From positions 1-64,000 of the forward strand of contig SHBX01000006.1 of assembly GCA_004211785.1 (NCBI GenBank): a stretch of 64,000 nt of DNA, in the 5' to 3' direction. Below, piece after piece: positions 1 through 64,000 of this stretch (the first letter of the stretch is position 1; each line of letters begins with the position of its first letter). A program made the translations under genes and the position numbers. The notes under the pieces are model-generated. The model ran no database searches. It was not told the DNA's origin and was given only the letters and a program-made list of their open reading frames with translations. The DNA is from Winogradskyella sp. GTDB taxonomy: Bacteria; Bacteroidota; Bacteroidia; Flavobacteriales; Flavobacteriaceae.

Positions 1-747
1 CGATACATTTTTTATTGGACTGCCTTGGTTTGAAAGTGTAGCAGTAAGTTCTATATTTTCAGTTGTATATTTTGAAATATACAAACTATCTACACTTATA
101 TTATTACTGTAAACGGCTTTTGGCTGAACTAATTTTAGAGTGATAGTACTGTCAGTGTCAAATATTAGTGGTTCATCTTTTTGCTGAAAGTCAGATACTA
201 AAATTAAGTTTTTTACAGAGGTTTTATCTTCAGAGAAATACTGCTTTCCTTTTAAGTACGCAGATTTGTATGATAATTGAATAGGTGAGTGCTGTAATTT
301 TATTAAGTCATTGACAATGGCCTTTACAGAAGTATTTCTATAAGTTTCTTCATTGGTGTAGATGGTAATTTCATCTTCATCGGAGTAGGCTTTCAATACA
401 TCTTGGACAACTTCATTAAGTATACTACCATTATTTCCTTTGGCTTCCATACTAAAGGAATTATCTAAGTATATAACAGTTTCGTTTTTAGAATTAAACG
501 CATCAGACTTCGTTGTAAAAGGCTGTGCAAAGGCAAATACTATAAAGGCTAGAAGTAAAAGTCGAGTTAATAACGCCAACCACTTTTTTATTTGCGAGCT
601 TTTGCGTGTTTGTAGTTTTACATTTTTAAGAAACTTTACATTGGTAAAAGCTACTTTTTGAAAACGTCTTAATTGAAATAAGTGAATGATAATAGGAATA
701 AGCAGTAAGAGTAGTGCCCATAGAAGTTCAGGATGTTTAAACTGCAT
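1..747 (-). CDS. BatA-like membrane protein with vWA domain, 3' part off the window
   Basis: N-terminal 249 residues of a longer protein; reading stays open to the left edge. The start is an ATG giving MQFKHPELLW. Two hydrophobic segments (about residues 7-26 and 56-76) enclose a short basic loop, the arrangement of the Bacteroidetes BatA N-terminal double-transmembrane domain (TIGR02226). A von Willebrand A-like domain follows on the other side, with a DxSxS metal-site motif at D95-S97-S99. Proteins of this family are anchored in the inner membrane with the vWA domain presumably periplasmic; their exact job is not established. The gene runs leftwards and has no close partner inside the window. 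Confidence 0.8.
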   Translation of the reverse strand, partial: MQFKHPELLWALLLLLIPIIIHLFQLRRFQKVAFTNVKFLKNVKLQTRKSSQIKKWLALLTRLLLLAFIVFAFAQPFTTKSDAFNSKNETVIYLDNSFSMEAKGNNGSILNEVVQDVLKAYSDEDEITIYTNEETYRNTSVKAIVNDLIKLQHSPIQLSYKSAYLKGKQYFSEDKTSVKNLILVSDFQQKDEPLIFDTDSTITLKLVQPKAVYSNNISVDSLYISKYTTENIELTATLSNQGSPIKNVS

Positions 748-839
748 TCGCTTATGTTATCAATTAATAGTTAATTTCAAATATAGGCATTGATAGAAAA
801 TTACGAAGCTTCGGTTTTGAGAAATTTAACGTTTGTTGT

Positions 840-1847
840 TTAGCAAAAGAAAAAGTAGTCGGTCATAGGCTTCATATTCAGTTTCTTAAAATACTTGGTA
901 ATATGTTGTTGTTCAGTTTCATTAGCAACAGTTACAATAGTTTGAGGGTTTTTTATGGTTTTCAAATTTTCAAACGGAAGTAATTGCTGTCCGTAAATAT
1001 CTTTCCCTATTTTTTTAGGATTATCACATATCCAATAAAATGGAATATTTTGTTCTACCAAAGACTTCGCGATGGCTTTTCCTTTAAAGCCAGCACCCCA
1101 GATTGTTATTGGACGGGTATAGTCATAGTCTAGTTTTAAGAAATAGTGCAGTTTTATGCCTAAAAAATAATTCTGTGCATAGTGTTCGTGAGTTCGTGAA
1201 GTACGAGTACTATAATCGCGCCAGTAATGTAAAAGTTCAGTGTTTGGTATGCATTTAAAACCATGTTCATAAAACCTGAAAGTTAAATCGTAATCTTCAG
1301 GATATCTATTAGGATTAAAAGCGTCACAAGCTATTAAATCTTCACGATGCAACATCCAACAAGGTGATGCAATAACACATTCCTTATAAATTTCAGAATA
1401 GTTAGTACCATTTGTTGTGAGTCTGTTTATCCAAGCTTCATATTTTGCATAACCGTCGCTAATGCCAACGTGACTAAAGTATTTAACCAAACCCAATGCC
1501 ACATGATTCTTTCCATGTATTTCAAGCTGATTAACCATGACTTCTAATTTGTTTTCGGTCATGATATCATCACTATCCATTCGGGTTATATAAGCACCTG
1601 AACTTTCCTTAAAAGCCATTCGAAGTCCAGATATAATACCTTCCTCTGAGTTTTTAAATAGCTTTATACGACTATCTAATTTTGCGTATTTTTCTACTAG
1701 TTTATTGGAGTTATCGGTTGAATGGTCATCTATAATTAGCAGTTCCCAATTGGTATAGGTTTGTTTTAATATAGAATCTATACATGCTTCGATATATACT
1801 GAAACATTCTTAAAAGGCGTTAATATACTTACAAGCGGTTTTGCCAT
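840..1847 (-). CDS. Family 2 glycosyltransferase with C-terminal Rossmann-like domain
   Basis: A GT-A fold glycosyltransferase of 335 residues without signal peptide or membrane helix. The N-terminus PLVSILTPFKN, the DD at 40-41 and the MDSDD motif at 90-94 are the nucleotide-sugar and metal-binding features of family 2 enzymes. From about residue 246 an extra domain begins with WGAGFKGKAIAKSL, a glycine-rich loop resembling a Rossmann or PglD-N type nucleotide-binding domain, so the protein may couple sugar transfer to another binding function. Acceptor and donor cannot be read from sequence. It stands alone, back to back with the M61 peptidase gene. Confidence 0.85.
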   Translation of the reverse strand: MAKPLVSILTPFKNVSVYIEACIDSILKQTYTNWELLIIDDHSTDNSNKLVEKYAKLDSRIKLFKNSEEGIISGLRMAFKESSGAYITRMDSDDIMTENKLEVMVNQLEIHGKNHVALGLVKYFSHVGISDGYAKYEAWINRLTTNGTNYSEIYKECVIASPCWMLHREDLIACDAFNPNRYPEDYDLTFRFYEHGFKCIPNTELLHYWRDYSTRTSRTHEHYAQNYFLGIKLHYFLKLDYDYTRPITIWGAGFKGKAIAKSLVEQNIPFYWICDNPKKIGKDIYGQQLLPFENLKTIKNPQTIVTVANETEQQHITKYFKKLNMKPMTDYFFFC

Positions 1848-1909
1848 TGCACGAATATAGTAATCCTCATTTTAACATAAACTTTACTAAATTTTATTGT
1901 AACACATAG

Positions 1910-1917
1910 TAGATTTG
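1910..1917 (+). promoter_or_regulatory. Candidate Bacteroidetes -7 promoter element (TAGATTTG)
   Basis: An exact match to the Bacteroidetes primary-sigma -7 consensus TAnnTTTG, 29 nt before the ATG of the M61 peptidase gene. No clean TTTG -33 box is visible at the right distance, so this is a half-supported promoter. Confidence 0.4.
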
Positions 1918-1946
1918 CTCGTCAAGTAAAAAAACCAATTAACAAA

Positions 1947-3836
1947 ATGAAAAAATATATTTCAATTATTGTGCTTTCAGGACTAATATTAGCTTGTGGG
2001 CCAACAAAACCTAAGGTAGATGATTCTGCAGCTAACAATCCTGTTGTTACAGCTATGGACTTAACTAGTGTTGATAATGATAGAATTCCTGTAAGCATTA
2101 ATCCTGGTCGTTTTAGTGTAGAAACAGTGACCTATAGATTACCTAAAGTAGTGCAAGGCACATATTCTGTTGGTGATTATGGTCGCTATGTCGATGATTT
2201 TACTGCTTTGGATTACGATGGAAATTCTCTTGCTGTGAATAAAGTAGATATCAATACTTGGAGTATTTCTGATGCAACTAAGCTTGATAAAATCACATAT
2301 TTAGTAAACGATACTTTCGATACTGAAAAACAAGGTGGCATAGGTGGCGAAGATATTTTTTCTCCTGCAGGAACGAATATTGAAACGGAAAACTATGTTT
2401 TAAATCTTCATGGCTTTATTGGTTATTTCGATAATCTAAAAACCAATCAATATGCTTTAGACGTCACAGCACCTGCTGATTTCGTTAGAACTTCTGCATT
2501 AGAAGATAAAGGCTCTGATACTTCTGCTGATGGCAAAAGTATAACTAGTAAATACTTTGCACAGCGTTACTTTGATATCACGGATAACCCAATGATGTAT
2601 GGTAAGCTAGATGTTGAGGAGTTTATGGTTGGTGATATTAAGATTGTATTAAGTGTTTATTCACCTAACAAAGTACATACGGCAGCAAGTTTAAAGCAAA
2701 CAATGTTTGACATGATGCAAGGTCAAAAAGCATACTTGGGAGATGTTAATAGCACGCCTCGTTACGATATATACCTATACTTATCTGAAGGTAAAGAAGA
2801 TTCTCCTAAAGGATTTGGAGCGTTAGAGCATCATACATCTACGGTTGTAGTTTTACCAGAATCTATGCCTGAAGCTGGTTTGGCGAAATCAATGACAGAT
2901 GTTGTGGCACATGAGTTTTTTCATATTGTAACGCCTTTATCTGTTCATTCGGAAGATGTGCATTATTTCGATTATAATAACCCTACATTCTCTAAGCATT
3001 TATGGATGTACGAAGGTGTAACAGAATATTTTGCTCAACATTTTCAAGTCTATAAAGGATTGATGGAACCTTCAGCATTTTATGGTGTAGTACAAGGAAA
3101 AATAGATTTTTCAAAGCGTTACAACGATGCTCAGAGTTTTACAATAATGAGTGAGAATGTACTTAAAGAGGGCTATAAAGAAAACTACGTAAATGTTTAC
3201 CAAAAAGGTGCTTTAATAGGTATGTGTATTGATATTTTAATGCGAAAAGAAAGTAATGGTACTCGTAGTATGCTGTCATTAATGAAAGAATTATCAGCAA
3301 AATACGGAAAAAACAAACCTTTTGTTGATGATAACATCATTACTGAGATTACAGCAATGACGTATCCTAGTGTTGGAGAATTTTTAAAGACGCATGTTGA
3401 AGGTGATGTGCCAATCAATTATGAAGATTTCTTTAAAATGGTTGGTTTAACTAACGGTGAAACTGAAGTTGAAACTAACTACATTTTTGCTGGTGGTCAG
3501 AATATAATTTTTAGTGGTGCGCCAGATAAAGGTATTTTCTTTACAGATGTAGCCTTAAAGAATTCGTTTTGGAAATCTCAAGGCATTCAAGCAAATGATG
3601 TTATTAAAACAGTCAATGGTAAAGAATTAACATTACAGAACGCACAAGAAGTAATAGGAGGAATGATTACTTGGGGAGAAGGACAAGATATTGAGATGGG
3701 ATTAGAGCGTAATGGTGAGCCAGTAACAGTAAAAACAAAATTAACTAAAGCATATGCGACGATTGAAGGTCTAACAGAAGATGCTAGTGCTACTCAAGCA
3801 CAAATGGATTTAAGAAATGCTTGGTTAAAAGGATAA
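1947..3836 (+). CDS. M61 family (glycyl aminopeptidase-like) lipoprotein with PDZ domain
   Basis: Predicted exported metallopeptidase of 629 residues. The signal peptide ends in a lipobox, LILAC, with Cys17 followed by GPT, so a lipid-anchored product is likely. An all-beta N-terminal region is followed by the zinc motif HEFFH (H322, E323, H326) and a downstream EGVTEYF segment (E356/E360) that supplies the third ligand in M61 enzymes. A PDZ-like domain with QANDVIKTVNGKEL occupies roughly residues 530-600. This is the normal order of the M61/glycyl aminopeptidase family (N-terminal domain, catalytic domain, PDZ). The gene is monocistronic, ended by a strong hairpin terminator. Confidence 0.9.
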   Translation: MKKYISIIVLSGLILACGPTKPKVDDSAANNPVVTAMDLTSVDNDRIPVSINPGRFSVETVTYRLPKVVQGTYSVGDYGRYVDDFTALDYDGNSLAVNKVDINTWSISDATKLDKITYLVNDTFDTEKQGGIGGEDIFSPAGTNIETENYVLNLHGFIGYFDNLKTNQYALDVTAPADFVRTSALEDKGSDTSADGKSITSKYFAQRYFDITDNPMMYGKLDVEEFMVGDIKIVLSVYSPNKVHTAASLKQTMFDMMQGQKAYLGDVNSTPRYDIYLYLSEGKEDSPKGFGALEHHTSTVVVLPESMPEAGLAKSMTDVVAHEFFHIVTPLSVHSEDVHYFDYNNPTFSKHLWMYEGVTEYFAQHFQVYKGLMEPSAFYGVVQGKIDFSKRYNDAQSFTIMSENVLKEGYKENYVNVYQKGALIGMCIDILMRKESNGTRSMLSLMKELSAKYGKNKPFVDDNIITEITAMTYPSVGEFLKTHVEGDVPINYEDFFKMVGLTNGETEVETNYIFAGGQNIIFSGAPDKGIFFTDVALKNSFWKSQGIQANDVIKTVNGKELTLQNAQEVIGGMITWGEGQDIEMGLERNGEPVTVKTKLTKAYATIEGLTEDASATQAQMDLRNAWLKG

Positions 3837-3855
3837 ATAATATAAGCTAGGTTTT

Positions 3856-3887
3856 AAAAAAAGACTTCCAATTTGGAAGTCTTTTTT
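3856..3887 (+). terminator. Rho-independent terminator of the M61 gene
   Basis: A perfect stem (AAAGACTTCC / GGAAGTCTTT) with a short AT loop followed by TTTTTT, 20 nt after the stop codon. The preceding A run makes it usable on either strand. Confidence 0.9.
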
Positions 3888-3960
3888 GTTTATACTATAA
3901 ATTTATTCTGAAATTGTTTCATATTGACAGCTGTTTTCTTAGAAAATAATTATTATAATT

Positions 3961-3987
3961 TGTCATGCTGAATTTATTTCAGCATCT
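3961..3987 (+). repeat. Dispersed flavobacterial repeat, copy upstream of GIY-YIG gene
   Basis: The sequence TGTCATGCTGAATTTATTTC and the following AGCATCT form an imperfect palindrome (GCTGAA..TTCAGC) directly before the GIY-YIG start codon. An inverted relative lies at 4322-4350 and a further copy near 4382-4426. Short repeats of this type occur between genes in many flavobacterial genomes (remembered, not searched). Confidence 0.6.
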
Positions 3988-3994
3988 TTAGTTT

Positions 3995-4270
3995 ATGCCA
4001 AAACGGGATTATCATAATTATACGGTTTACATCATAACCAACAGAAAACTTGATGTATTATATGTTGGTATGACCGCAGGTTTAGATGATACAATGGAGC
4101 GTCATATGGCAGGCAAAGGCAGTAAATTCTCATCAAAGTATAATCTAAAGCTATTGGTATATTATGAAGATTTTCAATATGTTAATGATGCAATAAAAAG
4201 AGAAAAACAACTCAAGAATTGGTATCGTCAATGGAAAATAAATCTTATCGAACAAGAAAATCCTAATTGA
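3995..4270 (+). CDS. GIY-YIG nuclease-domain protein, probably shortened by a nonsense codon
   Basis: A 91-residue single-domain GIY-YIG protein of the UvrC/URI-like type. YTVYIIT (residues 8-14) and LYVGMT (22-27) are the two strands of the GIY-YIG motif, and the C-terminal AIKREKQLKNWYRQWKINLI is typical of the small bacterial members. These relatives usually end in NPxWxDLY. Here ENPN is followed by TGA where TGG for the conserved Trp is expected, and the next codons still read DNLWKSLN before a second stop at 4295-4297, so the gene has probably lost about nine C-terminal residues. It is bracketed by inverted dispersed repeats. A role in repair or mobility is unproven. Confidence 0.85.
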   Translation: MPKRDYHNYTVYIITNRKLDVLYVGMTAGLDDTMERHMAGKGSKFSSKYNLKLLVYYEDFQYVNDAIKREKQLKNWYRQWKINLIEQENPN

Positions 4271-4321
4271 GATAATCTATGGAAATCTTTGAATTGAGTA
4301 TAATTTTATTTCTTATTTAAT

Positions 4322-4350
4322 GAGGTTCTGAAACGAGTTCAGAATGACAA
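4322..4350 (-). repeat. Dispersed repeat, inverted copy downstream of GIY-YIG gene
   Basis: Read on the minus strand this is TTGTCATTCTGAACTCGTTT followed by CAGAACCTC, a relative of the repeat at 3961-3987 in opposite orientation. The pair therefore flanks the GIY-YIG gene as inverted repeats. Confidence 0.55.
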
Positions 4351-4380
4351 TATATTCATGAGAAGATATAACAGACAAAT

Positions 4381-4426
4381 TTTGTCACGCTGTCCCGATA
4401 ACTACCAGGATTGTTTCAGTATCTCA
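4381..4426 (+). repeat. Dispersed repeat, interrupted copy
   Basis: TTTGTCACGCTG and GTTTCAGTATCTC are the two halves of the same repeat family as at 3961, split by a CCCGATAACTACCAGG segment that resembles a degraded CCCGATAGCTATCGGG palindrome. It sits between the GIY-YIG gene and the 3' end of the S10 peptidase gene. Confidence 0.45.
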
Positions 4427-4437
4427 CGCTTAAGCAT

Positions 4438-5925
4438 CTAATACTTTGCAGCCTTACCATTAGCAGAGGAATTTTTTATGAACTCACGTAAGTCATCATT
4501 CGCTTTAATTAAATCCTCATTGCGTAAGTACATCATGTGTCCGCTACGATAGCCTTTAAAGTAAAAGCGATCTTTCATTTTGCCACTTGGGTCAACTTGC
4601 CATTGACTGTATTTAGCTTGAAAATAAGTTGTCGCACCATCGTAGTAACCAGATTGGGTTAATACTTTTAAATAGGGATTTTGTGCCATAGCTTGACGTA
4701 AGTTTTCCCGAACGTTGTCATTAGCTCTATCCCAATTACCAACATTACCAAAAACATTGTATTTAAGGTCAGTTTTAAAGTTTAACTCATTTTGGATGTA
4801 ATAGTTTATTGCTGGTGTAAAAGAGTGCAACCAAGAGGTTAATTCTGCGCTATAATCAGGACTTGTGCCAGTTTCTACTTTGTCAATGCCCAAATAGCGA
4901 CTATCTAATCGCCCAATGGTTTGTCCAGTTTTATCACGCAATAATTCTTTCCAGAAAAAGCGGTTAGGAACATCTAGATTTTGTTTCAAAATAATATCTT
5001 CAGACAGGCCAGAGTAGTAGCTCATCTTTTTGGCAATTGCATTTCTTTCGCTGTCAGAAATAAAACCACCTTTAGCAATGGCAGGCATGAGTTCATTAAC
5101 AGCAAAATCTTCAGCTTCAGGAAGTATATCTAATAAATCTTTATTCTGAAGTTGACTCGGTAACATCTTATGATACCAAGCTGCAGCGGTGTAATATGGT
5201 AAATTCAAACTAGAAGACACTGGTCCGCCTACACGCAATACTTTATAATCTGCTGGAGATACCATTATCACACCATTAAGATACATCCATTGACTGTTCT
5301 GCAACTCTAGCGCTAAACCCATAACACGTGTACCACCATAGCTTTCGCCAATAATATATTTAGGTGATTCCCAACGGTTATTTCTGGTGACAAATGTATT
5401 AATCCAACTTGCTAGATACCTAACATCGGCATTGATACCAAAGAAGGTTTTGTCGTCTTCATATTTTCCATCTTTCAGCATTACTTTTCTTGAGTAACCT
5501 GTATTTACAGGATTAACAAAAACGATATCAGCTACATCTAGAATAGAATTTGGATTGGTTTTTACACCGTAGGGTTGAATAGGGTAACCTTCATCATCAA
5601 CATTCAACACTTTTGGACCAGTATAGGCAATATGCATCCAAACTGATGCAGAGCCTGGCCCACCATTAAATGATACAATCAATGGGCGTTTATTCCCTTT
5701 AGTGTCATTGGTGCGTTTGTAATAGGTATAATACAGCGAAGCCATAACCTCTCCATCTGTATTCCAAACTGGTTGAAAGCCAGTCATGGCTTTGTAATTT
5801 ATAGTTTGCCCTTTGATTTTGGTCGTATGATTGGTTGTGATTACCGTATCTACAGGAGTTTTTAGGTTTTGAGAAAAACTAAAAACTGAGAAAAGTAAAG
5901 CGATTAATAGTATTCTATTTAGCAT
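4438..5925 (-). CDS. Secreted S10 family serine carboxypeptidase
   Basis: Predicted exported serine carboxypeptidase of 495 residues with a cleavable signal peptide ending FSFSQ. It shows the family's SFNGGPGSAS oxyanion segment, the nucleophile motif IGESYGG (Ser195), a late Asp in SGYYDGATTYFQ and the catalytic His in GYRSGHMMYLR, so the catalytic triad looks complete. Length fits bacterial S10 members. It would act in the periplasm or outside, trimming C-terminal residues from peptides, in keeping with the other peptidases in this window. It is monocistronic with a repeat-bearing region upstream. Confidence 0.92.
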   Translation of the reverse strand: MLNRILLIALLFSVFSFSQNLKTPVDTVITTNHTTKIKGQTINYKAMTGFQPVWNTDGEVMASLYYTYYKRTNDTKGNKRPLIVSFNGGPGSASVWMHIAYTGPKVLNVDDEGYPIQPYGVKTNPNSILDVADIVFVNPVNTGYSRKVMLKDGKYEDDKTFFGINADVRYLASWINTFVTRNNRWESPKYIIGESYGGTRVMGLALELQNSQWMYLNGVIMVSPADYKVLRVGGPVSSSLNLPYYTAAAWYHKMLPSQLQNKDLLDILPEAEDFAVNELMPAIAKGGFISDSERNAIAKKMSYYSGLSEDIILKQNLDVPNRFFWKELLRDKTGQTIGRLDSRYLGIDKVETGTSPDYSAELTSWLHSFTPAINYYIQNELNFKTDLKYNVFGNVGNWDRANDNVRENLRQAMAQNPYLKVLTQSGYYDGATTYFQAKYSQWQVDPSGKMKDRFYFKGYRSGHMMYLRNEDLIKANDDLREFIKNSSANGKAAKY

Positions 5926-5956
5926 GTTTATTATTTTTTTATAAATATAAAGACTT

Positions 5957-6018
5957 CTCGATACAATTCCTCATGCTTTGGAATCATACGAAGTGACGAT
6001 AAGTAATTTTGTATCGAG
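5957..6018. repeat. Short inverted-repeat element between S10 and TIGR02757 genes
   Basis: CTCGATACAA at 5957-5966 is matched by TTGTATCGAG at 6009-6018, a perfect 10-bp inverted repeat around a spacer that contains GAAGTGACG. The sequence looks like another small dispersed intergenic repeat and not a terminator, since no T run follows on either side. Confidence 0.5.
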
Positions 6019-6028
6019 AGCAATATTG

Positions 6029-6799
6029 TTAAAACCCCTCAAAAACGCCTAGTCCAAAAAGCGCAAAATCATATTTTGCAGGGTCATTGGCATCGAGCTT
6101 ACGCAAGTTTCTATCTAATTCTGCTAAAGCCTTGCCATCATTCTGTTTGCGTTTTAGTAATCCTAGTTTGCGAGCCACATTACCAGAATGTATATCCAAA
6201 GGGCAACTTAACTGACTAGGTGAAAGTGATTTCCAAATGCCAAAATCCACACCATTATTGTCATTACGTACCATCCAACGCAAAAACATATTAATGCGTT
6301 TTGCTGCTGAATTTTTTAGTGGGTCACTCACGTGTTTCTTGCTACGCTCTAAATGTTCTATCTCAAAAAAGTGTTGTTTAAATTGATGAATAGAATTCTG
6401 AAGCGAATCTGCCTCTGCATACTTAGCAAAAACAGGTTCTATACCATCATGATTTGTATAGATATGTTTTAAACTTGTTATAAACTGAATAAAATCATAG
6501 CCATTAAACGTGCGGTGAACAAAGTGCTGAAGTTTTTCTAAATCAGAGTCTTGGTGTTGCATCACAAACTCAAAAGGCGAGTGGTCTAGCAGATTAACCA
6601 TACGTTTTGCATTGGTAATAATGCTCTTGCGATTGCCCCAAGCAATAGTGGCTGTTAAGAAGCTAATAATTTCAATATCTTCTTTTTTAGAAAATGAATG
6701 TGGGATTTGTATCGGGTCGCTCTCAATAAATTTTGGATTATTATAGAGCTCTACTTTAGTATCAAGGAAATCTTTGAGTTCTGTTTTTTTGAGTTTCAA
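6029..6799 (-). CDS. TIGR02757 family protein (HhH-like, function unknown)
   Basis: A 256-residue cytoplasmic protein belonging to the TIGR02757 family, common in Bacteroidetes and some Firmicutes. Recognisable family stretches are LKHIYTNHDGIEPVFAKY and the C-terminal CPLDIHSGNVARKLGLLKRK with the DANDPAKYDFALFGLG segment, which recalls helix-hairpin-helix DNA glycosylase folds but lacks their catalytic hallmarks. The start is a TTG (MKLKKTELKDF) since no ATG precedes the conserved N-terminus. A diverged copy of its first 26 codons lies 280 bp upstream, at 7005-7079. Confidence 0.8.
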   Translation of the reverse strand: MKLKKTELKDFLDTKVELYNNPKFIESDPIQIPHSFSKKEDIEIISFLTATIAWGNRKSIITNAKRMVNLLDHSPFEFVMQHQDSDLEKLQHFVHRTFNGYDFIQFITSLKHIYTNHDGIEPVFAKYAEADSLQNSIHQFKQHFFEIEHLERSKKHVSDPLKNSAAKRINMFLRWMVRNDNNGVDFGIWKSLSPSQLSCPLDIHSGNVARKLGLLKRKQNDGKALAELDRNLRKLDANDPAKYDFALFGLGVFEGF

Positions 6800-6820
6800 A
6801 AGCTAGAAGTTAGGTCTTGT

Positions 6821-7003
6821 AAAAATAATGCTAAAAGAACTATTTATCTCGCTTTTGATATTGAAAAAGAGCAAAAACTAATAACCCAACTAGGAAAATG
6901 CAAATACGGAAGAAGCTGTCTGTATGTAAATAAATTGGTAGATATAGATATAAAAACACTACGAAAATTGATTATGAAAAGCAAAGATGTTACATGGAAT
7001 TAG
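6821..7003 (+). pseudogene. C-terminal remnant of a DUF1801 protein
   Basis: About 60 codons ending in TAG, with KLITQLGKCKYGRSCLYVNK followed by LVDIDIKTLRKLI. This matches the C-terminal half of DUF1801 (YdhG-like) proteins, which typically end in a GKSCLYIKKLxDVD segment. The N-terminal half is missing: upstream of about 6820 the reading frame continues only as antisense of the TIGR02757 gene. It is therefore a gene fragment and not a functional gene. It is wedged between two versions of the TIGR02757 gene start. Confidence 0.65.
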
Positions 7004-7004
7004 G

Positions 7005-7079
7005 ATTGAAATTTGAATTACTAAAAAACTCTACTTTGCCATCTAGATAATCTTTGAGTTCTGCTTTTTTGAGCTTCAA
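7005..7079 (-). pseudogene. Diverged duplicate of the TIGR02757 gene 5' end
   Basis: On the minus strand a TTG opens LKLKKAELKDYLDGKVEFF, clearly related to MKLKKTELKDFLDTKVELY of the intact gene at 6799, then runs into a stop at 6990-6992 after homology is lost. Only the first 26 or so codons are present. Nucleotide differences between the copies show it is not a recent tandem copy. Confidence 0.65.
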
Positions 7080-7168
7080 TAGCTAAGTTTTTCATTAGGA
7101 AGTTAACACCTGATTGCTAATAATATAAATTCTTTACTATTGAAAATTTAATTTGAAAAACCTAACTT

Positions 7169-7222
7169 CGCTTAACGACCGATAAAGTCAATTAAAACTG
7201 AATTTATCTAAGCATTGTAGCT
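7169..7222 (-). repeat. Left end of putative gene cassette (short inverted copy of the right-end repeat)
   Basis: CGCTTAACGACC at 7169-7180 is an inverted counterpart of GACCGTTAAGCG at 8171-8182 (the first nine bases match exactly), and GCATTGTAGCT at 7212-7222 is an inverted relative of AGCTACAACAATG at 8049-8061. Together they make a shortened inverted version of the right-end element, so the hypothetical gene between them is bracketed by related ends. Confidence 0.5.
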
Positions 7223-7237
7223 AATTTGACGAAAAGA

Positions 7238-8050
7238 ATGCGAATTTCCATAATCATATTATTATTAAGCTTTAGTTCTATAAAAGCTCAAGAACAAGAA
7301 CCCGATTTCTATTCTGAAATTTATGATAAGTATTCACCAAGAACTCACTATTTGGTAAAAAAAGGAAAACCAAGTTCAATTTTGGTTAATGATACTATTA
7401 TTCTCAGAAATTCTGAAAAATGGATTGAGCATAACGTCTATACTTTTGAAAAACCAAACGAAATTCTTGTAAAGAAGTATAGAAATGATTCTCTAGCCAA
7501 AGATGAGAAATATAACCTTGACTCAAAAAAAAGAATAATAAAGTATGAGGGAAATATAAAATATAGTAAAGGTGAATGGTATATAACTAGACTTAACTTC
7601 TCATACGAACCAAACAAAAAAATAACTGAAAAAATTAATCGATTTGGAAAAATCTATATGCGTTACGAAGTGAAATATGATAGTCTTAAAAACCCAATAC
7701 TCATAAAAAGTACAATTGTAGGTGGACCAAATAGCTCAAGATTGGAAAACATAAATTACGACTACAAAAACAGAATTTTTGCTCGTTCTGAATTCAACTT
7801 TAATGGAAAAATTAGAAATGAAGAAGAAGGATTTTTTAATACCGATTACGTTATAAATAGAAATCCCAACAACGATATAACAAAAATGTATTGGATTACT
7901 TCAAATAAAAATGATAAAATTATTTATGATATTGAGTATGAATATGATAATTACGGAAATTGGATAAAGATGATTAAGTCATTTAGTGAAGGTGAGGAAC
8001 CAAAGAAAATCTATTCCAAAACATATAGAGAAATTAAATATAAAAACTAG
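7238..8050 (+). CDS. Secreted hypothetical protein with YD-like repeats, cassette-borne
   Basis: I do not recognise a named family. The protein of 270 residues starts at ATG 7238 (MRISIIILLLSFSSIKAQ, a clear signal peptide); a TTG four codons earlier is possible but less likely. After processing it is rich in Tyr, Lys and Asn, with several segments such as YEVKYDSLKNP and IEYEYDNYGNWIK that resemble the YD/RHS-like beta repeats of secreted Bacteroidetes proteins. It is a lone gene closed by a long hairpin repeat at its stop codon, and its lysine- and asparagine-rich composition is more AT-driven than its neighbours, consistent with an acquired gene. Confidence 0.7.
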   Translation: MRISIIILLLSFSSIKAQEQEPDFYSEIYDKYSPRTHYLVKKGKPSSILVNDTIILRNSEKWIEHNVYTFEKPNEILVKKYRNDSLAKDEKYNLDSKKRIIKYEGNIKYSKGEWYITRLNFSYEPNKKITEKINRFGKIYMRYEVKYDSLKNPILIKSTIVGGPNSSRLENINYDYKNRIFARSEFNFNGKIRNEEEGFFNTDYVINRNPNNDITKMYWITSNKNDKIIYDIEYEYDNYGNWIKMIKSFSEGEEPKKIYSKTYREIKYKN

Positions 8051-8190
8051 CTACAACAATGGCTATAAGTAATTGCTTGTTCTGGCCTACTTTGGAAATT
8101 CCTGCGGAATTTCCAACTTGGTGTGTACTTGCAAAGTTAAGTACTAACTCACGCAACTACTCATAGCCTAGACCGTTAAGCGTAACTACA
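8049..8190 (+). repeat. Long imperfect hairpin repeat closing the cassette (attC-like in layout)
   Basis: Beginning at the stop codon of the preceding gene, this element folds as a long hairpin. An outer arm at 8061-8076 pairs with 8153-8168 (14 of 16 positions), and an inner perfect stem GGAAATTCC (8094-8102) pairs with GGAATTTCC (8106-8114) across a TGC loop. The far end carries GTTAAGC, which fits the integron core pattern GTTRRRY, but the near end (CTACAAC) does not fit RYYYAAC. It resembles a repeat found after hypothetical genes in other flavobacteria (from memory). It may serve as a recombination end, a terminator, or both. Confidence 0.6.
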
Positions 8191-8193
8191 AAA

Positions 8194-8574
8194 TCACTTA
8201 ACCGCAATCATACTAATTTCAACGTTTACAAACTTAGGTAAGTTGGCAACTTCAACAGTTTCGCGAGCAGGTGCTGTGGCTTCATTAAAATAGGTCGCAT
8301 AAACCTCATTTATTTGAGAGAAGTTATGCATGTCGCTAATAAAGATGGAGGTTTTAATCACGTTTTCAAAGCTCATATCTGCAGCATCTAAAACGGCTTT
8401 CATATTTTCCATGACTTGCTTAGTTTCGGTTTTAATATCGTCTAAAACCAATTCCATAGTTTCAGGGTCTAATGCAATTTGTCCAGATGTGTACAATGTA
8501 TTACCAGATAAAACGGCTTGGTTATATGGACCAATTGGTGCTGGTGCTTTTGAGGTGTTTATTATTTTTTTCAA
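8194..8574 (-). CDS. ridA: RidA family 2-iminopropanoate/2-iminobutanoate deaminase
   Basis: A full-length 126-residue YjgF/YER057c/UK114 protein. It contains the family signatures APAPIGPYNQAV at the N-terminus, LYTSGQIALDPETME, and the C-terminal APARETVEVANLPKFVNVEI that carries the substrate-binding Arg and the closing Glu region. RidA hydrolyses reactive enamine/imine intermediates released by PLP enzymes such as threonine dehydratase, protecting other enzymes in the cytoplasm. It is oriented as if cotranscribed behind lptD but no overlap or shared leader is seen. Confidence 0.93.
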   Translation of the reverse strand: MKKIINTSKAPAPIGPYNQAVLSGNTLYTSGQIALDPETMELVLDDIKTETKQVMENMKAVLDAADMSFENVIKTSIFISDMHNFSQINEVYATYFNEATAPARETVEVANLPKFVNVEISMIAVK

Positions 8575-8629
8575 GATTTAAAATATTGAGTTATTAGCCT
8601 TTCAAAAATAAGTAATATTTATTAGTAAA

Positions 8630-8657
8630 GATACTTCGATTGCGTTCAGTATGACAT
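8630..8657 (+). repeat. Dispersed repeat (AGATACTTCGA type)
   Basis: AGATACTTCGATTGCGTTCA followed by GTATGACAT. An inverted relative (TGCTGAGAGTAGTCGAAGTA, then TCT) is present at 32191-32213. It lies just after the lptD stop and fits the short intergenic repeats seen elsewhere in the window. Confidence 0.5.
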
Positions 8658-8675
8658 ATACATAACACCCAAAAC

Positions 8676-11471
8676 CTAGTTCCCTAAACGCTGGTCTGGC
8701 TGACGACGCTGCTCGTATTTTAAGTCTTTTAAGAAATTAGACTTAATACCAATAAAGAAATTCCAAGAGGATAAGTTACTAAATGGCACCCAAGAAAAAT
8801 TCATACGCCAGCTCAATAAATCACGTTCAAAACGGAATTGCGTAAAGGTAAATCCTTGATTTAAAAAGTCATATCCAGATGACGCACCAACAGTCCATTT
8901 AGGTGACAACTCTATATCTCCAGAAAACATGAGTGAGTGCGATGCAATACGGTCTTCACGTCTGGTATTGTTATAATTCACAGCATAAGCGAGACGCAAG
9001 TTCCATGGAATTTTATAATTGTAATCCGTAAGATTTGCTTCTTTTTCTTTTTGTCGCTCTTTATCTTCTTCAGTATAAATACGATCTGTATAATCCTCAG
9101 CTCGCCCAAATAAGTCATCCGTACGACCATTGGCACGGACAGATTCATCACGTTCTCGTTGGTCTTTTTCAGATTCTGGTTTTCCACTAAAAGAATCGTT
9201 ATTTAAAGAGTAGCTTAAATTCATGTTTGCAGATGTCAAACGGAATAAACTGCCACCATTATCAATATTAAAAGTATTGATTTTGTTGTTGTTATTGTCT
9301 AACGCATATGCATCTAAAGTTGCAGCAAAATTCACAGACATTTTATCTTTTAAGAATTTTAATCCACCATTAATACGTAATGGCGCTAAGTTTAAAGAAT
9401 CAGCTGCCAAATCATAGCGTGTGCTAAAATTTAGGTTATTAATTAGTGTAATCTTTTCTGGTTCCGTTTTGGTAGAATCTTTAGAGCGGATTTTGGCTTC
9501 AAAATTATTACCAATATCTAGGCCAATAGAGCTAGAGTAGCGATTTCCTGGTGCGCCAAATATAGAGCGCTCAAAACGGGTGAACTCAACTTGATCTGTT
9601 GTAACACCATTTGCATCTACGACATCAAAGGTCTCATAATATTGGTCAAAAGCTGGTTGTACAGTATAGCTTAGAGATGGTCTCATGACATGTCGTATAG
9701 CTTGTATCTTTGAGTTTTTATTCTTTTTGTTAAACGGAAACATACCGTATAGAGTTGTACCAATATTTGCACTAAAGTTGTATGTTCTAAAGCTGTCAAA
9801 TCCATTAATATCTGTAGTGACTTCAGTTTGCGTGTTTTGGTCAAAGCTTCGTCTTATGGTATTTAATGTCCAGTTTTCTTGAAAACTTGTACTCGCACTT
9901 ACACTGAAATAATCAAATAATTTAAAGTTAGTTGTAATAGGAATTGAATGTTGCATACCAGCTAAGGCATCATCAAACATTTCGCTTTTACCAAATAAAG
10001 AATCCGTGGTCGTAATACGGTATTCTGCTCTAGAATTGTACTGAAAATTAATATTCTGAATAATCCCTTTTTTCGCACCGTTCTTTGGTGCAAAAGGAAA
10101 CACTCGCCCAACAGAAACCTGTAATGTAGGCAAGGTGAGGTTTATCTGTTCGGTTTGTGTATTCTGAGAATGTGTAGCCGTAGCATTGACATTAACTTGT
10201 GGCTCTCCAGGAAATGTCTTGGAAAAAGATACCGAAGATGCTAGTGTGTTATTCTGTGAGTTAATAATGTTATTTTGGTTCACAGATTGCCTAAAAAATT
10301 GACTACTACCTAAGTTAACAGAGGCCGAAAATCTAGAATTAGGATTTGCTTTTGAGTCTTGCGAGTGCGACCATCTAAAGTTGTAAATGGTATTCTGTGT
10401 AAAATCTGGAAAACCACGTTCGCTGGTGAGTAGATTCTCATATCTAAACGCTAAGTTTCCACTAAAACGGTAACGCTTGGCATAATTACTTTCTATGCGC
10501 AAACCATAACTTCCGTTGGTATAATAATCACCAAGAACTGCCAAATCTAAATAATCATTAATGGCAAAATAATACCCGCCATTTTGTATAAAATAGCCAC
10601 GATCACTACCTGTGTCTTCACCAAAAGTAGGAAAAATGATACCCGATTTTTGTTCCTTATCCAGAGGGAAATAAGCAAAAGGCAATGCAATCGGGGTTGG
10701 TACACCATAAATTTCCATATAGGTTGGTCCAACTACTATTTTCTTTCCTGGAACTAATTTGATTTCGTTTGCTATAAATTGATATTCTGGGTCATCAAGA
10801 TTTTCTGATGTGGTAAAGCGTGCATCTTTCATAAAAAGCGTTGAGTCGTTTTCTCGCTTTGTAATAGGCGAAAAAATATTCATTCCAGAATCTTCAGTTC
10901 TAGAATTAAAAATAATGGCTTTTTTATTCTCTTTATTAAAAATAATAGAATCAGGTTCTACCTTATTCTGAGCTTGCGTAAAAACAGGTTCTTGAGAATA
11001 CCCTGTAGAATCTTTTAATCGACCTGCATAAATTAAGTTGGTGTTATTATCAATAACAATTACGCCAGCAGTAATCTCCATATCTTGGTACTTTACAACA
11101 GCTTTGTCGTATAAGTATATCTTCTGTTCTTTATTGTTAAGGGTAACACGACCATCAGCACTATAGGTAACTTTATCTTCTAAAAACTCTTTTGGTTTTT
11201 TAATAGAGTCATTCTTTACAGAATCTACAACCTTTAGGTTCTGTGTAGGTTTTATTATTGAATCTACTGAAATAGTAGTACTATCTTTTTTTATTGGTTT
11301 AGGTTTTACAGCAGGGATTTCGGGCTTAGGTTTTGGTGGAATATCCTGTGCATAGCCAATAGTGTTGATAAACACTGTAAAACTAAGGGTAAAAAGTATC
11401 TTTAGGCTATTTGTACGCAAACCTTTTAATGGTATTTTTGTAAAAGTATGGCTCGGTTTTTGAAACCTCAA
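8676..11471 (-). CDS. lptD: LptD-like outer-membrane LPS-assembly protein
   Basis: A 931-residue outer-membrane protein of the Bacteroidetes LptD (OstA/Imp) type. After a signal region ending in GYAQ and a proline-rich KPKPEIPAVKPKPIKK linker, an OstA-like beta-jellyroll (about residues 95-260; VTYSADGRVTLNNKEQKIYL) precedes a large barrel domain with alternating aromatic strands and a final FKNFL..KYEQRRQ-type end. LptD inserts lipopolysaccharide into the outer leaflet. The start is uncertain: ATG 11471 gives 30 extra residues before the hydrophobic core, and a TTG 17 codons later would give a more standard signal peptide. It is divergent from the amidase and mlaD genes. Confidence 0.85.
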   Translation of the reverse strand: MRFQKPSHTFTKIPLKGLRTNSLKILFTLSFTVFINTIGYAQDIPPKPKPEIPAVKPKPIKKDSTTISVDSIIKPTQNLKVVDSVKNDSIKKPKEFLEDKVTYSADGRVTLNNKEQKIYLYDKAVVKYQDMEITAGVIVIDNNTNLIYAGRLKDSTGYSQEPVFTQAQNKVEPDSIIFNKENKKAIIFNSRTEDSGMNIFSPITKRENDSTLFMKDARFTTSENLDDPEYQFIANEIKLVPGKKIVVGPTYMEIYGVPTPIALPFAYFPLDKEQKSGIIFPTFGEDTGSDRGYFIQNGGYYFAINDYLDLAVLGDYYTNGSYGLRIESNYAKRYRFSGNLAFRYENLLTSERGFPDFTQNTIYNFRWSHSQDSKANPNSRFSASVNLGSSQFFRQSVNQNNIINSQNNTLASSVSFSKTFPGEPQVNVNATATHSQNTQTEQINLTLPTLQVSVGRVFPFAPKNGAKKGIIQNINFQYNSRAEYRITTTDSLFGKSEMFDDALAGMQHSIPITTNFKLFDYFSVSASTSFQENWTLNTIRRSFDQNTQTEVTTDINGFDSFRTYNFSANIGTTLYGMFPFNKKNKNSKIQAIRHVMRPSLSYTVQPAFDQYYETFDVVDANGVTTDQVEFTRFERSIFGAPGNRYSSSIGLDIGNNFEAKIRSKDSTKTEPEKITLINNLNFSTRYDLAADSLNLAPLRINGGLKFLKDKMSVNFAATLDAYALDNNNNKINTFNIDNGGSLFRLTSANMNLSYSLNNDSFSGKPESEKDQRERDESVRANGRTDDLFGRAEDYTDRIYTEEDKERQKEKEANLTDYNYKIPWNLRLAYAVNYNNTRREDRIASHSLMFSGDIELSPKWTVGASSGYDFLNQGFTFTQFRFERDLLSWRMNFSWVPFSNLSSWNFFIGIKSNFLKDLKYEQRRQPDQRLGN

Positions 11472-11519
11472 AATTACATATATTTTTTTGTGATTGATTT
11501 AATATTACAATTAAAGTTT

Positions 11520-11527
11520 CAAATATA
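11520..11527 (-). promoter_or_regulatory. Candidate -7 promoter element for lptD (TATATTTG)
   Basis: Reads TATATTTG on the minus strand, matching TAnnTTTG, about 50 nt before ATG 11471. A second match, TAATTTTG, lies at 11469-11476 and overlaps that ATG, so if it were used translation would have to begin further in. Confidence 0.4.
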
Positions 11528-11584
11528 GTCGAGCTAAATAAAATAAGGTAATAAAGATAGATTAATTGCCGTTTTAAAATTTAC

Positions 11585-12715
11585 ATGAAAACGAATAAGA
11601 ATTACATATTAGTATTGTTGTTAACAGCATTTATAACATCTTTAACATCTTTTGGTTTTGCCCAAGGACCTAAAGATGAGTTTGTGGTTGTACTGGATGC
11701 TGGCCATGGCGGTAAAGATCATGGCAATTTAGGTAACGGTTATAAAGAAAAGCATATCTCTCTTAAAGTTATACTAGAATTAGGAAAAGAACTCGAAAAA
11801 TTAGATGGTGTTAAAGTCATCTATACGCGTAAGACGGATAAATTTGTTGACTTATGGAAGCGTGCAGACATAGCTAACAAAGCTGATGCAGATTTATTTG
11901 TGTCCATACATTGTAACGCAGTTGCAAATTCAAAGCCATTTGGAACAGAAACATGGGTTTTAGGTGAGAAAAATACAGGACGTAATTTTGAATTTGCCAA
12001 ACGCGAGAACGAAGTGATTTTCTTAGAGGAAGATTATGAAAAGAATTATGCAGGTTTTGACCCAAGCTCTCCAGAATCTACAATTGCTATTGGTATTGAG
12101 CAAGAAGTATACGTAGAACAGAGTATTCTTTTGGCGCGAAAAATTGAAGATGCATTTAAAAATAAAGTAAAGCGAAAGAGTAGAGGCTTGAAACAAAAAA
12201 GTTTACTAGTTATTAGAAATACTTACATGCCAAGCGTATTAGTTGAGCTAGGTTTTTTGACTAACAAAAAAGAAGGTGCTTTCTTAAACACAAAAACCGG
12301 ACAGTCTAAAATGGCAAAAGCCATTAAAGAAGCAGTGATAGAATATAAAAATGAATTAGACCAAAATATTGGCGAGAGTGTTTTTGTAGATACTGGTGAT
12401 ACTGAAACAGAAATCGAGATTATAGAAGCCGATGAGATATCTACACTTATCAAAAAAGAAGTTACTTTTAAAGTTCAAATAGCGGCAAGTTCAAAAAAAT
12501 TGGAAACAAAATCATATAACTTTAAAGGTTTGTCTGATATAACTCGAGAGAAATTGAGTAATCTTTATAAGTATTATTACGGCTCAACCTCAGATTATAA
12601 TTTAATAAAACAACTTAAAGAAACCGCAAAATCAAAAGGCTATACTTCTTGTTTTATAGTAGCATACAAAAAAGGAAAGCGAATTTCAGTAGAAGAAGCG
12701 CTTAAAAGACCATAA
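11585..12715 (+). CDS. Exported N-acetylmuramoyl-L-alanine amidase (AmiC-type)
   Basis: A 376-residue Amidase_3 family enzyme with a signal peptide ending FGFAQ. Zinc ligands are visible at H41 (LDAGHGGKDHGN), E55 (YKEKHISL) and H109 (LFVSIHCNA), and the catalytic Glu lies in LVELGFLTN. A central helical insert, FEFAKRENEVIFLEEDYEKN, is usual in Bacteroidetes amidases, and the C-terminal 130 residues look like a SPOR-like region (VTFKVQIAASSK). It cleaves the amide between MurNAc and the stem peptide, acting in cell separation. The gene lies between lptD (divergent) and mlaD, an envelope grouping. Confidence 0.92.
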   Translation: MKTNKNYILVLLLTAFITSLTSFGFAQGPKDEFVVVLDAGHGGKDHGNLGNGYKEKHISLKVILELGKELEKLDGVKVIYTRKTDKFVDLWKRADIANKADADLFVSIHCNAVANSKPFGTETWVLGEKNTGRNFEFAKRENEVIFLEEDYEKNYAGFDPSSPESTIAIGIEQEVYVEQSILLARKIEDAFKNKVKRKSRGLKQKSLLVIRNTYMPSVLVELGFLTNKKEGAFLNTKTGQSKMAKAIKEAVIEYKNELDQNIGESVFVDTGDTETEIEIIEADEISTLIKKEVTFKVQIAASSKKLETKSYNFKGLSDITREKLSNLYKYYYGSTSDYNLIKQLKETAKSKGYTSCFIVAYKKGKRISVEEALKRP

Positions 12716-12744
12716 AATAGTACCTTTCTTAACTATTTTATTCC

Positions 12745-12752
12745 TAATTTTG
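12745..12752 (+). promoter_or_regulatory. Candidate -7 promoter element for mlaD (TAATTTTG)
   Basis: An exact TAnnTTTG match 22 nt before the TTG start of the mlaD-like gene, in a 59-nt gap after the amidase gene. It suggests the lipid-transport/Fe-S operon has its own promoter. Confidence 0.4.
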
Positions 12753-12774
12753 TCAATAACCAAAGATCAAAACA

Positions 12775-13722
12775 TTGAAAATTTCTAGAGAAGTTAAAAC
12801 TGCCGTACTCGTTATTTCTGGAGTACTTCTTTTTATATATCTTTTTAATTATCTCAAAGGCCAAGACCTGTTTTCTGACGAAGTAGAATTCTATACGGAG
12901 TTTGAGTATAATGCCTTAACTATGTCATCACCTGTGACTATAATGGGTAATGTGGTTGGTAAGGTCGAAGACATTAAATACGATTTTAAAACTGGTAAAA
13001 CTAGAGTAGAATTTTCAGTAAACCCTCAATTATCTTTTTCAAAAAGTTCAACAATTCGTTTGTACGAAACAGGAATTATGGGCGGTAATGCGTTAGCAGT
13101 TGTAGATTCTTATGAAGGTGTAAAGGCAAAAAAAGGGGATTTTATTAAATCTGAAATTCAGCCAGGTTTAATTTCTTCATTAAAGGATAATTTTTCAGGC
13201 TTAAGTACAAACTTAGACAAGACACTACGTTCCGCAGATACTTTGATGGTTAATCTTAATGGATTAGTAGCAGACGAATCTGATGCAGGATTAAAAGCTA
13301 CTATCAAAGAACTTAATACAACTTTGAAGTCATTCAAAAACTTATCTTATTCTATTCAAGGTGTGATAAAACAGAATGATGAAAAGATTGCTGCTACTTT
13401 AGAAAGTTTTAAAACTGCAAGTGAAAACCTTTCCGTATTATCAGAAGATTTAAAGAAAGCTGAATTATCTAAAACCGTAGGAGATTTCGATAACACACTA
13501 GTTAGAATAAACACACTTTTAGAAGGTTTAGAAAACGGAGAAGGCTCTATGGGAAAATTGCTCAAAGACGATAAACTTTATAATAATCTTGAAGCAGCAA
13601 CAAAAGAAATGGAAATGTTACTCTTAGATATTAAGTTGCATCCAGCGAGATACAGACGTATTTTATCCAAACGTGAGATTCCTTACCAAGAACCTACTGA
13701 AGAACAAAAACAACAGAACTAA
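12775..13722 (+). CDS. MlaD/MCE domain protein
   Basis: A 315-residue single-pass inner-membrane protein with an N-terminal anchor (TAVLVISGVLLFIYLFNYL), an MCE domain (about residues 37-115; VTIMGNVVGKVEDI, IRLYETGIMGGNALAVVD) and a long helical tail. MCE proteins form hexameric rings that carry phospholipids or other lipids across the periplasm with an MlaE/F-type transporter; no permease or ATPase gene is near. The start is TTG, chosen because MKISREVKT is the conserved beginning and no ATG is available. It is followed nine bases later by the membrane Fe-S gene. Confidence 0.88.
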   Translation: MKISREVKTAVLVISGVLLFIYLFNYLKGQDLFSDEVEFYTEFEYNALTMSSPVTIMGNVVGKVEDIKYDFKTGKTRVEFSVNPQLSFSKSSTIRLYETGIMGGNALAVVDSYEGVKAKKGDFIKSEIQPGLISSLKDNFSGLSTNLDKTLRSADTLMVNLNGLVADESDAGLKATIKELNTTLKSFKNLSYSIQGVIKQNDEKIAATLESFKTASENLSVLSEDLKKAELSKTVGDFDNTLVRINTLLEGLENGEGSMGKLLKDDKLYNNLEAATKEMEMLLLDIKLHPARYRRILSKREIPYQEPTEEQKQQN

Positions 13723-13730
13723 ATCATTAC

Positions 13731-15044
13731 ATGGACTATTTACCAAATATAATTTTTGCAGTAATCCTTATTGCTGGCATAGGTTATTTTGCCAGAAATA
13801 TTAAAAAACTAATCCGAAACATAAAATTAGGTCACGATGTTGATGCTAGTGACAATAAAGGACAGCGTTGGAAAAATATGGCACGTATTGCTTTAGGGCA
13901 AAGCAAAATGGTAGTGCGTCCAATTGCTGGGGTTCTACATATTATAGTTTATGTAGGTTTTATAATTATAAATATTGAAGTCTTAGAAATAATAATAGAT
14001 GGACTTTTTGGTACACACCGCATTGGTTTAAAAGTATTATCAGAACCTGTTTATGGTTTTCTAATCGGAAGTTTTGAAATATTGGCTTTACTTGTTCTAG
14101 TAGCTGTTATTGTCTTCTGGTTAAGACGTAACGTTATTAATCTTAAGCGTTTTTTGAGTTCTGAAATGAAAGGCTGGCCAAAAAATGATGGGAATATTAT
14201 CCTTTATTTTGAAGTTGTACTCATGTGTTTATTCTTAGTAATGAATGCTACAGACACCACATTCCAACAAATGAATACTGGAAATGTAATATCAGGATTT
14301 ATAGCACCTTGGTTTGGTGATAATCCAGATACGCTTCATCTTATCGAGCGTTCAGCATGGTGGTTACATATTATTGGGATTTTGATTTTCTTAAATTATT
14401 TATACTTCTCAAAGCACTTGCACATATTATTAGCGTTTCCAAATACGTATTATGGAAAACTCACTCCAAAAGGACAGTTCAATAATCTTGATGCAGTAAC
14501 TAATGAGGTAAAATTCATGATGGATCCAAATGCTGATCCATTTGCTGCTCCAGATGAAGATGATACAACAGAAGAACCACCAAAGTTTGGAGCTAGTGAT
14601 GTTATGGATTTAAACAAAATTCAATTACTTAATGCTTATACATGTACAGAGTGTGGGCGTTGTACAAGTGAATGTCCAGCAAATCAAACAGGCAAAAAAT
14701 TGTCACCTCGTAAGATTATGATGGACACTCGTGACCGTCTCGCAGAAGTTGGTAAAAACATCGATGCCAATAAAGGTGAATTTAAAGCTGACGGTAAGCA
14801 ACTATTAGGTGACTATATTACTAAAGAAGAACTTTGGGCGTGCACAACATGTAATGCATGTGTAGAAGCTTGCCCTGTGAGTATAGATCCATTATCTATT
14901 ATTATGGAAATGCGTCGCTATTTGGTTATGGAAGAAAGCTCAGCGCCAATGGAATTAAATAACATGATGACCAATATAGAAAATAACGGAGCACCTTGGC
15001 CTTATAACCAACAAGACCGTTTAAATTGGGCTAACGAAAATTAA
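13731..15044 (+). CDS. Membrane-bound (Fe-S) oxidoreductase with two 4Fe-4S clusters
   Basis: A 437-residue protein with about five transmembrane helices in the first 240 residues, resembling the NarI/HdrE-like cytochrome b module, and a cytoplasmic ferredoxin-like domain. Two complete cluster motifs are present: CTECGRCTSECP from C305 and CTTCNACVEACP from C371. Together with the CCG-domain protein encoded two genes downstream it corresponds to the HdrE/HdrC plus HdrB/D arrangement, so the pair probably passes electrons between quinone and a soluble donor. The natural donor is unknown. It forms an operon with the four or five genes that follow. Confidence 0.87.
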   Translation: MDYLPNIIFAVILIAGIGYFARNIKKLIRNIKLGHDVDASDNKGQRWKNMARIALGQSKMVVRPIAGVLHIIVYVGFIIINIEVLEIIIDGLFGTHRIGLKVLSEPVYGFLIGSFEILALLVLVAVIVFWLRRNVINLKRFLSSEMKGWPKNDGNIILYFEVVLMCLFLVMNATDTTFQQMNTGNVISGFIAPWFGDNPDTLHLIERSAWWLHIIGILIFLNYLYFSKHLHILLAFPNTYYGKLTPKGQFNNLDAVTNEVKFMMDPNADPFAAPDEDDTTEEPPKFGASDVMDLNKIQLLNAYTCTECGRCTSECPANQTGKKLSPRKIMMDTRDRLAEVGKNIDANKGEFKADGKQLLGDYITKEELWACTTCNACVEACPVSIDPLSIIMEMRRYLVMEESSAPMELNNMMTNIENNGAPWPYNQQDRLNWANEN

Positions 15045-15048
15045 TATT

Positions 15049-15681
15049 ATGAGAACTTACCGTATAATACTTTTATTATTTTTAATTACACTCAATTCAT
15101 TTTATTCTGAAGCTCAAAACGACTCTAAGGCTCTTAGTGAAATGGCTAAGAAAATGTTTGAGAGCACAAACGATAGAGATTTTGATACACTTTTAGATAT
15201 GACATATCCTAAAGTTTACGAAATAGTTCCAAAAGAAACAATGAAAACTATGTTTGTGTCCATGTTTGAAGGTACAGATGAGATGTCAATTGATTTGCCA
15301 AAATTAACACCTGAATACGAGCTATCTGATATGTTTTCTGACGAAGAGACAAATACAGATTATGCTTTTTTAACATATGATATGTCAATGTCTATGACTT
15401 TTAAGAAAGAAGGATTTGATGAAGAAGGTCAAGGTATGATGATTAAAATGTTTAAGGTGCAGGGTATGGATGCTGAATTCGAAACTGATAAAAAAGTAAA
15501 TATAAAAGCACCTAACCGTATGGTTATCTTTTTAAAGAATGAAACTTCTGGCGGAAAGTGGACGATGATTAATTATGATACTAATTCACCAATTTTCTAT
15601 CAAATATTAAGCTCAAATGTATTGGAAACATCTAAAAGCTATTATGAAAATATAATGATAGAAGCAAAGAAAAAGAATTAA
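15049..15681 (+). CDS. Secreted hypothetical protein in Fe-S operon
   Basis: Not a family I can name. It has 210 residues, an N-terminal signal peptide (IILLLFLITLNSFYSEAQ) and a soluble body rich in Met and acidic residues, with MAKKMFESTNDRDFDTLLDM suggesting the compact alpha-beta fold of small NTF2-like secreted proteins; this fold guess is weak. It begins four bases after the membrane Fe-S gene and ends four bases before the CCG-domain gene, so it is cotranscribed with them, which is striking for an exported protein set between two electron-transfer subunits. Confidence 0.7.
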   Translation: MRTYRIILLLFLITLNSFYSEAQNDSKALSEMAKKMFESTNDRDFDTLLDMTYPKVYEIVPKETMKTMFVSMFEGTDEMSIDLPKLTPEYELSDMFSDEETNTDYAFLTYDMSMSMTFKKEGFDEEGQGMMIKMFKVQGMDAEFETDKKVNIKAPNRMVIFLKNETSGGKWTMINYDTNSPIFYQILSSNVLETSKSYYENIMIEAKKKN

Positions 15682-15685
15682 TTAG

Positions 15686-16474
15686 ATGAGCGAGCAATTA
15701 AAAGTGCCAACAATGGCAGAATATATGGCAGAAGGCAAGCAACCAGAAATTTTATTTTGGGTGGGTTCTGCTGGTAGTTATGATGATAGAGCAAAAAAAA
15801 TTACTAAAGCTTTTGTAAAGCTATTGAACAATGCAAACGTAGATTTTGCGGTTTTAGGAGCAGAAGAAAGTAATACTGGTGATGTTGCTAAACGTGCTGG
15901 TAATGAATTTTTATTTCAGATGCAAGCCATGATGAATATCGAAGTGCTTAATGCTTATGAAGTAAAACGTATTGTGACTTGTGACCCACACTCTTTTAAT
16001 TGCATTAAGAACGAATATCCAGGACTTGGAGGTGTTTATGATGTTATTCATCATACACAGTACATCAAAGAATTAATAGATTTAGGAAGACTTTCTGTAA
16101 AAGGAGATACTTATAAAGGTAAACGTATTACATTCCATGACCCATGCTATTTAGGACGGGCAAATAATGAGTTTGATGCACCTAGGAATGTACTTCAAAA
16201 TACCAATGCGACTTTGGTAGAAATGAAGAAGCATAAACGAACGGCATTGTGTTGTGGCGCTGGAGGCGCACAAATGTTTAAAGAGCCAGAAAAAGGAGAT
16301 AAGGATGTGAACGTCCTAAGAACTGAGCAAGCTTTAGAAACCACGCCAGACATTATTGCTACTGGTTGTCCTTACTGTAATACTATGATGACCGATGGCA
16401 TAAAGGCTAAAGAAAAAGAAGACAGTATTACTGTTTTAGATGTTGCAGAGTTAATTGCAAACGACCAAGGCTAA
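15686..16474 (+). CDS. CCG-domain (HdrB/GlpC-like) Fe-S protein
   Basis: A 262-residue cytoplasmic protein with two cysteine-rich CCG-type regions: HDPCYLGR in the middle, ALCCGAGGAQMF about 35 residues later, and the late GCPYCNTMM. These ligate non-cubane or 4Fe-4S clusters in HdrB, GlpC and lactate-utilisation proteins. It probably docks onto the membrane protein encoded at 13731 to give a split heterodisulfide-reductase-like complex. The N-terminal EILFWVGSAGSYDDRAKK is characteristic of the Bacteroidetes form. Same operon, no spacing. Confidence 0.87.
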   Translation: MSEQLKVPTMAEYMAEGKQPEILFWVGSAGSYDDRAKKITKAFVKLLNNANVDFAVLGAEESNTGDVAKRAGNEFLFQMQAMMNIEVLNAYEVKRIVTCDPHSFNCIKNEYPGLGGVYDVIHHTQYIKELIDLGRLSVKGDTYKGKRITFHDPCYLGRANNEFDAPRNVLQNTNATLVEMKKHKRTALCCGAGGAQMFKEPEKGDKDVNVLRTEQALETTPDIIATGCPYCNTMMTDGIKAKEKEDSITVLDVAELIANDQG

Positions 16475-16477
16475 TTT

Positions 16478-16669
16478 ATGAATGCTGCGGACAAACAAAT
16501 GCTTAAAGTTGCCTTAAGAAATGGCGTATTATTTACAGCACTTCTTTTGGTAATTAGTTATTTTAAAAACGGATTAATTAATTACAAATGGATACCTCTT
16601 TGGTTCTTGTTTTTTGCAGGAACTGGTGCGCTTCGCTATTATTATCAAAACAAAAAATCAAATGAATAG
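16478..16669 (+). CDS. Small membrane protein
   Basis: A 63-residue protein with two predicted membrane helices (NGVLFTALLLVISYF and WIPLWFLFFAGTGALRYYY) and charged ends. I do not recognise a family. It starts three bases after the CCG-domain gene and its end overlaps the next start by eight bases, which supports it as a real member of the operon. Confidence 0.65.
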   Translation: MNAADKQMLKVALRNGVLFTALLLVISYFKNGLINYKWIPLWFLFFAGTGALRYYYQNKKSNE

Positions 16670-17300
16670 ATTATTATTTTTAGCTCTTTTTACATCTTCA
16701 ATTTTTATAGGAAACGCACAAGACAAAACAAAAGATGAAATTTTGCAACTTATAGCTGACGATACATGTAAGTGTATTGCAACTAGTGATGTAAAGGCAA
16801 AAAAGACAATGAAAGAGAAAGAATTAGCACTTGGTGTATGTCTTATTAAAAGTTATGGTGTTAGAAAAAAAGAGAGTAGTTACTTCAAAAATAGCCCTCA
16901 AGTAGATTTTGAAGCCTTAGGAGAAGAAGTAGGTGTTTTAATGATTGGGACTTGTGGTGATGATTTCATGGCGCTTTTTAATGACGAAGAATTAGGCGAA
17001 TATATAGAAGATTATGCTGATGATTCTTCACAGCTTTCTTATACAAACGGAAATGTATTGAACTTAGAGGTGACATTAGTATCAATGGAAAACAATATTG
17101 TATCTTCTATAACAATGACAGATGATTTTGATAAATCACATACTTTTATCATTATAAACGAGTTTGATGGCGCTAAGCAGTTGAAGAAATCTAATTTTGG
17201 TAAACAATTTTATGTGGAGTATCAAGAATTGGATATCTACGACTTAAGCGAAAAGCGATACGTCAAAAAGAAAGTTTTAAAATCTATTAATAAACTATAA
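16662..17300 (+). CDS. Secreted hypothetical protein
   Basis: A 212-residue exported protein; the ATG at 16662 gives MNRLLFLALFTSSIFIGNAQ, a textbook signal peptide, and is preferred to an in-frame start 48 bases upstream inside the preceding gene. The N-terminal half contains DDTCKCIATSDV and GVCLIKSYG with a later MIGTCGDDF, four cysteines that could form disulfides in the periplasm. This is similar to a family of small Bacteroidetes secreted proteins without known role. It overlaps the preceding gene by 8 nt and the following one by 1 nt, so the reading frames are translationally coupled. Confidence 0.7.
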   Translation: MNRLLFLALFTSSIFIGNAQDKTKDEILQLIADDTCKCIATSDVKAKKTMKEKELALGVCLIKSYGVRKKESSYFKNSPQVDFEALGEEVGVLMIGTCGDDFMALFNDEELGEYIEDYADDSSQLSYTNGNVLNLEVTLVSMENNIVSSITMTDDFDKSHTFIIINEFDGAKQLKKSNFGKQFYVEYQELDIYDLSEKRYVKKKVLKSINKL

Positions 17301-17782
17301 TGCTTGTAGATTTCGATACACTTCCCGAAGAATCACGCGTTTGGATATACCAAGCCAATCGCTCGTTTTCAGAAACCGAAATTTCTGAAATAGAAGAGAA
17401 GCTTAATGTCTTTATCGAAGCTTGGACGGCTCATGGTCAAGATTTACAATCTGGCTTCAAAATAGTTTATAAACGTTTTATTGTTATTGCTTTAAATCAA
17501 AGTTTAAATACCGCAACTGGCTGTTCTATAGACGCTTCAGTGCATTTCATTCAAGAATTAGAAAAAGCATATAATGTTGATTTAATGGATAAGATGAATG
17601 TCTCTTATAAACAAGGTGAGTTTATTGCACATAAATCATTGATTGACTTCAAAAAAATGGCAAAGCAAAAAGCGGTGTCAAAAAAAACAATAGTATTTAA
17701 TAATCTAGTGACTAATATTGCTGAGTTTAAAGACAATTGGGAAGTTCCTGCTAGTGAAAGTTGGCATAGCCGATTTTTGTAA
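17300..17782 (+). CDS. Conserved Bacteroidetes protein often named 'ABC transporter ATPase'
   Basis: A 160-residue cytoplasmic protein (LVDFDTLPEESRVWIYQANR, and GCSIDASVHFIQELEKAYNVD). Homologues carry the label 'ABC transporter ATPase' in flavobacterial genomes, but nothing here supports it: there is no Walker A loop, no LSGGQ and no Walker B. The function should be treated as unknown. It begins with an ATG overlapping the stop codon of the preceding gene (TAATG) and is the last gene of the Fe-S operon. Confidence 0.75.
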   Translation: MLVDFDTLPEESRVWIYQANRSFSETEISEIEEKLNVFIEAWTAHGQDLQSGFKIVYKRFIVIALNQSLNTATGCSIDASVHFIQELEKAYNVDLMDKMNVSYKQGEFIAHKSLIDFKKMAKQKAVSKKTIVFNNLVTNIAEFKDNWEVPASESWHSRFL

Positions 17783-17896
17783 TTAAAGATTTCTCAGTCA
17801 TATCTCAATATTTTTATAAAATTCACAATTCATTTTCCTTTTATAATTAACCTAGATTAGTCATATTTACACTTCTTAAATAATTAATCTTTATTA

Positions 17897-19120
17897 GTGG
17901 CTAAAGATATTTTCTTATTAAATATTTCCGGACAAGACAGACCTGGATTAACATCAGGATTAACAAGTGTTTTAGCACAATACGGTGCCAAAATATTAGA
18001 TATTGGCCAAGCCAATATTCACGATACGCTTTCTTTGGGAATGATGTTCGAGATAGAATCAGGACCTAAATCTTCAGCTGTACAGAAAGATTTATTATTC
18101 AAAGCTTACGAGTTAGGAATTATAGCGAAGTTCAAACCCATTTCTTTAGATGATTATGAATATTGGGTTAATCAGCAAGGTAAAGACCGTTATATCGTAA
18201 CCATTTTGGGTGAAAAATTAGCTGCAGAGCAGATTTCTGAAGTTACTAATGTGATATCTGATAAAGGCTTAAATATTGATTCTATTAAGCGTCTCACTGG
18301 TCGATTATCACTTGTTAGAACCGAAGAATATCCTCGAGCGTCAATACAACTATCTATTCGTGGACGAATTGATAATAAAACTGAACTCACCGAAAAATTC
18401 ATGCAAATATCTCATGATTTGGATGTAGACATTGCATTTCAAGAAGATAATATTTTTAGACGCAATAGACGTTTAGTGTGTTTTGATATGGATTCAACTT
18501 TAATCCAGACCGAAGTTATTGATGAGCTTGCAGAACTTGCAGGCGTTGGAGCAGAAGTAAAATCTATTACTGAATCTGCAATGCAAGGCGAAATAGATTT
18601 TAATGAAAGTTTTAAAAGAAGAATGAAACTCCTTAAAGGGCTTTCTGAAGAAGTGCTACAACAAGTGGCTGTTAATTTGCCTATAACAAAAGGCGCAAAG
18701 CGATTAGTAGATACACTACATAGTTACGGTTTTAAAACGGCAATACTTTCAGGTGGATTTACTTATTTTGGTAACCATCTTAAAGAAAAACTTGATATAG
18801 ATTATGTCTATGCAAATGAACTCGAAATCATAGATGGCGTACTCACTGGTGGTTATATTGGAGATATTGTAGATGGCAATAAAAAAGCAGAATATTTACA
18901 ATTGCTAGCTAATAAAGAAGGTATTGATATTAGTCAAACCATTGCTGTTGGTGATGGTGCTAACGATTTGCAAATGCTCAATCTTGCAGGTTTGGGTATT
19001 GCTTTTCATGCAAAACCGAAGGTAAAAGACAATGCGCAGAGTTCAATCTCTAGTATTGGCTTGGACGGCGTACTATATCTTTTAGGTTATCACGATCGCC
19101 ATATAGACTTGTTAGATTAA
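17897..19120 (+). CDS. serB: Phosphoserine phosphatase with tandem ACT domains
   Basis: A 407-residue enzyme: two ACT-like domains in the first 180 residues (NISGQDRPGLTSGLTSVLAQ and IVTILGEKLAAEQI), then a HAD phosphatase domain with motif I CFDMDSTL (D197, D199), motif II SGGFTYFG and motif III VGDGANDLQML. It converts O-phosphoserine to serine, the last step of the phosphorylated serine pathway, and the ACT domains suggest serine feedback. The start is GTG, required to include the conserved MAKDIFLLNISG beginning. Monocistronic. Confidence 0.93.
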   Translation: MAKDIFLLNISGQDRPGLTSGLTSVLAQYGAKILDIGQANIHDTLSLGMMFEIESGPKSSAVQKDLLFKAYELGIIAKFKPISLDDYEYWVNQQGKDRYIVTILGEKLAAEQISEVTNVISDKGLNIDSIKRLTGRLSLVRTEEYPRASIQLSIRGRIDNKTELTEKFMQISHDLDVDIAFQEDNIFRRNRRLVCFDMDSTLIQTEVIDELAELAGVGAEVKSITESAMQGEIDFNESFKRRMKLLKGLSEEVLQQVAVNLPITKGAKRLVDTLHSYGFKTAILSGGFTYFGNHLKEKLDIDYVYANELEIIDGVLTGGYIGDIVDGNKKAEYLQLLANKEGIDISQTIAVGDGANDLQMLNLAGLGIAFHAKPKVKDNAQSSISSIGLDGVLYLLGYHDRHIDLLD

Positions 19121-19238
19121 TCATTTCACTTGTTAATTAAAGTCTTTATAAATCTATCTTAAAGTCTTTTTACTTGTTTGTTTTTATGCTAATTTGGCAT
19201 AGTATTCGTTATAGATTAAATACTATAAAAACAAATTC

Positions 19239-22202
19239 ATGCAGCGTATTTTCCTCATTATATTTTTATTCTTTTTTTCCCTTGGTTTTGCACAAGATGA
19301 AACTCCAAATCCTTTGTTAACTGAAGATATTGAAGCCCAGCAAAAATGGGTTGATAGTATTTACAATTCTATGACTGTAAAGGAACGTATTGGACAATTG
19401 TTTATGGTTCAGGCCTTTTCTAATAAAGGGTTTAAACACGAAAACGAGATTGCAGCATTGGTAAAACAATATGGTATTGGTGGTGTTATATATTCAAAAG
19501 GAGGTCCAACACGTCAGGTAAAAATGAATAACAATCTGCAGTCAGAATCTAAAATTCCACTTTTAATTGGTATGGATGCAGAATGGGGTTTGAGTATGCG
19601 TCTAGATTCTACCTACGCATTTCCGTGGAATATGACACTTGGTGCAATTTCTGATAATAAATTAGTTGAAAAAACTGGTTATCAAATCGGAGAACATTGC
19701 AAGCGCGTTGGTGTGCATTTTAATTTTGCACCAGTTGTAGATATTAATACAAATCCAAAAAATCCTATTATTGGAAACCGCTCTTTTGGAGAAGACAAAG
19801 AGAATGTCACCGAAAAGGCTTCAGCTTTTATGAAAGGTATGCAATCCGCGGATGTTTTGGCTAATGCGAAGCATTTTCCTGGCCATGGAGATACAGATGC
19901 AGATTCTCATAAAACCTTACCAACAGTTAATTTTACTAAGAAACGAATTGATTCTGTAGAGTTGTATCCTTATAGAAAACTCATTAAAGAAGGACTCTCT
20001 AGTGTTATGGTGGCGCATCTAAATATCCCTGAATTAGGGATTAGAAATAAATTGCCAACATCATTATCCAAATATGTAGTTACAGATTTACTAAAAGAAC
20101 AACTGGGTTTTAAAGGTCTCATATTTACAGATGCTTTAACTATGAAAGGAGCAGCGGACTTTGTAGAACCTACAATTGATGGTGTAGCTTCTAAGAAAAT
20201 GGACACTCGAGGCGAAATAGACCTTATGGCTTTTAAAGCTGGTAATGATGTGATGTTGATGTCTGAAAGCGTACCTAAAGGTATTGAAAAGATTTTTAAA
20301 GCTTTTGAAAAAGGAGATATCTCAGAAGAACGTTTGGCGCATTCGGTTAAGAAGATATTAATGGCTAAATACAAAGTTGGCCTTCAAGATTACAAGTCTT
20401 TAGCATACAATGGTGTTCATGGCGATATTAATAGAGTTAAAGATGATGTTTTGTATGGAAGGCTCATAGAAGAAGCCATTACAGTTCTAAAGAATAAGAA
20501 TAGTATTTTACCATTTCGCAATCTAGAGACTAAGAAGATTGCTTATGTTTCTTTAGGTGATGATAAAGGTTCTGATTTTTATGCTGAACTAAAAAAGTAC
20601 ACTAAAGTTCATAAAGTTTCGGCAGAAAGTCTTAGCGATTTAATTGAAAAATTAAAAAACTATAATACGGTTGTTATTGGTTTTCACAAATCCAATGCAA
20701 ATCCATGGAAATCGTATAAGTTCTCTACTAAAGAACTAACTTGGCTATATGAGATTGCAAGGACAAATACGGTAGTTTTAGATGTATTTGCAAGGCCTTA
20801 TGCTTTAATGGATTTTAGTACTATCGAAAACATTGAAGCTGTTGTCATGAGTTATCAAAACAGTACCATTGCACAGCAAAAATCCGCTCAATTATTATTT
20901 GGAGCTATTGGCGCTAAAGGAACATTACCAGTTTCTGCAGGACAATATTTTCAATATGGTCAAGGTGAAACATATAATGCGCTTAATAATTTGTCATACG
21001 GATTGCCTGAGTCTGTAGGTGTAGATTCAGAACTATTGAATTTCAAATTAGATTCAATAGCAAACTATGCTGTTAATGAGAAGATGACTCCTGGAATTCA
21101 GCTTTTAGTAGCTAGAAAAGGGAAGGTGATTTATAATAAAAACTTTGGATATCATACCTATAACAAAAAGAATAAGGTAGATTTTGATGATGTTTATGAT
21201 GTGGCTTCTTTAACTAAGATTATGTCCACACTACCTTTAATTATGGAGCTTCAAGAAGATAATGTTCTATCGTTAAATACAAAAATATCAAGATTATTAC
21301 CCGAGTATAAAAGCACAAATAAAGAAAACATTACCGTAAAGCAGATGTTATCGCACTATGCACGGCTAAAACCTTGGGTGCCTTTTTATGCAAAAACACT
21401 AGATACAATTACCAGAAAGCCTTTAAAGAAATGGTATCGTAATTCCAGAATTGGAGCATACAATGTAGAAGTGACAGATAATTTATTTATGCGTAAAGAT
21501 TATAAAGATTCTATTCATGATATTATAAAGGAAACAGACTTATTGTCTACACTGCGTTACAGATATAGTGACTTGCCTTATTATATCTTAAAAAAGTATA
21601 TAGAAAAGTATCATGATAAAGGTTTGGATGAACTAGTTCAAGACCATATATATCAATCCTTAGGAGCAAATTACACAACATATAAACCACGCGATAAGTT
21701 TAGCCTAAAAGATATTGTACCAACAGAGGTTGATGATTATTTTCGTTATCAAAAAGTACATGGTTATGTTCATGATATGGGTGCTGCTATGCAGAATGGT
21801 GTTGGTGGTCATGCCGGTGTTTTTAGTAATGCAAATGATGTTGCAAAATTGATGCAAATGTATTTGCAAAATGGCTTTTATGGCGGTAAACGTTATTTTA
21901 AAACGGAGACGATAGACCAATTTACCAAATGTCATTATTGCCATAGAGATAATAGGCGAGGTGTAGGCTTTGACAAACCTCAATTAGGTGATGTTGGTCC
22001 TACGTGCGGCTGTGTTTCGATGACAAGTTTTGGACACTCAGGATTTACTGGAACTTATGCATGGGCTGACCCAGAAGAAGAAATAGTATATATTTTCTTG
22101 GCCAATAGAACTTATCCAAAAGCTGGTAAAAACAGATTGCTTCGCGAAAATATTAGAACAGAAATCCAACGCTACATATATGAAGCTATCATAGATGAAT
22201 AG
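19239..22202 (+). CDS. GH3 glycosidase fused to a beta-lactamase-like serine hydrolase
   Basis: A 987-residue exported protein. After a signal peptide (IFLFFFSLGFAQ) comes a family 3 glycoside hydrolase N-domain with the NagZ-type KHFPGHGDTDADSH loop (from K211) and the GLIFTDALTMKG segment, followed by a GH3 C-domain (to about residue 590). From about 600 a class-C beta-lactamase/PBP-like domain follows with SLTK (S657, K660), a RYSDLPYY motif as Tyr-x-Asp/Asn, and HSGFTGT near the end. The fusion, known in Bacteroidetes, suggests one envelope enzyme that removes GlcNAc and acts on D-Ala or an ester in peptidoglycan recycling. Confidence 0.9.
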   Translation: MQRIFLIIFLFFFSLGFAQDETPNPLLTEDIEAQQKWVDSIYNSMTVKERIGQLFMVQAFSNKGFKHENEIAALVKQYGIGGVIYSKGGPTRQVKMNNNLQSESKIPLLIGMDAEWGLSMRLDSTYAFPWNMTLGAISDNKLVEKTGYQIGEHCKRVGVHFNFAPVVDINTNPKNPIIGNRSFGEDKENVTEKASAFMKGMQSADVLANAKHFPGHGDTDADSHKTLPTVNFTKKRIDSVELYPYRKLIKEGLSSVMVAHLNIPELGIRNKLPTSLSKYVVTDLLKEQLGFKGLIFTDALTMKGAADFVEPTIDGVASKKMDTRGEIDLMAFKAGNDVMLMSESVPKGIEKIFKAFEKGDISEERLAHSVKKILMAKYKVGLQDYKSLAYNGVHGDINRVKDDVLYGRLIEEAITVLKNKNSILPFRNLETKKIAYVSLGDDKGSDFYAELKKYTKVHKVSAESLSDLIEKLKNYNTVVIGFHKSNANPWKSYKFSTKELTWLYEIARTNTVVLDVFARPYALMDFSTIENIEAVVMSYQNSTIAQQKSAQLLFGAIGAKGTLPVSAGQYFQYGQGETYNALNNLSYGLPESVGVDSELLNFKLDSIANYAVNEKMTPGIQLLVARKGKVIYNKNFGYHTYNKKNKVDFDDVYDVASLTKIMSTLPLIMELQEDNVLSLNTKISRLLPEYKSTNKENITVKQMLSHYARLKPWVPFYAKTLDTITRKPLKKWYRNSRIGAYNVEVTDNLFMRKDYKDSIHDIIKETDLLSTLRYRYSDLPYYILKKYIEKYHDKGLDELVQDHIYQSLGANYTTYKPRDKFSLKDIVPTEVDDYFRYQKVHGYVHDMGAAMQNGVGGHAGVFSNANDVAKLMQMYLQNGFYGGKRYFKTETIDQFTKCHYCHRDNRRGVGFDKPQLGDVGPTCGCVSMTSFGHSGFTGTYAWADPEEEIVYIFLANRTYPKAGKNRLLRENIRTEIQRYIYEAIIDE

Positions 22203-22287
22203 AGTTTTAATTATTCGTTAAAACTAGAAAACTTCAACCTTTACTATTCCAAATCTCTTAATTTAGCTTTATATAATCTAACTTAGT

Positions 22288-23424
22288 ATGAAAATAGGTA
22301 TTGTTTGTTATCCTACATTTGGTGGTAGTGGTGTAGTAGCCACAGAATTAGGTTTGGAATTGTCTAAACGTAGCCATGAAATTCATTTTATCACATACAA
22401 GCAACCTGTACGTTTAGAATTGCTAAGCAAAAACGTTCATTTTCACGAAGTGCATGTTCCTGAATATCCTTTATTTCATTATCAACCATACGAATTAGCT
22501 TTATCAAGTAAATTAGTAGATATGGTGAAGTTACATGGTATTGAGTTACTTCATGTCCATTATGCTATTCCGCATGCTTATGCTGCATATATGGCTCAGC
22601 AAATGCTAAAAGATGATGGTATTTATGTGCCTATAGTGACAACACTTCACGGAACAGATATCACATTGGTTGGGAGTCACCCTTTTTATAAACCTGCTGT
22701 AACGTTTAGTATCAATAAGTCTGATGCAGTGACCTCTGTATCCGAAAGTTTAAGGCAAGATACTTTGCGTCTTTTTGATATTAAAAATGAAATTGAAGTT
22801 GTACCAAACTTCATAGATATTGAGAAACATCAACCAAATTTTACCGATTGTCAACGTAGTATGATGGCAACTGACGATGAGTTGATTGTTACGCACATAA
22901 GTAACTTTAGGGAAGTAAAGAATATCCCAGATGTTATTAAAGTGTTTTATAATGTGCAAAAAGAAATACCTGCCAAATTAATGATGGTTGGTGAAGGTCC
23001 TGAAAGAGAACCTGCTGAAAATTTAGTGAAACGTTTAGGCATTAGTGATAAGGTTGTTTTCTTTGGGAATAGTAATGAAATAGATAGAATTTTATGTTTC
23101 AGTGACCTATTCTTATTACCATCACAAACTGAAAGTTTTGGGCTTGCTGCGCTAGAAGCTATGGCGTCTAGTGTTCCTGTTGTTTCTTCTAATTCTGGAG
23201 GGTTATCAGAGGTAAATAAGGATGGTTTCTCTGGATATTTAAGTGATGTAGGTAATGTAGATGAAATGACCGGAAACGCTCTTAAAATACTCCAGAATAA
23301 AGAAACACTAAATAAATTTAAGGCAAATGCAAAAGCACAATCTTTAAATTTCGATTTACATGCTATTGTTCCTATGTATGAAGCCATATACGAGAACACA
23401 CTATCTGAATGTTTAGTAAAATAA
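22288..23424 (+). CDS. bshA: N-acetyl-alpha-D-glucosaminyl L-malate synthase BshA
   Basis: A GT4-family enzyme of 378 residues that begins MKIGIVCYPTFGGSGVVATE, the signature opening of BshA. The C-terminal GT4 motif ESFGLAALEAMASSVPVVSS is intact. BshA joins UDP-GlcNAc and L-malate, the first step of bacillithiol synthesis, so the organism probably uses bacillithiol as its low-molecular-weight thiol; bshB and bshC are not in the window. A hairpin terminator follows immediately, shared with the convergent downstream gene. Confidence 0.93.
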   Translation: MKIGIVCYPTFGGSGVVATELGLELSKRSHEIHFITYKQPVRLELLSKNVHFHEVHVPEYPLFHYQPYELALSSKLVDMVKLHGIELLHVHYAIPHAYAAYMAQQMLKDDGIYVPIVTTLHGTDITLVGSHPFYKPAVTFSINKSDAVTSVSESLRQDTLRLFDIKNEIEVVPNFIDIEKHQPNFTDCQRSMMATDDELIVTHISNFREVKNIPDVIKVFYNVQKEIPAKLMMVGEGPEREPAENLVKRLGISDKVVFFGNSNEIDRILCFSDLFLLPSQTESFGLAALEAMASSVPVVSSNSGGLSEVNKDGFSGYLSDVGNVDEMTGNALKILQNKETLNKFKANAKAQSLNFDLHAIVPMYEAIYENTLSECLVK

Positions 23425-23453
23425 AAAAGCTATCTTGATTAGATGGCTTTTTT
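23423..23453. terminator. Bidirectional terminator between bshA and the convergent gene
   Basis: AAAAAAGCTATCT, loop TGATT, AGATGGCTTTTTT. The stem has one G-U type pair and runs of A and T on either side, so it can stop transcription in both directions. It lies directly at the bshA stop codon. Confidence 0.88.
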
Positions 23454-23470
23454 ATGAATTCTATATGGTA

Positions 23471-23947
23471 TTAAAATTGGTATCTAATACCTAATGCAAT
23501 ATCAAAATTGGTATCATCGTTAAAGTCTCCAAAGCTAATTTCAGGTCTAAAATCTAAAGACAGTAGTAGAGGTATATCAAAATCATATTCAATACCGATA
23601 TCTCCTGCTATAAAGAAGAAGGTTTCACTATCATTAATTGGTGCATCAAAATCATAAGAGCCGACACCACCACCAGCACCCGCATACCAGTTAAAGCCAC
23701 CATCAATGTTCCATACCCATTGATAAAGCCCTGTGAGCTTAAAACCGTCAAAGTCATCACCAGTTCTCCAGCCAAGGTCTAGTTCTAATCGATTATTATC
23801 GCCTAAAGCTCGTTGATAAGAAATTTCAGCACCAAGACCATCACTATCACCAAGACGTAATCCAATGGCGTTATCAGAAATGCTTTGTGCGTTTACAAAT
23901 AATAGGCATCCAATGATTGTAAATGCCGAGAAAACAAGTTTTTTCAT
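23471..23947 (-). CDS. Small outer-membrane beta-barrel-like protein
   Basis: A 158-residue exported protein with a signal peptide ending LFVNAQ. The mature part consists of alternating strands such as IGLRLGDSDGLGAEISYQRA and a final DIALGIRYQF with C-terminal aromatic Phe, the pattern of eight-stranded outer-membrane barrels. Glycine-rich turns (GAGGGVGSYD) support that. It is similar to the small OmpW/opacity-like proteins of Bacteroidetes but I cannot assign a family. Single gene, convergent with bshA. Confidence 0.8.
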   Translation of the reverse strand: MKKLVFSAFTIIGCLLFVNAQSISDNAIGLRLGDSDGLGAEISYQRALGDNNRLELDLGWRTGDDFDGFKLTGLYQWVWNIDGGFNWYAGAGGGVGSYDFDAPINDSETFFFIAGDIGIEYDFDIPLLLSLDFRPEISFGDFNDDTNFDIALGIRYQF

Positions 23948-24006
23948 AATGTATCGTTTTTTAATGATTTCCTTTTATTCTTCAAAAATAACGCCAAAAC
24001 TATTTA

Positions 24007-24014
24007 TATATTTG
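24007..24014 (+). promoter_or_regulatory. Candidate -7 promoter element (TATATTTG)
   Basis: TAnnTTTG match 54 nt before the FAD-linked oxidase start. The intergenic segment is shared with the divergent barrel gene, whose strand also shows TATTTTTG around 23985-23992. Confidence 0.4.
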
Positions 24015-24068
24015 ATTTATATACAAAAAGCACTATTTGACCTTTTTATAATTTTTGAATTCAGTTGA

Positions 24069-25460
24069 ATGAAGCCATTAATAGATTCGTTTTTAAATAT
24101 TCTAAAACCTAACCAAATATTAATAGATGATAGCTTATCTTCTAAGTATCATCATATTTGGGCTATGGATGTACCACTTAATGCTCAAGCCATGCTGTTA
24201 CCAGATACGACACATCAGGTTTCTGAGATAATGAAAATTTGCAATGAAACCGAAACCGCTGTAATTGTTTTTGGTGGTCTTACAAACTTGGTCGGTAGTA
24301 CAGAAACTACAGGAGATGAAGTTGTGATTTCCATGGAACGAATGAATGCTATCGCAACGCCTGATATACAAAGTAGAACAATTACTGTTGAAGCTGGAGC
24401 AATTTTAGAGAGTGTTCAGAAAGCAGCAACAAATATTGGGCTTTTATTTCCTTTAAATTTTGGAGCAAAAGGTTCTGCTCAAATTGGCGGAGCTATATCT
24501 ACTAATGCTGGAGGTCTTCAGGTGATTAGATATGGTATGACTAGAAATTTAGTTTTAGGTCTAGAAGTTGTATTAGCAGATGGTACAATTCTATCTTCGT
24601 TAAAAAAGATTATAAAAGATAATTCTGCTTATGATTTAAAGCATTTATTTATTGGTTCAGAAGGTACATTAGGTATCGTTACCAAGGCAGTTTTAAAGTT
24701 AGTTGAATCTCCTAAAAGCCGTGTTTCGGCATTTGTTGGAATTAATGAATTTAATGATGTTGTCTCTTTTATGCGTTATGTAGATCAAGGGTTGGCTGGG
24801 ACATTAAGCAGTTATGAATTAATCTGGAAAGACACCTTTATAACCTTAACACAAGACCAATCGGTTGAGCGATCACCATTACCATATGATTACAACTATT
24901 ATGTTTTAATTGAAGGACTTGGAAGTAATCTTGAGCAAGATCAGACACGTTTAGAAAATCTATTAGAAGAAGCATTAAATAAAAGTGTCATTGAAGATGC
25001 AGTATTGGCTTATACTGATAAAGAACTTAATTGGTTTTGGCATATACGCGAAAATGTAGATGCTTTAGTTGCAGTTTGCGATTACGACCAGCATTTTGAC
25101 ATAAGCTTGCCTATTAACTCAATAGGAAAAACTATTTCAGAAATCGTTAAAAAGCTTTCCAAAATTAAAGGTGTAACTCGTATTTTTCCATTTGGTCATG
25201 TTGGTGATGGTAATATTCACTTCATAATTGGGAAACAGAACAATAGTGACGAATTACGTAAAGCTATTAATGCAGTCGTATATGAACCCTTGTTACATTT
25301 AGGTGGTTCTGTTTCTGCAGAGCATGGCATTGGATTACATAAAAAGGAATATTTAAACCTTTGCAGGACTCAAGAGGAAATATTTATAATGAAACAACTT
25401 AAAAAAACACTCGACCCAAAGAATATTTTGAACCGAGGTAAAGTTTTAGATATTAACTAA
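24069..25460 (+). CDS. FAD-linked oxidase, D-2-hydroxyacid dehydrogenase/GlcD type
   Basis: A 463-residue flavoprotein with the vanillyl-alcohol-oxidase FAD fold: the pyrophosphate-binding segment FGGLTNLVGSTE, LNFGAKGSAQIGGAISTNAG and FIGSEGTLGIVTKAVLK. The C-terminal cap has FPFGHVGDGNIHF and the closing SAEHGIGLHKKEYL with DPKNILNRGKV, as in glycolate oxidase GlcD and D-lactate or D-2-hydroxyglutarate dehydrogenases. It oxidises a D-2-hydroxyacid, passing electrons to an unknown acceptor; the natural substrate cannot be told. No signal peptide, so cytoplasmic. Single gene. Confidence 0.9.
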   Translation: MKPLIDSFLNILKPNQILIDDSLSSKYHHIWAMDVPLNAQAMLLPDTTHQVSEIMKICNETETAVIVFGGLTNLVGSTETTGDEVVISMERMNAIATPDIQSRTITVEAGAILESVQKAATNIGLLFPLNFGAKGSAQIGGAISTNAGGLQVIRYGMTRNLVLGLEVVLADGTILSSLKKIIKDNSAYDLKHLFIGSEGTLGIVTKAVLKLVESPKSRVSAFVGINEFNDVVSFMRYVDQGLAGTLSSYELIWKDTFITLTQDQSVERSPLPYDYNYYVLIEGLGSNLEQDQTRLENLLEEALNKSVIEDAVLAYTDKELNWFWHIRENVDALVAVCDYDQHFDISLPINSIGKTISEIVKKLSKIKGVTRIFPFGHVGDGNIHFIIGKQNNSDELRKAINAVVYEPLLHLGGSVSAEHGIGLHKKEYLNLCRTQEEIFIMKQLKKTLDPKNILNRGKVLDIN

Positions 25461-25474
25461 CAAGATTTTACTTA

Positions 25475-26314
25475 TTATTCTTCAGGTTGCTCAACGATAG
25501 TAATAGCTGCAATTAAATCTTTATCATCCATATCTTTTAATTCCTCATCAGGAATAAAAGGGATTAATTTGTCATTAGAATAGTTATAGAGTTTCCAACG
25601 TTTAAGACGATATTCTAGAGCCGTGAAGTTTTCTACCCAATCTCCTGAATTTAGATAGGTTGTAGACCCCTTAGAGTTAGTCTTTACTTCAATAGTAGGT
25701 TGGTGTATGTGACCACAAATCACATAATCATAGCCGTTTTCTATAGCTAATTCCGAAGCTGTTTTTTCGAAATCTCCAATATATTTTACAGCCATTTTAA
25801 CGTTGTCCTTAATTTTTTTAGAAAAGGAATAACGTTCTTTCCCTTGCTTTTGGAGATACCAATTGATTAATTGATTTAATGCAATAAGCATATCATAACC
25901 CCAACCACCGAGTTTGGCAATCCATTTTGCCTTTTGTATAGAAACGTCAAAAACATCTCCATGAAATATCCAGGCTTTTTTTCCGTCTAAGTTGAGTAAC
26001 AATTTGTTAACAATAGAGATATTTCCAATTTCTGTGTCTGCAAATTTACGAAGCATTTCGTCGTGGTTTCCTGTGATGTATGTTACCTTAGTTCCATTTG
26101 CAGAAAAGTTCATTATCTTTTTTATAACCTTGAGATGAGCTTTAGGGAAATAACGTTTTTTAAACTGCCAAATATCTATAATATCCCCGTTTAGCACTAA
26201 ATGCTTGGGCTCAATACTATTTAGATAATTAAGTAACTTTTTTGCATTACAGCCATATGTGCCTAAATGCACATCCGATATAACAACAATATCTAACTTT
26301 CGTTTTAAATTCAA
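25475..26314 (-). CDS. UDP-2,3-diacylglucosamine diphosphatase-like metallophosphoesterase
   Basis: A 279-residue calcineurin-like phosphoesterase with the full metal set: DVHLG, NGDIIDIW, GNHDE, HGD and CGHIHQP. Bacteroidetes proteins of this size are annotated as UDP-2,3-diacylglucosamine diphosphatase (LpxH-like), which removes UMP in lipid A synthesis, although they differ from the E. coli enzyme and the assignment is by family only. The start is TTG (MNLKRKLDIVVISDVH) as no ATG precedes the first metal motif. It fits with lptD elsewhere in the window but is not near it. Confidence 0.85.
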   Translation of the reverse strand: MNLKRKLDIVVISDVHLGTYGCNAKKLLNYLNSIEPKHLVLNGDIIDIWQFKKRYFPKAHLKVIKKIMNFSANGTKVTYITGNHDEMLRKFADTEIGNISIVNKLLLNLDGKKAWIFHGDVFDVSIQKAKWIAKLGGWGYDMLIALNQLINWYLQKQGKERYSFSKKIKDNVKMAVKYIGDFEKTASELAIENGYDYVICGHIHQPTIEVKTNSKGSTTYLNSGDWVENFTALEYRLKRWKLYNYSNDKLIPFIPDEELKDMDDKDLIAAITIVEQPEE

Positions 26315-26499
26315 ACCACAATAATTAACAATACAAATTACTTACACCAATGTAATGTTATGGTTAATCCACAATTAACTGTTATTAAGGGAATTGTTAT
26401 TAAAGTGTTATGCATTAAGTCGCGTAAAGTCTATATAAATTTAGCAATGCGTTTTTGTTTCTGTGAGATTACAATTACATTAGCGTAAAATAAATATTA

Positions 26500-27564
26500 A
26501 TGGCAGGAAATTCCTTCGGAAAGTTATTTAAACTCACCACTTTTGGTGAATCTCATGGTAAAGCTATTGGAGGCATTATCGATGGTTGTCCTGCAGGAAT
26601 AAAATTAGATTTTGAAGCGATTCAAAATGAAATGAATCGCCGTAAACCTGGACAATCAAAAATTGTAACTCAACGCAAAGAGCCAGATGCTGTAGAATTT
26701 TATTCAGGTATTTTCGAAGGGCAAACCACAGGAACTCCAATTGGTTTTGTAATTAAAAATACTAATCAAAAGTCAAAGGATTATTCGCATATAAAAGATG
26801 TATATCGCCCAAGTCATGCAGATTACACTTATGATAAAAAATATGGTGTGCGAGACTATCGTGGTGGTGGGAGAAGCTCAGCTCGTGAAACGGCAAGTAG
26901 AGTGGTAGCTGGTGCTATTGCAAAACAGTTTTTATCTCAAATAACTATTAATGCATTCACATCTTCTGTTGGTGATATATTTATAGACAAACCCTATCAA
27001 GAATTAGATTTTAATACTATTGAATCTAATGATATTAGATGCCCTGATGAAGCTACGGCAGAAAGGATGATTGCCAAAATCAAAGAGATTAAAAAACAAG
27101 GAGACACCATTGGAGGAACCATTACTTGTGTGATTCAAAATGTGCCTGCAGGTTTGGGAGAACCCGTTTTTGACAAGCTTCATGCAGAACTTGGAAAAGC
27201 AATGCTTTCTATTAATGCAGTAAAAGGATTTGAATACGGCAGCGGTTTTTGTGGTGCTAAAATGCAAGGTAGCCAACATAACGATAAGTTTAATGAAGAC
27301 GGAAGTACACAAACCAACTTATCAGGTGGTGTGCAAGGTGGCATAAGTAATGGCATGGATATTTATTTCCGTGTTGCTTTTAAACCTGTGGCGACAACAT
27401 TGCAAAAACAAGAAACAATTAACAGTAAAGGCGAAACGGTTGAAATGCAAGGTAAAGGGCGCCACGACCCATGTGTGGTTCCTAGAGCTGTGCCTATTGT
27501 AGAAGCTATGGCTGCATTGGTTTTGGCTGATTATATATTACTAGACAGAATTAGTAGGTTATAA
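26500..27564 (+). CDS. aroC: Chorismate synthase
   Basis: A 354-residue AroC of normal length. Signatures present are [19 protein letters not shown] near the N-terminus, the arginine- and glycine-rich [19 protein letters not shown] and the C-terminal [20 protein letters not shown]. It converts 5-enolpyruvylshikimate-3-phosphate to chorismate with reduced FMN, the end of the shikimate pathway feeding aromatic amino acids and menaquinone. It stands alone between a divergent phosphoesterase gene and the AsmA-like gene. No other aro gene is in the window. Confidence 0.97.
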
Positions 27565-27617
27565 TAATTCCACAATAAAAGCAGGCATTTATGTCTTGAA
27601 ATGCTATTTAGCTTAAT

Positions 27618-30600
27618 ATGAAATATTTAGTTCTAAAGAGAAAAAAGCTATGGAAGCTATTGTTATATCTAGGCATTATACCGTTATTGGTATTAAGTGT
27701 AGTGTTTGTATATATCTATACTAGACAAGATGTCATCCTTCAAAATCAAATATCTAAATTAAATGCAGAGCATGCTGCGCTTATAAAGGTTGGTGAAAGC
27801 CGTATATCTCTATTTAAAAATTTTCCCTATGTTTCTGTTAAAGTTAATGATTTAGAAATTTATGAAACAAAAGCAGTTGATGCTCCAGTAATTACACGCA
27901 TAGATAATATCTATATTGGTTTTAATTTATGGGATATATTAAACAAAAAATACGATGTAAAATCAGTTTTGGTGGAAGACGGCTTTTTCAATTTTGTTCT
28001 ACATAAAGACGGCTCAAATAACTTAGAAAATGCCTTAAAAACAGATACAGAAACTTCAGAAAGCAAATCTACTACTGATATTCATCTTGAAAAAATTAAA
28101 ATTCGAAATTTAGATGTTCATAAGTTAGATGAATCTAATAATCTAGATGTTGAGACGCTTATTTATTGGGGTAATGGCGGATTTAAAACAGAGAATAATC
28201 AAATAGAAGCCCACATAGATACAGAATTTGAGCTTAACATAATAAAAGACTTAGATACTACATATATAAAGCATAAACATTTTCAATTTGAAACTGACCT
28301 AAATTTTGATAAAACTTCTGGCATACTAAGTTTGCAACCTACAACTGTTGTACTGGAACATGCCGATTTTGAATTAGAAGGTACACTTGACACAAAGAAT
28401 GATATGGATATAGACCTTTCTATTAAAGGCACTAAATCTAATTTTGATATGCTTATAGCATTTGCGCCTCACGACCTCATCCCAGTTTTAGAAAGCTATA
28501 GTAATGCTGGTAACATTTACTTTAACGGCCTTGTAAATGGCCCTTTATCCAATAATCAAATACCATTTATAAATGCAGAATTTGGGACAGATAAGGCGTA
28601 TTTAGAGAATACTCAAAAGAAGAGACGAATTAGTGATTTAGGATTTAAGGGGCACTTTACCAATGGGAAAGAACGAAGCCTAGAGAGCATGGAGTTTTCA
28701 TTAACCAATATGAATGCTAAGTTAGAAAGAGGGAATTTCACAGGCAATTTAGTGGTAAAGAATTTTGAACATCCAGATATTAATGCCCAAGTCGATGTAG
28801 ATTTTAATATAGACTTTGTCACCGAATTTTTTAACATAAAGAGCATTAAAAATACTTCTGGCAATATATCGTTGAAGATGAATTTTCACGATATTATAGA
28901 CTTTAATCAGCCTGAGCTTGCCCTAAACAACTTAAACCAAGCTTATTTTAGTGAATTAAAAGTAAAAGATTTAAGCATAGCATCAGATGATTTTCCTGTA
29001 CCTCTTGAGCAATTAAATGCCCATGTGGTAATAAATGGTAAAGATGCTATAATCGAAAACTTTGATATGCTTCTTGGTAAATCCGATTTATCAATTAACG
29101 GGTCTCTTTCTAACTTTCCTTCTGTTATTCATCATACAAGCGATTCCATTGACGCACATTTAAATATTACCTCTAAATTGATTGATATCGCAGAGTTGAC
29201 CAAGTATTCTGAAGCTGATAGTATAGGCATGAACGAGCTACTAAAAAATCTAAATACCGGTTTGTCCTTTAAAGCTTTAGCTAAAGACTTTACAGAGTTT
29301 GATTATTTACCTAAAGGAGAATTCTTTATTGATAGCCTTTATGCAGAATTAGAGTATTATCCACATAACTTTCATGATTTTCATGCCGATATCTTAATTG
29401 ATAAAAAAGATATGAAGCTTGTTGATTTTACAGGATATATCGATGACTCAGATTTTCATCTTAATGGTTTGGCTCACAACTATGGGTTTTGGTTTAAGGA
29501 GACTTTAGATGGAGATGTCGATTTAGACCTTACATTGGCTTCAGACCTGTTAAGGCTTGAAGATATATTTACTTATAAAGGTGAGAATTATGTGCCCGAA
29601 GAGTATCGACATGAAATGTTTAAAAACCTTAATCTACATCTCAATTCTTCTATGCATTACAAAGCGTCTAGTTTACAATCCATAGATTTAGATATAGATA
29701 AGCTAAATACTAAAATGCTATTGCATCCTAATACTTTTGAAGATTTTCGTGGTCATTTTCAGTTTGAGAACAAACAACTTGTCGTTAATGATTTTCATGG
29801 TAAAATTGGTAGTACCAACTTTGACATGGATTTAAATTATTATCTAGGTAATGATACTGAAAAAAGTAAAACTAATTCACTCAACCTAAAGTCTAACTAT
29901 ATTGATTTCGATGCACTTTTTAAATTTAATCCTGAGCCACCAAATAAAGTAGCATTAGAAAATGAGTTTGAAGATGTAAAATCTCATGCCGAAGCTTTCA
30001 ATATATATGAATTGCCTTTTACCGATATGGTATTAGATGTCGATATAAAACGTTTGAAGTATCATAGAATTGATTTAAAAAATATTGACGGTCAATTACG
30101 TATGACTCAAAATCATTTTATCTATGTAGATACATTAAATGTTGATTCCGCAGGAGGTAATTTTAAACTCTCGGGTTATTTTAATGGTAGCGACCCAAAG
30201 CATATTTACTTTAAACCCAACCTAATTATGCAAAATGTGGATATTGATAGGCTTGCATATAAGTTTGAAAACTTTGGACAAGACCACGTTTTATCTGAGA
30301 ATCTGCATGGTAAATTAACATCAAAGATTACTGGTAATGTACGATTGTATCCAGATATGGTACCAGATCTTGATCAATCCGAAATACATATGAATGTTAA
30401 GATTCTAGAAGGCAGACTCGAAAATTATGAACCCATGTCTATGCTTTCTGATTATATTGGAGACAAAAACCTTAAAAAGATAAAATTTGATACACTTCAA
30501 AATAAAATTGACATCGATAATGGTAAGATTGTTATTCCGAGCATGACTATTGAATCCACCTTAGGCCATATAGAATTTTCTGGTACTCACGATAGTAATC

Positions 30601-30818
30601 ATAATATTGAATACTATTTAAGAATACCGTGGAAGACAGTAAAGAAAGCGTCTTTGTATAAAATTTTTGGAAACAAGAAAAAAGCAGATTCTATCTATGG
30701 AGAAGAGAATATCGTAAAAGTAGATAAAACCAAAAGAACACGTTATTTAAACTTAAAGATTATAGGAACAATGGATGACTATGATATATCTTTGGGAAAG
30801 AAAAAGAATAAAAAATAA
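27618..30818 (+). CDS. Giant AsmA-like protein
   Basis: A 1066-residue protein with an N-terminal anchor (LLLYLGIIPLLVLSVVFVYI) and a very long periplasmic region built of repeating beta segments, ending with the AsmA C-terminal type pattern around residues 900-1000 (GKLTSKITGNVRLYPDMVPD, EGRLENYEPMSML). AsmA-like/TamB-related proteins are thought to form hydrophobic grooves that carry phospholipids from inner to outer membrane. The sequence is full length with no gap. It is 21 bases before the symporter gene but no functional link is evident. Confidence 0.85.
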   Translation: MKYLVLKRKKLWKLLLYLGIIPLLVLSVVFVYIYTRQDVILQNQISKLNAEHAALIKVGESRISLFKNFPYVSVKVNDLEIYETKAVDAPVITRIDNIYIGFNLWDILNKKYDVKSVLVEDGFFNFVLHKDGSNNLENALKTDTETSESKSTTDIHLEKIKIRNLDVHKLDESNNLDVETLIYWGNGGFKTENNQIEAHIDTEFELNIIKDLDTTYIKHKHFQFETDLNFDKTSGILSLQPTTVVLEHADFELEGTLDTKNDMDIDLSIKGTKSNFDMLIAFAPHDLIPVLESYSNAGNIYFNGLVNGPLSNNQIPFINAEFGTDKAYLENTQKKRRISDLGFKGHFTNGKERSLESMEFSLTNMNAKLERGNFTGNLVVKNFEHPDINAQVDVDFNIDFVTEFFNIKSIKNTSGNISLKMNFHDIIDFNQPELALNNLNQAYFSELKVKDLSIASDDFPVPLEQLNAHVVINGKDAIIENFDMLLGKSDLSINGSLSNFPSVIHHTSDSIDAHLNITSKLIDIAELTKYSEADSIGMNELLKNLNTGLSFKALAKDFTEFDYLPKGEFFIDSLYAELEYYPHNFHDFHADILIDKKDMKLVDFTGYIDDSDFHLNGLAHNYGFWFKETLDGDVDLDLTLASDLLRLEDIFTYKGENYVPEEYRHEMFKNLNLHLNSSMHYKASSLQSIDLDIDKLNTKMLLHPNTFEDFRGHFQFENKQLVVNDFHGKIGSTNFDMDLNYYLGNDTEKSKTNSLNLKSNYIDFDALFKFNPEPPNKVALENEFEDVKSHAEAFNIYELPFTDMVLDVDIKRLKYHRIDLKNIDGQLRMTQNHFIYVDTLNVDSAGGNFKLSGYFNGSDPKHIYFKPNLIMQNVDIDRLAYKFENFGQDHVLSENLHGKLTSKITGNVRLYPDMVPDLDQSEIHMNVKILEGRLENYEPMSMLSDYIGDKNLKKIKFDTLQNKIDIDNGKIVIPSMTIESTLGHIEFSGTHDSNHNIEYYLRIPWKTVKKASLYKIFGNKKKADSIYGEENIVKVDKTKRTRYLNLKIIGTMDDYDISLGKKKNKK

Positions 30819-30839
30819 AGATTTACTATAAATTAGCAT

Positions 30840-32147
30840 ATGAAAAAACTCGCACTACACTGGAAGATTATTATAGGAATGGTTCTAGGAATCGCCTTTG
30901 GACTTGGTTTTACAACTTTTGAATCTGGCCCAGAGATTATTGCAGATTGGATTAAACCATTTGGAACAATTTTTATTAATTCTTTAAAATTAATTGCTAT
31001 TCCATTAATTCTAGCGGCTTTAATAAAAGGTATTTCTGATTTAAGAGATATATCTAGTTTATCAAAAATGGGTTTAAGAACAATTGTGACCTATGTGATA
31101 ACAACCATAATTGCTGTTTCAATAGGATTGTTAGTAGTTAGTACTATTCAACCTGGTAATTCTATAGAGGAAGATACCAGAAATGAACTCATCGAAGCTT
31201 ATGGAGGTGATGCAGAAGCAAAACGTGTAGCTGCTCAAAATCAGAAAGACGCTGGTCCATTACAAGCTTTAATTGATTTGGTGCCTAGTAATATTGTTAG
31301 TGCAGCTTCTAGTAATAGAAATATGTTGCAAGTTATTTTCTTTGCTGTATTCTTTGGTATTGCATTGATTCTTATTCCTGAAGAAAAATCAAAGACAGTA
31401 AAGAAATTTTTTGATGGACTTAATGAAGTCATACTAAAGATGGTTGATTTAATAATGCTAGCTGCTCCTTATGGTGTATTTGCATTAATGGCTGCATTAG
31501 TTGTTGAGGCACCAAGCACAGATTTGTTTGCTGCTTTAGGTATGTATGCAATATGTGTTGTATTGGGGTTAGCTTTAATGGTTGTTTTTTATATTTTTCT
31601 TGTTAAGATATTCACTAAAAAGTCACCAAGTTTCTTTTTAAATGGTATAGCTCCGGCTCAATTATTAGCCTTTTCGACAAGTAGCAGTGCTGCTACATTG
31701 CCAGTAACAATGGAACGTGTTACTGAACATCTTGGTGTAGAAGAAGAAGTATCTAGTTTTGTGTTACCAATTGGAGCAACAATTAACATGGATGGTACTA
31801 GTTTGTATCAAGCTGTTGCTGCTGTCTTTATTGCGCAAGCATTCGGGATGGATCTTTCATTTGGAACTCAATTAGGTATTATTGCTACTGCAACATTAGC
31901 TTCCATCGGTTCTGCTGCTGTTCCAGGAGCTGGAATGGTGATGCTTGTTGGCGTGTTAGGTTACGCAGGAATACCTGAAGCTGGTTTAGCACTAATATTT
32001 GCTGTTGATAGACCGTTAGATATGTGTAGAACAGTTATTAATGTAACAGGAGATGCAACAGTGTCTATGCTAGTTGCTAATTCTCAAGACAAACTTCATG
32101 ATCCAAAACCAAAAGAATGGGATGATAATTATGAAGCTGTAAAGTAA
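30840..32147 (+). CDS. Dicarboxylate/amino acid:cation symporter (SLC1/GltP family)
   Basis: A 435-residue inner-membrane transporter with about eight helices and the two re-entrant loops of the SLC1 family. Substrate- and sodium-binding signatures are visible: FSTSSSAATLPVTME (serine-rich hairpin), INMDGTSLYQA and DRPLDMCRTVINVTGD. It takes up glutamate, aspartate or C4-dicarboxylates with sodium or protons; substrate cannot be settled. It has a small insertion (SIEEDTRNELIEAYGGDAEA) typical of marine Bacteroidetes members. Probably cotranscribed with the AsmA-like gene. Confidence 0.93.
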   Translation: MKKLALHWKIIIGMVLGIAFGLGFTTFESGPEIIADWIKPFGTIFINSLKLIAIPLILAALIKGISDLRDISSLSKMGLRTIVTYVITTIIAVSIGLLVVSTIQPGNSIEEDTRNELIEAYGGDAEAKRVAAQNQKDAGPLQALIDLVPSNIVSAASSNRNMLQVIFFAVFFGIALILIPEEKSKTVKKFFDGLNEVILKMVDLIMLAAPYGVFALMAALVVEAPSTDLFAALGMYAICVVLGLALMVVFYIFLVKIFTKKSPSFFLNGIAPAQLLAFSTSSSAATLPVTMERVTEHLGVEEEVSSFVLPIGATINMDGTSLYQAVAAVFIAQAFGMDLSFGTQLGIIATATLASIGSAAVPGAGMVMLVGVLGYAGIPEAGLALIFAVDRPLDMCRTVINVTGDATVSMLVANSQDKLHDPKPKEWDDNYEAVK

Positions 32148-32148
32148 T

Positions 32149-32180
32149 TAGAGAACTGTTTTTTTGAAGAAAAAGTAAGT
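32149..32180 (+). repeat. Left copy of a 32-35 bp direct duplication
   Basis: TAGAGAACTG then TTTTTTTGAAGAAAAAGTAAGT. A near copy occupies 32213-32247 (TAGAGAACTATTTTTTTTCT then TTTAAAAAAGTAAGT). The two flank the dispersed repeat at 32181-32213. Confidence 0.45.
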
Positions 32181-32190
32181 GAATCTCTTA

Positions 32191-32213
32191 TGCTGAGAGT
32201 AGTCGAAGTATCT
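32191..32213 (-). repeat. Dispersed repeat, inverted relative of the 8630 copy
   Basis: On the minus strand it reads AGATACTTCGACTACTCTCA then GCA, matching the first eleven bases of the copy at 8630-8657 and several later positions. It sits in the gap between the symporter and the ATP-grasp gene, bounded by the direct duplication. Confidence 0.5.
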
Positions 32214-32280
32214 AGAGAACTATTTTTTTTCTTTTAAAAAAGTAAGTATTTTTAATTCATAAAAAACCAACCACAAAATT

Positions 32281-33318
32281 ATGAATGTTTGTTTCATCAT
32301 GTATCCTTGGGAAAACATTGACCCAGAAAATGATACAAGTTTAGCTCTAATAAAGGAATGTGTTAAAAGAGGTCATGGTGTGGCTATGTGTACACCTGCT
32401 AATTTAACTATACGAGATAGTGTGACTAATGCTTTTTGCAATGTGATTAGTCGCATGGACAAAGTGCCGTCAACTCTAAAAGCATTTTATAAAAAGGCTA
32501 TTTTAAGAGAAGAAATGCTGCCTCTGGCAGGCTTTGATGCTATTTTCTTTAGAGCAAATCCACCATTAGATCCATTAATGCTTAATTTTTTGGATTCTGT
32601 AAAGGATGATGTGTTTATCGTGAATTCTTTACAAGGTATGCGAGAAGCGAACAATAAATTATATACTGCAGCTTTCGGTGATGCGCATAGTAATATTATA
32701 CCAAACACACATGTATCAAAAAATAAGAATTATTTAATTGAACAAATTAGAGAGTCAAAATCTGACAAAATGATACTTAAACCTTTAAATGGTTTTGGAG
32801 GTTCTGGCGTTATTCTTATTGAAAAATCTGCGATGAGTAATATTAATTCATTATTAGATTTTTATATCAGTGCTGGTGAAGGTGAATCTAACTATGTAAT
32901 TCTTCAAGATTATATTGAAGGTGCTGATAAAGGCGATGTTAGGATTTTAATGCTTAACGGCGAAGCTGTTGGTGCAATGAAGCGTGTTCCAGGTGATGAT
33001 GACCATCGTTCTAATGTTTCTGCAGGTGGTTCTGTGCAAAAGCATGCTTTAACCAAAGAAGAGAAAGCCTTGTGTAGACAAATAGGTCCAAAACTTGTAA
33101 AAGATGGATTATATTTTGTAGGTATTGATGTGATTGGAGGTAAACTTGTTGAAGTAAATGTCATGTCGCCAGGTGGAATCACATACATCAATAAAGTTTA
33201 TAAGAACAAGAGAAAAGTTGAAGAAAAAGTCATTGACTTTTTAGAAAGTAAAGTGCTTGATAATCTTGAAGCGTTTAATAGAAGAACACGTCTAAGAAAA
33301 ACGGTTGAAGATGCATAA
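32281..33318 (+). CDS. ATP-grasp ligase, glutathione-synthetase-like
   Basis: A 345-residue cytoplasmic ATP-grasp protein. The ATP-binding lid MILKPLNGFGGSGVILIE, the YVILQDYIEGADKGDVRILM segment and the late metal-binding EVNVMSPGGITYI are arranged as in GshB. Such enzymes form an amide or peptide bond via an acyl-phosphate. The organism encodes BshA, so classical glutathione synthesis is not implied, and the gene neighbours (rhodanese-TerB, N-formylglutamate amidohydrolase-like, DUF1704) point to a dedicated small peptide or amide product. It leads a four-gene operon with gaps of 11, 6 and minus 1 bases. Confidence 0.85.
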   Translation: MNVCFIMYPWENIDPENDTSLALIKECVKRGHGVAMCTPANLTIRDSVTNAFCNVISRMDKVPSTLKAFYKKAILREEMLPLAGFDAIFFRANPPLDPLMLNFLDSVKDDVFIVNSLQGMREANNKLYTAAFGDAHSNIIPNTHVSKNKNYLIEQIRESKSDKMILKPLNGFGGSGVILIEKSAMSNINSLLDFYISAGEGESNYVILQDYIEGADKGDVRILMLNGEAVGAMKRVPGDDDHRSNVSAGGSVQKHALTKEEKALCRQIGPKLVKDGLYFVGIDVIGGKLVEVNVMSPGGITYINKVYKNKRKVEEKVIDFLESKVLDNLEAFNRRTRLRKTVEDA

Positions 33319-33329
33319 ATATTGATATT

Positions 33330-34484
33330 ATGCTTCAAATTGAATCGCCATTAGTTTCTGTTGATTGGCTTCATGAGCATATTGAAGCAGAAAACTTAAT
33401 CGTCTTAGACGCAACAATTTCTAAAGTTACTGACTCAAACTTAGGAATTGATTTCGGTTATATCCCTAAATCTCAATTTTTTGATATAAAGATGAAGTTT
33501 AGTGATACCTCTGGTAAATTCCCAAATACATTGCCAAGTATAGAACAGTTTCAAAGAGAGACTCAAAAGCTAGATATAGATAATAATAGCGCCATTGTTG
33601 TTTATGATTTGCATGGAATATATTCTAGTGCAAGAGCTTGGTGGTTGTTTAAATACTTCGGGCATAATAATGTTGCCGTTTTAGATGGCGGTTTGCCTGA
33701 ATGGTTTAATAAAGGGTTCAATACAGTCAGCAATTACGAGACTTCTCAATCTCAAGGAAATTTCATTGCAAAACTCAAAACATCATTAATTACAAATTTT
33801 ACAGGCGTAAAGTCATTTTCTAGTTCTAATGTGGCGTTAGTTTTTGATGCACGTTCCCGAAAACGATTTTCTGGAGAAACACCAGAACCTAGAAAAGGTT
33901 TACGAAGTGGAACACTCCCAAATTCAGTAAATCTGCCTTACACAGAGTTATTAGATAGCACTACTTTAAAATCTAAAGAGCAATTAAAACAAATATTTAA
34001 TAACTTGATAAACCATCAAGAAACACTAGTTTTTAGCTGCGGCACAGGAATTACAGCTTGCAATCTAGCACTTGGAGCAACAATAGCTGGTTATGAAGAT
34101 TTAGTAGTTTATGATGGCTCATGGACAGAATATGGCACATTAACACGTAATACTATGGAAGTACCTAATTGGACTAAAAATGAGTTTATGGCATACATAT
34201 TATTATATGCTGCACATTCAGATTTTAAAGAAGATAATCATGAGCGCAATGTTATCATCTCTAAAGTAGACATGCAAACTTTTCAGAAAATCCATGATGA
34301 GTTCTCTGGAGATAATGATTACCAATGCATTCAAAAAATATTAGCTTCTGTAGAAAGACACAATTATTCTCCTGAGAATATTGACGAAATATTAGCAGAT
34401 ATTAAAGGGTTATTTTTCGCAGATGGTGATTTTGATATTAAAGAACATTCCATGCTTTTGTTTCTAAAGCGTATTTTAAAATAG
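33330..34484 (+). CDS. Tandem rhodanese sulfurtransferase fused to a TerB-like domain
   Basis: A 384-residue protein. Residues 1-275 form two rhodanese domains of the 3-mercaptopyruvate/thiosulfate sulfurtransferase type; the second has the active loop SCGTGITACNLALG, with the nucleophile Cys in a six-residue CGTGIT-A loop. Residues 276-384 are a separate helical domain (VPNWTKNEFMAYILLYAAHS, FSGDNDYQCIQKI, KGLFFADGDF) that resembles small TerB-like proteins normally encoded as stand-alone genes; an in-frame ATG at 34155 coincides with its start. The fusion suggests sulfur transfer tied to a membrane or metal-stress sensing module, but the role is inferred only. Confidence 0.82.
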   Translation: MLQIESPLVSVDWLHEHIEAENLIVLDATISKVTDSNLGIDFGYIPKSQFFDIKMKFSDTSGKFPNTLPSIEQFQRETQKLDIDNNSAIVVYDLHGIYSSARAWWLFKYFGHNNVAVLDGGLPEWFNKGFNTVSNYETSQSQGNFIAKLKTSLITNFTGVKSFSSSNVALVFDARSRKRFSGETPEPRKGLRSGTLPNSVNLPYTELLDSTTLKSKEQLKQIFNNLINHQETLVFSCGTGITACNLALGATIAGYEDLVVYDGSWTEYGTLTRNTMEVPNWTKNEFMAYILLYAAHSDFKEDNHERNVIISKVDMQTFQKIHDEFSGDNDYQCIQKILASVERHNYSPENIDEILADIKGLFFADGDFDIKEHSMLLFLKRILK

Positions 34485-34490
34485 AATTTT

Positions 34491-35321
34491 ATGCTAAGAC
34501 TATCAATTTCTGAAATTATAGATAAGATTAATTCTGAAGTCATTTTTCATGCGGTTTCAGAAGATTATTCTTTTACTATAAAGATTGATAAATATGTGCC
34601 TTATACTTGTGCTGCGGTGCATGATGGGCACCAATTTAGAAAAGAGCTTTGGGATAATTGTTTGCATTCAGAATATGATCGTTGGTATGAAGAAGATCCA
34701 GAAACTAAGAATATGGTTCAGTCTCATCCCATTATTATTGCTGGTTGTGATTCGCGTTTCGAATACGATTTAAATCGAGCACCAGAAGAAGCCGTTTTTG
34801 AAACCGCTTGGGGAAAGCAATTATGGAAATCACCATTGCCAAATGTTCAAAAGGAGACAAGCCTGAAAAAACACACAAATTTTTACAAAGTAGTAGAAGC
34901 TCTGATATCAAAACTAGAAGATAAATTTGGTATATGCATTGTCTACGATATGCACAGCTATAATTGGCAACGTTGGAATAGGGAAGTGCCAACCTGGAAT
35001 TTGGGAATTTCTAACGTTGACAATAATCGTTTTGGGAGTTTTATAGAATCTTGGCGTGCTATTTTAGAATCTATTAATTTGCCAAATGATATTCCAGAAA
35101 CGGCTAAGATTAATGATACATTTCAAGGTCATGGGTATTTCTTAAAATTTATTACCAATAACTTTAAAAATACATTAGTTTTGGCAACTGAAATAGCCAA
35201 AGTATATTGCGATGAGTACAATCAGGTTATTTATCCTGAGGTAGTTGTCGCTGTAGAAAATCAGCTTAAAGATTTGCTACCAAAACATGCTGCTGATTTT
35301 TACAAAACGTTTTCTAGTTAA
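34491..35321 (+). CDS. N-formylglutamate amidohydrolase-like protein
   Basis: A 276-residue member of the FGase superfamily (HutG-type zinc amidohydrolases). The metal-site segments are recognisable: VHDGHQFRKELW at about 40-51, IAGCDSRFEYDLNRAPE around 83-99 and the diagnostic VYDMHSYNWQR. Histidine-degradation members hydrolyse N-formyl-L-glutamate, but this gene has no hut neighbours, so another N-acyl or gamma-amide substrate is more likely. It begins seven bases after the sulfurtransferase stop and its stop codon overlaps the next start (TAATG), giving coupled translation. Confidence 0.85.
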   Translation: MLRLSISEIIDKINSEVIFHAVSEDYSFTIKIDKYVPYTCAAVHDGHQFRKELWDNCLHSEYDRWYEEDPETKNMVQSHPIIIAGCDSRFEYDLNRAPEEAVFETAWGKQLWKSPLPNVQKETSLKKHTNFYKVVEALISKLEDKFGICIVYDMHSYNWQRWNREVPTWNLGISNVDNNRFGSFIESWRAILESINLPNDIPETAKINDTFQGHGYFLKFITNNFKNTLVLATEIAKVYCDEYNQVIYPEVVVAVENQLKDLLPKHAADFYKTFSS

Positions 35322-36478
35322 TGCCAAGTATTAAGACAACACAAGAGTTTGAAGCCATTTTTGATATCGATTCTAATCTAAATAGATTAGTCAAAAACAT
35401 TGAGCTACTTAATTATATAAATCCATTAAATATTGCTGTTGAAAAAAAGAAATTCTTTTCAGCTAAGTATAATTACGAACCTCAGTTTAAGTATCCAAAG
35501 ATTAAATTCAATGGCTATAAACTACATCGCTTATTTTTCTCTCAACGTCTAGAGCGCATAGAAGATGACGATATTCGTCAATTATATGAAGACATTATCT
35601 ATGAATATTCTGGACTTATAGAATGTATTGAAACCATTGGCAAAGAAAAAAAATTCTACTATAATAGCTTAAAAAGTTTTGGAACTCCAACTGAGCGTGA
35701 TATTGAGAATGCTAAGTTTATTTTACGTTTTGACGATGTAGATGAAGCCGATTTAGAACCTATACATAATGTCCTATATGCTAAGGACTATTTTGAAAAC
35801 TATTCAAAACGTTATGATTTTGAGTATAATCTAAAGATTAGTAACAATATTTCTGCTGCAGCGATGGTGCTTAATAACACGCAGACCTTAGTGTTACGTA
35901 AAAATCATAAATACAGTAATAATCAATTAAAGGTATTAGCAAATCATGAAATTGGTGTGCATTTGGTGACGACTTTTAATGGTTTATCTCAGCCACTTAA
36001 GGTATTTTCTAACGGATTTCCAAATAATGTAGAAACCCAAGAAGGTTTGGCTGTTTACTCGGAATACATGAGTGGTTCTTTAACTATGTATAGATTACGT
36101 GAATTGGCATTTAGAGTTATAGCAGTAGATAGTTTGAGTAAAGGTTATAGTTTTTCGGATACTTTCAATCTATTAAACGGGCAATACAAACTTGAACGTC
36201 ATAAAGCATTTAGCATTACACAACGTGTGCATCGTGGCGGTGGTTTTACAAAAGACTTTTTGTATTTAACGGGTTTAAGAAATGTATATCAATATGCAAA
36301 GCAGAATAAGGATTTAGGAAAGTTGTTAATGGGTAAAGTCTGCATGTCCTATACACCAACGATTGATAAGCTTACCGATTTAGGTTTGGCAATATCACCT
36401 AAATACTATACTGATGCTTATGAAAGCAATAGTAATACCAATTCTAAACTAGATTTTATTCTAGATGGGTTAAAATAA
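35321..36478 (+). CDS. DUF1704 (QEGLA-motif, MATCAP-like) metallopeptidase
   Basis: A 385-residue protein of the family annotated as flavohemoglobin expression-modulating QEGLA motif protein (DUF1704, TIGR02421). The zinc motif is NHEIGVHLV (HExxxH) followed 30 residues later by the diagnostic TQEGLAVYSEYMSG, whose Glu would be the third ligand. Human MATCAP, a tyrosine carboxypeptidase, belongs to the same fold, so a carboxypeptidase or amidase activity is likely. The start overlaps the stop of the preceding gene by one base. It closes the operon; a structured inverted repeat follows directly. Confidence 0.88.
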   Translation: MPSIKTTQEFEAIFDIDSNLNRLVKNIELLNYINPLNIAVEKKKFFSAKYNYEPQFKYPKIKFNGYKLHRLFFSQRLERIEDDDIRQLYEDIIYEYSGLIECIETIGKEKKFYYNSLKSFGTPTERDIENAKFILRFDDVDEADLEPIHNVLYAKDYFENYSKRYDFEYNLKISNNISAAAMVLNNTQTLVLRKNHKYSNNQLKVLANHEIGVHLVTTFNGLSQPLKVFSNGFPNNVETQEGLAVYSEYMSGSLTMYRLRELAFRVIAVDSLSKGYSFSDTFNLLNGQYKLERHKAFSITQRVHRGGGFTKDFLYLTGLRNVYQYAKQNKDLGKLLMGKVCMSYTPTIDKLTDLGLAISPKYYTDAYESNSNTNSKLDFILDGLK

Positions 36479-36620
36479 AAACCTCAAAGCTAGATTTTTC
36501 GGTCTATCATCTTCAAAAATGAAACTTATAATAGGGTAGACTTGCCTTATTGTAAGAGCTTGATTCGTTCCCAACTAACAGAAGCAGGGCTCAAACTAAC
36601 ATAATCTAGCTTTGAGGTTT
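36479..36620. ncRNA. Candidate structured RNA closed by an 18-bp perfect stem
   Basis: AAACCTCAAAGCTAGATT (36479-36496) pairs perfectly with AATCTAGCTTTGAGGTTT (36603-36620). Inside, arms at 36502-36506/36537-36541 and 36556-36559/36589-36592 can form two further hairpins, giving a three-way junction of about 142 nt. On the minus strand the closing stem is followed by TTTTTATTTT, a good U-tract, which favours a minus-strand transcript; on the plus strand the 3' arm contains TAGCTTTG, a TAnnTTTG promoter-like word. I considered 6S-Flavo RNA and SRP RNA but cannot confirm either. The alternative is only an inverted repeat acting as terminator for the operon. Confidence 0.4.
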
Positions 36621-36743
36621 AGTTAACCAACCATCAACTTTAAACTTATTATTAAAAGTAAGCAGATTGCTACATTTCTGAAAACGAAATTTAGCTAACA
36701 GGTCGTTTTGTAACGTGAAGCGGTCTTTTGAATGAGTTAAGGC

Positions 36744-37166
36744 TTAATCTAAGAATTTAGACTTTAATTCTGGTGTAGGAATCATACAAGCATCTCTTTT
36801 GCCATACCATTTGTATCGATTTTTAGCGATATAATCGTAAAACCGATTTCTTATAAAGGTTGGAATAACAAAGAAAACAGCCATAAGACTTGTTGGGAAA
36901 TTTAGGGATTTTGCCACGTGCAGTGCAGCAGCAGATTTACTATAAATCTTAAATGTTTCTGGATTAAAAAGCAAGATAGAGTCTATTTCTGTAGTATCTA
37001 TATTATACTCATTAATTATAGCCTCACCAATTTCACTCTGTAGCGGAGCAAATAGAAACTTGTTTTTGGCATCTCGTTTTATAACATACAAAACACTACT
37101 ATTACAAAGGTTACAAACCCCATCGAATAGTATTAATTGCTTGCCTTTTGGGATGCTGTTTATCAT
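36744..37166 (-). CDS. DCC family thiol-disulfide oxidoreductase-like protein (DUF393)
   Basis: A 140-residue DUF393 protein with the defining DGVCNLCNSSV motif (CxxC at the start of a thioredoxin-like fold) at residues 15-25 and the PETFKIYSKSAAALHVAK segment. Family members are proposed thiol oxidoreductases, sometimes fused to membrane domains; the substrate is unknown. A central stretch, LMAVFFVIPTFIRNRFYDYIA, is hydrophobic as in relatives. The ATG overlaps the mutS2 stop codon by four bases, so the two are translationally coupled. Confidence 0.88.
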   Translation of the reverse strand: MINSIPKGKQLILFDGVCNLCNSSVLYVIKRDAKNKFLFAPLQSEIGEAIINEYNIDTTEIDSILLFNPETFKIYSKSAAALHVAKSLNFPTSLMAVFFVIPTFIRNRFYDYIAKNRYKWYGKRDACMIPTPELKSKFLD

Positions 37167-39331
37167 TTTTTTGCCTCTACTAATTCTAATAAATCCACAC
37201 TAACATTGGTTGTGAATAAACCATAGTTTACTGTAACTTTCCCTTTTTCAATATCATCTATACTACCAATAGCACGTCCATCATGCATACGTACGCGGTC
37301 ACCAATCTTAAGTACTGGCTTTGGAGGTGCAGGCTTTTCTTTTTCTTTTTGTTTGGCAGCTTTTTTCTTTTTACGAATAACTTCAACTTTCTTTTCAGCT
37401 TCCTTTTTTATTTGAATTTCTTTAGCTTTTTCTGCACGTTTCTGTTTTGCTGAAACTTTCTTGCGTTTAGAATTTTCAATTTGCACCAATCGGAATAGCT
37501 CTGCCATCAACTCACGTTTCTTATTGTTATTCTGAAATTTTTCAGCCAAGTCATTTACTTTTTGACCTAAATAAATCAAACGTTGATTGCTGTCATATAA
37601 CTCTTGATAGCTTTCCAGTTTTTTCTGCACTTTCTGGTTAATACCTTCAAGTTTTTCTGCTTCGGTCAGCTTTTTCTTTTCGTTTTCTTTTAAAGAACGC
37701 TCAGTTCGTTCCAATTTACTTCGCTGTTTTTGGAGTTTTGCGATAGTAGCATCAAAACGCACTTTGCCTCGTTCTATCTTCTTTTTTGCCTTATTAATTA
37801 GACTATACGGAATACCATTTTTCTGTGCGACCTCAAACGTAAAGGAACTTCCTGCTTGTCCAATGACTAGCTTATATATCGGTTCAAGCGTACGTTCATT
37901 AAATAGCATATTAGCGTTACGCATGTATGGCAATTCATTCGCCAGTAGTTTTAAATTCGAATAATGAGTCGTAATTATTCCAAAAGCCTTTCTGTCATAG
38001 AAAACCTCTAAAAAGCTCTCAGCCAAAGAGCCTCCTAATTCTGGGTCAGAACCTGTGCCAAATTCATCTATTAAGAATAGTGTATTCTTATTACACTTTT
38101 TTAAGAAATAATTCATTTGTTTTAAGCGATAACTGTATGTGCTTAAATGATTTTCAATAGATTGATTATCTCCAATATCACTTAATACTCTATCGAACAA
38201 ACAGACTTTACTGCGTTCATGAACTGGAATTAGCAAACCGCTTTGTAGCATTACTTGCAATAATCCTACCGTTTTTAATGTAATACTTTTTCCACCAGCA
38301 TTTGGTCCAGAAATTACAATTATTCTCGCGTCATCACTTAGCTCTATAGTTTGCGGAAATGTCTTTTCACCATGTTCTGCATTGGTTAAATAGAGTAGTG
38401 GATGATATGCATCACGAAGATGCATATTACGTTCTTCTGAAACCTCCGGAAGAATCGCATTCATGCTTCTCGCATATTTTGCCTTTGCAGATATGACATC
38501 AATCTTAATTAAAAACTCTTGGTATTGATTCAATAAAGGCAGAAACAAACGTATGTAATCAGTTAGCTCTTTTAGAATTTTGATAACTTCTTCCTTCTCT
38601 TCGTATTCTAAGTTATTAAGTTCTCTTGAATAGTTCAAAGTAGTTTCAGGCTCTATGTAGACAATACTTCCAGTTTTACTACTTCCCATGATAGCGCCTT
38701 TAACTTTACGTCTATACATAGACTTCACTGCTAAAACACGCTTATTCTCAACTACAGATTCGCGTATATCATCTAAGTATTCAAGATTGTGGTATTTATT
38801 TAATGCTGAAGAAAAGCTCGTATTGATTTTACCTCTTAGATTTCCGATAGACTTTCTTAAAACTGAAAGTGTAGGCGAGGCATTATCTTTTATATCTCCA
38901 AATCGGTCAACAACGGCATCTACTTGTTCAATAACGGAAGTGTTGTGCTCTATTGGATTTGAGAGCTGATATAAATTCTGATAGTATTCTTTAAATTTCA
39001 AAAAGAATTTCAGAATGATATTCACTGTGAGAGATGTGCTTACGATCTTCTGTAAACTTATTACTTCTAAATAAGTATTTTCAATATTTAGAAGCTTTAA
39101 TTCTTTAGTTAAAGCTTCGAAACCATGATTTGGTATGCGATTATCATTATCAAAAGAAGATACATACTCGTTAGTGTAGGCAAGTTCTCTTTTTAAAATT
39201 TCAGCATCAGAAAATGGCACAACCATAAGCGCCGATTCTTTTCCCAAATTAGTGACACAGTGTTCACTTAATTGAGACTGAACGGTGCCAAACTCTAAGT
39301 CATCTAATGTTTTCTGATGAATATTTATCAT
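37163..39331 (-). CDS. MutS2-like ATPase lacking the C-terminal Smr domain
   Basis: A 722-residue MutS2 family protein. The order is an N-terminal helical core and lever region, then the ABC-type ATPase with VISGPNAGGKSITLK (Walker A), the LFLIDEFGTGSDPE Walker B/D-loop and the LGGSLAESF signature, then a very lysine-rich coiled coil (about residues 500-660) and a short KIGDRVRMHDGRAIGSI beta module. The Smr nuclease domain that ends many MutS2 proteins is absent, a state seen in Bacteroidetes. It probably binds branched DNA or stalled ribosomes and not mismatches. Confidence 0.88.
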   Translation of the reverse strand: MINIHQKTLDDLEFGTVQSQLSEHCVTNLGKESALMVVPFSDAEILKRELAYTNEYVSSFDNDNRIPNHGFEALTKELKLLNIENTYLEVISLQKIVSTSLTVNIILKFFLKFKEYYQNLYQLSNPIEHNTSVIEQVDAVVDRFGDIKDNASPTLSVLRKSIGNLRGKINTSFSSALNKYHNLEYLDDIRESVVENKRVLAVKSMYRRKVKGAIMGSSKTGSIVYIEPETTLNYSRELNNLEYEEKEEVIKILKELTDYIRLFLPLLNQYQEFLIKIDVISAKAKYARSMNAILPEVSEERNMHLRDAYHPLLYLTNAEHGEKTFPQTIELSDDARIIVISGPNAGGKSITLKTVGLLQVMLQSGLLIPVHERSKVCLFDRVLSDIGDNQSIENHLSTYSYRLKQMNYFLKKCNKNTLFLIDEFGTGSDPELGGSLAESFLEVFYDRKAFGIITTHYSNLKLLANELPYMRNANMLFNERTLEPIYKLVIGQAGSSFTFEVAQKNGIPYSLINKAKKKIERGKVRFDATIAKLQKQRSKLERTERSLKENEKKKLTEAEKLEGINQKVQKKLESYQELYDSNQRLIYLGQKVNDLAEKFQNNNKKRELMAELFRLVQIENSKRKKVSAKQKRAEKAKEIQIKKEAEKKVEVIRKKKKAAKQKEKEKPAPPKPVLKIGDRVRMHDGRAIGSIDDIEKGKVTVNYGLFTTNVSVDLLELVEAKK

Positions 39332-39439
39332 ATCTATACTCCGTGAAAACGGAAACCTCTTATTTTATTCGAAAGCAAATTTAAGTGAATTCAATTATAG
39401 CACCTAATGGATTATGAGGGTTTTATTATTTGTTAATTT

Positions 39440-39447
39440 TATATTTG
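39440..39447 (+). promoter_or_regulatory. -7 promoter element (TATATTTG) very close to ung start
   Basis: A TAnnTTTG match whose last base is only five positions before the ung ATG at 39452. If used, transcription would begin at or next to the start codon, giving a leaderless message. Confidence 0.4.
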
Positions 39448-39451
39448 TAAT

Positions 39452-40126
39452 ATGAACGTATCTATAGACTCCAGTTGGAAAACACATCTTTCTAAAGAAT
39501 TTGAGAAGTCCTATTTTTCTGAACTTGTAGACTTCGTCAAGAAAGAATATTCCGTAAACACTTGCTATCCAAAAGGGTCAGAGATTTTTAATGCTTTTAA
39601 CCATTGTAAGTTCAATGATTTAAAAGTAGTTATTATTGGTCAAGATCCATATCACGGACCAAATCAAGCCAATGGCTTATGCTTTTCTGTAAATGATGAC
39701 ATATCACATCCACCATCTCTGATTAATATTTTTAAAGAGTTGCAAACAGATATTAATATGACTTATCCAAATAGTGGTAATCTAATGCCTTGGGCTGACC
39801 AAGGTGTATTGCTACTTAATGCTACGTTAACAGTTAGAGCCCATGAAGCTGGAAGCCATCAGAAAAAGGGTTGGGAAATATTTACTGATGAAGTCATTAA
39901 AGTTGTAAACGAACAAAAAGAAGATGTTGTATTTTTGCTTTGGGGCGGATTTGCTAAAAGGAAAGTAAAATTAATAGACCAAAGAAGGCATCATATTTTA
40001 ACCTCTGGTCACCCATCACCATTAAGTGCAAATCGCGGGTATTGGTTTGGTAACAAACATTTCAGCAAAACCAACATACTTCTTAAATCTCTTGGAAAGA
40101 ATGAGATTGATTGGGTAATAGATTAG
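39452..40126 (+). CDS. ung: Uracil-DNA glycosylase
   Basis: A 224-residue family-1 UDG. The catalytic water-activating loop GQDPYHGPNQANGLCFSV carries the essential Asp and Tyr, LLLNATLTV is the uracil-binding region and SGHPSPLSANRGYWF provides the minor-groove intercalation loop with the catalytic His. It excises uracil from DNA in the first step of base excision repair. The stop overlaps the end of the convergent gene at 40123 by four bases. Confidence 0.97.
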   Translation: MNVSIDSSWKTHLSKEFEKSYFSELVDFVKKEYSVNTCYPKGSEIFNAFNHCKFNDLKVVIIGQDPYHGPNQANGLCFSVNDDISHPPSLINIFKELQTDINMTYPNSGNLMPWADQGVLLLNATLTVRAHEAGSHQKKGWEIFTDEVIKVVNEQKEDVVFLLWGGFAKRKVKLIDQRRHHILTSGHPSPLSANRGYWFGNKHFSKTNILLKSLGKNEIDWVID

Positions 40127-40977
40127 ATTTTATATACTAAATTTTCGTAGGCCCATTTTTCTGGTATGATATTAAGGTGAAGTAATTCGTCTTGTACTTT
40201 ATTTAGTGTTTCTTTATCAATTAATTCTTGAGACCATTCAGTTAAGGATAACCATTCTTGTACATCTCCAAGTTCTTGGTCATAGCGGTTAGAAATAGTT
40301 CTATCTATACTTGGAATATTCTTAAATTCTGATGTTGTACCATTTATTATATCTAATATGGTTTTTACATGCTCTTCATTATCCTTTAAAAACGCTTCTC
40401 TCACAGCAATAACAAAGCAGGGCCAAGGTGATGGGCAATTACCTATACGTCTAAAGATACCATCATCAACGAGAGGTTTTGTGGTAAACTTTTCCCACAT
40501 AAAATAATCTGCTTCGCCTTCAGTTAATCCTTTTACAGCACCATCTAAATTTTTAATCACTGAAAAATCTAGGTCTTTCTCTAAATCCCAATCATTATTT
40601 TTTGCATTGACATAAGCCATAAGATGTGACCCAGATCCATAACGACTAATTGCTGCCCGCGTACCTTTTATATCTTCTATAGTTTTGAATTTTGAATCTG
40701 TAGCAACATGAATACCCCAAATTAGAGGTGACTGCGTGTAGGTTTGTATAATTTTTGAAGGATTACCAGCAATAATATCTTTGACAATACCTTCGGTAAG
40801 TATTACAGCTAAGTCTATATCTCCTTCGCGTAAACCTTTGCACATTTGCCCGGTTCCACCATGGTAATCGTGCCATCTTAGATTAATATTTTTAGCTTTG
40901 TATTCACCATTTTTAAGAGTTAAATACCATGCTAAATTAAAATGTTCAGGAACACCGCCTATATTTATTTTCTTCAT
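40123..40977 (-). CDS. Cytoplasmic solute-binding-fold protein (NMT1/MqnA-like), no signal peptide
   Basis: A 284-residue protein of the type II periplasmic-binding fold (IGGVPEHFNLAWYLTLKNGE, MCKGLREGDIDLAVILTEGI, RYGSGSHLMAYVNAK). The ATG start (MKKINIGG) gives no signal peptide; a TTG five codons upstream would not add one either. Such solo binding proteins without transporter genes may act as enzymes, as MqnA/MqnD and Thi5 do, or as ligand sensors. Its neighbour is a nucleoside phosphorylase, which hints at a nucleoside-derived ligand, but this is guesswork. It is the last gene of a leftward run. Confidence 0.75.
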   Translation of the reverse strand: MKKINIGGVPEHFNLAWYLTLKNGEYKAKNINLRWHDYHGGTGQMCKGLREGDIDLAVILTEGIVKDIIAGNPSKIIQTYTQSPLIWGIHVATDSKFKTIEDIKGTRAAISRYGSGSHLMAYVNAKNNDWDLEKDLDFSVIKNLDGAVKGLTEGEADYFMWEKFTTKPLVDDGIFRRIGNCPSPWPCFVIAVREAFLKDNEEHVKTILDIINGTTSEFKNIPSIDRTISNRYDQELGDVQEWLSLTEWSQELIDKETLNKVQDELLHLNIIPEKWAYENLVYKI

Positions 40978-41001
40978 ATTTGCCGTTTGCAAAGCTTAGA
41001 T

Positions 41002-41874
41002 TTATATGTTTACGATACGCTCTAATGCATATATAATCAGTTGTTCAACTGTTTCTTTCGGGTTTTTACTAAAAGTGCCATTTGCTCTATTAGCTATGAT
41101 GGCATTTAATGATAATGCTTCATGCCCTAAAAGTTTGGACAAGCCATAAATAACAGAGGTTTCCATTTCAAAATTTGTAATTCTAAAATCCTTATAACTA
41201 AAATTGTCAAGCTTAGAATTAAGATTTGAATCCTGTAGAGGAAGCCTCAAAACACGTCCTTGTGGGCCATAAAAACCTCCAGCAGTTCCTGTCATACCTT
41301 TTAAAACGATATGACTTTCAAAGTGTTTCTGCAAATAGGAACTGTTATTAATAATTATTGGTCTTGCTTTGTTCTTATCCCAAGCTGTGTGCTCTATAAA
41401 TTTGTCCTCAATTTCTGGATTATTAATACCATCAATCTGGTAGAAGTGCAACATGCCATTGACATCTAGACCATGTGTGCTTATTAAAAAAGAGTCCACT
41501 GGAATATCAGCTTGTAATGAGCCAGAAGTTCCAATTCTTATAATATTTAAGCTTGTTAGACTTTCTTTCGGTTTTCTAGTCTCTAAATCTATATTCACTA
41601 AAGCATCTAGTTCGTTAAGTACAATATCTATATTATCTGGACCTATACCTGTGGAAATTACTGTTATTCGACGGTCTTTATAGTAACCTGTTTGCGTTTT
41701 AAATTCTCTTTTTTGAGTCGTGAATTCAACACTATCAAAATGTTTAGTGATTTTCTCTACTCGATCTTGGTCCCCAACGAAGATAATAGTATCAGATATG
41801 TGCTCTGGTTTTAAATTCAGGTGATAAACACTACCATCTGGATTTAATATAAGTTCTGAGTCTTTAATTGACAT
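41002..41874 (-). CDS. Uridine/purine nucleoside phosphorylase-like protein
   Basis: A 290-residue PNP/UDP family protein with SDTIIFVGDQDRVEKI at the phosphate site, VISTGIGPDNIDIVLNEL, the RIGTSGSLQADIPVDSF core and FEMETSVIYGLSKLLGHEAL, where Glu-Met-Glu binds ribose. The family splits nucleosides with phosphate into base and ribose-1-phosphate in salvage; the preferred base cannot be told. Its ATG lies within the end of the DUF1835 gene (11-base overlap), so they are coupled. Confidence 0.9.
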   Translation of the reverse strand: MSIKDSELILNPDGSVYHLNLKPEHISDTIIFVGDQDRVEKITKHFDSVEFTTQKREFKTQTGYYKDRRITVISTGIGPDNIDIVLNELDALVNIDLETRKPKESLTSLNIIRIGTSGSLQADIPVDSFLISTHGLDVNGMLHFYQIDGINNPEIEDKFIEHTAWDKNKARPIIINNSSYLQKHFESHIVLKGMTGTAGGFYGPQGRVLRLPLQDSNLNSKLDNFSYKDFRITNFEMETSVIYGLSKLLGHEALSLNAIIANRANGTFSKNPKETVEQLIIYALERIVNI

Positions 41875-42805
41875 GCGAGACTGTTTTTATGAGTTTATTT
41901 TCAGAGATATTGAATTGATAATCTAATCGTGATATACCACCATAGCAGATATCATTATTAATCTCTAATGCTAGATTATGTTCTCCCAGCAAGGCTTCGT
42001 GTCCTTTTCTAGTAAGTATTAATTTTTCTTCTGTAGCTTCAAAAAAATTAATCAGCTTATTCGCCATTCTTCTAAATTGAATATCTCCAAAGCCATAATA
42101 ACCTTGATAGTTAAGACAATAACCTAGCAAATGATGCTCCGACTTGATATTCTTTTCTTTAATAAGTTTAAGGATATTCTCTTCTATAGCACTAAGACCA
42201 GTTTTTTGATTAGGAAAGCGTTTTAAATGTGCTTTCAAACAATTAGTCAAATATTTGAAATTTGAATTTTTTGTTATATAAGGTTTAAAGATATTATGGT
42301 CCTTACCACAGTAAGTGCGCCATAAGGTTATTGCCAAATCTATATCACCTTTAGTTAACAAAACACGATTTTGATAATGCGTATTTATCTCTTCGGGACT
42401 AAGTTCTGGTAAACCTTTTAAATCTTTTTCACCTTCAACACGACCGCTACAAATAAGATATAATGGCTTGCTAATTTCTTTTTGATGCATTAAACTGATA
42501 ACCGCAATTAGATTGATGTGACAAAACAAATCATACTCAAACCAAAGATTAATTTCATCGTACTCTTCTGTATTGTTAAGAGCAGCTATAGATTCACTTA
42601 AATTATAATCTGAAGGATTAATGCCATAGTATTCCGCTAAAAATAATCGTCTCTTATTATAGAACTCTTCAGAATCAATAAGTGGTACAGTTGGACCTTC
42701 GCAAAGCATTTCTCGCCAGGTTAAAATATCTTCTGTGAAATCTAATTCTCTTAGGTAATTAGTCAAGCTATCGCCATTAGTAATATGTAAAGCTATTTTT
42801 GACAT
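41864..42805 (-). CDS. DUF1835 domain protein
   Basis: A 313-residue cytoplasmic protein with the DUF1835 N-terminal signature (HITNGDSLTNYLRELDFTED, LTWREMLCEGPT) and the linked helical C-terminal part (about 170-313) that contains a winged-helix-like stretch (SAIEENILKLIKEKNI). Function unknown; DUF1835 proteins have been noted near stress and competence-type genes in Firmicutes. It overlaps the nucleoside phosphorylase gene and follows the SUI1 gene three bases later, so the four genes are probably one transcript. Confidence 0.85.
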   Translation of the reverse strand: MSKIALHITNGDSLTNYLRELDFTEDILTWREMLCEGPTVPLIDSEEFYNKRRLFLAEYYGINPSDYNLSESIAALNNTEEYDEINLWFEYDLFCHINLIAVISLMHQKEISKPLYLICSGRVEGEKDLKGLPELSPEEINTHYQNRVLLTKGDIDLAITLWRTYCGKDHNIFKPYITKNSNFKYLTNCLKAHLKRFPNQKTGLSAIEENILKLIKEKNIKSEHHLLGYCLNYQGYYGFGDIQFRRMANKLINFFEATEEKLILTRKGHEALLGEHNLALEINNDICYGGISRLDYQFNISENKLIKTVSHVN

Positions 42806-42808
42806 GTA

Positions 42809-43138
42809 TTAACCTCCAACTCGTTTTACATTAAACCCTTTGCCTTTAAGAATGGTCATTATCTTATCTCTGTAATCACCTTGGATAATAATTTTATCAT
42901 CTTTAAAACTGCCACCAACACTGAGCTTTTGCTTGAGTTCTTTGGCTAGTTTTTTAAAATCATCAGGAGCACCTGTATAACCTTCTAGAATGGTAATCGG
43001 CTTGCCCTTTCGTTTTTCGTATTTACAGATAATAGGGTCATCTTGTAGCCAAATATCTGATTTTTCTTCAACTTCATTTTCTGAAACTTCAGGTTTATGG
43101 TCAGGAAAAAGGTTTTTCAATTGATCTTGTAAATCCAT
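42809..43138 (-). CDS. SUI1/eIF1-like translation factor (YciH type)
   Basis: A 109-residue protein whose C-terminal 70 residues are a SUI1 domain: RKGKPITILEGYTGAPDDFK, LAKELKQKLSVGGSFKDDKI and IIQGDYRDKIMTILKGKGF. Bacterial YciH proteins of this type are proposed to affect initiation fidelity and are not essential. The N-terminal acidic 35 residues (LFPDHKPEVSENEVEEKSD) are an extension. It lies between the oxygenase and DUF1835 genes with three- and nine-base gaps. Confidence 0.92.
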   Translation of the reverse strand: MDLQDQLKNLFPDHKPEVSENEVEEKSDIWLQDDPIICKYEKRKGKPITILEGYTGAPDDFKKLAKELKQKLSVGGSFKDDKIIIQGDYRDKIMTILKGKGFNVKRVGG

Positions 43139-43147
43139 TATTCAATC

Positions 43148-44095
43148 TTACTTTTTAAGACCCAATTCTATCAAACGCTCGTTTAAGAATTCCCCAGCAG
43201 TAATATCGTCAAACTTTTTTGGATTGTTATCATCCACACAACTATCAAGAACATCCAATTTCATTTCACTAATAGGATGCATAAAGAAAGGAATAGAGTA
43301 GCGTGATGTTCCCCATAATTCTCTTGGCGGATTTACAACACGGTGAATTGTTGACTTTAGTTTGTTATTGGTATGTCTAGATAACATATCTCCAACATTA
43401 ATCATTAATTCATCTGGCTCAGCAATGGCATCAATCCAATCTCCTTTATGATTCTGTACTTGTAAACCACGACCTTGAGCTCCCATTAACAGTGTAATCA
43501 AATTAATATCACCATGAGCAGCTGCACGTACAGCGTTTTTAGGCTCGTCCATAATTGGTGGGTAATGGATTGGTCTTAAAATCGAATTACCATTATGAAT
43601 ATAGTTATCAAAATAAGTTTCTTCTAATCCAACAAAAAGTGCTAAAGCACGCAAGACATATTTTGCGGTTTCCTCAAGTTTTCCATAGGTTTTTTTTCCG
43701 ACTTCATTAAACTTAGGCAATTCGTTAACTTCAACATTTTCAGGGTATTCTTTGCGACGCTCATCATCATCTTCAACATATTGTCCAAAATGCCAAAACT
43801 CTTTTAAATCACCTTCTTTTTTTCCTTTTGCACTTTCTTTGCCAAACGAAATATAGCCACGTTGACCACCAATGCCTTCAATTTCATATTCACGTTTCTT
43901 TTCGACTGGTAGGTCAAAAAAGTTCTTAACTTCTGTATAAAGACTGTCTACCAACTCATCGTCTAAAAAATGCCCTTTTAAAGCTACAAAACCTATGTCT
44001 TCGTATGCTTTTCCAATTTCATTTATAAATTTTTGTTTTCTATTTGGGTCTTCAGATAAAAAATCTTTAAGGTCTACACTAGGTATTCTGTCCAT
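43148..44095 (-). CDS. Isopenicillin-N-synthase-like 2OG/Fe(II) oxygenase
   Basis: A 315-residue non-heme iron oxygenase. An N-terminal DIOX_N-type domain is followed by the double-stranded beta helix with AAHGDINLITLLM (His-x-Asp iron ligands) and the distal STIHRVVNPPREL, where the second His and the Arg for the 2-oxoacid are expected; SRYSIPFFMHP matches the family RxS element. It uses 2-oxoglutarate and oxygen to hydroxylate or cyclise an unknown substrate. Bacteroidetes relatives are numerous and uncharacterised. First gene of the leftward run. Confidence 0.88.
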   Translation of the reverse strand: MDRIPSVDLKDFLSEDPNRKQKFINEIGKAYEDIGFVALKGHFLDDELVDSLYTEVKNFFDLPVEKKREYEIEGIGGQRGYISFGKESAKGKKEGDLKEFWHFGQYVEDDDERRKEYPENVEVNELPKFNEVGKKTYGKLEETAKYVLRALALFVGLEETYFDNYIHNGNSILRPIHYPPIMDEPKNAVRAAAHGDINLITLLMGAQGRGLQVQNHKGDWIDAIAEPDELMINVGDMLSRHTNNKLKSTIHRVVNPPRELWGTSRYSIPFFMHPISEMKLDVLDSCVDDNNPKKFDDITAGEFLNERLIELGLKK

Positions 44096-44125
44096 GATAT
44101 GCAGTTTTATTAATTATATGTACTA

Positions 44126-44133
44126 CAAATCTA
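44126..44133 (-). promoter_or_regulatory. Candidate -7 promoter element for the oxygenase operon (TAGATTTG)
   Basis: TAnnTTTG on the minus strand, 31 nt before the ATG at 44095. No TTTG -33 box is clear. Confidence 0.4.
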
Positions 44134-44211
44134 GTGAAAACCCAATAATAATAGGAGTTTTATGTCAATAAAATTGATGATTGATAAGTTATGATTTCTA
44201 TCAATTTTAGT

Positions 44212-44219
44212 TACATTTG
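44212..44219 (+). promoter_or_regulatory. Candidate -7 promoter element for the E1 gene (TACATTTG)
   Basis: An exact TAnnTTTG match 26 nt before the ATG at 44246, on the strand opposite to the oxygenase promoter. Confidence 0.42.
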
Positions 44220-44245
44220 ATTGACCGATTAAAAATGTTATAAAC

Positions 44246-46246
44246 ATGTCCAACCCTACATTAAGACCTATAAGTTTTGATAGAGCTTCGCTAAGTGATG
44301 AGAAGTTAATTCAGCTCTATTACAATATGTTAAGACCTCGATTAATAGAGGAGAAAATGCTTATTCTATTGCGTCAAGGCAAGATATCTAAGTGGTTTTC
44401 TGGTATTGGGCAAGAGGCAATTTCTGTAGGCGTGACGATGGCTTTAGATAAAGAAGAATATATTTTGCCGATGCATCGTAACCTCGGTGTATTTACGACT
44501 AGAGAAATTCCGTTGTTTCGTTTGTTTTGCCAATGGCAAGGAAAAATGAGTGGCTTTACGAAAGGGCGTGACCGTTCTTTTCACTTCGGAACCCAAGAAT
44601 ATAATATAGTTGGCATGATATCACATTTAGGACCACAATTGGGTGTGGCAGATGGTATTGCTTTGGCAAATCTATTGAAGAGAAACAATAAGGTAACTGC
44701 TGTTTTTACTGGTGAAGGTGGTACAAGTGAAGGTGATTTTCATGAAGCTTTAAATGTAGCATCTGTTTGGCAATTGCCAGTACTGTTTTGTATAGAGAAT
44801 AATGGTTATGGCTTGTCAACTCCAACTAAAGAACAGTACAATTGTGAGCATTTAGCCGATAGAGGTAAAGGCTATGGTATGGAATCCCATATTATAGACG
44901 GCAATAATATTACTGAAGTTTATACTAAAGTTTCTGAGCTTACTCAGGATATGCGTCAAAATCCTCGCCCTATATTGTTAGAGTTCAAAACGTTTAGAAT
45001 GCGAGGCCATGAAGAGGCGAGTGGCACCAAATATGTCCCGCAAGAATTAATGGATTATTGGGCTGCAAAAGACCCTTTAGAAAATTACCAAGACTATTTA
45101 AAAACGTTAGGCATTTTAACTGAAGAAAAGGAAGTTGAATTCAAAGAAGCTATTATTCATGAAATAAATGAAAATTTAGATGAAGCTTATGCTGAAGAAA
45201 ATATAGACCCTAATTTAACTACTGAGTTAGATGATGTGTATAAAGAGTTTGTATATCAAGAATCTAAGTATAGAAATGAAACAAAAGAATTACGTTTAGT
45301 TGATGCTATTTCTGAAAGTTTAAAACTATCTATGGAACGTCATAATGACCTTGTGATTATGGGACAAGATATTGCTGAATATGGTGGTGTTTTTAAAATC
45401 ACTGATGGCTTTGTAGAACAGTTTGGAAAAGGTAGAGTACGTAACACGCCGATTTGTGAATCTGCAATTGTAGAAGCAGGTATGGGCTTATCCATAGCCG
45501 GAATGAAAGCTGTGGTTGAGATGCAATTTGCTGACTTTGTGAGTTCTGGTTTTAATCCAATAGTCAATTATTTAGCAAAATCTCATTACCGCTGGAATCA
45601 ATCAGCAGATGTTGTAGTACGTATGCCATGTGGTGCTGGAGTTGCTGCTGGACCTTTTCATTCACAAACCAATGAAGCTTGGTTTACAAAAACACCAGGT
45701 TTAAAAGTGGTTTATCCGGCGTTTCCTGCAGATGCAAAAGGATTGTTGGCTACAGCAATTAACGACCCGAACCCTGTATTGTTTTTTGAGCATAAGGCAC
45801 TTTATAGAAGTATTAGAGAGGAAGTTCCAACTGATTATTACACCTTACCACTTGGTAAAGCATCCATACTTAAAGAAGGTAATGATATTACAATTATAAC
45901 ATATGGAGCTGGTGTACATTGGGCTTTAGAAACTCTAGAGAATAATGCTGGAATCTCTGCAGATTTAATTGATTTGCGTTCACTACAGCCTTTAGATAAA
46001 GAGGCAATTCTCAATTCCGTTAAGAAAACAAATAAAGCAATTATTTTACAAGAAGACTCGCTATTTGGTGGTATTGCAAGTGATTTATCTGCGATGCTTA
46101 TGGAAGAGTGTTTTGAATATCTAGATGCACCAGTAAAACGCGTGGCTAGTTTAGAGACACCAATTCCTTTTGATAGTCAATTAGAACAACAGTATTTGGC
46201 TAAAGGTATGTTTGAAAAAGCTTTATTAGATATTATTACTTATTGA
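44246..46246 (+). CDS. 2-oxoacid dehydrogenase E1, fused alpha and beta subunits
   Basis: A 666-residue enzyme in which both halves of a branched-chain-type E1 are joined. Residues 1-330 are the alpha part with the thiamine-diphosphate motif (GEGGTSEGDFHEALN, ENNGYGLSTP) and phosphorylation-loop relatives; residues 335-666 are the beta part (VIMGQDIAEYGGVFKIT, PICESAIVEAGMGLSIAG, C-terminal transketolase domain). It decarboxylates 2-oxoisovalerate or a related 2-oxoacid and passes the acyl group to E2. E2 and E3 genes are not near. Such fusions are usual in Bacteroidetes. Confidence 0.92.
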   Translation: MSNPTLRPISFDRASLSDEKLIQLYYNMLRPRLIEEKMLILLRQGKISKWFSGIGQEAISVGVTMALDKEEYILPMHRNLGVFTTREIPLFRLFCQWQGKMSGFTKGRDRSFHFGTQEYNIVGMISHLGPQLGVADGIALANLLKRNNKVTAVFTGEGGTSEGDFHEALNVASVWQLPVLFCIENNGYGLSTPTKEQYNCEHLADRGKGYGMESHIIDGNNITEVYTKVSELTQDMRQNPRPILLEFKTFRMRGHEEASGTKYVPQELMDYWAAKDPLENYQDYLKTLGILTEEKEVEFKEAIIHEINENLDEAYAEENIDPNLTTELDDVYKEFVYQESKYRNETKELRLVDAISESLKLSMERHNDLVIMGQDIAEYGGVFKITDGFVEQFGKGRVRNTPICESAIVEAGMGLSIAGMKAVVEMQFADFVSSGFNPIVNYLAKSHYRWNQSADVVVRMPCGAGVAAGPFHSQTNEAWFTKTPGLKVVYPAFPADAKGLLATAINDPNPVLFFEHKALYRSIREEVPTDYYTLPLGKASILKEGNDITIITYGAGVHWALETLENNAGISADLIDLRSLQPLDKEAILNSVKKTNKAIILQEDSLFGGIASDLSAMLMEECFEYLDAPVKRVASLETPIPFDSQLEQQYLAKGMFEKALLDIITY

Positions 46247-46317
46247 TTTAACTTTTCGTTCAAAAAATTAGTATACTATTTCTGTATATTTAAACTCAAT
46301 TAAATTTAGTTATAAAA

Positions 46318-48492
46318 ATGAAAAATATAAATTACGCTGCTATAGTTGTCCTATTTATAGCATTGAGCTGCAAGAAAAATGATAAAGATGTTAACTATAC
46401 TTCAATTGATGTTCCCGTAGCGGAAAAAACGCCTAAGAAGCTTACAGTTCATGGTGATACACGTACTGATGATTATTTTTGGATGCGTCTAAGTGACGAG
46501 CAAAAAAATGCTGAAACTCCAGATGAACAAACTCAAAAAGTGTTGAACTATCTAGAAAATGAGAATAGTTACAAGAAAGAGGTTTTAAAGCATACTGAGG
46601 ACTTGCAAGAAAATTTATATAATGAGATTGTTGGCCGTATAAAAAAGGATGACCAATCCGTACCCTATAATAATAATGGTTATTCTTATTACACTAGATT
46701 TGAAGATGGAATGGATTATGCCTTGTATTGTAGAAAAAAATTGGAAGATGATAGTAAAGAGGAAATAATTCTTAATGGCCCTGAAATGGCTGAAGGGCAT
46801 TCATATTTCGGTATAGGGAGTCGTTCTATTAGTGAAAATAATAATATAATGGCTTTTGGGATTGATACTATTTCTAGAAGGCGCTATGATATATATTTTA
46901 AAGATTTAAACTCTGGCAAAATGTTATCTGATCAATTGAGCAATACAACAGGAAGCATTGCTTGGGCTAATGATAATAAAACTGTTTTTTACACTTCAAA
47001 AGATCCTATTACTTTAAGGGCAAACAAAATTTATAGACATGTTTTAGGCACCAAACAATCAGCTGATGAATTGATTTTCGAAGAAGTTGATGATACGTTT
47101 AGTTGTTTTGTGTATAAATCCAGATCTGATGCATACATTATGATTGGTAGTTCTCAAACATTGTCTACAGAATATCAATATTTGGATGCTAATAACCCAT
47201 ATGGAAAGCTTAAAATTATTCAACCTAGAGAAAAAAATCTAGAGTATTCTGCAGATCATTACAAAGACCATTTTTACATACGCACAAATTTAAATGCAAA
47301 CAACTTTAAATTAGTAAAAACCCCAGTAACAGCTACTACTAAAGATAATTGGACAGATGTGATTCCGCACAGAGAAGATATTCTTTTACAAAGCTTTGTG
47401 CTCTTTAGCAATCATTTAGTGCTTCAAGAACGAGTAAATGGACTAAGAGCCATTCGTGTAAAAACTTGGGACGAAAAAGACGACTATTATATTGATTTTA
47501 ATGACCCTGCATATGTATCTTACCCAACTACAAACTTAGATTTTAACACTCATATTCTTCGTTACGGTTATACATCGCTTACGACACCGGGCAGTACATT
47601 TGACTATGATATGAATGCAAAAACCCAAGTACTTTTAAAAGAGCAAGAAGTTTTAGGAGAAGATTTTTCTAAAGACAATTATGTTTCAGAACGTATTTAT
47701 GCTACCGCAAAAGATGGTGTAAAAATTCCTATTTCTTTGGTTTATAAAAAAGGCACAAAAAGAAGTGCAGATACACCATTACTATTGTATTCTTACGGAT
47801 CTTATGGCTCAAGTTCAGAACCGTTTTTTAGTACTGATAGATTAAGTTTATTAAATCGTGGTTTTATATATGCAATGGCTCATATTCGTGGAGGACAGGA
47901 AATGGGAAGACATTGGTATGAAGATGGCAAACTTCTAAAAAAGAAAAATACGTTTACAGATTTTATTGCTGCTGGTGAGTATTTGGTTGCCGAAAACTAT
48001 ACGAGTTCCGAACATCTATATGCTATGGGAGGAAGTGCTGGTGGACTGCTTATGGGAGCGGTTGTTAACATGAAACCTGACTTATGGAATGGTGTAGTGG
48101 CTGCAGTGCCTTTTGTCGATGTTATTTCTACAATGATGGATGAAACGATTCCACTTACTACTTTTGAGTTTGATGAATGGGGTAATCCAAAAGATAAAGA
48201 GTATTATGATTATATGAAATCATACTCGCCTTACGATAATGTAGAGGCAAAGGATTATCCAAATATGCTTATTACAACAGGTTACTGGGATAGTCAAGTA
48301 CAATATTGGGAGCCTGCTAAATGGACAGCAAAACTTCGTGAATACAAAACGGATAACAATATGTTAGTTTTAGATTGTGATATGGAAACCGGACATGGAG
48401 GAGCTTCAGGTAGATTTGACCGTTATAAGCGTACGGCATTATATTATGCATTTTTGCTGAATTTAGAAGAATTGAAAAATTTTAAGTTATAA
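46318..48492 (+). CDS. S9A prolyl oligopeptidase/oligopeptidase B-like lipoprotein
   Basis: A 724-residue serine peptidase with a lipoprotein signal (LFIALSC, Cys18). A seven-bladed propeller (about 85-450) is followed by the alpha/beta hydrolase with the nucleophile motif MGGSAGGLL (Ser573), TTGYWDSQVQYWEPAKW containing the Asp region, and the catalytic His in METGHGGASGRF. The YSYGSYGSSSEPFF and AHIRGGQEMG segments are those of oligopeptidase B-like enzymes. It would degrade peptides in the periplasm. Monocistronic; a hairpin follows. Confidence 0.92.
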   Translation: MKNINYAAIVVLFIALSCKKNDKDVNYTSIDVPVAEKTPKKLTVHGDTRTDDYFWMRLSDEQKNAETPDEQTQKVLNYLENENSYKKEVLKHTEDLQENLYNEIVGRIKKDDQSVPYNNNGYSYYTRFEDGMDYALYCRKKLEDDSKEEIILNGPEMAEGHSYFGIGSRSISENNNIMAFGIDTISRRRYDIYFKDLNSGKMLSDQLSNTTGSIAWANDNKTVFYTSKDPITLRANKIYRHVLGTKQSADELIFEEVDDTFSCFVYKSRSDAYIMIGSSQTLSTEYQYLDANNPYGKLKIIQPREKNLEYSADHYKDHFYIRTNLNANNFKLVKTPVTATTKDNWTDVIPHREDILLQSFVLFSNHLVLQERVNGLRAIRVKTWDEKDDYYIDFNDPAYVSYPTTNLDFNTHILRYGYTSLTTPGSTFDYDMNAKTQVLLKEQEVLGEDFSKDNYVSERIYATAKDGVKIPISLVYKKGTKRSADTPLLLYSYGSYGSSSEPFFSTDRLSLLNRGFIYAMAHIRGGQEMGRHWYEDGKLLKKKNTFTDFIAAGEYLVAENYTSSEHLYAMGGSAGGLLMGAVVNMKPDLWNGVVAAVPFVDVISTMMDETIPLTTFEFDEWGNPKDKEYYDYMKSYSPYDNVEAKDYPNMLITTGYWDSQVQYWEPAKWTAKLREYKTDNNMLVLDCDMETGHGGASGRFDRYKRTALYYAFLLNLEELKNFKL

Positions 48493-48515
48493 TCTAATTA
48501 ACTTGCGTCAATAAG

Positions 48516-48552
48516 AATGCCTAGTAGAATTTGTTTTACTAGGCATTATTTT
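48516..48552. terminator. Hairpin terminator between S9 and M19 genes
   Basis: AATGCCTAGTA pairs perfectly with TACTAGGCATT, and ATTTTAAG follows on the plus strand, a fair U-tract. It ends the S9 gene and faces the 3' end of the convergent M19 gene. Confidence 0.75.
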
Positions 48553-48570
48553 AAGAATACTTACAAATAT

Positions 48571-49866
48571 TCACTTCAAATCATCAGCCACAGCCTGACA
48601 TTTATCCAAAACACGTAATAAATTTCCTGACCACAATTGTTCTATTTGGTTTTCAGTGTAACCACGACGCACTAATTCTAAAGTAACATTAAAGGTTTCA
48701 GACGCATCATTCCAACCTTCAATACCTCCGCCACCATCAAAATCACTGCTAATGCCTACGTGGTCTATTCCCATTTTCTCTATTAAATAATCAATATGAT
48801 CTACAAAATCTGAGACATTAACTTCTGGCGGAAAGTCTGTCATTGCATCTATTTTTGTTTTGGTTATTTCATTAATTTTTGACAAATAACCACTTTCTCT
48901 GATAGAATCTTGTAATGTTTTGTCTAGAGCTCTAAATTCTCTACGCCCATAATACGTAACACCCATAGAGTCTGCTATTTGCTTTCTAATTTCAGTTGCT
49001 TTTGCATTTCTAGCTTCTGATTTTTCTTTACTTAAATAACTTCTAAACGCCACAGTCTGAACAACACCTCCGTTTTCTTTCATCCACTGTAATTGTTCGT
49101 CATCTAGATTTCTACTGTGGTCACATAACGCTCTAGCAGAAGAATGTGATGCGATGATAGGCGCTTTGGTTAACTCAATCATTTGGCGCATAGCTTCTTT
49201 GGAAGGGTGAGAAACATCTATCATCATACCAACTTTATTCATTTCTTTTACCACCATTTTACCAAAATCACTCAATCCGTTGTGTAACCAGTCATTATCT
49301 GCCTCACCAGTATTGCTATCACATAATTGACTATGTCCATTATGAGATAAAGACATGTAACGTGCGCCTAAATCGTAAAACTTCTGAACATTTTCTATGT
49401 CCAATCCGACTGGATAACCATTTTCAATACCAATCATTGCAACTTTTTTACCAGATGCATTGATGCGCCTAACATCATCAGAAGTTCTAGCCAATTCTAT
49501 TTTATCTGGCGCATAATCCCTAACCAAACGATGAATGGCGTTAAATTTTGACATGGCATTGGCATGCGCCTTTTCAAAACCTTCTCTTGATAAAGAATCT
49601 TGCCCAGTATATACAATAAACCATGGTACATCAAGACCTCCTTCTAACATTTTTGGCAAATTAACTTGATTGTCTAAGCGTTGTGTGTAGTTTATAGAGT
49701 CTGTGAAATTTGCAACATTAATATCGCAATGTGTATCTAAAGTAATTACGCGGTCATGTATCTCTTTAGCATAAGCGATGAGCTCTTCTTCGGTTTTAGG
49801 CTCAGACTTACAGCTTGATATTAGAATGGTTAGAACAAGAAAGGATAGTGTAGCTTTTAATTTCAT
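48571..49866 (-). CDS. M19 membrane dipeptidase-like lipoprotein
   Basis: A 431-residue metallodipeptidase with a lipobox (ILISSC, Cys19). Zinc-site signatures of the renal dipeptidase family are visible: TLDTHCDINVANF (His-x-Asp), MIDVSHPSKEA, IASHSSARAL and HVGISSDFDGGG. It would hydrolyse dipeptides, including D-amino-acid forms, at the cell surface. A long loop around residues 265-345 (SKEKSEARNAKATEIRKQ) is longer than in mammalian enzymes. Convergent with the S9 gene. Confidence 0.92.
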   Translation of the reverse strand: MKLKATLSFLVLTILISSCKSEPKTEEELIAYAKEIHDRVITLDTHCDINVANFTDSINYTQRLDNQVNLPKMLEGGLDVPWFIVYTGQDSLSREGFEKAHANAMSKFNAIHRLVRDYAPDKIELARTSDDVRRINASGKKVAMIGIENGYPVGLDIENVQKFYDLGARYMSLSHNGHSQLCDSNTGEADNDWLHNGLSDFGKMVVKEMNKVGMMIDVSHPSKEAMRQMIELTKAPIIASHSSARALCDHSRNLDDEQLQWMKENGGVVQTVAFRSYLSKEKSEARNAKATEIRKQIADSMGVTYYGRREFRALDKTLQDSIRESGYLSKINEITKTKIDAMTDFPPEVNVSDFVDHIDYLIEKMGIDHVGISSDFDGGGGIEGWNDASETFNVTLELVRRGYTENQIEQLWSGNLLRVLDKCQAVADDLK

Positions 49867-49911
49867 AATCGAAGTTTCAATTTTGCATAAAAATAATGTA
49901 GTAAAGTGTTA

Positions 49912-49946
49912 AAAACAAAAAACCAGTATTACAACTAATACTGGTT
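49912..49946 (-). terminator. Strong minus-strand terminator upstream of the M19 gene
   Basis: AACCAGTATTA, loop GTTG, TAATACTGGTT read on the minus strand, followed by TTTTTGTTTTT. It lies just after the decayed small ORF at 49972-50150, which implies that a small transcript was or is made here separately from the M19 gene. Confidence 0.85.
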
Positions 49947-49971
49947 TATTCAAATTCGATTCTGATTAGAT

Positions 49972-50150
49972 TCATAGTCTAATGTTTTCTAGGTCATCAT
50001 CTAAACTGTTAGATGTATTGACGATTTTTGATAATGCTTTCATTTCTTGATTGATTTTAATGATTATCTAAACCGTCTTTTACTGTTCCAAGTAAAACTT
50101 TTAGCTTCTGAATTTCTGCTCGTTAACTGATTGCTGTTTAATGTTCTCAT
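49972..50150 (-). pseudogene. Frameshifted small coiled-coil protein gene
   Basis: An ATG at 50150 opens MRTLNSNQLT, but the frame then ends after 28 codons. Reading one base on gives AEIQKLKVLLGTVKDGLD, and one base on again gives IIKINQEMKALSKIVNTSNS followed by LDDDLENIRL and TGA at 49972-49974. The three parts together make a coherent 58-residue amphipathic coiled-coil protein interrupted by two single-base insertions. A strong terminator follows 26 bases later. Either a recently inactivated gene or a region with two sequencing errors. The remaining stretch from 50151 to 50262 holds no other ORF that I can support. Confidence 0.55.
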
Positions 50151-50262
50151 GATTGTTCGATTTTTAATTGATTACACTATAAAGACGACCAATAAAAATT
50201 TATGTTACAACTAAAACATTGATTTAACACACATTAACGTTGCGTTAACCTTAATTATAGAA

Positions 50263-50826
50263 TTAATCACGATCAACTTTGACTTCTGATAATATAAAGG
50301 GATAAGCTTTTTTTACTTCTATTAATTCTTCTTTTGTGAGCTCATCAGGTACTTTATTAAACATGTTTTTTGCATACGTTGTACGAACATGTAGGTAGGC
50401 TTCACTTATTTCATCTTGAACATAGATAAAAGTTGCATAATTTGTTAAAGCATCGTGTTTTAAAGAGATTATTGCTTCTTGTGGCTTATCTGATGATTCT
50501 GGTAATTGTTTTCCATTACAATAGTCACATTCGTTTGCGCCATTATTATCTACAAAAGAAATAACTAAATCTTTTAATTCTTCTAGTTCTATAATTTCAT
50601 CTTCTGCCATGATTTCATTATTCATATTTATATAAATCTTAAAGATGTTTCTATCATTTATTATTATATCACAATCGGGTGTTAAACATTCCGGAGGTAA
50701 TTTCCTCAGAATACCTTTATCAGCAGAAATAGTAGTGGTCACTAAGAAAAAGATAAGTAGTAAAAAAGCAATGTCTGCCATTGAACCTGCATTAACTGAT
50801 GGGGCATTTCTTCTTGAGTTTCTCAT
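50263..50826 (-). CDS. ExbD/TolR family biopolymer transport protein
   Basis: A 187-residue protein with the ExbD signature: basic RNSRRNAPSVNAGSMADIAF, then a single membrane helix FLLLIFFLVTTTIS that contains the conserved Asp just before it (MADIAF, ExbD/TolR type), followed by a periplasmic domain. With ExbB and TonB such proteins use the proton gradient to energise outer-membrane receptors. No exbB or tonB gene is beside it, as often in Bacteroidetes where several exbD paralogues exist. The Cys-containing loop ECDYCNGKQLPESSD is unusual. Confidence 0.88.
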   Translation of the reverse strand: MRNSRRNAPSVNAGSMADIAFLLLIFFLVTTTISADKGILRKLPPECLTPDCDIIINDRNIFKIYINMNNEIMAEDEIIELEELKDLVISFVDNNGANECDYCNGKQLPESSDKPQEAIISLKHDALTNYATFIYVQDEISEAYLHVRTTYAKNMFNKVPDELTKEELIEVKKAYPFILSEVKVDRD

Positions 50827-50903
50827 AATAATTGAAGTTTTAAGATTAATGTTAAAGAATTCACAAAAACGATACCACTTTTAAAATGTTGTTAACAAGA
50901 GCC

Positions 50904-50932
50904 TTTGAAACCGTTATTATGTTCTATTTTTG
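50904..50932 (+). promoter_or_regulatory. Bacteroidetes promoter of the DEAH helicase (TTTG-N17-TATTTTTG)
   Basis: TTTG at 50904-50907 and TATTTTTG at 50925-50932, separated by 17 bases, make the clearest two-box Bacteroidetes promoter in the window. The helicase ATG lies 62 bases after the -7 element. Confidence 0.6.
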
Positions 50933-50993
50933 CAAAATTGGTCCGTTAAACAATTAATTGACCTAAGCTATTAATACACATTTTAAGCATCAT

Positions 50994-52508
50994 ATGTCTG
51001 TAGACACTCAAATACAAGTAGAAAAAGAGAGCAAAAAGCGCCTGTATGACTATCAAATAGCGGATCTTAATCGCATTTTTGATGTCATGGACGAGTCTCC
51101 AGAAGATTACAATTTGCTCTACCAGTTACCGACTGGTGGAGGGAAGACTGTTATTTTTTCTGAAATCGTTAGACGTTATATTAAAGACAGAAACAAAAAG
51201 GTTGTCATCCTAACGCATCGTATTGAATTGTGTAAACAAACCTCAAGTGTACTTTCTGGTTTTGATGTAAAGAATAAAATTATAAACAGTAAGGTCAAGG
51301 ATTTACCAGACCAGGATGATTACCAATGTTTTGTGGCAATGGTTGAAACCCTGAATAATCGTTTGTCAGAAAATGATTTTGAACTAAAAGATATTGGGCT
51401 CGTAATCATTGATGAAGCGCATTATAACTCATTTAGAAAGTTATTTAAGTTTTTTGACAACTGTTTTATTCTAGGTGTTACAGCTACGCCATTGAGTAGT
51501 AATATTAAACTACCAATGAAAGATAATTACAGCAATCTAATTGTTGGTGATGATATTTCTACGTTGATTAAAAATGGGTTTTTGGCTAAAGCAGATATGC
51601 TAAGTTATGATGTTGGCTTAACATCACTAAAAGTTGGTATTAATGGTGATTATACTGTTAAATCATCTGAAGCATTATATACCAATAGCTTTATGCAAAC
51701 TAAGCTATTAACAGCTTTTGATGATACTTCTAAAGGTAAAAAAACGTTGATTTTTAATAACGGTATCCATACGTCTAAAGAAGTTTATCACACCTTTAAA
51801 AGAGCTGGCTACAATGTAAGACATCTTGATAATACAGCTAATAAAGAAGAACGCCGAGAAACGCTTGAATGGTTTAAGACAACGCCAGATGCAATTTTAA
51901 GTTCGGTAAGTATATTAACCACTGGATTTGACGAACCTTCTGTTGAATCTATAATTTTGAATCGTGCCACACGTTCATTAACCCTATATTTTCAGATGAT
52001 TGGTCGTGGATCTCGTATTTATGGTGATAGAAAATCGTTTCAAGTTGTTGATTTAGGTAACAATATTGCTCGTTTCGGACAATGGGACCAGCCAGTAGAT
52101 TGGCAACATATATTTAAATATCCTGACTTTTATTTAGAGAATATTGTTGATGATGATACGCTTGAGCGTGATTTTGTATACGAAATGCCAGATGCTTTGC
52201 GTAAGAAGTTTAAAAAATCCGAATCTTTGGATTTTAATGTAAAAGCTGAGTATAAGAAGGTTCTTAATTCAGGAAAAAAATCATTCACAGTCATAGAGCG
52301 TTCTATTGAGCAACATTCAAAAATATGCATTGACAATTGCGAAGATGTTTTTGAAGCTCGTGAGTTAATAAAGGAATTACAAGACGAAATAGGTTACCGT
52401 ATTAAGCAATATTGCTACTGTATCATGAACAGTACTCAGAACTACAAAGATTGGCTATATGAAGAATATAATAGACGTTTAAGATTGAGTTTTAACGGAA
52501 AGTTTTAA
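50994..52508 (+). CDS. Superfamily II DEAH-box helicase (RadD-like)
   Basis: A 504-residue SF2 helicase: LYDYQIADLNRIFD (Q-motif like), LPTGGGKTVIFSEIV (Walker A), VIIDEAHYN (DEAH), GVTATPL (motif III), then the second RecA domain with STSILTTGFDEPS-type motif and QMIGRGSRIYGD (motif VI). The C-terminal 100 residues include five cysteines, CIDNCEDVF and QYCYCIM, that may bind a metal. It is closest in layout to bacterial RadD/YejH-type repair helicases. The substrate is unknown. Monocistronic. Confidence 0.9.
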   Translation: MSVDTQIQVEKESKKRLYDYQIADLNRIFDVMDESPEDYNLLYQLPTGGGKTVIFSEIVRRYIKDRNKKVVILTHRIELCKQTSSVLSGFDVKNKIINSKVKDLPDQDDYQCFVAMVETLNNRLSENDFELKDIGLVIIDEAHYNSFRKLFKFFDNCFILGVTATPLSSNIKLPMKDNYSNLIVGDDISTLIKNGFLAKADMLSYDVGLTSLKVGINGDYTVKSSEALYTNSFMQTKLLTAFDDTSKGKKTLIFNNGIHTSKEVYHTFKRAGYNVRHLDNTANKEERRETLEWFKTTPDAILSSVSILTTGFDEPSVESIILNRATRSLTLYFQMIGRGSRIYGDRKSFQVVDLGNNIARFGQWDQPVDWQHIFKYPDFYLENIVDDDTLERDFVYEMPDALRKKFKKSESLDFNVKAEYKKVLNSGKKSFTVIERSIEQHSKICIDNCEDVFEARELIKELQDEIGYRIKQYCYCIMNSTQNYKDWLYEEYNRRLRLSFNGKF

Positions 52509-52596
52509 CTTTTTTTTGAAAGGTTTTCGTTTTTTATGCGTTTAATTTGAAATAGGTATAGTTTTTGCTATTTGTATCTTATTAATTAGGCCAAAC

Positions 52597-53304
52597 ATGT
52601 ATAATCGTTTTTTAATCATTCTATGCTTTTTAGCTTTCGGCTTTTCGCTGAATGCTCAAGTGACTGATAAAGACAAGAAAACAATTAGAATTCCTGCCGT
52701 AGAATCTAAAAAAGAAAAAGATTCAACACCAATACGTATTAAGGTCGCACCAAAGAAGAATCCTAAGGCGAATAAAGACAAATCCAGTAATAAGAGTAAT
52801 ACAATCTCAAGAAAAAAAGCTACAGAAGTAGAACGCCCTTTTTCATTGATTTACGATGACGGTTTACGAAATCCTGGCGAAATTTTTGAGCAACGTTGGA
52901 AAAAAGAGGCCCAAGCTTTAGGGATAAGAAAGTTTATGAGCGATCAATTTTTAGGACAATACAACATTGATACAGAATTTGTAAATATTGTTTGTCGAGA
53001 TCATGAGTATCCAGATGGTGATCGTGTCAGTGTTTCTTTAAATGGAGAAATTGTATATGCAAATGTGACATTAAGGTCACAATACAGACGCCTGAAAATT
53101 AATCTGATTGAAGGTATCAACATGATTGATATTACTGCTCTAAATCAAGGTGATTCTGGACCAAATACTGCGGAATTTGTTGTTTATGACGATAAAGGAA
53201 ATGTAGTGTCTTCAAAAGAATGGAATTTACTTACTGGTGTAAAAGCTAAAATCACATTCATTAACGAGAAGCCAAAGATTACCGCTAAGAATGAAGGTAA
53301 TTAA
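52597..53304 (+). CDS. Secreted hypothetical protein with C-terminal Ig-like domain
   Basis: A 235-residue protein with a signal peptide (FLAFGFSLNAQ), a very basic low-complexity linker (about residues 33-75, many Lys and Ser) and a beta-rich C-terminal domain (VNIVCRDHEYPDGDRVSVSL, NLIEGINMIDITALNQGD) that looks immunoglobulin-like. A conserved family of unknown function in flavobacteria. Its 3' end overlaps the convergent pseudouridine synthase gene by 20 bases. Confidence 0.75.
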   Translation: MYNRFLIILCFLAFGFSLNAQVTDKDKKTIRIPAVESKKEKDSTPIRIKVAPKKNPKANKDKSSNKSNTISRKKATEVERPFSLIYDDGLRNPGEIFEQRWKKEAQALGIRKFMSDQFLGQYNIDTEFVNIVCRDHEYPDGDRVSVSLNGEIVYANVTLRSQYRRLKINLIEGINMIDITALNQGDSGPNTAEFVVYDDKGNVVSSKEWNLLTGVKAKITFINEKPKITAKNEGN

Positions 53305-53851
53305 TACGTGCAAACTCTCCAGGTTTCATATTGTCAAGTTTATAATTTCCGATTCTAACACGTACTAACCGTAGTGTCGGCAAGCCAACTTTAGATGTCA
53401 TTTTTCGGACTTGTCTAAATTTGCCTTCGGTAATAGTGATGCTCAGCCAAGACATAGCACCGTGGCGTTCATCTCTTACAAAACGTTCTATAATATGAGA
53501 TGTGTCTTCTATGATTTTAGCCTGGCAAGGTTTAGTCAAATAAGGTTCACCATTGACAGATATTTCTACTCCTTTTTTTAATTGATTAATGATATCATTA
53601 GTAATAACACCATCTACCATAACGTGATATTCTTTTTCAATCTTAAAACTCCTTATATGATCGCTAAATTTTCCGTTTGTTGTTAGGAGAAGTAAGCCTT
53701 CAGATTTTTCGTCTAAACGACCAATAGCCATAGTTCCCTCAGGCAAATCAAATAAATCACTTAATAATTTTTTGTTGCGTCGCTTGTTTTGGTTATTTAC
53801 AAACTGGCTCAGATAACCATAAGGCTTATATATTTTATAGTGTTTGTGCAT
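53285..53851 (-). CDS. RluE/RsuA family pseudouridine synthase
   Basis: A 188-residue pseudouridine synthase. The start is the ATG at 53851 (MHKHYKIYKPYGYL), which overlaps the stop of the DUF1853 gene as TAATG; a start seven codons upstream is possible but lies inside that gene. The catalytic motif GRLDEKSEGLLLLTTNG contains the essential Asp, and GKFRQVRKMTSKVGLPTLRL is the second family signature. No S4 domain is present, as in RluE, which modifies U2457 of 23S rRNA. The target here is inferred, not shown. Confidence 0.92.
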   Translation of the reverse strand: MHKHYKIYKPYGYLSQFVNNQNKRRNKKLLSDLFDLPEGTMAIGRLDEKSEGLLLLTTNGKFSDHIRSFKIEKEYHVMVDGVITNDIINQLKKGVEISVNGEPYLTKPCQAKIIEDTSHIIERFVRDERHGAMSWLSITITEGKFRQVRKMTSKVGLPTLRLVRVRIGNYKLDNMKPGEFARINYLHS

Positions 53852-54666
53852 TACCAAAATGTTATAAAGCATTTTTGAAGTTCTCCTTTTTTATCTTTCA
53901 ACCAAACCATTGGCGAACGTTCGTCATCAATAAATTCTTTAATTAGTATTTGTGCGGTGGTATATGTCAACCAGTTTACGTCATGATTTGGCTCAATTAA
54001 CCAATCTAGTTTTTCAGGAATATAAAATTCAAAATTTTCAAGCTTATTTATTTCAAAAAAGGATAAATAAAACCCATAGACACAGTTTTTGTTTAAAGGT
54101 TTTATACTCTTAATTGTACTAGTAAAAGGCAAATATAATTGTGCCTTGAAACAAACATTTTGAGTGATATTGTCTTCAATTAAATTCAAATTCTCTAATC
54201 CAGATTTGCAATGTGCAGAATGGAGTAGTGGTAATTGCTTTTTTGTAAGCTTACTTAGTTTATAAATTAAACTATCTTTTTGGTTTGGTCCAACCCATTT
54301 ATCTAATTCGTTACCCGTATTAATATTGGGATTATAGAGATAAAACTTATAGACAATCTCAATATGTATTGGTTTTTCATTTTTTTTAATAATAGTATCA
54401 ATTTCTCCAATAGTCTGTTTGCCGTCTTTAATTTGAAGATTGCTAGTAAGAACAGTATGTTTTGAAGTATTTACAATTTGAAAATTAAAAAATTGCTCAA
54501 CACGTTTGCCTAGTCTAATCTCTTTAAATCTTGAAGGATTTTTAATAGGAAAAGTAACGTCTTGATGTTGAAATTGTTTAAGCTCTAGAACATGAGAATT
54601 ATTCCAAAGATTAGGGGTTTTAATAAAGCCTTTATATTGAAGTTCGATGTCTTTTTTCATTAGCAT
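53851..54666 (-). CDS. DUF1853 family protein
   Basis: A 271-residue cytoplasmic protein of the DUF1853 family, with the PD-(D/E)XK-like core EIDTIIKKNEKPIHIEIVYK and the nearby NELDKWVGPNQKDSLIYKL segment. In that fold the Asp and Glu-x-Lys would bind a metal, so a nuclease-like role is possible but unproven. The last 20 residues (DDERSPMVWLKDKKGELQKC) are typical of the family. A start at the second Met (54660) is as likely as the one given. Coupled to the pseudouridine synthase gene. Confidence 0.82.
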   Translation of the reverse strand: MLMKKDIELQYKGFIKTPNLWNNSHVLELKQFQHQDVTFPIKNPSRFKEIRLGKRVEQFFNFQIVNTSKHTVLTSNLQIKDGKQTIGEIDTIIKKNEKPIHIEIVYKFYLYNPNINTGNELDKWVGPNQKDSLIYKLSKLTKKQLPLLHSAHCKSGLENLNLIEDNITQNVCFKAQLYLPFTSTIKSIKPLNKNCVYGFYLSFFEINKLENFEFYIPEKLDWLIEPNHDVNWLTYTTAQILIKEFIDDERSPMVWLKDKKGELQKCFITFW

Positions 54667-54716
54667 TTAAAAATACAAAGAAGCATTAATAATTAGACAC
54701 AGGCATTAAATAAGTT

Positions 54717-54724
54717 TACCTTTG
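54717..54724 (+). promoter_or_regulatory. Candidate -7 promoter element for the DEAD helicase (TACCTTTG)
   Basis: An exact TAnnTTTG match ending 17 nt before the ATG at 54742. Confidence 0.45.
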
Positions 54725-54741
54725 TCGCAAAATTATTAGTA

Positions 54742-55860
54742 ATGGCAACATTTTTAGAACTTGGTGTTTCAAAATCTTATGTAAAAGGTTTAAAAGAGTT
54801 AGGAATTAAGCATCCTACAAAAATACAGCAAGAAGTTATCCCAGTTTTATTAGACTCAAAAACAGATCTAATAGGTTTGGCTCAAACTGGAACAGGTAAA
54901 ACAGCAGCTTTTGGTTTGCCTGTATTGCATGCCATTGATATTAATAATGATAATGTACAAGCCTTAATTATTGCACCAACAAGAGAATTGGTGCAACAGA
55001 TAAAAAAGCAGCTTTTTAAGTTTACAAAACATATAGACCATAAAATTTTTGTCGAAGGTGTTTACGGTGGAGAAAAAATGGATAGACAAATAAAAGCACT
55101 ATCTAGAACAACACATATAGTTGTAGCTACACCTGGACGTTTGTTAGATTTAGTAGAGCGTGGTGCTGTAGATATTAGTCAGGTTAAAACATTAGTTGTA
55201 GACGAAGCTGACGAGATGCTAAGCATGGGATTTAAAGAAGATTTAAGTAAGATTTTAAAGTATAATACCGAGTCTCGAAAAACATGGTTGTTCTCAGCAA
55301 CAATGCCTAACGAAATTCAGAAGATGGTTAAGACTTACATGTCTCATGATGCAGTGCGTATTGAAATTGATAGAAACTCATTAGTCAACGAAAACATTTC
55401 ACATCACTTTATAAACACATCCATTCCAAACAAAACCTCAGTAATTGCAAGACTTTTGGATAAACATCCTAATGATAGAGGCGTTATCTTTTGTAGAACA
55501 AAGGCAGGCACAAAAAAACTATCCCAAGAGCTTAAGAATGAAGGCTTTTCGGTTGATGCTTTAGAAGGCGATATGCAGCAGAAAGAACGTGATAAGGTTA
55601 TGCGTGCCTTCAAAAAAGAGAATTTACAGTTTTTGGTTTCTACAGATGTTTCTGCTCGTGGCATTGATGTTAATAATTTGGCTTTTGTAATACATCATCA
55701 ATTACCTGAACAATTAGAATATTATACACATCGTAGCGGTCGTACAGCTAGAGCCGGCAAAACAGGACAATCAATTGCTTTAATTATATCTGGTGAGATG
55801 CAGAAAGTAATTGAGACTCAAAAAGCACTAGGTATAACATTTAAAGAGTTTATGCTTTAA
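54742..55860 (+). CDS. Short DEAD-box RNA helicase
   Basis: A 372-residue helicase consisting of just the two RecA domains: GIKHPTKIQQEVIP (Q motif), AQTGTGKTAAFGLP, PTRELVQQ, VVDEADEMLSMGF (DEAD), SATMP, VIFCRTKAGTKKL and HRSGRTARAGKTG. It lacks the long C-terminal RNA-binding extension that most bacterial DEAD proteins carry, though it is not truncated within the core. It unwinds RNA in ribosome assembly or mRNA turnover. Monocistronic. Confidence 0.95.
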   Translation: MATFLELGVSKSYVKGLKELGIKHPTKIQQEVIPVLLDSKTDLIGLAQTGTGKTAAFGLPVLHAIDINNDNVQALIIAPTRELVQQIKKQLFKFTKHIDHKIFVEGVYGGEKMDRQIKALSRTTHIVVATPGRLLDLVERGAVDISQVKTLVVDEADEMLSMGFKEDLSKILKYNTESRKTWLFSATMPNEIQKMVKTYMSHDAVRIEIDRNSLVNENISHHFINTSIPNKTSVIARLLDKHPNDRGVIFCRTKAGTKKLSQELKNEGFSVDALEGDMQQKERDKVMRAFKKENLQFLVSTDVSARGIDVNNLAFVIHHQLPEQLEYYTHRSGRTARAGKTGQSIALIISGEMQKVIETQKALGITFKEFML

Positions 55861-55918
55861 TTTTTGCAAACTGTAAGGTGCTTAGTTATTTATAGACTTA
55901 GTCAAAAAAAAACACTAA

Positions 55919-56554
55919 ATGAATCTTACAGAGCAACTTAAACAATTTGCAGATAAAAGTATAAAGCGTCATCCAGGTGAAGCTCAGAATATAATGCAAT
56001 CAGCTATTGATCAACTGATTTCATCTTCGATTTTAGATAATGCTTTAAAAACTGGTGATAAAATCCCAAATCCAACTTTGCCAAATGCCAAAAATGAAGC
56101 TAGAGAACTTTACAGCTTTCTTAAACAAAGTCGAGTAGTACTTATATTTTATCGTGGTGGTTGGTGCCCTTATTGTAATCTAGAACTACGAGCTTACCAA
56201 AATAGACACGAAGACATAAAGGCAAAAGGAGCTGCACTTATTGCTGTAAGTCCTGAAGTACCAGATAATTCATTATCAACTTCAGAAAAAAATAAATTAG
56301 ACTTTGAAGTGCTTTCAGACATTAATAATGAATTTGCAAAAGAATTAGGCTTAGTATTTCAATTACCAGAATCACTTCAAGAATTGTATAAAAAATTTGG
56401 AATCAATCTAGATGAAAATCAAGAAAACACTAATCAAGAGCTTCCGATTGCCGCAACTTACATTATTGAGCAAGATGGCACAATTAGTTATCACTTTTTA
56501 GAAGAGGACTATAAATTAAGGGCAAATCCGGATGAAGTTGTAGACAGATTATAG
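55919..56554 (+). CDS. Peroxiredoxin-like AhpC/TSA family protein
   Basis: A 211-residue thioredoxin-fold protein. The active site is FYRGGWCPYCNLELRAYQ, where a CxxC sits in the place of the peroxiredoxin TxxC, and IAVSPEVPDNS follows as in PRX-like2 proteins. AATYIIEQDGTISYHFLEED closes the domain. No signal peptide, so cytoplasmic. It may reduce hydroperoxides with a small thiol; bacillithiol is a candidate since bshA is present, but this is inference. Monocistronic. Confidence 0.9.
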   Translation: MNLTEQLKQFADKSIKRHPGEAQNIMQSAIDQLISSSILDNALKTGDKIPNPTLPNAKNEARELYSFLKQSRVVLIFYRGGWCPYCNLELRAYQNRHEDIKAKGAALIAVSPEVPDNSLSTSEKNKLDFEVLSDINNEFAKELGLVFQLPESLQELYKKFGINLDENQENTNQELPIAATYIIEQDGTISYHFLEEDYKLRANPDEVVDRL

Positions 56555-56645
56555 TTCAATTGTTTGATAATTAAAGGTTAAAGTCGCTTTTTTAACAGCC
56601 ATCAGTATAATTTTTGATTAACTTATAAGCTATAAATTTTTAATT

Positions 56646-57230
56646 ATGAAAAAGTTCATTCTCTTATTAGTTTTTGGCATATTTATTTCTAGCAGTAGTT
56701 TTTCGCAAACTCGAGCAGAACGGAAGCAAGCCAAAAAAGAACGCATTGAGAATCAGTATAGTGAAACAAAAGCGCTAATAGAATCTGGAAATTTTAAGTT
56801 CGAAGCCAAATGGGCAATTCCATTAGGAAATGACATTTCTAATTTGGGATTAAGTATTCCTGGTGGTAGTGCCATTTTTCAAGGTGGTAGAGTAGATATC
56901 TCAAACAATTCAAATATGGTGAGTATTGACGGCAACAATGCAGATGTCTATTTACCATATTTTGGACGTGTATTCTTTCCAAAACGGGTCTCCAATGAAA
57001 GAGGTATACAATACAAAGGCGAAATAGAAGATTACACTGTTGATTATAACGAAAAGAAAAAAATAATCATCTTAAAGTTTAAAGCTAATTCTCCTGGAGA
57101 CTTCTTAAAATTTATTTATAGAATTAATTACGGTGGCAGTACCACATTAACCGTTAATAGTACAAACAGACAAACCATTTCCTACAATGGTAGACTTGTT
57201 CAAAATAGTACAGAAATCACTAAAAATTAA
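56646..57230 (+). CDS. DUF4251 domain secreted protein
   Basis: A 194-residue exported protein with a signal peptide (ILLLVFGIFISSSSFSQ), a charged helical stretch (TRAERKQAKKERIENQYSET) and a beta-rich DUF4251 domain (ANGDIS..NNADVYLPYFGRVFF, GIQYKGEIEDYTVDYNEK). Function unknown; such proteins are widespread in Bacteroidetes. It lies between a peroxiredoxin-like gene and the DUF3179 gene, with about 90 bases on each side, so separate promoters are likely. Confidence 0.82.
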   Translation: MKKFILLLVFGIFISSSSFSQTRAERKQAKKERIENQYSETKALIESGNFKFEAKWAIPLGNDISNLGLSIPGGSAIFQGGRVDISNNSNMVSIDGNNADVYLPYFGRVFFPKRVSNERGIQYKGEIEDYTVDYNEKKKIIILKFKANSPGDFLKFIYRINYGGSTTLTVNSTNRQTISYNGRLVQNSTEITKN

Positions 57231-57322
57231 TGACTTTGAAGTCTATAATTTAGCATAGTTTTAATATTAATTTGCGTTATGTAAAGTCAATGTTTTCGAC
57301 TTAGAAGTAAGTTACTATTATT

Positions 57323-58714
57323 ATGAAGTTTACGATATCACAATACAAATTCATCTTATTCTTATTTGTGTTTTTGCTTTCAGTCTTATTATTTAGTCAA
57401 ACAGAATCAAAGACTAAAACTACGGATGATATAGAGTTTTCTAATTTTGTGAGCATTGTTTCTTCAGATAATAAGCAAGTACATGATAAAGCGTTATTGT
57501 TTCTTACTGAAAATTGGAAGCCCGAATTCGAGATTATAATTTTAGAAATTTTCTATTTCTCTCAAGATTTTAATCTAAATCAATCCTTACTAAAATTAAT
57601 AAAAGCAAAAACGGGTAAGAGTTACACTTTAGATGTCAATAAATGGTATGAGGATTTGTGGTCAAAACCACAAAGAATAACACCCTATTACCATAAGTTT
57701 AAAGCGCAATTGCACGGTTTAATAGATAGACGCTTTACTAAATATTTTTATAATCGCCAAAATAAAGCAGAGATTAGGTTAGATGAAGTTCGTTGGGGCG
57801 GCGTTATACAAGATGGCATTCCTCCTTTGAGAGATCCACAAATGATATCAGTTAACGAAGCTGATTATTTAGAGGATAATAATATTGTTTTTGGTATAGA
57901 AATTAATGGTGATTATAGAGCTTATCCAAAACGCATTTTAGCTTGGCATGAAATGTTTACAGATACAGTTGGTGGTATTCCTGTAGCTGGAGTGTATTGC
58001 ACATTATGCGGAACAGTAATTTTATATAAAACAGAGCATAACGGCAAAACATATAATTTAGGAACAAGTGGATTTTTGTACCGTTCTAATAAGCTAATGT
58101 ATGATAAAGAAACTCAATCTTTATGGAATACCATTTGGGGAAAACCAGTTATTGGACCTTTAGTAAATAAAGGTATTGAATTAGATTATTTAAGTGTGGT
58201 AACAACAACTTGGGGAGAGTGGAAATCTAGACATCCTGAAACTACTGTACTAAGTTTAGAAACTGGACATAAAAGAAACTATGGCGAAGGTATTGCTTAT
58301 AAAGATTATTTTTCTAAAGATGATGTTATGTTTAATGTACCAAACCTTGATAAAAATTTAAAAAACAAGCAGTCAATATTAGCTATAAAGCTCCCAGAAA
58401 TAACAGAGAAAACAATTGCTATCTCTACAGATTTCTTAAATAAGAATACTCTATATAAAAATAAACTTGCTGAGCAGAATTTTGTGGTTTTGACAGATGC
58501 TTCAGGCGCAAATCGTGTATATTATTCTAAAGATGTTGAGTTTGCTTCTTATGACAAAAAAAGCAGCCTAGTTGATAAAGCTGGTATATCATGGACACTT
58601 GACGAAAATACTCTTACATCAGAATCAGGTAAAACACTAAAACGGTTACACTCTTTTAATGCATTTTGGTTTGGCTGGAAGGCTGCTCATCCAAATACCA
58701 AACTCATAAAGTAA
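57323..58714 (+). CDS. DUF3179 domain exported protein
   Basis: A 463-residue protein with an N-terminal export signal (FILFLFVFLLSVLLFSQ), about 90 residues of helical region, and then a DUF3179 domain that fills the rest: IPPLRDPQMISVNEADYLED, VPVAGVYCTLCGTVILYKTE and TSGFLYRSNKLMYDKETQSLW. The CTLCGT motif with two cysteines is the hallmark of the family and may bind a metal or a disulfide. No function is established. The stop codon touches the end of the convergent LamG gene. Confidence 0.85.
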   Translation: MKFTISQYKFILFLFVFLLSVLLFSQTESKTKTTDDIEFSNFVSIVSSDNKQVHDKALLFLTENWKPEFEIIILEIFYFSQDFNLNQSLLKLIKAKTGKSYTLDVNKWYEDLWSKPQRITPYYHKFKAQLHGLIDRRFTKYFYNRQNKAEIRLDEVRWGGVIQDGIPPLRDPQMISVNEADYLEDNNIVFGIEINGDYRAYPKRILAWHEMFTDTVGGIPVAGVYCTLCGTVILYKTEHNGKTYNLGTSGFLYRSNKLMYDKETQSLWNTIWGKPVIGPLVNKGIELDYLSVVTTTWGEWKSRHPETTVLSLETGHKRNYGEGIAYKDYFSKDDVMFNVPNLDKNLKNKQSILAIKLPEITEKTIAISTDFLNKNTLYKNKLAEQNFVVLTDASGANRVYYSKDVEFASYDKKSSLVDKAGISWTLDENTLTSESGKTLKRLHSFNAFWFGWKAAHPNTKLIK

Positions 58715-59608
58715 CTAGTTAATAAAATTACTAATAGGCTCTTTTGAGTTATATAAAGTTTCTATTTCATCGTTAGAAAGCGCTCTGTTAAAAATAGATA
58801 GTTCGTCCATAAGCCCAATATAACTCAATCCTAAAAGAATATTAGATTTCTCAATTTCCCAGGTAAATGGGTCAGTCATGGATGCCCTTGACCCCATATT
58901 TTTGCCATTAATAAATAATTCTGTTTTTCCTTTTTCAGTATTTAAATTAGAAAAATTAATGACTATATGTGTCCAAATACCTGATGCAAATGGTGGGTTT
59001 TCAACTGGTATCAATTGAGATATGAAATTTGGGTTTTCATTATCAGGACCTTCAGGATTTGGGTTCCACGAATCTCTATCCCCTATAACACCTAATCTAA
59101 AATCTCTGGGATTTTCTTTTGTAAAATCCACCCATATTCCTGCATCATTATAGCCAGAATCTGTAATTTGTATAGGATCACAGTACCCTGGTTTTAAATC
59201 TTTATTTGGGTCTAAACTCAACCAAAAAGAGATAGAACTACTCCAATCTGTCTTAGAATAGGCAATATTGTTCAAGCTTCGATAATAAATATAGCCTTTT
59301 GATTTATCTTTAAACTGAAGTGCGTCTCCATATTTACCCTGATTTTTAGAGATATTTACACTGTCTTTATGCAAGCCAATCAATGCAGAATCTAGTTCTT
59401 TACGATTCATCACGGAATAGAGTTTAGAATCTCCATTTGCAACGTCTGCATCAATACCATTATCAAAAGAAGCATATAATGTTAGAGCAGATTTAAGTGC
59501 TATTTGCTCTTTTTGTATTTTAGGTAATTCTATTTTTTCTTCAGAATTTTTCTCCTTGCAAGAATTGAGTATTACTAATAATAAGAGGAGTTGCATAAAA
59601 TATTTCAT
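58715..59608 (-). CDS. LamG domain lipoprotein
   Basis: A 297-residue lipoprotein (lipobox VILNSC, Cys17) with a concanavalin A/LamG-like fold: LTLYASFDNGIDADVANGDS, GDALQFKDKSKGYIYYR, SSSISFWLSLDPNK and the closing LMDELSIFNRALSNDEIETL, which is the diagnostic end of bacterial LamG domains. It probably binds carbohydrate or protein at the surface. It is 16 bases after the penicillin acylase gene, so the pair is likely cotranscribed. Confidence 0.85.
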   Translation of the reverse strand: MKYFMQLLLLLVILNSCKEKNSEEKIELPKIQKEQIALKSALTLYASFDNGIDADVANGDSKLYSVMNRKELDSALIGLHKDSVNISKNQGKYGDALQFKDKSKGYIYYRSLNNIAYSKTDWSSSISFWLSLDPNKDLKPGYCDPIQITDSGYNDAGIWVDFTKENPRDFRLGVIGDRDSWNPNPEGPDNENPNFISQLIPVENPPFASGIWTHIVINFSNLNTEKGKTELFINGKNMGSRASMTDPFTWEIEKSNILLGLSYIGLMDELSIFNRALSNDEIETLYNSKEPISNFIN

Positions 59609-59624
59609 AAATTATAGTTTTTAG

Positions 59625-61808
59625 TTATTGTCTTTGCCCAGGCTTATATGTTTCTTCAGCGACCTTTAAAACATCTTCTTTGTAATAAGGAACATCTTTA
59701 AATTCCATATCTGCATAACGCTGTGCTTGGTCATTAAAATGTGGTGAGTTAACATCACTACTTTGGCCGCCGGCAAGCATCGTTTTTGCTTTTACTTTAT
59801 CACCAAACTCTACAACAGCAACAAAGCTATTGCCACGAGTTCCATATATCTTTTTGGCTTTTGGGTTTGTGTAACTAACGCCATATGCTGCCAATGCTCC
59901 CCAACGACCGGAAGCAAAACCAACAGGAATACTAGGTTTATTGTCATCAAATTTTTGTTTAATATCACTATTTAAACGTTGATATCTATTGACTTCGCCC
60001 CAGGGTATATTCCAAGTGTCGAAAGTTTCATTTAAATAGGTTATGACGCTTTCAAAGATTTTTACACGCTCATCTTCAGGTGATTCATTGCCAAAATAGT
60101 TGAGTGCTTCCATGGTAGACATAGGTTTTGGTCTTTTTCCATTTCGCAAAACATTCATTCCATAATAATGTGCTAATGTCATGGCTACTGATTTTTTAGA
60201 AGACGTGTAATCCCATTTGTTCAATACATCTATTGCTTCTTGATAATCCAAGTTTTTAGCATCTTGTTTATAATAAGCTTTAACAAGACCTGGAAGTAAA
60301 GCTTGAAAAGCAGGCAGATATGAATCATGTGCCATTTCTATAACTGAGTTCAAAGTGTATTCTTTTCCTTTAGATAACAAATCAATGGCATGGACACCTC
60401 GAAAATTCTCACGATTTAAGGACATGTAATTTGGATAGTCTTCGACTTTTGGACTGTTTTCAGCGGCAGCAGTAAAGGGTGTAGAATTACAATTCTGAAG
60501 CCAACCATTCTCAGGGTTTAAAAGTGTGATATGGTCATCTACTTCATGCAATCCTTGCCAATCTGTTTTAGAATTACTGCCATCAACTGGTTGTTTGTAA
60601 TTAAAAGATGCATTTCGTTTTGGTATAAAATTACCGTGAAAGTAACCAATGTTTCCTTCAGCATCCGCATAAACAGTATTGTTTGATGAGTTGGTTTTGA
60701 TGTCCATCATCTCTCTAAAGCCTTTATAACCATTTTGCTTGGTTCTAATATAAGACTGTTCTAATGCTTTTACAGGTTCCCACATCATAGCTGTGGCTAC
60801 CCATTTACCATTATTACTTTGAGTAATTGGTCCATGATGTGTTCTGTAGAATGGGAAGTTTTTCGTTTTAATAGAATCACCGTCTATATATTTTAATGTC
60901 GTTTCAAAAGATTTAACTTCTCTTAGCTCTTCGCCATAGCGATACATAAGTTTATCTTTGACGTTCACTAAATCTTCTTCAAATTCATCAATAACATCCG
61001 TATACGTGGACGTGTGCATCCAACCCGTTTTTTCATTAAACCCCTGATAAACAAAAAACTGCCCCCAAGTTACTGCTCCGTATGCATTAAGACCTTCTTC
61101 ACTAACTACATGAACTTCACCACGGAAAAAGAATGACGTATGTGGATTGATTAATAAAATAGGATTCCCAGATTTTGTGAGTTTACCATGAATAGCTATA
61201 CCGTTAGAACCAGCAGGTTCAGCTTCTGCTTTTACTTTAATTTCTTTTTCTATTTGAAACTGGTTGATGTCCGTACCTTCATAAAAAGCTTTTATCTTAC
61301 GAGTAGATACACGCTCAATATCACCACCAATAGAGCCTTCAGAAAAATACATGGGCATCCAAGGTTCAAATTTTGTGATTAAACGTGGTGTTATTTCAGG
61401 ATGTGTGTAGAGATAATAGTTAATACCATCTGCAAAGGCATTACATAATTCTTTTAACCATTCTGGACTTTTCTCATAATTTGCCTTTGCCTCATCTTCA
61501 GTCATAAACATCTTAGCACGTAAATCACTATAGATAGCCGATTCTCCATCAACTTCCGCTAAACGCCCTGTTGCCCATATGTAGTTCTGTTCTACGCGAT
61601 TAAAATCATCTTCACATTGTGCATACAATAATCCAAAAACAGCTTCAGCATCTGTTTTTCCATAAATATGAGGTACTCCAAAATTGTCTCTTATTATGGT
61701 AATGTTATCCGCAATTTCTTGCCACCTTTCAGTATCTGAAGAATATGACTTGTCAGTTTTACAAGAAATAAATAGTAAAGCAATTAATAGGAGTGAAACG
61801 TATTTCAT
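59625..61808 (-). CDS. Penicillin acylase family (Ntn hydrolase) lipoprotein
   Basis: A 727-residue precursor of the S45 acylase family with a lipobox (ALLFISC, Cys16). The N-terminal alpha chain region (ADNITIIRDNFGVPHIYGKT) leads to the cleavage site GSNGIAIHG, where Ser201 would become the N-terminal nucleophile after autoprocessing; the beta chain carries INPHTSFFFRGEVHVV, EGNIGYFHGNFIPKR and SYLPAFQ with conserved Asn and Arg. Substrates in this family range from beta-lactams to acyl-homoserine lactones; here unknown. Cotranscribed with the LamG lipoprotein. Confidence 0.9.
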   Translation of the reverse strand: MKYVSLLLIALLFISCKTDKSYSSDTERWQEIADNITIIRDNFGVPHIYGKTDAEAVFGLLYAQCEDDFNRVEQNYIWATGRLAEVDGESAIYSDLRAKMFMTEDEAKANYEKSPEWLKELCNAFADGINYYLYTHPEITPRLITKFEPWMPMYFSEGSIGGDIERVSTRKIKAFYEGTDINQFQIEKEIKVKAEAEPAGSNGIAIHGKLTKSGNPILLINPHTSFFFRGEVHVVSEEGLNAYGAVTWGQFFVYQGFNEKTGWMHTSTYTDVIDEFEEDLVNVKDKLMYRYGEELREVKSFETTLKYIDGDSIKTKNFPFYRTHHGPITQSNNGKWVATAMMWEPVKALEQSYIRTKQNGYKGFREMMDIKTNSSNNTVYADAEGNIGYFHGNFIPKRNASFNYKQPVDGSNSKTDWQGLHEVDDHITLLNPENGWLQNCNSTPFTAAAENSPKVEDYPNYMSLNRENFRGVHAIDLLSKGKEYTLNSVIEMAHDSYLPAFQALLPGLVKAYYKQDAKNLDYQEAIDVLNKWDYTSSKKSVAMTLAHYYGMNVLRNGKRPKPMSTMEALNYFGNESPEDERVKIFESVITYLNETFDTWNIPWGEVNRYQRLNSDIKQKFDDNKPSIPVGFASGRWGALAAYGVSYTNPKAKKIYGTRGNSFVAVVEFGDKVKAKTMLAGGQSSDVNSPHFNDQAQRYADMEFKDVPYYKEDVLKVAEETYKPGQRQ

Positions 61809-61885
61809 AGTGCTAGAATTTGTTGCGTGAAGTTAATTCACTCAGACAACAAATCAAAACTCATAAAAATAGAAATGAGACAATG

Positions 61886-62800
61886 CTATAGCTCTAAAAC
61901 GAGCTTTTGTCCAATTCTTAGTGTTGAAGATTTTCTTATTGAATTAGTTCTGCATATAGCAGCAATAGAAACATTATTACGTTTTGAAATCCTTGAAAGT
62001 GTATCACCAGACCTTACAACATATACTTTTTTTGTTTTTACTAAGCTAGCTAAGGCTTGCTCTTCAGTCGTGAACAACTTAAGTTTAGACTTACGCCTAG
62101 AACTGTGAAATGATGCGCGAGTCCATTCTTTAGTGACCCAAATCTCTTTTGATCTTATTTTATTTTCTTTAGAAAAATCGAAAATATACTCAGGATGTAT
62201 GTATTGTCCTTTATAACTTGTTACCAAATGTAAATGACTGCCAGTGGAACGACCTGTACTTCCACCTTTGCCAATAAACTGCCCTTTTGCAATGGTATCA
62301 TTTGGCTTTACATTTATTTTTGATAAATGTGCGTAAGCGGTTTCAAGACCATTATAGTGCCTGACAACAACGACTTTACCATGACCACGGCTATATCTTG
62401 CAAAACGCACAACTCCATCAAGGATGCTTACAACACTATCTCCAGTAACTAAATCTATATCTATGCCTTGATGTGGTCTGCCACGACGCCAACCATAACG
62501 TGAGGTAATGACTTTTGATTTTTTAATAGGAGATATATAAGTGGTATCATCAAATTTAATCTGAATGGGATATTTTACTATTTCGTTTCTGTAAGGGTTA
62601 AAGCTGCCGGTGTCCCAAAACTCTAGTTTTATATCATTTCTTTTATCAACATCGATAATTGGAATTTTAATTTCTTGTACAGAATTGCCTTTTTCTAGTG
62701 TAGGTTTTACAACTATAGTTAGGGAATCTTGAAGATTATTTTGAGTAAATAATAGAGTAGAAGCTAGTAGTATAAAAATTGAAGCTAATATCGTTTTCAT
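61886..62800 (-). CDS. M23 peptidoglycan endopeptidase with LysM domain
   Basis: A 304-residue exported protein with a signal peptide ending LLFTQ. The M23 (LytM) domain holds the zinc residues in RYGWRRGRPHQGIDIDLVTGDSV (H and D) and TGSHLHLVTSY (HxH); a LysM peptidoglycan-binding domain covers the last 45 residues (YVVRSGDTLSRISKRNNVSI). It cleaves peptide crosslinks in the cell wall, possibly in growth or separation. Order signal, M23, LysM is unusual only in having LysM last. A -7 element TACATTTG lies at 62823-62830 on this strand. Confidence 0.9.
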   Translation of the reverse strand: MKTILASIFILLASTLLFTQNNLQDSLTIVVKPTLEKGNSVQEIKIPIIDVDKRNDIKLEFWDTGSFNPYRNEIVKYPIQIKFDDTTYISPIKKSKVITSRYGWRRGRPHQGIDIDLVTGDSVVSILDGVVRFARYSRGHGKVVVVRHYNGLETAYAHLSKINVKPNDTIAKGQFIGKGGSTGRSTGSHLHLVTSYKGQYIHPEYIFDFSKENKIRSKEIWVTKEWTRASFHSSRRKSKLKLFTTEEQALASLVKTKKVYVVRSGDTLSRISKRNNVSIAAICRTNSIRKSSTLRIGQKLVLEL

Positions 62801-62822
62801 TTAGTTTTAAATGATTGATGCG

Positions 62823-62830
62823 CAAATGTA
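62823..62830 (-). promoter_or_regulatory. Candidate -7 promoter element for the M23 gene (TACATTTG)
   Basis: TAnnTTTG on the minus strand, 23 nt before the ATG at 62800. Confidence 0.4.
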
Positions 62831-62905
62831 AACGATATTTAAGGCGTTCTTATTATGAGTTAACTAAAGTTTATACTAAAAATATTAACAATTAAAAGTA
62901 TTTAA

Positions 62906-62934
62906 TTTAGTTTAGAAGAAAAATCTTATTTTTG
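62906..62934 (+). promoter_or_regulatory. Candidate promoter of the lipoprotein gene (TTTA-N17-TATTTTTG)
   Basis: TTTA at 62906-62909 and TATTTTTG at 62927-62934 are spaced by 17 bases, with the ATG 41 bases after the -7 box. Three of four bases match the -33 TTTG. Confidence 0.5.
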
Positions 62935-62974
62935 ATTTCCCCCGCAATTAAAGTACTAATCCAAAATCTTAAAA

Positions 62975-63559
62975 ATGAAACTCAAAAATTGTTTCTTACT
63001 TGCGGCATTGTCGATTTTTTTATTAAACTGTAATAGTGATGATGATAGTAATACTTCAAGTGATATTACTCCAAATGTGACTATAGATATAAATGGAATT
63101 TTGGCACTACCAGCTGGGTCAGATATTACATCACTAGTTACTTTTGAGGGTGCAAATCCGTTTGATTATTTAGCAGAATTAGAAGTTGGACAAAGTTTAA
63201 GGCTTACTCAACCTAGCGGATTAGCTTCTGGTGAGGCCTTATTATACTCTAGATTATTTTTCTTTGAAGAGAATCTTTTAGATCCAGGTGTGTTTGATAT
63301 ACAAATTGACACAGCAGATGTCTATGGTGCATATTTAAATAAGTTTATAGCACCTCCAGGCTCTGTTGAGGCATTTGAAAATCCTAATGATTTTAATAGA
63401 AACATTTCTACTTTTTTAGATTTAACTGTATTTGACGCGATGGATAATGATGACATAGATTACAAATATGATATCGAAGTCGCTATCCGCGAAGCAGACG
63501 GTAGTGTTTCTGATTATTACTATATAGACCCAAAAATTAGAATTAAATCTCGTAACTAA
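62975..63559 (+). CDS. Lipoprotein of unknown function
   Basis: A 194-residue lipoprotein (lipobox LLNC, Cys19) with an acidic SDDDSNTSSD stretch after the cysteine, a common surface-lipoprotein feature in flavobacteria, and a compact beta-rich body (GILALPAGSDITSLVTFEG, YDIEVAIREADGSVSDYYYI). I do not recognise a domain. The terminator at 63597-63623 would end its message, but lies inside the next ORF. Confidence 0.75.
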   Translation: MKLKNCFLLAALSIFLLNCNSDDDSNTSSDITPNVTIDINGILALPAGSDITSLVTFEGANPFDYLAELEVGQSLRLTQPSGLASGEALLYSRLFFFEENLLDPGVFDIQIDTADVYGAYLNKFIAPPGSVEAFENPNDFNRNISTFLDLTVFDAMDNDDIDYKYDIEVAIREADGSVSDYYYIDPKIRIKSRN

Positions 63560-63563
63560 TAAA

Positions 63564-64000
63564 TTGCCTTTTTTCAAAAGCTTATATAACTCTAGAAGAG
63601 CCTATTTAATTATAGGCTTTTTTGCATGTTCAATTTTTCAAGGCTATTCTCAGAATATTAAAGTAAGTGATAGTTTAGAACGTGAGTTAAAGAAAGGTAA
63701 TTATGATAAAGCTGGAGAGTTAGAACTTCTTAGATTAATCTCTTCTGAGGAAACAGATTATGATAAGCAATTAACTTATAGTCTCCAATTGATTGTCCTA
63801 GCAAAGGAACTCAAAGACACGGAATCTGAATTTTCTGGTTATTTGCAAAAAGGGAATGCCTATCAGGCTAAAGGCGATTTAACCAAAGCTTTAGAGAGTT
63901 ACTTTGATGCTTCTAAAATTGCAAAGGATAATAAATATATCGATAGAGAGGCAGATGTAGATTTAGCAATAGCGGGAACATATTCTATTATGGGAGATAC
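63564..64000 (+). CDS. Secreted TPR-like protein, N-terminal part (cut by window end)
   Basis: An open frame to the window edge, 145 full codons. It starts at a TTG (LPFFKSLYNSRR) four bases after the preceding gene and gives a signal-peptide-like segment AYLIIGFFACSIFQGYSQ. From about residue 85 a tetratricopeptide-like pattern appears (YLQKGNAYQAKGDLTKALES, ADVDLAIAGTYSIMGD). In flavobacteria such N-termini often belong to TPR sensor kinases or adenylate cyclases, but the catalytic part is outside the window. The hairpin terminator inside the signal-peptide codons is discussed separately. Confidence 0.65.
   Translation, partial: MPFFKSLYNSRRAYLIIGFFACSIFQGYSQNIKVSDSLERELKKGNYDKAGELELLRLISSEETDYDKQLTYSLQLIVLAKELKDTESEFSGYLQKGNAYQAKGDLTKALESYFDASKIAKDNKYIDREADVDLAIAGTYSIMGD
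63597..63623 (+). terminator. Hairpin terminator inside the start of the TPR-like ORF
   Basis: AGCCTAT, loop TTAATT, ATAGGCT followed by TTTTT. It is a good Rho-independent terminator for the lipoprotein gene but overlaps codons 12-20 of the next frame. Confidence 0.7.

Follow-up and report, generated by a model that had tools for sequence, protein, structure and literature searches.

The window, that is, the whole 64,000-nucleotide stretch of Winogradskyella DNA analysed here, contains four consecutive genes on the plus strand. These genes and the features flanking them are as follows.

30840-32147, plus strand: GltP-like glutamate/aspartate symporter (SDF; PF00375, 419 bits), upstream syntenic neighbour
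32281-33318, plus strand: ATP-grasp ligase, first of the four genes
33330-34484, plus strand: second gene, two-domain rhodanese of the 3-mercaptopyruvate sulfurtransferase type (approximately residues 1-275; PF00581) with a C-terminal TerB-like domain
34491-35321, plus strand: third gene, FGase-like zinc amidohydrolase (PF05013, 45.2 bits vs 28.9)
35321-36478, plus strand: fourth gene, MATCAP/DUF1704 gluzincin peptidase with HEIGVH and QEGLA motifs (PF08014, 332.9 bits)
36479-36620, minus strand: candidate structured small RNA (strong covariation), convergent with the operon and directly behind it

The intergenic gaps are 11 and 6 bases long, and the FGase and MATCAP ORFs share one base in a TAATG overlap; the coordinates and spacing that the earlier note gave for this tight operon were reproduced. 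All four products score above their Pfam cut-offs (GSH-S_ATP, 184.6 bits; Rhodanese, 85.9 bits; FGase and MATCAP, as listed). The note had also suggested that the organism uses bacillithiol, and one gene in line with this, BshA, is present at 22288-23403.

A scan of 84,980 species for MATCAP relatives confirmed at least 575 stretches, and neighbourhoods were compared at the best 80 of these, nearly all of which are titled as Flavobacteriaceae genera; the neighbourhood counts are weighted to Bacteroidota and plasmid records. Since the ligase is present at 74 and FGase at 75 of these best 80 of at least 575 related loci (MATCAP, the query, at all 80), the gene arrangement exceeds chance order. 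The conserved core consists of a predicted PRK12458-type ATP-grasp ligase, a predicted FGase-like zinc amidohydrolase and a predicted MATCAP (DUF1704) HExxxH peptidase, a unit whose recurrence the note had put forward and which is borne out in Bacteroidota, rhizobia and Photobacterium. MATCAP is carried by 19 of 395 Bacteroidota genomes, and in these the PRK12458-type ligase gene adjoins it in 18 and FGase in 15. The close ligase type (at least 64% identity) adjoins MATCAP in all seven genomes having it, among 198 searched. The order FGase-MATCAP-ligase is kept on rhizobial plasmids, while two Photobacterium plasmids carry the ligase followed by FGase-MATCAP.

The second gene is less constant. 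At the best 80 of the at least 575 loci, rhodanese is present in 29, the TerB-like part in 22 and both in 16, so that the co-occurrence holds for the trio and less often for this gene. The two parts are fused in the window and at six of these 80 loci; elsewhere they are separate, single or missing. With the window's rhodanese as query, no match was obtained in the fetched stretches of Bacteroidota loci from other families (L024-L027) or of ten plasmid loci (L142-L151). A CGSG-type loop indicates 3-mercaptopyruvate sulfurtransferase activity; the window protein has CGTGITA, all 32 rhodanese relatives have a CGSG/CGTG-type loop, and the nearest PDB chains are MST, with a PRK11493 score of 197 bits, under the cut-off of 250. 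The TerB assignment is tentative: the TerB profile (PF05099) gives no match to the window's C-terminal domain and matches 3 of 14 members of the domain alignment (best E 0.0082), the window not being among the three. As judged from sequence, the rhodanese and TerB-like parts are an optional accessory, and sulfur modification as a core part of the pathway, also put forward in the earlier note, was not upheld.

The members of the trio are also linked by fusion, joint absence and replacement. FGase-MATCAP fusions are found at L024, L142 and L143 (Pfam) and at L165 (BLAST only). In all five genomes with MATCAP but without ligase and FGase at the locus, the ligase orthologue and FGase are jointly missing genome-wide. 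FGase is missing from three MATCAP-ligase loci, and in each of them an AstE/AspA-type gene adjoins the ligase, while the query used for it gave no match in the remaining 109 of the 112 loci scanned; the putative AstE/AspA-type enzyme (succinylglutamate desuccinylase/aspartoacylase, PF24827) stands in for FGase at these three loci. It belongs to another sequence family, although the FGase model resembles AstE (1yw4, Z 11.5), and the gene at L168, the sole one scored, falls under both the AstE and the aspartoacylase equivalog cut-offs. MATCAP occurs without an adjoining ligase or FGase in five genomes and in Pseudoalteromonas, Legionella adelaidensis and genome G186, and must therefore have some role without them. 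A solitary PRK12458-type ligase is found on an Ensifer plasmid (L164), where MATCAP, FGase and AstE are all missing within about 5 kb. An apparent MATCAP-ligase fusion at L167 (914-residue ORF) was rejected, as Pfam shows ATP-grasp domains only and the MATCAP match lies in a different frame. A phage origin was also rejected, 1 of 50,697 phage records having matched.

The AlphaFold2 model of the FGase-like protein (pLDDT 94.8) has the same fold as N-formylglutamate amidohydrolase (2q7s; Z 24.7, rmsd 2.4 over 237 residues), in line with its above-cut-off match to that family. In contrast to the latter, it is fused to MATCAP in some species and no histidine-degradation context was seen; a profile search of the PDB by sequence gave no match, its relatives being found by fold comparison alone. 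The histidine of the DxHxYN motif is kept in 97 of 98 FGases, the sole loss being on a Vibrio plasmid without a ligase match. The MATCAP model (pLDDT 91.1) superposes on the human tubulin carboxypeptidase MATCAP/TMCP (7z5g) with a Z of 26.0 and an rmsd of 2.9 over 292 residues. Profile, fold and the HExxxH and glutamate ligand motifs all place the window protein in the MATCAP family; among 109 related ORFs, all have HExxxH and 107 have [QE]EG[LI]A. The two proteins share the EG motif as well, but are 21% identical over the structural alignment, and the bacterial gene lies in an operon with a ligase. The window protein matches the QEGLA 'flavohemoglobin expression-modulating' family TIGR02421 over nearly its full length, but its score of 316.1 is under the curated equivalog cut-off of 338.65.

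By annotation the ligase is a glutathione synthetase, and it shares with GshB (TIGR01380; 1gsa) the GSH-S N-terminal and ATP-grasp domains, which span almost the entire protein. Its sequence identity with the product of an E. coli gshB gene is 30.5%, and it matches E. coli GshB 1gsa with an E of 2.1e-38. It could be a true glutathione synthase or a near gamma-glutamyl-peptide synthase, with neighbours that salvage or degrade glutathione-like thiols and an MST-type rhodanese that handles cysteine sulfur. Its GSH-S domains score above cut-offs, and the PRK05246 glutathione synthase cut-off of 272 is passed narrowly by the window protein (281.2) and also by the Photobacterium ligase (291.7). The ligase aligns with E. 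coli GshB at the arginines of its mobile loop, and in a midpoint-rooted tree three GshBs lie beside the compact ligase type and not outside both ligase types. Nevertheless, the window protein is a member of the NF009110 (PRK12458) subfamily (457.3 bits, cut-off 408), whereas its TIGR01380 score of 231.3 is below 299.05. With TIGR01380, the window protein and six other PRK12458-type proteins score 186-244 (cut-off 299) and ligase genes from eight genomes 186-218, as against 349-464 for four GshBs. The putative acceptor loop is SPGG in the window (motif NVMSPGGI) and [ST]PG[GA] in 102 of 102 ORFs of the ligase type, whereas it is SPT in five of five GshBs. Among the ligase-bearing genomes searched, GCS2 is missing in 15 of 20 (present in 5) and Glu_cys_ligase in 12 of 12. 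A search of the window genome, 89.7% complete, with the GCS2 and Glu_cys_ligase families yielded neither, hence no gshA, and FGase and MATCAP adjoin its ligase. Conversely, two SPT-loop GshBs from Bacteroidota have a GCS2 gene about 1.4 kb away, in genomes without a MATCAP match. Because GCS2 is missing in 15 of 20 genomes and the acceptor-loop motif differs from that of GshB, the ligase is probably not a glutathione synthetase and is probably mislabelled, which agrees with the earlier view that it is not an ordinary one; the glutathione-based explanation of the locus is unlikely.

Conservation, fusion, joint absence, replacement and folds are observed; the individual reactions and a shared substrate are inferred. 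On balance, we lean towards a make-and-cut cycle, in which a cytosolic unit of three enzymes would act on one small glutamate- (or aspartate-)containing peptide or amide other than glutathione. Judging from its family, the ATP-grasp enzyme would form an amide bond using ATP. The FGase-like zinc enzyme would cut on the acyl side of an acidic residue, as its family and its replacement by an AstE/AspA-type gene suggest. By analogy with the human MATCAPs, which take off C-terminal residues that follow glutamate and shorten polyglutamate (PMC10499314), MATCAP may cut off the residue following the acidic residue, on the carboxyl side. The two predicted hydrolases could thus trim the ligase product, as had been proposed. 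In some species, the rhodanese-TerB protein, a lineage accessory, may deliver sulfur from a cysteine-derived part or salvage it.

Published data from marine relatives count in favour of this reading. In Photobacterium damselae at 1% versus 3% NaCl, the gene listed as GshB is up 38.4-fold and that of a QEGLA protein 27.5-fold, with consecutive tags (PMC10308900); by their names and tags, these genes are probably the counterparts of the present unit. In Vibrio vulnificus, a COG3930 gene and a 'glutathione synthetase' bear the consecutive tags VV2_1203/1204 (PMC3091676). In some marine relatives, low salinity and expression of the unit are probably linked.

A cycle at protein tails would result if the ligase attached an amino acid to a protein C-terminus and MATCAP took it off again, the way TTL and MATCAP act on tubulin. 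The fold likeness to the human enzyme (Z 26), the common HExxxH, EG, KD and YL positions and the trimming by the human relatives accord with this, as does the 52-fold rise, in the low-salt data (PMC10308900), of RimK, whose annotation is that of a glutamate ligase for ribosomal proteins. However, the ligase is a member of the small-molecule GSH-S family and not of TTL, the third enzyme comes from a small-acyl amidohydrolase family, MATCAP is retained without the ligase, and no protein target is known, which makes such a cycle quite unlikely. We regard as equally doubtful a broader version, a salinity-responsive bacterial write-and-erase pair of ligase and MATCAP acting on a C-terminal amino acid of a protein or of a dedicated small peptide; if true, it would correspond in prokaryotes to the tubulin tyrosination cycle. 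A shared locus can also mean shared regulation only, for instance by salinity, with the three enzymes acting on different compounds. This would fit the persistence of MATCAP alone and the strong low-salt co-induction of two genes in P. damselae, but is decidedly unlikely in view of the FGase-MATCAP fusions, the joint absence of FGase and ligase and the replacement of FGase by an AstE/AspA-type gene. A sulfur pathway of ligation, rhodanese sulfuration and trimming that requires all four genes is suggested by their tight layout in the window and by the uniform rhodanese loop, but is highly improbable given the rhodanese and TerB counts and the loci without a rhodanese match.

The unit provides a concrete biochemical setting for the bacterial relatives of the human tubulin carboxypeptidases. 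Because it is short and its induction under one simple condition is probably strong, its product can be tested for directly. Many genomes may carry a PRK12458-type ligase named glutathione synthetase, because at least 575 stretches have MATCAP relatives and the ligase adjoins MATCAP in 18 of the 19 Bacteroidota genomes. A published survey reports gshA in only 79% of gshB-bearing genomes (PMC6282198), and mislabelled ligases could account for part of the missing gshA. Likewise, the 38-fold low-salt rise of 'GshB' in P. damselae should be read with caution, as it may not reflect glutathione chemistry. A search of the open-licence literature yielded no paper on this gene set. Neighbourhoods of ligase, DUF1704 and FGase genes may, reportedly, already be covered by Iyer and colleagues in their 2009 survey of amidoligases.

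With regard to the flanking features, the symporter is present at 69 and AroC at 66 of the best 80 of at least 575 loci. The symporter was rejected as a fourth core gene, as AroC is about equally kept and seven Aquimarina loci have the trio with neither gene upstream in the fetched stretch. The candidate RNA behind the operon lies outside the enzyme unit. An Rfam search with it gave no match, and a consensus terminator scan, whose loop limit is too small for the large hairpin, found none where the operon or the RNA ends. For 41 tested pairs, 94.2% of the cells are paired and 26 pairs show double changes, a level reached by 0 of 500 shuffles, and the wobble cells (27 vs 11) favour the minus strand.

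The earlier note had described four same-strand genes with tight spacing at 32281-36478, and this arrangement was recovered: the intergenic gaps are 11 and 6 bases, followed by a one-base overlap between the FGase and MATCAP genes. The features are as follows, the first four being assigned with Pfam and NCBIfam.

32281-33318, + strand, ATP-grasp ligase gene, prokaryotic glutathione-synthetase family
33330-34484, + strand, two-domain rhodanese gene (rhodanese-TerB)
34491-35321, + strand, FGase gene
35321-36478, + strand, MATCAP/DUF1704 gene
36479-36620, minus strand more likely, putative small RNA (about 142 bases) with strong covariation, conserved downstream of MATCAP in Winogradskyella and related bacteria
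36744-37166, minus strand, DCC1-type thiol-disulfide oxidoreductase gene (PF04134)
37163-39331, minus strand, gene which we take to be MutS2-like

The last two genes are convergent to the operon and have relatives in 56 and 41 of 80 related loci, respectively. The window's own genome (89.7% complete) has a single MATCAP match, and the nearest among the matches listed is the MATCAP of W. wandonensis (85% identity).

The 80 related loci are the best 80 of at least 575 confirmed MATCAP relatives. With MATCAP as the query, the ligase is present in 74 and the FGase in 75 of them, the upstream symporter in 69, AroC in 66, the rhodanese in 29 and the TerB-like domain in 22. Rhodanese and TerB are fused in six loci and in the window; in other loci they are separate genes, or one is present without the other (rhodanese without TerB in 13 loci, TerB without rhodanese in 6). 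The recurrence of ATP-grasp, FGase-like and DUF1704 genes named in the earlier note is upheld; the rhodanese and TerB parts are optional. The ligase is missing at six loci, among them L054, where the contig ends inside the FGase gene. Neither ligase nor FGase is found at four Arenibacter loci (L073, L077, L082, L102) and one of Flagellimonas hadalis (L086), where MATCAP is kept beside the symporter; in these five genomes we found no FGase match and no close ligase (best E 9.1e-16, within the range of other ATP-grasp proteins). Conversely, ligase, FGase and MATCAP are intact at L060, L063-L067 and L070, where AroC and the symporter are both missing upstream in the fetched stretch; at L063 both lie downstream on the opposite strand. 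Based on these counts, the joint absences and the trio kept without AroC and symporter, the core unit is ligase, FGase and MATCAP, and the remaining parts are lineage-specific additions. As MATCAP survives without ligase and FGase, it has a second use or salvage role.

MATCAP occurs in 19 of 395 Bacteroidota genomes, with an adjoining PRK12458-type ligase in 18 and FGase in 15 of the 19 surrounding stretches; one genome, G186, has MATCAP with neither the neighbouring ligase nor FGase. A second layout, found in Bacteroidota (L025-L027, L166, L167) and on rhizobial plasmids, comprises FGase, a MATCAP of approximately 610-690 residues and a second ligase type; at L029 and L030 the two ligase types occur together. 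MATCAP relatives are encoded by 127 plasmid records, mostly rhizobial by name, of which stretches from 11 were examined. An Ensifer adhaerens plasmid (L164, 5001-6047) encodes a PRK12458-type ligase with no MATCAP within the fetched stretch. Neighbouring FGase and ligase of this type were not found at the MATCAP loci of Pseudoalteromonas and Legionella adelaidensis. Pseudomonas phage Y1 (OQ572403.1, 63521-64561) encodes a MATCAP relative with 27.7% identity, the sole match in 50,697 phage records.

FGase and MATCAP form a single protein at L024, L142 and L143 (Pfam) and at L165 (BLAST), and Photobacterium DA100 and GJ3 exhibit a compact ligase followed by such a fusion. In the FGase-less version of the second layout (L028, L168, L169), an AstE/AspA-type gene adjoins the ligase in all three cases (PF24827); a scan of 112 loci for relatives of the L028 gene gave no further positive, and L125 lies outside that set. 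At L125 (1252-2241, 2245-3207; covered by the Pfam check) and L126, a different GSH-S-type ATP-grasp gene immediately precedes an AstE/AspA-type gene, and both genomes fall outside the MATCAP-positive set. Of 98 FGase ORFs, 97 keep the DxHxYN histidine. In the Vibrio sp. HDW18 fusion (L142, 7125-9116), the FGase-half histidine is lost (DMYAYN), and no ligase match was found on the plasmid, to which that search was confined.

The MATCAP model (pLDDT 91.1) matches human MATCAP with Z 26.0 and rmsd 2.9 over 292 aligned residues, and HExxxH is kept in 109 of 109 MATCAP ORFs. The window FGase model gives Z 24.7 to FGase 2q7s. Judging from this model, FGase and AstE appear to be remote fold relatives at most, as the Z of 11.5 to AstE 1yw4 falls among those of many M14-type carboxypeptidases (10-12.5). 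The substrates of FGase and AstE/AspA enzymes are acidic amino acids with an N-acyl group. These substrates, together with the glutamate needed before the human MATCAP cut, suggest by analogy an acidic residue in a shared substrate. According to PMC10499314, the human enzymes trim polyglutamate and take off a Tyr, Phe, Ala or Glu that follows a penultimate glutamate. On the reading we favour, the ligase and the two zinc hydrolases would share a single small peptide or amide of acidic character. The ligase would form it and the hydrolases would cut it on either side of the acidic residue, FGase (or an AstE/AspA-type enzyme in its place) on the acyl side and MATCAP, by analogy, on the carboxyl side.

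The PRK12458-type ligase beside MATCAP is probably not a glutathione synthase. The window ligase and six others of the type score 421-488 bits with NF009110 (cut-off 408) and 186-244 with TIGR01380 (cut-off 299), whereas the GshBs of E. coli and Gordonia show the opposite pattern, passing TIGR01380 and missing NF009110. However, PRK05246 (cut-off 272) is narrowly passed by the window ligase (281) and also by the Photobacterium ligase (292), which counts against this reading. The loop [ST]PG[GA] is present in 102 of 102 ORFs of the ligase type (101 by pattern, L168 by eye; L164, not beside MATCAP, included), compared with SPT in five of five GshBs; the loop comes after a metal-binding asparagine. 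A 31-row tree separates, with support, three groups: 18 compact ligases, 10 rows of the second type (L164 among them) and 3 GshBs. As this midpoint-rooted tree with long branches draws the GshBs beside the compact type, and not outside both MATCAP-linked types, it gives no joint origin of these two types apart from GshB. Among gamma-Glu-Cys suppliers, GCS2 is missing in 15 of 20 ligase-bearing genomes (positives: 2/12 in a first set, 3/8 in a second) and Glu_cys_ligase in all 12 searched. Two control genomes (G194, G076), neither of them in the MATCAP-positive set, have a GshB that carries the SPT loop and scores above the cut-off of TIGR01380; a GCS2 gene lies about 1.4 kb from it. PMC6282198, which applied a threshold of 30% identity to a query set with E. 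coli gshB in it, reports gshA in only 79% of gshB-containing genomes. As the window ligase shares 30.5% identity with an E. coli gshB product, we infer that such ligases may be the source of part of this gshB excess.

PMC10308900 reports two consecutively tagged genes of Photobacterium damselae RM-71 as up at 1% versus 3% NaCl: A0J47_RS17020 ('Glutathione synthase GshB'), 38.42-fold, and A0J47_RS17025 ('QEGLA motif protein'), 27.51-fold. Its authors treat the former as glutathione synthetase; RimK, an annotated glutamate ligase, is 52-fold up in the same table. Judged from names, consecutive tags and the layout in two other Photobacterium species, this pair is likely the ligase-MATCAP unit. 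In V. vulnificus, consecutive tags are given in PMC3091676 to a gene of COG3930 and to one named 'glutathione synthetase'.

Directly behind the operon, 36479-36620 forms a predicted structure with z -6.6 on the plus strand, closed by a perfect inverted repeat of 18 base pairs. In an alignment of the window and 17 of the 80 loci, the minus-strand consensus has 36 pairs, with compensatory changes in 26. With one pseudoknot helix added, in which no double changes were found, 94.2% of 730 cells pair (slid versions, 26.8-54.1%), and the observed values are reached in 0 of 500 shuffles. The plus-strand reading pairs 93.0% of cells; the minus strand is favoured because wobble pairs possible on one strand only occupy 27 cells on it versus 11 on the plus strand. 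A model built from these 18 sequences was searched against the window, 46 of the 80 loci and another five; it gave one further strong match (L054, 75 bits, E 6e-11) and a weak one (L045, E 0.22), with minus-strand echoes of the same places. No Rfam match was found in the stretch tested, nor at gathering level in five relatives. The minus-strand end, at the stop codon of MATCAP, consists of the closing stem together with a run rich in T. Since the right-hand neighbours differ among loci, an independent small RNA is a better fit than the leader of a single gene.
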